Source: a bacterium (GTDB lineage: Bacteria; Ratteibacteria; UBA8468; B48-G9; JAFGKM01). From it: a stretch of 17,464 nt of DNA. Each line of letters begins with the position of its first letter. Within the stretch, counting starts at the first letter, position 1. The notes beneath the pieces are model-generated. The model was not told the origin of the DNA and did not search any database. It saw only the letters and a program-made list of their open reading frames with translations. Shown one piece after another: positions 1-17,464 of the stretch. The stretch covers positions 1-17,464 of the forward strand of contig JAGHCG010000223.1 of NCBI GenBank assembly GCA_021160565.1, in the 5' to 3' direction. Both the position numbers and the translations under genes were made by a program.

Positions 1-1
1 A

Positions 2-55
2 ATTTGTGGTTCTCTTTATCTTGCAGGTGAGATTTTATCTTTAAAAGGAGAATAG
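2..55 (+). CDS. folC: C-terminal end of probable folylpolyglutamate synthase (partial)
   Basis: Only the last 17 codons are in the window; the gene runs off the left edge. The frame reads CGSLYLAGEIL followed by a few residues and a TAG at 53-55. A 'GSLYLxGE' end is typical of the C-terminus of FolC (folylpolyglutamate/dihydrofolate synthase), the cytoplasmic enzyme that adds glutamates to folates. The next gene starts two bases after this stop, and its Shine-Dalgarno site lies inside these codons, so the two are probably co-transcribed. The call rests on one short motif; any protein with a similar tail would fit, so the name is tentative. Confidence 0.5.
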   Translation: MCGSLYLAGEILSLKGE

Positions 56-57
56 TT

Positions 58-1701
58 ATGAAAAAAATATTTTCAATTATCGTTTTATTCATCTTCCCGT
101 CTCTCCTTTTTGGATGGGGAAAAGGACATGACCAGCAGATGGAACTCGTGTTGAAATTACTTCCTTCAGAGATAAGAAGTTTTTTCCCGGATGAATTAAA
201 AGAGAAAATTGTAAAAAAGTATTCCCACTATCCTGACAGTTTTGAAAAAATAGACCCTGATATTTTAACTTCAAGAGATAAAAAACTCCTTAAAAAATTT
301 GATATAAATGTTAGATATGACTTTCATAAAGCAGAAGGCAAAGCTATTTCTTTTATCCTTATGACAGAAGGATTTAAAGAAAAAAATCCAAAAAAGGCAG
401 CAATTTTTATGTGTGCATTAACCCATGTACTTGGAGATGATGCTGCCTGCAATCACGCTCCACTTGTCCATATTTTAACTTATGGTTTCAGTCAGTACAG
501 AATAAAAAGAGGAGAGGGGCTTCTGGATTTTTCTCAGGTGAAGGATAAAAAAATAATAGAAGAGATGGTAAAAAGTTTTCAGATAAAAGAAATTTCGCCA
601 AGACCAGAGGAGACACTTTTCAAAATAATGATTTATGAGGTGAAACTCAACACTTTTATGAGCCAGAGGGATACATTGATAGCAAAAACGTTTAATTACA
701 GATTGAGTGAGAAAGAAAAGAAAGAAGGACTGAAAGCACTTGCAGAACTTGGAGTCGAGGGAGCAAAACTTTCTGCAAATTTGACCTACACAGCCTGGAT
801 TTATGCAAAAGAGAATAAAATCCCGGTTCTTACATCTGAACTTATTGAAAAATATAAAAAAGAAAAAGAAAAATACCTTATGGAAAAACCCCTTGAATAT
901 GACAGTATCTATAAAGACGTAATTCAGAAAAAACACAGATATCCTGCAATTGGTGTGCTTGTGGAACCAACAAGGAGGTTGAATGAATGCTATTTCTGTT
1001 TCAGTGCAAAATTAATTCAGACATCTATTATGAGAGTTTTCAAAAAAGAAGGGATTTCTTATAAATGTATTGATGTGAGAGACTTAATTAAAGGAAAGAA
1101 AATAGATGAGAAAAAAATACCTGTTTTAATCATATGTGCTGGTAAATTTTCTGTTCCTGAGAAGGTTATAAAAGAGATAAAAAGATATTCAGAAAAAGGT
1201 GGAAAGTTAATCTGGATAGGAGTAGTGGACAGAGGACTTCTTGGTGAATTATCAGGTTATTTAAAAGAAGTACAGGATAGATATCTCCCTGTCACAAAAA
1301 AATATGGAGACAGACACAAAGAGGTTGTCGGGAAAATAGAAGTATATTTTGAGAATGAATTGAAAGAAGTACTTGGAGAAAAGCCATATAAATTTGTAAA
1401 TAATCCCAATACACCTGCTGGCTGGCAGAGACCCTATTGCTCTTTGTATATAGAGGAAAAGGCAAAAAATGTGAAAATCCTTGCAAAAATAAAAATAGAT
1501 GGAAAAACATTAAATATTGCTGGATACCTTATGGATAAAAATGGAAAACCCCGACATATTTTTCTTCCTGAATACTTGCTGTCTCCTTTCTTACTTGTTG
1601 AGGAGGACACAACAAATTATGACTTTTCAAAACCTCTTCCAGATACCCTTGGAAGAAAAATAATAAATTCTCTGTTCACTCTTCTTTTTCCAAGTCCTTA
1701 A
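58..1701 (+). CDS. Exported S1/P1-nuclease/phospholipase C-like protein with C-terminal flavodoxin-like domain
   Basis: 547 residues, starting at an ATG 7 nt after AGGAG. Residues 1-19 are a signal peptide. The mature protein would begin with Trp20 (WGKGH), matching the N-terminal Trp and His zinc ligands of the S1/P1 nuclease and zinc-dependent phospholipase C superfamily. Further matching residues are Asp60 (YPDSF), His90 and His123-x3-Asp127-x5-His133, the exact spacing of the central ligand group of phospholipase C. A later H-x3-[ED] pair is not evident, so one zinc site may be missing or rebuilt. Residues about 300-400 look like a flavodoxin or class I amidotransferase-type alpha/beta domain, with IGVLVEP, a strand before ICAGKF, and GGKLIWIG. 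I see no catalytic Cys nucleophile elbow there. Likely periplasmic or secreted. The substrate (nucleic acid, phospholipid or other) cannot be told. The superfamily call is fairly good; the function of the whole protein is unknown. Confidence 0.65.
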   Translation: MKKIFSIIVLFIFPSLLFGWGKGHDQQMELVLKLLPSEIRSFFPDELKEKIVKKYSHYPDSFEKIDPDILTSRDKKLLKKFDINVRYDFHKAEGKAISFILMTEGFKEKNPKKAAIFMCALTHVLGDDAACNHAPLVHILTYGFSQYRIKRGEGLLDFSQVKDKKIIEEMVKSFQIKEISPRPEETLFKIMIYEVKLNTFMSQRDTLIAKTFNYRLSEKEKKEGLKALAELGVEGAKLSANLTYTAWIYAKENKIPVLTSELIEKYKKEKEKYLMEKPLEYDSIYKDVIQKKHRYPAIGVLVEPTRRLNECYFCFSAKLIQTSIMRVFKKEGISYKCIDVRDLIKGKKIDEKKIPVLIICAGKFSVPEKVIKEIKRYSEKGGKLIWIGVVDRGLLGELSGYLKEVQDRYLPVTKKYGDRHKEVVGKIEVYFENELKEVLGEKPYKFVNNPNTPAGWQRPYCSLYIEEKAKNVKILAKIKIDGKTLNIAGYLMDKNGKPRHIFLPEYLLSPFLLVEEDTTNYDFSKPLPDTLGRKIINSLFTLLFPSP

Positions 1702-1716
1702 TTCTCAACGACATCT

Positions 1717-1729
1717 CACCCCCGGGGTG
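1717..1729. promoter_or_regulatory. GC-rich inverted repeat upstream of the pyrC -35 box
   Basis: CACCCC-C-GGGGTG is a perfect 6+1+6 inverted repeat in otherwise AT-rich DNA, 7 nt upstream of the pyrC -35 hexamer and just after the preceding gene. As RNA it could form a five-pair hairpin with a three-base loop, but no T-run follows, so it is a poor intrinsic terminator. An operator or activator site for pyrC is equally possible. Confidence 0.35.
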
Positions 1730-1736
1730 TGGAAAT

Positions 1737-1764
1737 TTGACAGTGGGATAAGAAATGGTATAAT
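1737..1764 (+). promoter_or_regulatory. Consensus sigma-70-type promoter of pyrC
   Basis: TTGACA (1737-1742) and TATAAT (1759-1764) are both perfect consensus hexamers, separated by 16 nt. Transcription should begin near 1770-1772, only 3-5 nt before the pyrC ATG at 1775, so the mRNA is predicted to be leaderless or nearly so. Confidence 0.8.
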
Positions 1765-1774
1765 TTAACTTTAA

Positions 1775-3040
1775 ATGGAAATTCTTATAAAAAATGGATA
1801 TTTGATAGACCCTGAGAGTGGAAAAGAAGGAAAATTTGATATTTTAATTTCAAAAGGTGTAATTGAGAAAATCTCAAAAAATATTACCAGAAAGACAAAA
1901 AAAACCATAGATGCAAAAGGGAAAATTGTCTCTCCAGGATTTATAGATATCCATTCCCATTTAAGAGAACCCGGAAGAGAAGATGAAGAAACAATTTATA
2001 CAGGTAGTTTATCTGCTGTAAGTGGCGGTTTTACCACTATTTGCTGTATGCCAAACACTACTCCTCCCCTTGATAATAAAGTTGCTATAAGATATATTGT
2101 GGATAGAGGGAAAGATGCCTTCTGTGAAGTTTTACCAATAGGAACAATAACTCAGAAAAGAGAAGGAGAAGTTCTCTCTCCATATGGAGAAATGGTGGAA
2201 GAAGGAGCAGTTGGTTTTTCTGATGATGGAAATTGTGTTATGAATTCCCTTGTGATGAGAAGAGCTCTTGAATATACAAAACTCCATGGAAAAGTTGTGA
2301 TTTCCCATTCAGAAGATAAAAATCTTGCAAAAAATGGAGTTATGAATGAAGGATCTCTTTCCACAAAACTTGGTTTGAGAGGGATTCCTTCTGAGGCAGA
2401 AGAAATAATGATAGAAAGAGATATAAGACTTGCGATATTGACAGGGGGACTTCTTCATCTTGCACATATCACAACAGAAGGTGGAGTTGAATCCCTTAGA
2501 AAGGTAAAGAAGAAGCACAAAAATATCACAGGAGAGGTAACTGTTCACCATATAACACTCACAGAAGATGCTGTTAAAGGATATAACACAAATGCAAAAG
2601 TTTCCCCTCCTTTAAGAACACAAAAAGATGTGGATGCTCTCATTGAAGGATTGAAAGATGGAACAATTGACTGTATTGTAACAGACCATGCTCCTCATAC
2701 AGAAGAAGAGAAAGAAGCAGGTTTTGAAAATGCTCCTTTTGGAATGATAGGTTTTGAGACCGCTCTCCCTTTAATTCTTAAACTTCAGGATAAAGGGATG
2801 AAACTCAAGGACATACTTTATAAAATAACAGTGGGCCCAGCAAAAATTTTAAAGATAGAAAGGGGAGAAGTTAAAGAAGGTAAAAGAGCAGATATTGTGA
2901 TTTTTGACCCTGACTATGAATGGATATATAAAAAAGAAGAGATAAAAAGCAAAAGTAAAAATTCTCCCTTTATTGGTTGGAAACTTAAAGGAAAGGTTTT
3001 CTATACCATTTATTCTGGCAAAATTGTATATCAGAAGTAA
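1775..3040 (+). CDS. pyrC: Dihydroorotase
   Basis: 421 residues, normal length for a bacterial type I dihydroorotase of the amidohydrolase superfamily. It catalyses the reversible cyclisation of N-carbamoyl-aspartate to dihydroorotate in cytoplasmic pyrimidine synthesis. The metal-binding motif PGFIDIHSHLREPG carries His60, His62 and the substrate-binding Arg64. MPNTTPP follows, and VTDHAPH holds the catalytic Asp304. The C-terminal beta segment 'EVKEGKRADIVIFDP' is also typical. The start is fixed: the codon just before this ATG is an in-frame TAA, and MEILIKNGYLIDP is the usual N-terminus. There is no Shine-Dalgarno sequence because the promoter -10 box ends only 10 nt upstream. It converges with the toxin gene; the 56-nt gap is filled by repeat copy 1. 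The promoter arrangement implies transcription independent of the upstream gene. Confidence 0.95.
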   Translation: MEILIKNGYLIDPESGKEGKFDILISKGVIEKISKNITRKTKKTIDAKGKIVSPGFIDIHSHLREPGREDEETIYTGSLSAVSGGFTTICCMPNTTPPLDNKVAIRYIVDRGKDAFCEVLPIGTITQKREGEVLSPYGEMVEEGAVGFSDDGNCVMNSLVMRRALEYTKLHGKVVISHSEDKNLAKNGVMNEGSLSTKLGLRGIPSEAEEIMIERDIRLAILTGGLLHLAHITTEGGVESLRKVKKKHKNITGEVTVHHITLTEDAVKGYNTNAKVSPPLRTQKDVDALIEGLKDGTIDCIVTDHAPHTEEEKEAGFENAPFGMIGFETALPLILKLQDKGMKLKDILYKITVGPAKILKIERGEVKEGKRADIVIFDPDYEWIYKKEEIKSKSKNSPFIGWKLKGKVFYTIYSGKIVYQK

Positions 3041-3099
3041 AAACTGTCAAATTTCTTGTCTCTCAACCCTTCCAGATGCCGAGGTTTAGCCTCGGATTA
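3040..3099 (-). repeat. 60-bp direct repeat, copy 1 (hairpin element)
   Basis: This stretch matches 3652-3711 in the same orientation at 57 of 60 positions, offset exactly 612 bp; differences are at 3045, 3053 and 3054 (T here, C in copy 2). It contains a hairpin CCGAGG-TTTAG-CCTCGG (3080-3096). Read on the minus strand it begins TAATCCGAGG, and its first three bases are the stop codon of the toxin gene. It fills the gap between the convergent pyrC and toxin genes. No T-run follows the hairpin on the minus strand, so it is not a classical terminator for the toxin. Confidence 0.85.
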
Positions 3100-3351
3100 T
3101 TCTTTTATTCTCTTATAAATTTCTTCTCGTTTCCCAATTCGGTATATCTTTATCTTTTTTTCTTCTATCAAGTAGATTATCCTGTAATTACCCACTCTTA
3201 ATCTATAGAAAGGAAAAGTATATCCTTTGAGTTTCTCTCCTAAATAAGGATTTGTAGCAAGAAGAGAAACTTTTTTATAAATCCTCCGGGCAATATCCTT
3301 TTCAATCTTTTTAAGTTCTTTTTCTGCTTCTTTGTGCCAAAGAATTTCCAT
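3097..3351 (-). CDS. RelE/ParE-type toxin of a toxin-antitoxin pair
   Basis: 84 residues, the usual size for the RelE/ParE superfamily. The N-terminus (MEILWHKEAEKELKKIEKD) forms the first strand and helix, and the core YRLRVGNYRIIY (residues 49-60) followed by IYRIGKREEIY (69-79) is the family hallmark. Most relatives have His in the 'GHR' position; here it is Lys74, so the catalytic details may differ. Such toxins cleave ribosome-bound mRNA (RelE) or act on gyrase (ParE); sequence alone does not separate these. It is read after the antitoxin, overlapping it by 41 nt, with only a weak purine-rich site before its ATG, consistent with translational coupling. Its stop codon lies within repeat copy 1. 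Confidence 0.88.
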   Translation of the reverse strand: MEILWHKEAEKELKKIEKDIARRIYKKVSLLATNPYLGEKLKGYTFPFYRLRVGNYRIIYLIEEKKIKIYRIGKREEIYKRIKE

Positions 3352-3568
3352 TCTTCAAAGACTTTCCCACTTCCTCATGAGAAACAAAGTCTTCCTTTGT
3401 TGAAGTCATTGCTCTTTGTTCGGCCACTTTTATATCAAGGTCTTCAAAATATCTCTCTAATGCTTCCTCAATTATTCTACTTTTTGACAATTTTGTTAAA
3501 TTGGAGAAGGTATTTAAAGCCTCAAAAGTTTTCTGTGTTAACAAAATACTTGTCGGAACCTTTCTCAT
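3311..3568 (-). CDS. Ribbon-helix-helix antitoxin
   Basis: 85 residues. The N-terminus, KVPTSILLTQKTFEALNTFS then KLSKSRIIEEALERYFEDL, is a ribbon-helix-helix DNA-binding fold: a short beta strand and two helices that dimerise on palindromic operators. The remaining part (about 45-85) should wrap the RelE/ParE toxin encoded immediately downstream. A strong GGAGGAG (3573-3579) lies 4 nt before the ATG. The C-terminal tail is basic (AQRSRKRT) and overlaps the toxin start by 41 nt; relatives usually end about where 'HEEVGKSL' occurs, so the tail may be a read-on extension after loss of an older stop. Probably autorepressed through the palindrome over its -10 box. Confidence 0.85.
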   Translation of the reverse strand: MRKVPTSILLTQKTFEALNTFSNLTKLSKSRIIEEALERYFEDLDIKVAEQRAMTSTKEDFVSHEEVGKSLKNGNSLAQRSRKRT

Positions 3569-3588
3569 TTTTCTCCTCCAGTAGAGTT

Positions 3589-3612
3589 ATATCATATAAT
3601 ATTATACAATAT
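3589..3612. promoter_or_regulatory. Palindromic operator candidate over the antitoxin -10 box
   Basis: The core TATAATATTATA (3595-3606) is a perfect 12-bp palindrome that includes the antitoxin -10 hexamer, flanked at equal distance by ATAT on each side (3589-3592 and 3609-3612). RHH antitoxins usually bind such sites to repress their own operon. The AT-rich background makes chance palindromes more likely, so this is moderate evidence. Confidence 0.5.
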
Positions 3613-3629
3613 TTCTTTTCTTCCAACAA
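3601..3629 (-). promoter_or_regulatory. Promoter of the toxin-antitoxin operon
   Basis: On the minus strand, TTGTTG (3624-3629) and TATAAT (3601-3606) are spaced by 17 nt. Transcription would start around 3594, giving a leader of about 25 nt that carries the GGAGGAG site of the antitoxin. Confidence 0.65.
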
Positions 3630-3651
3630 CATTTCTCCGGTAAGAAAGAGG

Positions 3652-3711
3652 AAAACCGTCAAATCCCTTGTCTCTCAACCCTTCCAGATGCCGAGGTTTA
3701 GCCTCGGATTA
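3652..3711 (-). repeat. 60-bp direct repeat, copy 2 (hairpin element)
   Basis: Second copy of the element at 3040-3099, same orientation, 57/60 identical. The hairpin CCGAGG-TTTAG-CCTCGG lies at 3691-3707... bounded by the arms just inside the TTA at 3709-3711, which on the minus strand is the TAA stop of the isomerase gene. Between the two copies lies only the toxin-antitoxin module, so module plus one repeat forms a 612-bp unit. Similarity stops abruptly on both sides. Confidence 0.85.
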
Positions 3712-4464
3712 GGGGGAGATGGACCATTTTTTCATGTTTTCTAAACTTATTTTAAGGGATTCAAATGGGTCAATTGTGCTTCTGTCCATTTCAATCAGGC
3801 AGTATCTTACACCTGCTTTCTTACAACTTTCAACAATTCTTTTCCAGTTTAAATTCCCTTCTCCTATTGGTGGCATAACCTGTTGATTATCAATTATCCC
3901 CATATCTTTAAAATGTGTCTCACTCACTCTTCCTGAAAATCTCTCTATCCAGAAAGAAGGGTCTCCTCCACCGAACTGAACCCAGTAAGTATCAATTTCT
4001 GCTTCAAGTCCTTCACAGTTTTCAATCAATATTTCAAGCCCTGTTTTTCCATCATACCTTTCAAATTCTATTCCATGATTGTGATAACCAAGAATAAGTC
4101 CATTTTCCTTTATTTTTGGAAGGACTTTTTCAAAATCTTTTGCAACCTTCAAATATCCCTCTTTATTATGAAGTTCCTTTGGAAGTCCCGGACAGATTAT
4201 TGCTTCACATCCAAGAATTTTATGCTCTTCTATTACTTTTTCTGTTTCTTCAATTATTCTCTGGTAGGAAGTGTGAGTGGAACATATGGTAAGGCCATTT
4301 TCATCTGCTATTTTCTTCAACTCTTTCGGGTCTTTTGGTTCAGTGATTCCTGATGCCTGAATTATGTTAAAACCAATTTCTTTAACTTTCTTCATTGTTT
4401 CTGAAGTATCCTTTGGTGTTTTACAGAACTCTCTCAATGTATACATCTGAACACCTGCTTTCAT
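3709..4464 (-). CDS. Sugar phosphate isomerase/epimerase (xylose isomerase-like TIM barrel)
   Basis: 251 residues, a full-length member of the xylose isomerase-like/AP endonuclease 2 TIM-barrel family. These cytoplasmic, metal-dependent enzymes isomerise, epimerise or dehydrate sugars and sugar derivatives; the exact substrate varies. Visible motifs are YHNHGIEFE (127-135), EIDTYW (156-161, Asp158), HFKD (184-187, His184), the loop PIGEGNLNW (199-207) and IEMD (224-227, Glu225). Asp158, His184 and Glu225 plus a Glu near 134 are the expected metal ligands. There is no signal peptide. A GGGAGGG site (4469-4475) precedes the ATG. It is divergent from the glycosidase-like operon and shares a central operator with it, which suggests it processes a product of those enzymes. 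Its stop codon is shared with repeat copy 2. Confidence 0.88.
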   Translation of the reverse strand: MKAGVQMYTLREFCKTPKDTSETMKKVKEIGFNIIQASGITEPKDPKELKKIADENGLTICSTHTSYQRIIEETEKVIEEHKILGCEAIICPGLPKELHNKEGYLKVAKDFEKVLPKIKENGLILGYHNHGIEFERYDGKTGLEILIENCEGLEAEIDTYWVQFGGGDPSFWIERFSGRVSETHFKDMGIIDNQQVMPPIGEGNLNWKRIVESCKKAGVRYCLIEMDRSTIDPFESLKISLENMKKWSISP

Positions 4465-4493
4465 TTTTCCCTCCCTGTTAAGTTTTTCCGCAT

Positions 4494-4523
4494 ATTATAA
4501 AACTCCCCCTCTTTATGTGTCAA
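4494..4523 (-). promoter_or_regulatory. Promoter of the isomerase gene
   Basis: On the minus strand, a perfect TTGACA (4518-4523) and perfect TATAAT (4494-4499) are separated by 18 nt. Transcription should start near 4487, leaving a leader of about 23 nt with the ribosome-binding site. The -35 box is 3 nt from the central palindrome. Confidence 0.75.
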
Positions 4524-4526
4524 TTC

Positions 4527-4545
4527 TTCCAAACCGGGTTTGGAA
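4527..4545. promoter_or_regulatory. Perfect 9+1+9 palindrome between divergent promoters (operator candidate)
   Basis: TTCCAAACC-G-GGTTTGGAA is a perfect inverted repeat with a single central base. It lies between the two outward-facing -35 boxes, 3 nt from the left one and 4 nt from the right one. A dimeric regulator bound here could act on both promoters at once. No regulator gene is in the window. The length and perfect symmetry make chance unlikely. Confidence 0.75.
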
Positions 4546-4549
4546 AAAC

Positions 4550-4578
4550 TTGACAAATTCTGGGAGATATATTATATT
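4550..4578 (+). promoter_or_regulatory. Promoter of the three-gene glycosidase-like operon
   Basis: TTGACA (4550-4555) and TATATT (4573-4578, 5 of 6 to consensus) are separated by 17 nt. The expected start near 4585 gives a leader of about 28 nt ending in AGGAGG (4603-4608) just before the ATG at 4613. Confidence 0.75.
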
Positions 4579-4612
4579 AACCGTAAATAAAAACCAGTAA
4601 ATAGGAGGAGAG

Positions 4613-7600
4613 ATGAAAGTGAAAAAATTATTCTTTATATCCTTCCTTCTTTTTTCTTTTGCCGGTTATCCAACTGAGAAAGACTTGTTTGACGAAGTTG
4701 AGAAGTGGAAAAGAGAAATAGAAGAACTTGAGAAGAAAACAGAGCAGGCAAAGAAAAAACTTATAGAAGCGATGAAGAGATTGAATGAGACAAAGAAGAA
4801 ATCCCAGCCAGAAATTACAGAATTACAGTTTTACATTCCGAAAATGAAAAAGCCACCGAAAATAGATGGAATAATTGATGAAGAAGAGTGGAAGGATGCC
4901 ATTTTAATACCAATTACAGCAGGAATTTATGGTATGATGGAAAGGCCGAGTTCTGTATTTTATGTTGGCTGGGACCCTGAAAATTTTTATGTTGCCCAGA
5001 GATTACCTATGAGAAAAGGAGAAAAACCGTTGAGGTTAAACAGAGAGCCAAAGCATGATAATGTTTACTGCGGAGAGACAAGTGTTGAGGTGTGGATAGA
5101 TAGAAGAGGGACTGGTTCAAAAGGACACAGAAGCAGATATCAGTTTATGGGAAATGCAAGTGGAAATAAATGGGATAGAGAGGAAGAGTTTGAAATTGGA
5201 CAGAATAATATTATGTGGGATGGAGAATGGGAATATAAACAGCGTCTTACACCTGATGGGAAATACTGGGAGGCAGAAATAGCAATTCCGAGAAAAACAA
5301 TTTATCAGCCAGAGCCAATAAAAGATGGAGATATATGGTATCTGGGACTTGCAACAAATCTACACAGACCATGGACTTTCAGCGGATTTTACAGATGGAA
5401 TATATGCGGGATATTCAAAGAAAAAACACCTGTGATAAGAATGTACCATCCTGAAAGGTCTTTAAAAGGGAAAAAGATTGTTTTTGATATGTACATAAAA
5501 AATACGACTGATAAAAAGTTTGAAGGAGAAGTTATAGGAGCGCTTATTGATGGAAGGAATAAAAAGAAAATTATTTTTGAAAAAAGAAAAAAAATATCGC
5601 TGGAACCAGGAGAGGAAGTAAATATTAAATTTGATGAGGAAGTTAAACAGGCAAAGGACAAATATCCATACAGAATTACCATTATGGTTGTGAGTGAAGG
5701 AAGATCATATTATACATGGGCTTATCCAATAAAATACAATGACCCGAATAATAAATATGGATTGAATTATGTTCCTGAAGAAGCACCTTTCATTTTAAAA
5801 ACTTTTTACAATCCTCTAAGAAATTATTTGAGAGTTGTGGTTGATAAATATGATGTTCCAGAAAAAGAAAAGATAAAAAAAGCGCTCTGTTATGTTTTGA
5901 ATAGTAAAAATGAGAAAGTTGGAGAAGGAGAGATTAAAAAATTTCCCTATGATAAGGGACAGATAAAGATTTCTCTTCCAGTTTTAACTCCAGGGAAATA
6001 TCTCTGTAAAGCAGAACTTGTTGATGAGAAAGGAAATGTTAAGTATTCCCATTCAGTGAGTTTTGAAGTGAAGGATTTAAAAGAGTTTCCATGGCTCAAT
6101 AACAAAATAGGTGAGGAAGATATACTTTTAAAACCATTTAAACCATTGAAAGTCAAAAGAGATACTATATACGGATATAAAAAAGAAATTAAACTTTCAG
6201 GTCTTGCTCTTCCTTCCTATGTTAAAGCAGCAGGGGTTGAGTTGCTCTCCTCTCCTGTAAAAATTATCGGGAAAAGTAAAGAAAAGTATTTTGAAATAAA
6301 ACCTTTAAGAAAAAAGCCACGTAAAATAAAAGTTTCAGAAACAAAAGTTGAATACAGAGGGGAAGGAAAGGGAGGACCTTTAAGGATAGAAACAGATTAT
6401 TTACTTGAATATGATGGAACTGCAAAGATAAAAATTAAGTTGAAACCCAGAAAAGAAAAGGCAGAAATTGAAGAGTTGAAAATAGTAATTCCATTCAAGA
6501 AAGAATCAGCAACTCATATGATGACGGTTGGACTTGATTTCAGGGGGTCTTGCAAAGCAGGTTATATTCCAGAAGGAGAAGGAGTTGTGTGGAGTTCAAA
6601 AGAAGTACCTTATCAGAAAATGACTGTTGGCTCTTTTGTTCCGATTGTTCATGTGGGGAATTTAAACAGTGGAATTACCTGGTTTGCTTCAAATGATAAA
6701 GGTTGGTGGCCTTCTGATAAAAAAGCAGCAATTGAAATTGTAAGAAAAGGGAAGGAGGTTTTACTTGTTCTGAATATTGCTTCTGAAAGAGTTGAGTTTT
6801 CAGGAGAAAGGGAGATAATTTTTGGACTGTGTACTGTCCCGACAAGACCTGTAAGTGAGTATAAAAAGCCAAGTGTGGTTGTGAGTTTTGGAGCAGCAAT
6901 TGAAAGTGGAAGGTGGAACCCTGAAAAAACGCCAAATAGAAATGATGCGGCACACAGAGTTTATCCAGATGATATTGAAAAATTTAAAAAATTTGCAGCA
7001 GCTCATCACAGATATAATGAAATAATAATTCCATATACTGAACAAAATCAAACAAATGTATGGAAACATGAGTATGAATATTTTAAAGAAGAATGGAGAC
7101 AGACAGAAGATGGTGGATTTATTTTCTGTGAGAGTTCAAATGACTGTATGATTTACTGGACTGAAAAATGGATTAAGGAAGGAAAAATAGATGGATATTA
7201 TCTTGATAATGTCTGTGCAAGGATAAACTGGAATACTCACTCTGGAAATGCATACTATTTACCTGATGGAAGAATTCAGCCAGGATTTGACCTATGGGAG
7301 TTGAGGGATTATGTTAAGAGGTTAAGGACTATATTCCAGAAATACAGAAATCCAGCAATGATATGTATCCACAATACAAGATTTCAGTTTGCTCCAATTT
7401 TATCTTTTGCTGACCTTGCTATGGGAGGAGAAATGCCAACTCCATGGCCAGAAGGACCTGACTTTATGGATATGTATCCGAGAGATTTTATGGATGTTAT
7501 GTACAATCCCTATCTGTGGGGATACAAAATTTCCCATCTTTACCATTTCAGATGGAAAAATTTTAAAGATGTGTTTGGAAATTATGACAGGGAAAAGGCA

Positions 7601-8119
7601 ATGAAGGCACACAGGACAGCAATGGCAACAATGCTTGTTCATGGAGTTGAGTTCTTTCAGGGAATTGAATATAAATCATTTCTGATGAATAAATTTAAGT
7701 TGCTGAAAAAATTACCTGGAAAATTCGAATTTATACCGAGCTGGAAGGCAAATGGATTGTTTAAAGTTGTTGGGAATGACCCTGATATTGATGTTGCTGT
7801 TTATAAAAAAGAGGATGTGCTTTTGATTATAGCGGCAAATTATTCAAAGAAAAAGAAAAAGGCAAAAATCTGGTTCGATTTTCCAAAACTTATAAATCTT
7901 CCTGATAAAATGGAAAGAAGGGTTATTGTTGACTTTGAAACATTTGAATTTCCAGGATATATAATTCCAAAGGCAGATACTCCAAGAGCATGGAGGTGCG
8001 GAGGTATACCTCACAATACAATGCATATACCAAATACAATGATTTTTAATATTGAGCCAAGGGATTTCAGAGCATTCTTACTAATAAATTTACCTGAGGC
8101 AAAAGGAGCAGGATTCTGA
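4613..8119 (+). CDS. Secreted GH123-like protein A: coiled coil, CBM9-like domain, DUF6067-type core
   Basis: 1168 residues, first gene of the operon. A signal peptide (about 1-19) is followed by a charged coiled coil (about 24-66) and a CBM9-like carbohydrate-binding beta sandwich (about 72-275, opening KPPKIDGIIDEEEWKDA). One or two Ig-like beta domains follow (about 280-490). The DUF6067/GH123-like N-terminal domain begins WLNNKIG (W494), with VGSFVP and NDKGWW further on. A TIM-barrel-like region (about 754-1070) and a small C-terminal beta domain complete it. Candidate active-site acids are Asp865 in GYYLDN and Glu940 in FADLAMGGE, both in positions conserved in protein D. GH123 enzymes remove N-acetylgalactosamine using an Asp-Glu pair, but the true substrate here is unknown. 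Exported, with no lipobox or anchor visible. The stop is 15 nt before protein B's start. Confidence 0.75.
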   Translation: MKVKKLFFISFLLFSFAGYPTEKDLFDEVEKWKREIEELEKKTEQAKKKLIEAMKRLNETKKKSQPEITELQFYIPKMKKPPKIDGIIDEEEWKDAILIPITAGIYGMMERPSSVFYVGWDPENFYVAQRLPMRKGEKPLRLNREPKHDNVYCGETSVEVWIDRRGTGSKGHRSRYQFMGNASGNKWDREEEFEIGQNNIMWDGEWEYKQRLTPDGKYWEAEIAIPRKTIYQPEPIKDGDIWYLGLATNLHRPWTFSGFYRWNICGIFKEKTPVIRMYHPERSLKGKKIVFDMYIKNTTDKKFEGEVIGALIDGRNKKKIIFEKRKKISLEPGEEVNIKFDEEVKQAKDKYPYRITIMVVSEGRSYYTWAYPIKYNDPNNKYGLNYVPEEAPFILKTFYNPLRNYLRVVVDKYDVPEKEKIKKALCYVLNSKNEKVGEGEIKKFPYDKGQIKISLPVLTPGKYLCKAELVDEKGNVKYSHSVSFEVKDLKEFPWLNNKIGEEDILLKPFKPLKVKRDTIYGYKKEIKLSGLALPSYVKAAGVELLSSPVKIIGKSKEKYFEIKPLRKKPRKIKVSETKVEYRGEGKGGPLRIETDYLLEYDGTAKIKIKLKPRKEKAEIEELKIVIPFKKESATHMMTVGLDFRGSCKAGYIPEGEGVVWSSKEVPYQKMTVGSFVPIVHVGNLNSGITWFASNDKGWWPSDKKAAIEIVRKGKEVLLVLNIASERVEFSGEREIIFGLCTVPTRPVSEYKKPSVVVSFGAAIESGRWNPEKTPNRNDAAHRVYPDDIEKFKKFAAAHHRYNEIIIPYTEQNQTNVWKHEYEYFKEEWRQTEDGGFIFCESSNDCMIYWTEKWIKEGKIDGYYLDNVCARINWNTHSGNAYYLPDGRIQPGFDLWELRDYVKRLRTIFQKYRNPAMICIHNTRFQFAPILSFADLAMGGEMPTPWPEGPDFMDMYPRDFMDVMYNPYLWGYKISHLYHFRWKNFKDVFGNYDREKAMKAHRTAMATMLVHGVEFFQGIEYKSFLMNKFKLLKKLPGKFEFIPSWKANGLFKVVGNDPDIDVAVYKKEDVLLIIAANYSKKKKKAKIWFDFPKLINLPDKMERRVIVDFETFEFPGYIIPKADTPRAWRCGGIPHNTMHIPNTMIFNIEPRDFRAFLLINLPEAKGAGF

Positions 8120-8134
8120 AAAAAGGGGGAAATT

Positions 8135-11100
8135 ATGAAAAGGTTTTTAATCCCTTTTTTCATTTTCTCTGTAAGTTTGTTTTCAACTCAGACATCTTTC
8201 TGGAGACCCTATAAAATGGATGATTTTACCTATGCTCTTTTCCATTTTGACAAACAGGATTTTTCTGATTATCAGGGGAAAATAAAAAATGTTGAGGTAA
8301 AAGGAGATGTGAAATTAAAAGAAGGGAAATTTGGAAACTGTGCAGAGTTTGATGGAAAAGGATTTATTGAGTATGAAACAGATGAAATTTTTCCTGGTGG
8401 CTACATTTCAATGGAAGCGTGGATAAAAGTTAAAAAGTATCCGGAGGATAAAGCATATATTATTTTCAGACCAGCAAGAGTTGATAAAAGTGCGAAATAT
8501 AATCCAGAGGTTGATAAAACAAAAGGATTTTCTTTATATATTGATTCAAAAGGTGGACTTCATATGGCAATTACAAATACTTTCTATGGAAGAACAACAA
8601 TAACTTCTTCTCCCGAAGGAACAATTCCTCTTAATAAATGGGTTCATATTGCTGGAATAAGTGCCAATTTCCCTGTATCTTTCAGAAGATTGTATTTGAA
8701 TGGGAAAGAAATAGTTGCAAAACCAATTGAGTGGGGTCAGGGAATAGTTGTTCATAGAGAGGAGGAAATAGAGCCGTCACCCATTTATATAGGTAAAGGA
8801 TTCTGTGGATTTATAGATGAGGTTAGAATTCACAGGAAGGTTTTTAAATTATGGGAGAAAGAAAATACAGAATGGACAGACCCGAAAAAAGAAAGAGAAA
8901 TAGAGAAAAAGCCTCCTTTTTTCCTCTCTTCACACACACCTGTTTTTTATTTACCTCTTGATGGAAACGTAAAACCAGAAATAAACAGAATAGGAGAAGT
9001 TAAAATTACAGAAAAAGGAGAATTTATTAAAGGTGGGGTGAGAGGTGGCTTTTTCAGAGGAAGTGTAAGTTTGAGGAAAGAGAAAATAATAAGTCTTGAT
9101 GAGGGAAGTATTGAATTCTGGTTTCAACCATATGGAGTTAATAATTACTCTGACAGGAATGTATCATTTTTGAATGTATGGCCTGGTTTTAATTTTTACA
9201 TATTCAATGGTGGAGGCCCTGGAAGACCTCTTTCAATATATTTCAGAAAAAATGAGGGAAATCTCAAATTCATTTCTTCTTCAATAGATGTATATGAAGG
9301 CAAATGGTATCATGTGGTTATAACCTGGAAAGGTGAGGAAATAAGAGTTTATATAGATGGAAAAAAGACAGCAGAAAGTTCAGGAACCAGTTTTCATACA
9401 AAATGGAATGAAGGATATGCAAATAGTGTAAATTTTAAAGGAGAATGGAAAGGGAATCTCTATGCACAATTTGATGAAATATACCTGTATGATAAAGCAT
9501 TGACAGAAGATGAGGTGAAAAATGCTTACTGGAGATACAGGGATAAAAGAAAACTGGTAAAGGGAATAAAAGTATATCCTGTTGAAGTTAAAGTTCAATA
9601 TTTACCTTCTTTTAATACAGTTTATTACAGGATAATTCCTCACACAGAAAAAGAAATAAAGAATGTAAGGTTAGAAATTTTAAATCAGAAAGGAAAAAGA
9701 ATATTTACCAGAATTGTCAGTTATTCTGAAAAGGAAGAAAAAATAAAAATACCTTCTCTTGCTGAAGGAAAATATATCTTTAAAGTTTATGCACAAATTG
9801 AAGGAAAATATGAAGAGGGAAAACCATTTGAGTTTGTGAGGAAAAAATTTATATGGGAAGGGAATAACCTTGGAATAACAGAAAAAATTTATCCTCCATT
9901 TACACCAGTAAAGGTAAAAGGGAAGAAAGTGGATGTTGTTTTGAGAAGTTATAAGATGAATGGTTTTGGTCTCTGGGATGAAGTTATAAGTAAAGGTGTA
10001 AACATTTTATCTTCTCCAATAACCCTGAATTACATAACTGAAAAAGGGAAAGGAAAATGGATAAGTAAAAAAATAAAAGTGGTAAAAAGGAGACCTGATA
10101 AAGCAATATTTTCAGCAAGAGCATATTCAGAGGATATTGAAATAAGGACAAAATCAACTGTTGAATTTGATGGGTGTATGAAAGTTGAAATGGAAATAAA
10201 ACCTGGAAAAAGTAAATCAGAAATAAAGGAAATGTATATTGAAATACCGGTAAAGGAAAAGTATGCTTCTCTCTTTCATGAAGTCACAGATGGACCAAGG
10301 ATAAACTATTCAGGGAAATTACCAGAAGGAAAGGGGAAAATATGGGATAGTACACAGGCAAAAAGGAATGGAAGATGGCTGAATAGTTTTGTCCCTTATA
10401 TCTGGATAGGGACTGAAGAGAGGGGAATTTGCTGGTTTGCTGAAAATGATAAAGGATGGATAACTGAAAAGGATAATGGGAAAAAACCATTGCAGGAGAT
10501 AATAAGAAAAGATGGAGATGTTATATTGAAAATTTACCTGATTAACAAGCCGGTGATTTTAAATAAACCAACTTCTCTTGTTTTTGGTCTTCAAGCATCA
10601 CCAACAAAACCAATGCCTGAAAACTGGAGAGAAAAATTACCATATATTCCGGGTGGTCTTGCTGTTGTCCCATGGGGAGGACTTCACTGTTCATATCAGG
10701 GACCTTATAGAGATGACTGGAAAATAGTTGATAAAATTCTGGAAGCAAGATATAAAGGGAAAGTTGATAAGGAATTGAGGGAATGGTTTATTGATTATGC
10801 CAAAAAGTATAATCCACCACCTCCTCATGGAACATGGTTATGGACAAGTAGTGTTTTACATTTTGCTTCATGGGCTTCAAGAGTCGGACCGGAAAAACCT
10901 TTAAGTGTTTATCAGGAAGAAATGGCAGCAAGTACTGTAAGAGATGAGTGGAAAACATATCAGGATGAATGGACAACAGAACCATTTCTTTATGAAAGAG
11001 ATTGGCCAGATGAAAAAATTTTCAGGCAGGGAAGAAATGCTAATCCATCAGCAAGAGTTAATTTCATAAAAAGTTATCAAGATTTTGGTGTATGGTTTGC

Positions 11101-11908
11101 AAATGAATGGCTGAAAAGAGGGGTTAGTTTATACTGGGACAACACATATCCTCATCTTTCCTATAATTTCAGAACAACAGATGCATATATAGCAGAAAAT
11201 GGATTAATTCAGCCATGTGTGATTATATGGAATCAGAGAGAATATCAGAAAAGAGTATGGAATTGCCTCGGATACTGGAGAGAAAAGAGAAAAGAACCTC
11301 TTGAATGGATAATACATATGACAAATACGTTGCTTTTGCCTGTTCATACATTTGCAACTGCTGACCTTGACCATGAACTTGGAAGTAAAAAACCATTTCC
11401 ACCTGACTGGTTGAGAACAGAAACAATTGGACTACAGGTTGGGAATTATCCTCTTTCTCTTTATCCTGTCAGTGGAAGCAAAAATGAAATAATAAAGAAA
11501 CTGCCAGAGGAAAAAAGGAAAAAAATAGAATGGGGAATGAGGATGGTTCATGAAATTCAGAGAAGAGAAAATAAATGGGAAAAAATAGTGAGAGAATTTG
11601 GATATGGAAAGAAAGATGTGAAAGTTTACAATTACTGGGGAGAAAATCCAGCAATTGAAGTTAACAATGAGAAAGTTAAATGGATATGCCTTGTAAATAA
11701 TGATAAAAAGGAGATTATGGTAGTTCTTGCAAGCTGGGATGAAAATGATGTGAATGTGAAAATAAAAATTAATTCTCAAAATACAGGGTTTGGAATAGAT
11801 GAGAAAAATATTGTTGATGCAGAAAGTATGGAAAAAATTGATATAGAAAACATAAAACTTGAAGGTCCTTATGGAGTTAAAATTATAAAATCAGGAGGGA
11901 AGAAATGA
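8135..11908 (+). CDS. Secreted GH123-like protein B with two LamG domains
   Basis: 1257 residues; AAGGGGGA (8123-8130) precedes the ATG. A signal peptide (about 1-18) leads into two laminin-G/concanavalin A-like lectin domains. LamG1 spans about 28-240, with FGNCAEFDGKGFIEY, then WIKV, then GFIDEVRIH. LamG2 spans about 268-468, with WYHVVITWKGEEIRVYIDGK and AQFDEIYLYDKALTEDEV. An Ig-like domain precedes the shared core starting WEGNNLGI (W574), with NSFVP and ENDKGW. The barrel region begins near 844. Candidate catalytic residues are Asp1002 (LYWDN) and Glu1081 (DLDHE). The 'PDGRIQPGF' loop of A and D is replaced by ENGLIQP. LamG domains often bind or shape sugar polymers, so target choice probably differs from A. 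It overlaps protein C by ATGA. The core assignment is confident as a family; the reaction is unknown. Confidence 0.75.
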   Translation: MKRFLIPFFIFSVSLFSTQTSFWRPYKMDDFTYALFHFDKQDFSDYQGKIKNVEVKGDVKLKEGKFGNCAEFDGKGFIEYETDEIFPGGYISMEAWIKVKKYPEDKAYIIFRPARVDKSAKYNPEVDKTKGFSLYIDSKGGLHMAITNTFYGRTTITSSPEGTIPLNKWVHIAGISANFPVSFRRLYLNGKEIVAKPIEWGQGIVVHREEEIEPSPIYIGKGFCGFIDEVRIHRKVFKLWEKENTEWTDPKKEREIEKKPPFFLSSHTPVFYLPLDGNVKPEINRIGEVKITEKGEFIKGGVRGGFFRGSVSLRKEKIISLDEGSIEFWFQPYGVNNYSDRNVSFLNVWPGFNFYIFNGGGPGRPLSIYFRKNEGNLKFISSSIDVYEGKWYHVVITWKGEEIRVYIDGKKTAESSGTSFHTKWNEGYANSVNFKGEWKGNLYAQFDEIYLYDKALTEDEVKNAYWRYRDKRKLVKGIKVYPVEVKVQYLPSFNTVYYRIIPHTEKEIKNVRLEILNQKGKRIFTRIVSYSEKEEKIKIPSLAEGKYIFKVYAQIEGKYEEGKPFEFVRKKFIWEGNNLGITEKIYPPFTPVKVKGKKVDVVLRSYKMNGFGLWDEVISKGVNILSSPITLNYITEKGKGKWISKKIKVVKRRPDKAIFSARAYSEDIEIRTKSTVEFDGCMKVEMEIKPGKSKSEIKEMYIEIPVKEKYASLFHEVTDGPRINYSGKLPEGKGKIWDSTQAKRNGRWLNSFVPYIWIGTEERGICWFAENDKGWITEKDNGKKPLQEIIRKDGDVILKIYLINKPVILNKPTSLVFGLQASPTKPMPENWREKLPYIPGGLAVVPWGGLHCSYQGPYRDDWKIVDKILEARYKGKVDKELREWFIDYAKKYNPPPPHGTWLWTSSVLHFASWASRVGPEKPLSVYQEEMAASTVRDEWKTYQDEWTTEPFLYERDWPDEKIFRQGRNANPSARVNFIKSYQDFGVWFANEWLKRGVSLYWDNTYPHLSYNFRTTDAYIAENGLIQPCVIIWNQREYQKRVWNCLGYWREKRKEPLEWIIHMTNTLLLPVHTFATADLDHELGSKKPFPPDWLRTETIGLQVGNYPLSLYPVSGSKNEIIKKLPEEKRKKIEWGMRMVHEIQRRENKWEKIVREFGYGKKDVKVYNYWGENPAIEVNNEKVKWICLVNNDKKEIMVVLASWDENDVNVKIKINSQNTGFGIDEKNIVDAESMEKIDIENIKLEGPYGVKIIKSGGKK

Positions 11909-14900
11909 AAAAATTTGGTTTAATCAGCATACTTTTAATTCTTTTCTCTGTAAAACTTTCTTTTTCACAATCATATCAATATCCTTTTGCAATTGTTCCC
12001 TACGTTGGAGGCAGTTCCCCCCAGATTGATGGAACTGTTGGTGAAAAAGAGTATAAAAATTTTCTCGCAATAACAGGAATGGTTACTTGGGGTGGTCCTT
12101 CAGGAGAATTGAAATCAGTTGTTCCATCAATTCAGCAGGTTATCTGGTTTCTTGGGTATGATGATAAATACTTCTATATCGCAATGAAATCACCAAATCC
12201 ACCTGAGAGCTGGCCACTGGCAAGGGTTAAAAAATATGATGAGAGTTTCAAAATTCTCTGGGATGACCATGTTGAAATTCAGATAGCAAAAGATAGAGAA
12301 AAAGCAACTTTTCCCGGAATTGGTTTTTACAAAATTATGGCAAATGCAAAAGGTTATTACTCTGATGAATGGTATATGAATGGAACTCCGGGAACAGAAA
12401 GCGAGTGGTCAATTGGTGGGAAAGTGAAATGTTCTGTAAATGAGAAATTCTGGGATATGGAAATAGCGATCGATATTAGAGCATTTGAAGAGGAAAGTCT
12501 TGATGGGGAAAAATGGGTTTTACAGCTTTTAAGGGCAGATGAACCGGGTGGAATTTATTTTGCTGGCTGGGTTGGTGAAGCGTGGATGTCCTGGAAAAAG
12601 TTTGGAGAGGTTTTGTTTGACAGGAAAGCGCCGGTTTTCAGGTTTCTTGATACAGGTAAACTTGCGAGAGGAAATATGGATTTGAAATTTGAAATTACAG
12701 GACAGACAGAAAAGGAAACGCCTGTTTTTACTTCTGTAAGTGTTTATAATTCAGAAGGTAAGAAAATATTTGAGAAAGAGGAAAGGACAGTTGCGGTTAA
12801 AGGAAAAACAGAAAAACTGGAGTTTACCTCAAAATTGTCTCTGAGTGAAAAAGGAAAAAACAGAATAAAGATTTACTCGTATTACACTGATGGGAAAGGA
12901 AAGAACCACTTACTGTATAGATTTGAAGCACCTATTATATATCACACAGAAAGTTACTGGGCGAAACATATAAAACCGTGGCTTGAAAGGAAACCAAAAG
13001 CAGATTATGAGTGGAATTTTGCTTACTGGCCAAGTTATAATGTGGCTGAAGTTAAGGTTGATTTTGATTTCTTTGGACTTGATAAAAAATATGAAAAAGC
13101 AAAATATTTTGAAGTTTATGTAAAGGGGAAAAGAAGAATCTATGGGAAATCAAAAGAGATGATAAAAAATAAGCAGGGTTATACCATCTTTAAAAATCTG
13201 AATTTACCCACTGGAGAGTATAAGGCAGAGATAAGAATTTTTGATGAAAAAAACCGCTTACTTGATAAAAAATCAATTTCTTTTGTAAGAAAGAAATATA
13301 AATGGGAAAATAATAAACTCGGAATTTCTGATAAAGTCTGGCCTCCCTATAAACCAATAAAAGTCCTTGGTGAAAGGGAATTTGAAGTATGGAACAGAAA
13401 ATATGTTTTTGGTGTAAATGGACTTTTTGAGAAAATTTTTGCTGGTGGTGGAGATGGAATGGAGAATATTCTTTCAGGGAAGATGGATTTTTATATGGAG
13501 ATTTCAGGGAGAAAAGCAAAAGCAGAAAAACCTCTGTTAAAGATAAAAGAAGTAAAACCTGGGAAAGTGAAATTTGAAGGGAAAGGAAGATTTGGAGATT
13601 TGAAATATGAGATTGAGAGTTTTCTTGAATATGATGGATGGTATGATTTCACAATTACTTTAATTCCTGAAAAAGAAAAAGTTGAAGTTGATGAATTTTA
13701 TCTTTCAATTCCTTTATGGAATAAAGTGGATACAATGTACATTCAGAGAGCAGGGGATGGAAGGAGAGGGAATAAGTTTGGTTCATTGCCAGAAGGAAAA
13801 GGACTTATATGGAGCAGTCAACAACTTTTACCTTTTGAGGACTGGGGAAGTTTTGTTCCAATTGTTTTTCTTGGAAATGGAGATAAAGGATTATGGTGGT
13901 TTGCTGAGGAAAAGAGAGATTGGGAATTGAGTGATAAAAAGGGATGCATTGAGATTTACAGAAGAGATAAAAACATTGAGTTGAGAATAAACATATTTGG
14001 GAAAAAGGCAGAAGTAAAAAGTCCAAGGAAGATACATTTTGCTTTCCTTGTTGATCCTGTTAAACAAATTCCAGATGAAAGAAAATGGGCATGGGGAAGA
14101 CTGAAATATGGACATAGCACTTATGGATACAGATATTATGGTGGGAGTGTTGATGGATTTGAAAATACTGATAAAGACCTTGAGGCATTGAGGAAAGTTT
14201 TTATTGACCCTGAATGGAAACCAGAAAAAAAACCAGAGAATAAAAGCAGTCTCATACATATGTATCATTTCAGAAACCATGCTTACAATTCTGTTGGATT
14301 GAAAAATCAGATGTTTGTTCTTTATGGTTCAACTTCTTTGACAGGTCTTGGACTTGATGCTTTCGATACATACGGAGGAGAATGGCTTGGAAAAACAAAC
14401 TGGGAGACACATCCTCAGACAGAATTTAAAGGATGGGTGAATTCACAGGGAACAAAAGAGTGGAAAACAGATAGAGAACTTACAACTGTTGGAGTGAATT
14501 TCACCCGTTCTTTTGAAGATTGCTTTGTCTGGTATCATTACAAACTTTTATCAAAAGTGCCTGTGAATGGAACATGGTGGGATAACAGGTCAATAACAGT
14601 TATAAAGGATTATGACCCTGAAAGAGGGGAATTTTACAAAAGATTTAATGTTTTCACAAGAAGAAGGTTGACAAAACGACTTTTCAATATTGGCTATGAA
14701 CTTGGAAGAAGACCCTGGTGGATTAACAATATGCATGTTGACTGGTCTTTCTGTCAGGTTTCCTGGCATGTTGAAAATGATTTTTACATAGACAATGCTG
14801 ATATGACAATGATGGAGCAGTTACCTGTTGACCAGTTCAGAGCATTATGCAGGATTAAAAGAGGAATAATTCATCGACTTGCCTCAAGAAGTCCTGCCGG

Positions 14901-15369
14901 GAATAATGAGCAGATAAGAAAACAGGGAAGGTCAATAATTGGAATGTGTTTACTCCACGATATAGGAAGTTATTTCTGGGGACCTGACAGATATTTTGCA
15001 GATGCCATTTTAAACCTTCTTGAAGAAAAGGTGGGATTTTTTGAAGGGGCAGAGTTTATACCTTACTGGAGAAATGAGAAATATTTAAAGATAAAAACAG
15101 AAGGAGTATATGCATCAATTTACAGAGGGAGAGGGAAAGCAGTTATTGTTGTTGTGAATGAAGATAGAAAAAGCAAGAATGTTGAATTTGAAATTTCAGA
15201 CAGCATCCTTAAAGGCAAAATTATTTCAAAAATTTATGATGGAGAAACAGGAATTTCTTTCGGTAAATACTATGACAGAAAAGAAAGAAAACGTAAATGG
15301 GGTGAATTTGGAAAACCAGGAATTTTTGGAATAGGCGGATGTGAAGTCAGATTTCTTGTTGTGGAATAA
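11905..15369 (+). CDS. Secreted GH123-like protein C with CBM9-like domain and divergent active site
   Basis: 1154 residues, last gene of the operon. Its ATG overlaps protein B's TGA (ATGA) with AGGAGGGA 4 nt before it, so translation is probably coupled. A signal peptide (cleavage likely after SFS, about residue 21) precedes a CBM9-like domain (about 30-260, opening SPQIDGTVGEKEYKNF). Beta domains follow, then the core beginning WENNKLGI (W467), with WGSFVP. The NDKGW motif of its relatives reads EEKRDW here. The barrel begins near 729; Asp893 in TWWDN fits the first catalytic-like Asp. The GxIQP loop is missing, and the FADLAMGGE-type segment is replaced by WHVENDFYID (954-963), so the partner acid is uncertain (Asp963 or Glu957). 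It may have another specificity or be a binding protein. It meets protein D tail to tail. Confidence 0.72.
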   Translation: MKKFGLISILLILFSVKLSFSQSYQYPFAIVPYVGGSSPQIDGTVGEKEYKNFLAITGMVTWGGPSGELKSVVPSIQQVIWFLGYDDKYFYIAMKSPNPPESWPLARVKKYDESFKILWDDHVEIQIAKDREKATFPGIGFYKIMANAKGYYSDEWYMNGTPGTESEWSIGGKVKCSVNEKFWDMEIAIDIRAFEEESLDGEKWVLQLLRADEPGGIYFAGWVGEAWMSWKKFGEVLFDRKAPVFRFLDTGKLARGNMDLKFEITGQTEKETPVFTSVSVYNSEGKKIFEKEERTVAVKGKTEKLEFTSKLSLSEKGKNRIKIYSYYTDGKGKNHLLYRFEAPIIYHTESYWAKHIKPWLERKPKADYEWNFAYWPSYNVAEVKVDFDFFGLDKKYEKAKYFEVYVKGKRRIYGKSKEMIKNKQGYTIFKNLNLPTGEYKAEIRIFDEKNRLLDKKSISFVRKKYKWENNKLGISDKVWPPYKPIKVLGEREFEVWNRKYVFGVNGLFEKIFAGGGDGMENILSGKMDFYMEISGRKAKAEKPLLKIKEVKPGKVKFEGKGRFGDLKYEIESFLEYDGWYDFTITLIPEKEKVEVDEFYLSIPLWNKVDTMYIQRAGDGRRGNKFGSLPEGKGLIWSSQQLLPFEDWGSFVPIVFLGNGDKGLWWFAEEKRDWELSDKKGCIEIYRRDKNIELRINIFGKKAEVKSPRKIHFAFLVDPVKQIPDERKWAWGRLKYGHSTYGYRYYGGSVDGFENTDKDLEALRKVFIDPEWKPEKKPENKSSLIHMYHFRNHAYNSVGLKNQMFVLYGSTSLTGLGLDAFDTYGGEWLGKTNWETHPQTEFKGWVNSQGTKEWKTDRELTTVGVNFTRSFEDCFVWYHYKLLSKVPVNGTWWDNRSITVIKDYDPERGEFYKRFNVFTRRRLTKRLFNIGYELGRRPWWINNMHVDWSFCQVSWHVENDFYIDNADMTMMEQLPVDQFRALCRIKRGIIHRLASRSPAGNNEQIRKQGRSIIGMCLLHDIGSYFWGPDRYFADAILNLLEEKVGFFEGAEFIPYWRNEKYLKIKTEGVYASIYRGRGKAVIVVVNEDRKSKNVEFEISDSILKGKIISKIYDGETGISFGKYYDRKERKRKWGEFGKPGIFGIGGCEVRFLVVE

Positions 15370-15376
15370 TTATTCC
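15363..15376. other. Perfect palindrome spanning two abutting stop codons
   Basis: GGAATAATTATTCC is a perfect 14-bp palindrome. Its left half holds the final Glu codon and TAA of protein C; its right half holds the same for protein D on the other strand. There are no intervening bases between the convergent genes. It is too AT-rich and lacks a loop or T-run for a convincing bidirectional terminator. Confidence 0.7.
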
Positions 15377-17464
15377 AAAAAAATTATTCTGAAATCTCTT
15401 GCTGGAACATTTATTTCAAATTCTGAGTTTGAAAGAGGAATTTGTTTTTTGTTTTCATAATCAAAAATTTTCCCTTTGTTTTTAAGAGATTTCCTTATTT
15501 TTATTTTCAAATTCTTCTCTTTTTTTGACCAGTTTGTAATAACAGAAGCCCATTTTTCTCCCATATTCCAGACACTTATCAGTATATCCTCTGAGGGAGT
15601 AGAAGTTAAAGACCTATTTCTGTAATAGGGAATAAAGTTAGCATTTTCTATTCCTACAATTTCAGGACATTTAACATCTATGAGATACAATATTCCCTCA
15701 AAAGTTCTTCTCAATTTTCTATCTCTCTCACGGTCAGGAAGTTTGTCTCTAACAGGATTTAAAAACTGAAATCTGTAACCCATTGAGTGAACATCATCAC
15801 AACTCCTCAGAATTTCAGGAGTCCAGAAATCCATACTGTCAAAATTCTTCATTTTTTCAAAATTACTCCTTGTGAAATAATTACATTCACCTTCATAGGC
15901 AATATCTGTAAATGATAAAACCATGGGAATATTGCAGTGTGTCATATGTGTTATGACATGAGGAAATTTTCTTCCCATTGAGTAAAGAAAACATTTATAC
16001 CTTTTGACAATCTCCCTCATATTCATAACATTAAATCCTGGCTGAATTCTTCCATCAGGTAATTTATAGGCAGTTCCTCTTACTGTATCAAAATTAAGGC
16101 AGGGATAAATCATATCAATGTAAATTCCATTTATCACACCTGTTGCTTCTATCCACTTTTTAAATTTATAAAGAGAAAAATCAAGTAAACTTTCAGGGAA
16201 AAGAGAATCCCAGTAATAACCTATTGTGTAAAATTTACCATATCTTTCAGGACACCATTCATATCTGAAATATTCTTCCCATTCATTTCTATCATTATGA
16301 GCCCTGTAAGCAGTAAAAGGCATAATATGAAAATCTTTGCTTAATCTTTTCAAAACTTTTATACTCAAATCCATTTTATCATCATCAGGCCAGGGAGAAT
16401 ATGTGCAACTTCTTCCATGATAAGGGAAAAAGGCACCCCATCTTGGCATTTTTCTCCAGTTTTTTCCAGGCGTCTTAACAGGAGTTGCCATCCATCCAAA
16501 ACCAATTTCCCTTTCTTTCTTTAATTTTGTCTTTACAGGAATCAGATTTATTTTCACAACAACATTTCCGCTTTTCTCCCTCATTACTTCAACAGATGGA
16601 ATATCATCTTTAACAACCCATCCCTTATCATTATCAGCGCACCAGCTTATACCTCCCTTTTCATTTCCCAGATACCAGTAAGGAATTAAAGAACCAACAG
16701 TCATCCACTTGCTCTTTTCCTTCAAAATCGGTATATATTTCCCATCTTCTTTCTTCATCCATAAACCACTTCTTGAATAAAAACCATCAAGAGGTGTCCA
16801 TATTTTCCCTCCCTTTTCAGGTAAAACACATCCAAACCAGGCACTTATACTTCTTGCAGTATGGAAACATTCTCCAATTTCTTTTTTAACAGGAAATTCC
16901 AGAATCAGGTTTTCAACAGAAATAGTTTTTTCAGGGATAATTTTTAACTTAACAGATGAAAAACCATCAAATTCTATTTTTTGATCTATCTGAAATTTTA
17001 TATTTTTAAATTCAAATTCCTGAAGAACCTCAGCATATTCGTCACTTTTTCTCATTATCTTTACCTTTTTCGGCTTCTTTAATACAAATGAAACTCCATC
17101 AATTTTCCCTCTCAGAGATACTGGTCTTGAAAGAACTTCTTTTCCCTTACATTTTACAGAGCCAACGATACCTTTTGAAAAGTCATATTCTCTTAAAAGC
17201 ACATAAACTTTTTTCCCTTTCACTTCAACTGGTTTCCATGGTTTAGGAATTACTCCAAGACCAAGTTTATTACCAAGCCACTCAATTTTTTTAATTTCAA
17301 ATGGTTTTTCACTTTCATCAATTTTTTTATCTCCTTTTATGAAAGAGCAAACCACTTTATAAATCCCTTCTCTTAAATCTGAAATGTCCATAATCTTTTC
17401 TTCTTCAAACACATAAGCCATTTCTTTTTTTACAACTTTATTTTTATCAGAAAGAATTTTTATG
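15370..17464 (-). CDS. GH123-like protein D, partial at its 5' end
   Basis: The frame stays open through the internal ATG at 17419-17421 to the window edge, reading IKILSDKNKVVKKE before that Met. This matches the Ig-like domain of its paralogues, so the true start, signal peptide and any binding module lie outside the window. About 697 residues are visible. Counting from the internal Met, the DUF6067/GH123-like core begins WLGNKLGL (W48), with VGSLIP and NDKGWV, and the barrel starts near 350. Asp436 (GIYIDM) and Glu512 (AYEGE) correspond to Asp865 and Glu940 of protein A, and the loop LPDGRIQPGF is identical to that of A, so D is A's closest relative in this cluster. It converges on the operon and must have its own promoter beyond the edge. 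Probably secreted and active on a related sugar polymer. Confidence 0.75.
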   Translation of the reverse strand, partial: IKILSDKNKVVKKEMAYVFEEEKIMDISDLREGIYKVVCSFIKGDKKIDESEKPFEIKKIEWLGNKLGLGVIPKPWKPVEVKGKKVYVLLREYDFSKGIVGSVKCKGKEVLSRPVSLRGKIDGVSFVLKKPKKVKIMRKSDEYAEVLQEFEFKNIKFQIDQKIEFDGFSSVKLKIIPEKTISVENLILEFPVKKEIGECFHTARSISAWFGCVLPEKGGKIWTPLDGFYSRSGLWMKKEDGKYIPILKEKSKWMTVGSLIPYWYLGNEKGGISWCADNDKGWVVKDDIPSVEVMREKSGNVVVKINLIPVKTKLKKEREIGFGWMATPVKTPGKNWRKMPRWGAFFPYHGRSCTYSPWPDDDKMDLSIKVLKRLSKDFHIMPFTAYRAHNDRNEWEEYFRYEWCPERYGKFYTIGYYWDSLFPESLLDFSLYKFKKWIEATGVINGIYIDMIYPCLNFDTVRGTAYKLPDGRIQPGFNVMNMREIVKRYKCFLYSMGRKFPHVITHMTHCNIPMVLSFTDIAYEGECNYFTRSNFEKMKNFDSMDFWTPEILRSCDDVHSMGYRFQFLNPVRDKLPDRERDRKLRRTFEGILYLIDVKCPEIVGIENANFIPYYRNRSLTSTPSEDILISVWNMGEKWASVITNWSKKEKNLKIKIRKSLKNKGKIFDYENKKQIPLSNSEFEINVPARDFRIIFLE

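Follow-up and report, generated by a model that had tools for sequence, protein, structure and literature searches.

Four clustered proteins of an uncultured bacterial phylum probably form part of an uncharacterised glycoside hydrolase family annotated as GH123

Four giant genes, A to D, form a real cluster at 4613..17464 of the window, i.e., the whole 17,464-nucleotide stretch of DNA that was analysed. With a probability of roughly two in three, their products are secreted, multi-domain retaining glycoside hydrolases of an uncharacterised family with a PF19543 (DUF6067) core, and this family is distinct from GH123 by its active site, given that the predicted active site fits a different enzyme family. 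The genes are arranged as follows:

4613..8119, plus strand: gene A, 1168 aa
8135..11908, plus strand: gene B, 1257 aa
11905..15369, plus strand: gene C, 1154 aa
15370..17463, minus strand: gene D, 697 aa retained, the 5' part being lost at the contig end

The core common to the four proteins is made up of the PF19543 beta-supersandwich, a (beta/alpha)8 barrel and a C-terminal beta-domain, and the Pfam scores for PF19543 (A 77.3, B 83.1, C 74.7 and D 50.2 bits) all exceed the curated cut-off of 22, which bears out the common DUF6067 core proposed in an earlier sequence-only reading of this DNA. The same reading had described different front ends, and the N-terminal parts of the proteins do differ. 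In A, where the N-terminus is signal-like (judged by eye), a helix (residues 22-62) is followed by a beta-domain with the fold of a binding protein (69-269), two beta-domains (approximately 303-486), the beta-supersandwich (494-743), the barrel (744-1036) and the C-terminal beta-domain. B presents two LamG stretches before the shared core (574-1254), and in C the core comes after a front end (1-466) in which no Pfam match over the cut-off was found. A glycosidase-type fold, for which structure prediction had been suggested as a check, was seen in both of the modelled proteins, A and C.

The barrel contains an Asp and a Glu that are invariant (98/98 each) in 98 aligned barrels, together with a strictly conserved Arg; an earlier barrel alignment had given Asp 80/80, Arg 80/80, His 78/79 and Glu 79/80. 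The barrels and the two acidic residues are found at these positions:

6842..7720, plus strand: barrel of A, residues 744-1036
7205..7207, plus strand: Asp865 of A, putative nucleophile, directly after strand 861-864 of the model
7430..7432, plus strand: Glu940 of A, putative acid/base, directly after strand 935-939 of the model
10604..11614, plus strand: barrel of B, residues 824-1160
11138-11140, plus strand: Asp1002 of B, from the alignment
11375-11377, plus strand: Glu1081 of B, from the alignment
14059..15045, plus strand: barrel of C, residues 719-1047
14581-14583, plus strand: Asp893 of C, end of strand 4, from the alignment and the model
14773-14775, plus strand: Glu957 of C, end of strand 6, from the alignment and the model
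15646..16479, minus strand: barrel of D, residues 329-606
16114-16116, minus strand: Asp450 of D, from the alignment
15886-15888, minus strand: Glu526 of D, from the alignment

The Asp and the Glu are separated by 75 residues in A, 79 in B, 64 in C and 76 in D. Structure models were made for A (pLDDT 91.6, with strand 3 of the barrel unresolved) and for the C core (pLDDT 84.7, in which the strand count reaches eight when a one-residue bridge at 475 is included as number five), and the placement of the pair in B and D comes from the alignment. In both models, the Asp ends strand 4 of the barrel and the acidic donor, here a Glu, ends strand 6, which are traits of the alpha-galactosidase superfamily; PMC1249566 describes the same positions in GH27 and GH31, with the nucleophile Asp at the end of strand 4, the proton donor at that of strand 6, and substrates whose bonds are axial. 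Through such an arrangement, the strand-4 Asp would attack the anomeric carbon and the strand-6 Glu would serve as the acid/base, as in this superfamily, and the layout would imply axial (alpha-D-type) linkages. It is very unlikely that A to D are non-catalytic binding or surface proteins, or lyases, given that the structural match is about as long as the beta-supersandwich (494-743), a domain which is also matched in LacZ and GH38, and that the strict conservation of the Asp, Glu and Arg is what an active site in the barrel predicts.

The sequence-only reading had called these proteins GH123-like, a label that did not survive. PF19543 carries the Pfam name GH123_N, and a 2026 annotation database equates GH123 with PF19543, as stated in PMC13355591, which would make A to D beta-N-acetylgalactosaminidases acting through substrate-assisted catalysis, a reading that we regard as highly improbable. 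PF13320 (DUF4091, GH123_cat) has no match in any of the four proteins or on the contig, and in the genome it was matched only on another contig, C20. Among the best stretches listed, A to D match positions 315-598 of PF19543 (B also 864-940), whereas the two true GH123 proteins of this genome match 189-312 and 260-312, so the label arrives via a different part of one long profile. The GH123 motif is a consecutive Asp-Glu, as described in PMC11087588, and DEP was found in 2 of the 98 barrels against 8/8 GH123-type proteins, six of which had been chosen from their loci by DEP itself; the profile comparison of the barrel with these eight proteins gave 0.1% as a set and 0.1-2.4% singly. The likeness to the PF13320 enzymes consists of the PF19543 accession, by name, and of large multi-domain proteins with a barrel, but with PF13320 unmatched, the Asp-Glu pair not conserved and the acidic residues laid out differently, GH123 is largely ruled out as the family of A to D.

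The relatives of the barrel were sought by both structure and sequence. For the C core, Foldseek ranks 1-3 were FpGalactosaminidase entries, which we take to be GH36 (8x1b E 3.4e-15; TM 0.43-0.46, rmsd approximately 11), followed by GH36 AgaA at rank 4 and by GH97 and GH36 entries, with GH36 TmGalA and NagBb (presumably GH129) further down. The C core model thus appears closest to the GH36-type enzymes, with moderate scores, although A to D differ from these, as from GH97 and NagBb, in the lack of a Pfam sequence match, the extra front ends, the moderate TM and the use of Glu as the putative acid/base, which is an Asp in GH36. With the full A model, the top rows were LacZ-type (TM approximately 0.16), and FpGalactosaminidase stood at rank 30. 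Both follow-up structural comparisons were dominated by beta-supersandwich matches (LacZ, PL26 and GH38) and, because this domain fills the match lists, they barely tested the barrel; for the same reason, it is uninformative that GH123 and GH66 chains are not named in the best 50 structural rows.

By sequence, the Pfam profiles of the alpha-galactosidase superfamily (GH27/31/36) found no match in A to D or in 30 barrels, and searches of the PDB with A, an A profile, a barrel profile and a C-core profile returned no convincing relative. Matches below the curated cut-offs were found in 4/30 barrels, all from relatives (L052, L053, L055 and L056), and were absent from the other 26 and from the four barrels of the window: GHL6 (PF14871; best 4.5e-7, 30.6 vs cut-off 35), DUF6259 (PF19773; best 1e-5, 25.2 vs 28.7) and GH66 (PF13199; best 0.011, 14.9 bits vs 23.7). 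The GHL6 match terminates at, or adjoining, the strand-4 Asp in 3/3 cases. In the profile comparisons, for which the window's own barrels as the positive control gave 99.8-100%, the barrel reached 89% with L071 (DUF6259 just below the cut-off), in which an Asp and a Glu align with those of the family, and 54% with the DUF6259 protein L074, but only 0.3% with L069, the second DUF6259 protein over the cut-off; the GH66-type set gave 6%, and four of its members, taken singly, 0.1-1.2%.

These GH66 matches, seen in 2/30 barrels (E 0.011 and 0.051), bear on whether the same Asp and Glu might invert, or might transfer glycosyl groups in the manner of the GH66 cycloisomaltooligosaccharide glucanotransferase. 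The deep-sea metagenomic protein dssm_1, as described in PMC11087588, was called GH123 by profile, is reported without the DE motif or DUF4091, and has a barrel resembling the GH66 CITase 3WNM; it may belong to the PF19543-core family, although the comparison is by description only and its authors, in that account, did not count it as a candidate. Furthermore, GH97 illustrates how one fold can yield both retention and inversion, according to PMC2670981, which also gives a mean distance of about 5.5 A between the two acids of retaining enzymes. On the other hand, the GH66 scores are all below the cut-off, and the inverting GH97 enzymes have a Gly in place of the strand-4 Asp, as given in PMC1249566 and PMC2670981, the position that is Asp in all 98 barrels here. 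We therefore consider inversion or transfer unlikely, and retention remains the preferred reading.

One family with four members side by side could suggest repeated local duplication followed by module swapping, as had been proposed for this locus, an origin that can hardly be credited. The four cores are only 22-29% identical in pairs, and their nearest kin in the tree belong to other genomes or records (A to P0002, 63%; B to L026, 62%; C to L019, 73%), with P0057, outside the tree, as the best match of D besides itself (49%). A tree that forces the four into one clade was rejected (log-likelihood 1314 lower, p-AU 0.002, in a quick tree with a long D branch), and the LamG pair is kept in 5/5 relatives of B. 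The four proteins represent separate, old subfamilies.

The genes A, B and C have an operon-like spacing, in which B starts 15 bases after the end of A and the first 4 bases of C lie within B, and D is convergent with C. A B-type gene also adjoins a C-type gene in three other genomes (G014, G020 and G011), and this recurrence, with the spacing, is consistent with enzymes that act together on a single glycan. The enzyme set for one complex polymer, or for several related ones, proposed earlier is plausible to this extent, and the single substrate would be a further step: A, B and C, if co-expressed, would together dismantle one complex glycan, with the differing front ends binding each enzyme to different parts of it. 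It had also been noted that no transporter, sulfatase or known CAZyme lies beside the cluster, which holds for the window, where no SusC/SusD pair was found in the seven genes scanned and the contig end is reached on either side, but elsewhere in the genome C20 carries a sulfatase together with two true GH123 genes.

Upstream of A, the following features were found:

3709..4464, minus strand: divergent neighbour, a sugar isomerase-type TIM barrel (PF01261, Pfam), possibly co-regulated with A
4523-4494, minus strand: promoter-like site, 12/12, facing the opposite gene
4550..4578, plus strand: promoter-like site before A, TTGACA-17-TATATT, 11/12

As 56 promoter-like sites were found in 3500-17464 vs 46.9 expected, attention is limited to these two, which score best and are well placed. 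An operator before A was considered in the palindrome TTCCAAACCGGGTTTGGAA (4527-4545) and rejected, given that it occurs at five other places in the genome (with up to 3 mismatches; 0 for the reversed control). Three of these border a transposase ORF of the IS200 type on C190 (Y1_Tnp, E 2.1e-9), with both of its ends represented; of the other two, one is found where a transporter-like ORF ends on C87 and one downstream of a C164 gene. These placements make a dispersed REP-type repeat likelier than a regulator site. As a separate observation, 14/32 core genes in the fetched loci have a prepilin-like gene no more than 2 kb away, vs 16/58 other genes of more than 300 aa there (one core gene dropped for a missing flank, one locus excluded), a weak link; no such gene was found in the window.

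The PF19543-core family was found in 20/35 genomes of this small phylum, which is uncultured and probably Ratteibacteria, and one genome alone accounts for 30 matches. More tentatively, and at somewhat less than even odds, the core may found a CAZy family of its own, made up of retaining alpha-glycosidases that the GH123 label conceals, which would be a main glycan-degrading set of this phylum, radiated to as many as 29 strong copies within a single genome of 2.7 Mb and with subfamily-specific binding modules. Literature searches on PF19543/DUF6067 found no activity for the core, and annotation pipelines based on PF19543 will label proteins of this type GH123, so enzymes with a different active site may be included in metagenomic tallies of beta-GalNAc degradation. 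With this Asp/Glu pair, the prediction could be tested by two point mutants. A to D are probably members of a sugar-cutting enzyme family that is still uncharacterised and has dozens of copies in some relatives, which offers a first concrete guess at the food of the members of this uncultured phylum.

The window, the entire contig C214, belongs to a draft genome of 1.23 Mb in 265 contigs that is rated 78% complete. Among the matches of its dihydroorotase (1775-3040), the best-placed ones with a lineage name are 'Candidatus Ratteibacteria' (75% identity) and 'Candidatus Omnitrophica' (74%), behind slightly better matches that bear none. The organism is probably one of Ratteibacteria. The spacing of genes A, B and C is operon-like. 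Scanning the window for Rfam families and tRNAs returned no matches. The features are:

58-1701, forward: secreted-looking protein of 547 aa; its Pfam matches are all below cut-off (e.g., GLMA_2nd, 5.9e-4)
1775-3040: dihydroorotase gene
4527-4545: perfect 19-base palindrome upstream of A
4613-8119, forward: gene A, 1168 aa, with an 11-of-12 promoter-like site in front of its start
8135-11908, forward: gene B, 1257 aa, beginning 15 bases past the end of A
11905-15369, forward: gene C, 1154 aa, overlapping B by 4 bases
15370-17463, reverse: gene D, 697 aa, truncated on its 5' side and convergent to C

The palindrome has relatives on contigs C190 (4735, 4749 and 5443), C87 (1633) and C164 (573) of the same genome, with the three C190 copies at the two ends of an IS200-type transposase ORF (L080:4772-5461). 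Given this dispersal, and the three copies at the ends of the transposase ORF, the sequence before A looks like a REP-type element.

The four proteins do share one core, as the sequence-only reading had proposed. PF19543 (DUF6067) is matched above cut-off by A, B, C and D in the profile scan, and a core profile of 655 positions, built on 15 seeds that include A-D, is covered from position 1 to 653 or 654 by each of them. A barrel profile made without the window proteins recovers all four at 99.8-100%, and pairwise core identity among them is 22-29%. The predicted structure of A (50 relatives; mean pLDDT 91.6) runs from a helix (22-62) through a beta-domain at 69-269 and more beta-domains up to 486 to a large beta-domain (494-743), the barrel, whose third strand is not resolved, and a C-terminal beta-domain. 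In a structural second look, residues ~503-743 matched beta-supersandwich domains that occur in LacZ, PL26 and GH38 enzymes, while 69-269 matched the binding protein 4jpq. In the C core model (51 relatives; mean pLDDT 84.7), strands lie at 270-273, 338-343, 395-398 and 424-427, followed by a one-residue bridge at 475 and strands at 487-491, 524-529 and 556-559, which, with the bridge counted, may be read as an eight-stranded barrel. Foldseek placed three FpGalactosaminidase entries first for this core, then GH36 AgaA, then GH97 and other GH36 entries, with TmGalA and NagBb lower; the best rows (TM 0.43-0.46, rmsd ~11) speak for a common order of domains rather more than for structures that superpose closely. 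With the model of all of A, LacZ-type rows lead at TM ~0.16, and the FpGalactosaminidase entry 9awt stands at rank 30 (TM 0.26/0.40).

Across 98 aligned barrels, one Asp (A865, B1002, C893, D450) and one Glu (A940, B1081, C957, D526) are invariant, accompanied by an Arg (A903; 97/98) and a His (A920; 89/98). A second alignment of 80 barrels gave Asp 80/80, Arg 80/80, His 78/79 and Glu 79/80. In the models of A and the C core, the Asp comes right after strand 4 and the Glu right after strand 6, the positions of the nucleophile Asp and the proton donor in GH27 and GH31, whose substrates have axial bonds (PMC1249566).

These proteins had also been called GH123-like, a label that did not hold. GH123 catalysis uses a consecutive Asp-Glu, aided by the acetamido group of the substrate (PMC11087588), whereas the Asp and Glu modelled in A and the C core follow different strands. 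PF13320 is matched by both GH123 proteins encoded on contig C20 of this genome; both contain DEP, which is also present in six GH123-type relatives that had been chosen by DEP itself. The two C20 proteins match PF19543 at positions 189-312 and 260-312, and the window proteins at 315-598, with B additionally at 864-940; the barrels of two relatives give weak matches (E 0.024 and 0.036) to positions 716-748, which fall at the Asp. One long profile thus covers both kinds, and the GH123 name reaches the window proteins through parts that GH123 does not share. Profile comparison between the barrel and GH123 proteins gave 0.1-2.4% only. In the literature searched, from which most subscription papers are absent, one paper mentions PF19543, as the domain for GH123 (PMC13355591), and none mentions DUF6067. 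The PF19543-core family may have been met before, in the protein dssm_1 that the authors of a deep-sea study put aside; it lacks the DE motif, and its barrel resembles that of GH66 (PMC11087588). On contig C20 (L013), a sulfatase (PF00884, E 9.8e-54) lies close to the two true GH123 genes, a candidate for a separate glycan locus.

Among 30 barrels scanned against Pfam, sub-cut-off matches to GHL6 (three, best 4.5e-7), DUF6259 (three, 1e-5) and GH66 (two, 0.011) sit in four, all from relatives (L052, L053, L055, L056); the other 26, including the window's four, gave none of the three. The GHL6 matches all stop at the conserved Asp or one residue beyond. Profile comparison of the barrel gave 89% with the relative L071 (DUF6259 score 26.0 bits, cut-off 28.7), whose Asp and Glu align with the conserved pair, 54% with L074 (DUF6259 133 bits), 0.3% with L069 despite its 52.5 bits for DUF6259, and 0.3% with L072 and L073, both with sub-cut-off GH66 matches; pooled, these five gave 83%. 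Five GH66-matching proteins gave 6% pooled and 0.1-1.2% singly (four compared), the match being to the last part of the GH66 profile in the four scanned singly. Dihydroorotase and an IolE-like barrel gave 0.2% and 0.7%. Given these mixed values, the tie to the DUF6259/GHL6 kind is uneven and distant, and none was found to GH123.

Repeated local duplication followed by module swapping, the history first suggested, did not hold for this locus. A quick tree built from 79 cores, in which D and several others have long branches, groups A with P0002 (63% identity), B with L026 of genome G014 (62%) and C with L019 of G009 (73%), all from other genomes or records; forcing A-D into one group costs 1314 log-likelihood units (p-AU 0.002). 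The best match of D besides itself in the sequence search is P0057 (49%). Two LamG stretches occur in B and in all five B relatives, and I84, D85, G86 and W93 of the A front end are nearly invariant in the alignment with 50 relatives, so that the front ends look fixed within the A and B subfamilies. Pfam gave no above-cut-off match for the front end of C or those of three relatives, which bears neither way on fixation.

The barrel profile, searched over 35 genomes of the phylum, has matches in 20 and none in 15. This genome has six, G017 has 30 (29 of them at E <= 7.4e-23), G019 has 24 and G020 has 19, a few proteins contributing two matches. The names borne by proteins from the A core search include Kiritimatiellia, Victivallales, Brocadiia and Verrucomicrobia, and the family thus extends beyond this phylum. 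Prepilin-like genes with an N-methyl motif, some adjoining large secreted-looking enzymes, are abundant: four related genomes gave 46-73 matches each. In this genome they occur on contigs C145 (L015), C152 (L014) and C98 (L065). At L014:59-4355, a LacI-type regulator, a prepilin-like gene and another PF19543-core member are consecutive; rows of regulator-like and prepilin-like genes were seen by eye in relatives too (e.g., L052, L058).

B-type genes adjoin C-type genes at four of the six B-type loci examined (the window, G014, contig C71 of G020, and G011); a seventh B-type gene is on contig C76 of G009. In G014 the C-type gene precedes the B-type, and the C fragment there is 69% identical; the partners in G020 and G011 are 57% and 38% identical. 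The other two loci, both in G020, have B alone (C54) or beside other family members (C70). No other evidence speaks as strongly for joint work as this recurring neighbourhood.

Finally, the PF19543-core family is an uncharacterised and widely copied one with a clear candidate catalytic pair, for which retaining glycosidase chemistry has a probability of about two in three, and the odds that an alpha linkage is the target are roughly even.
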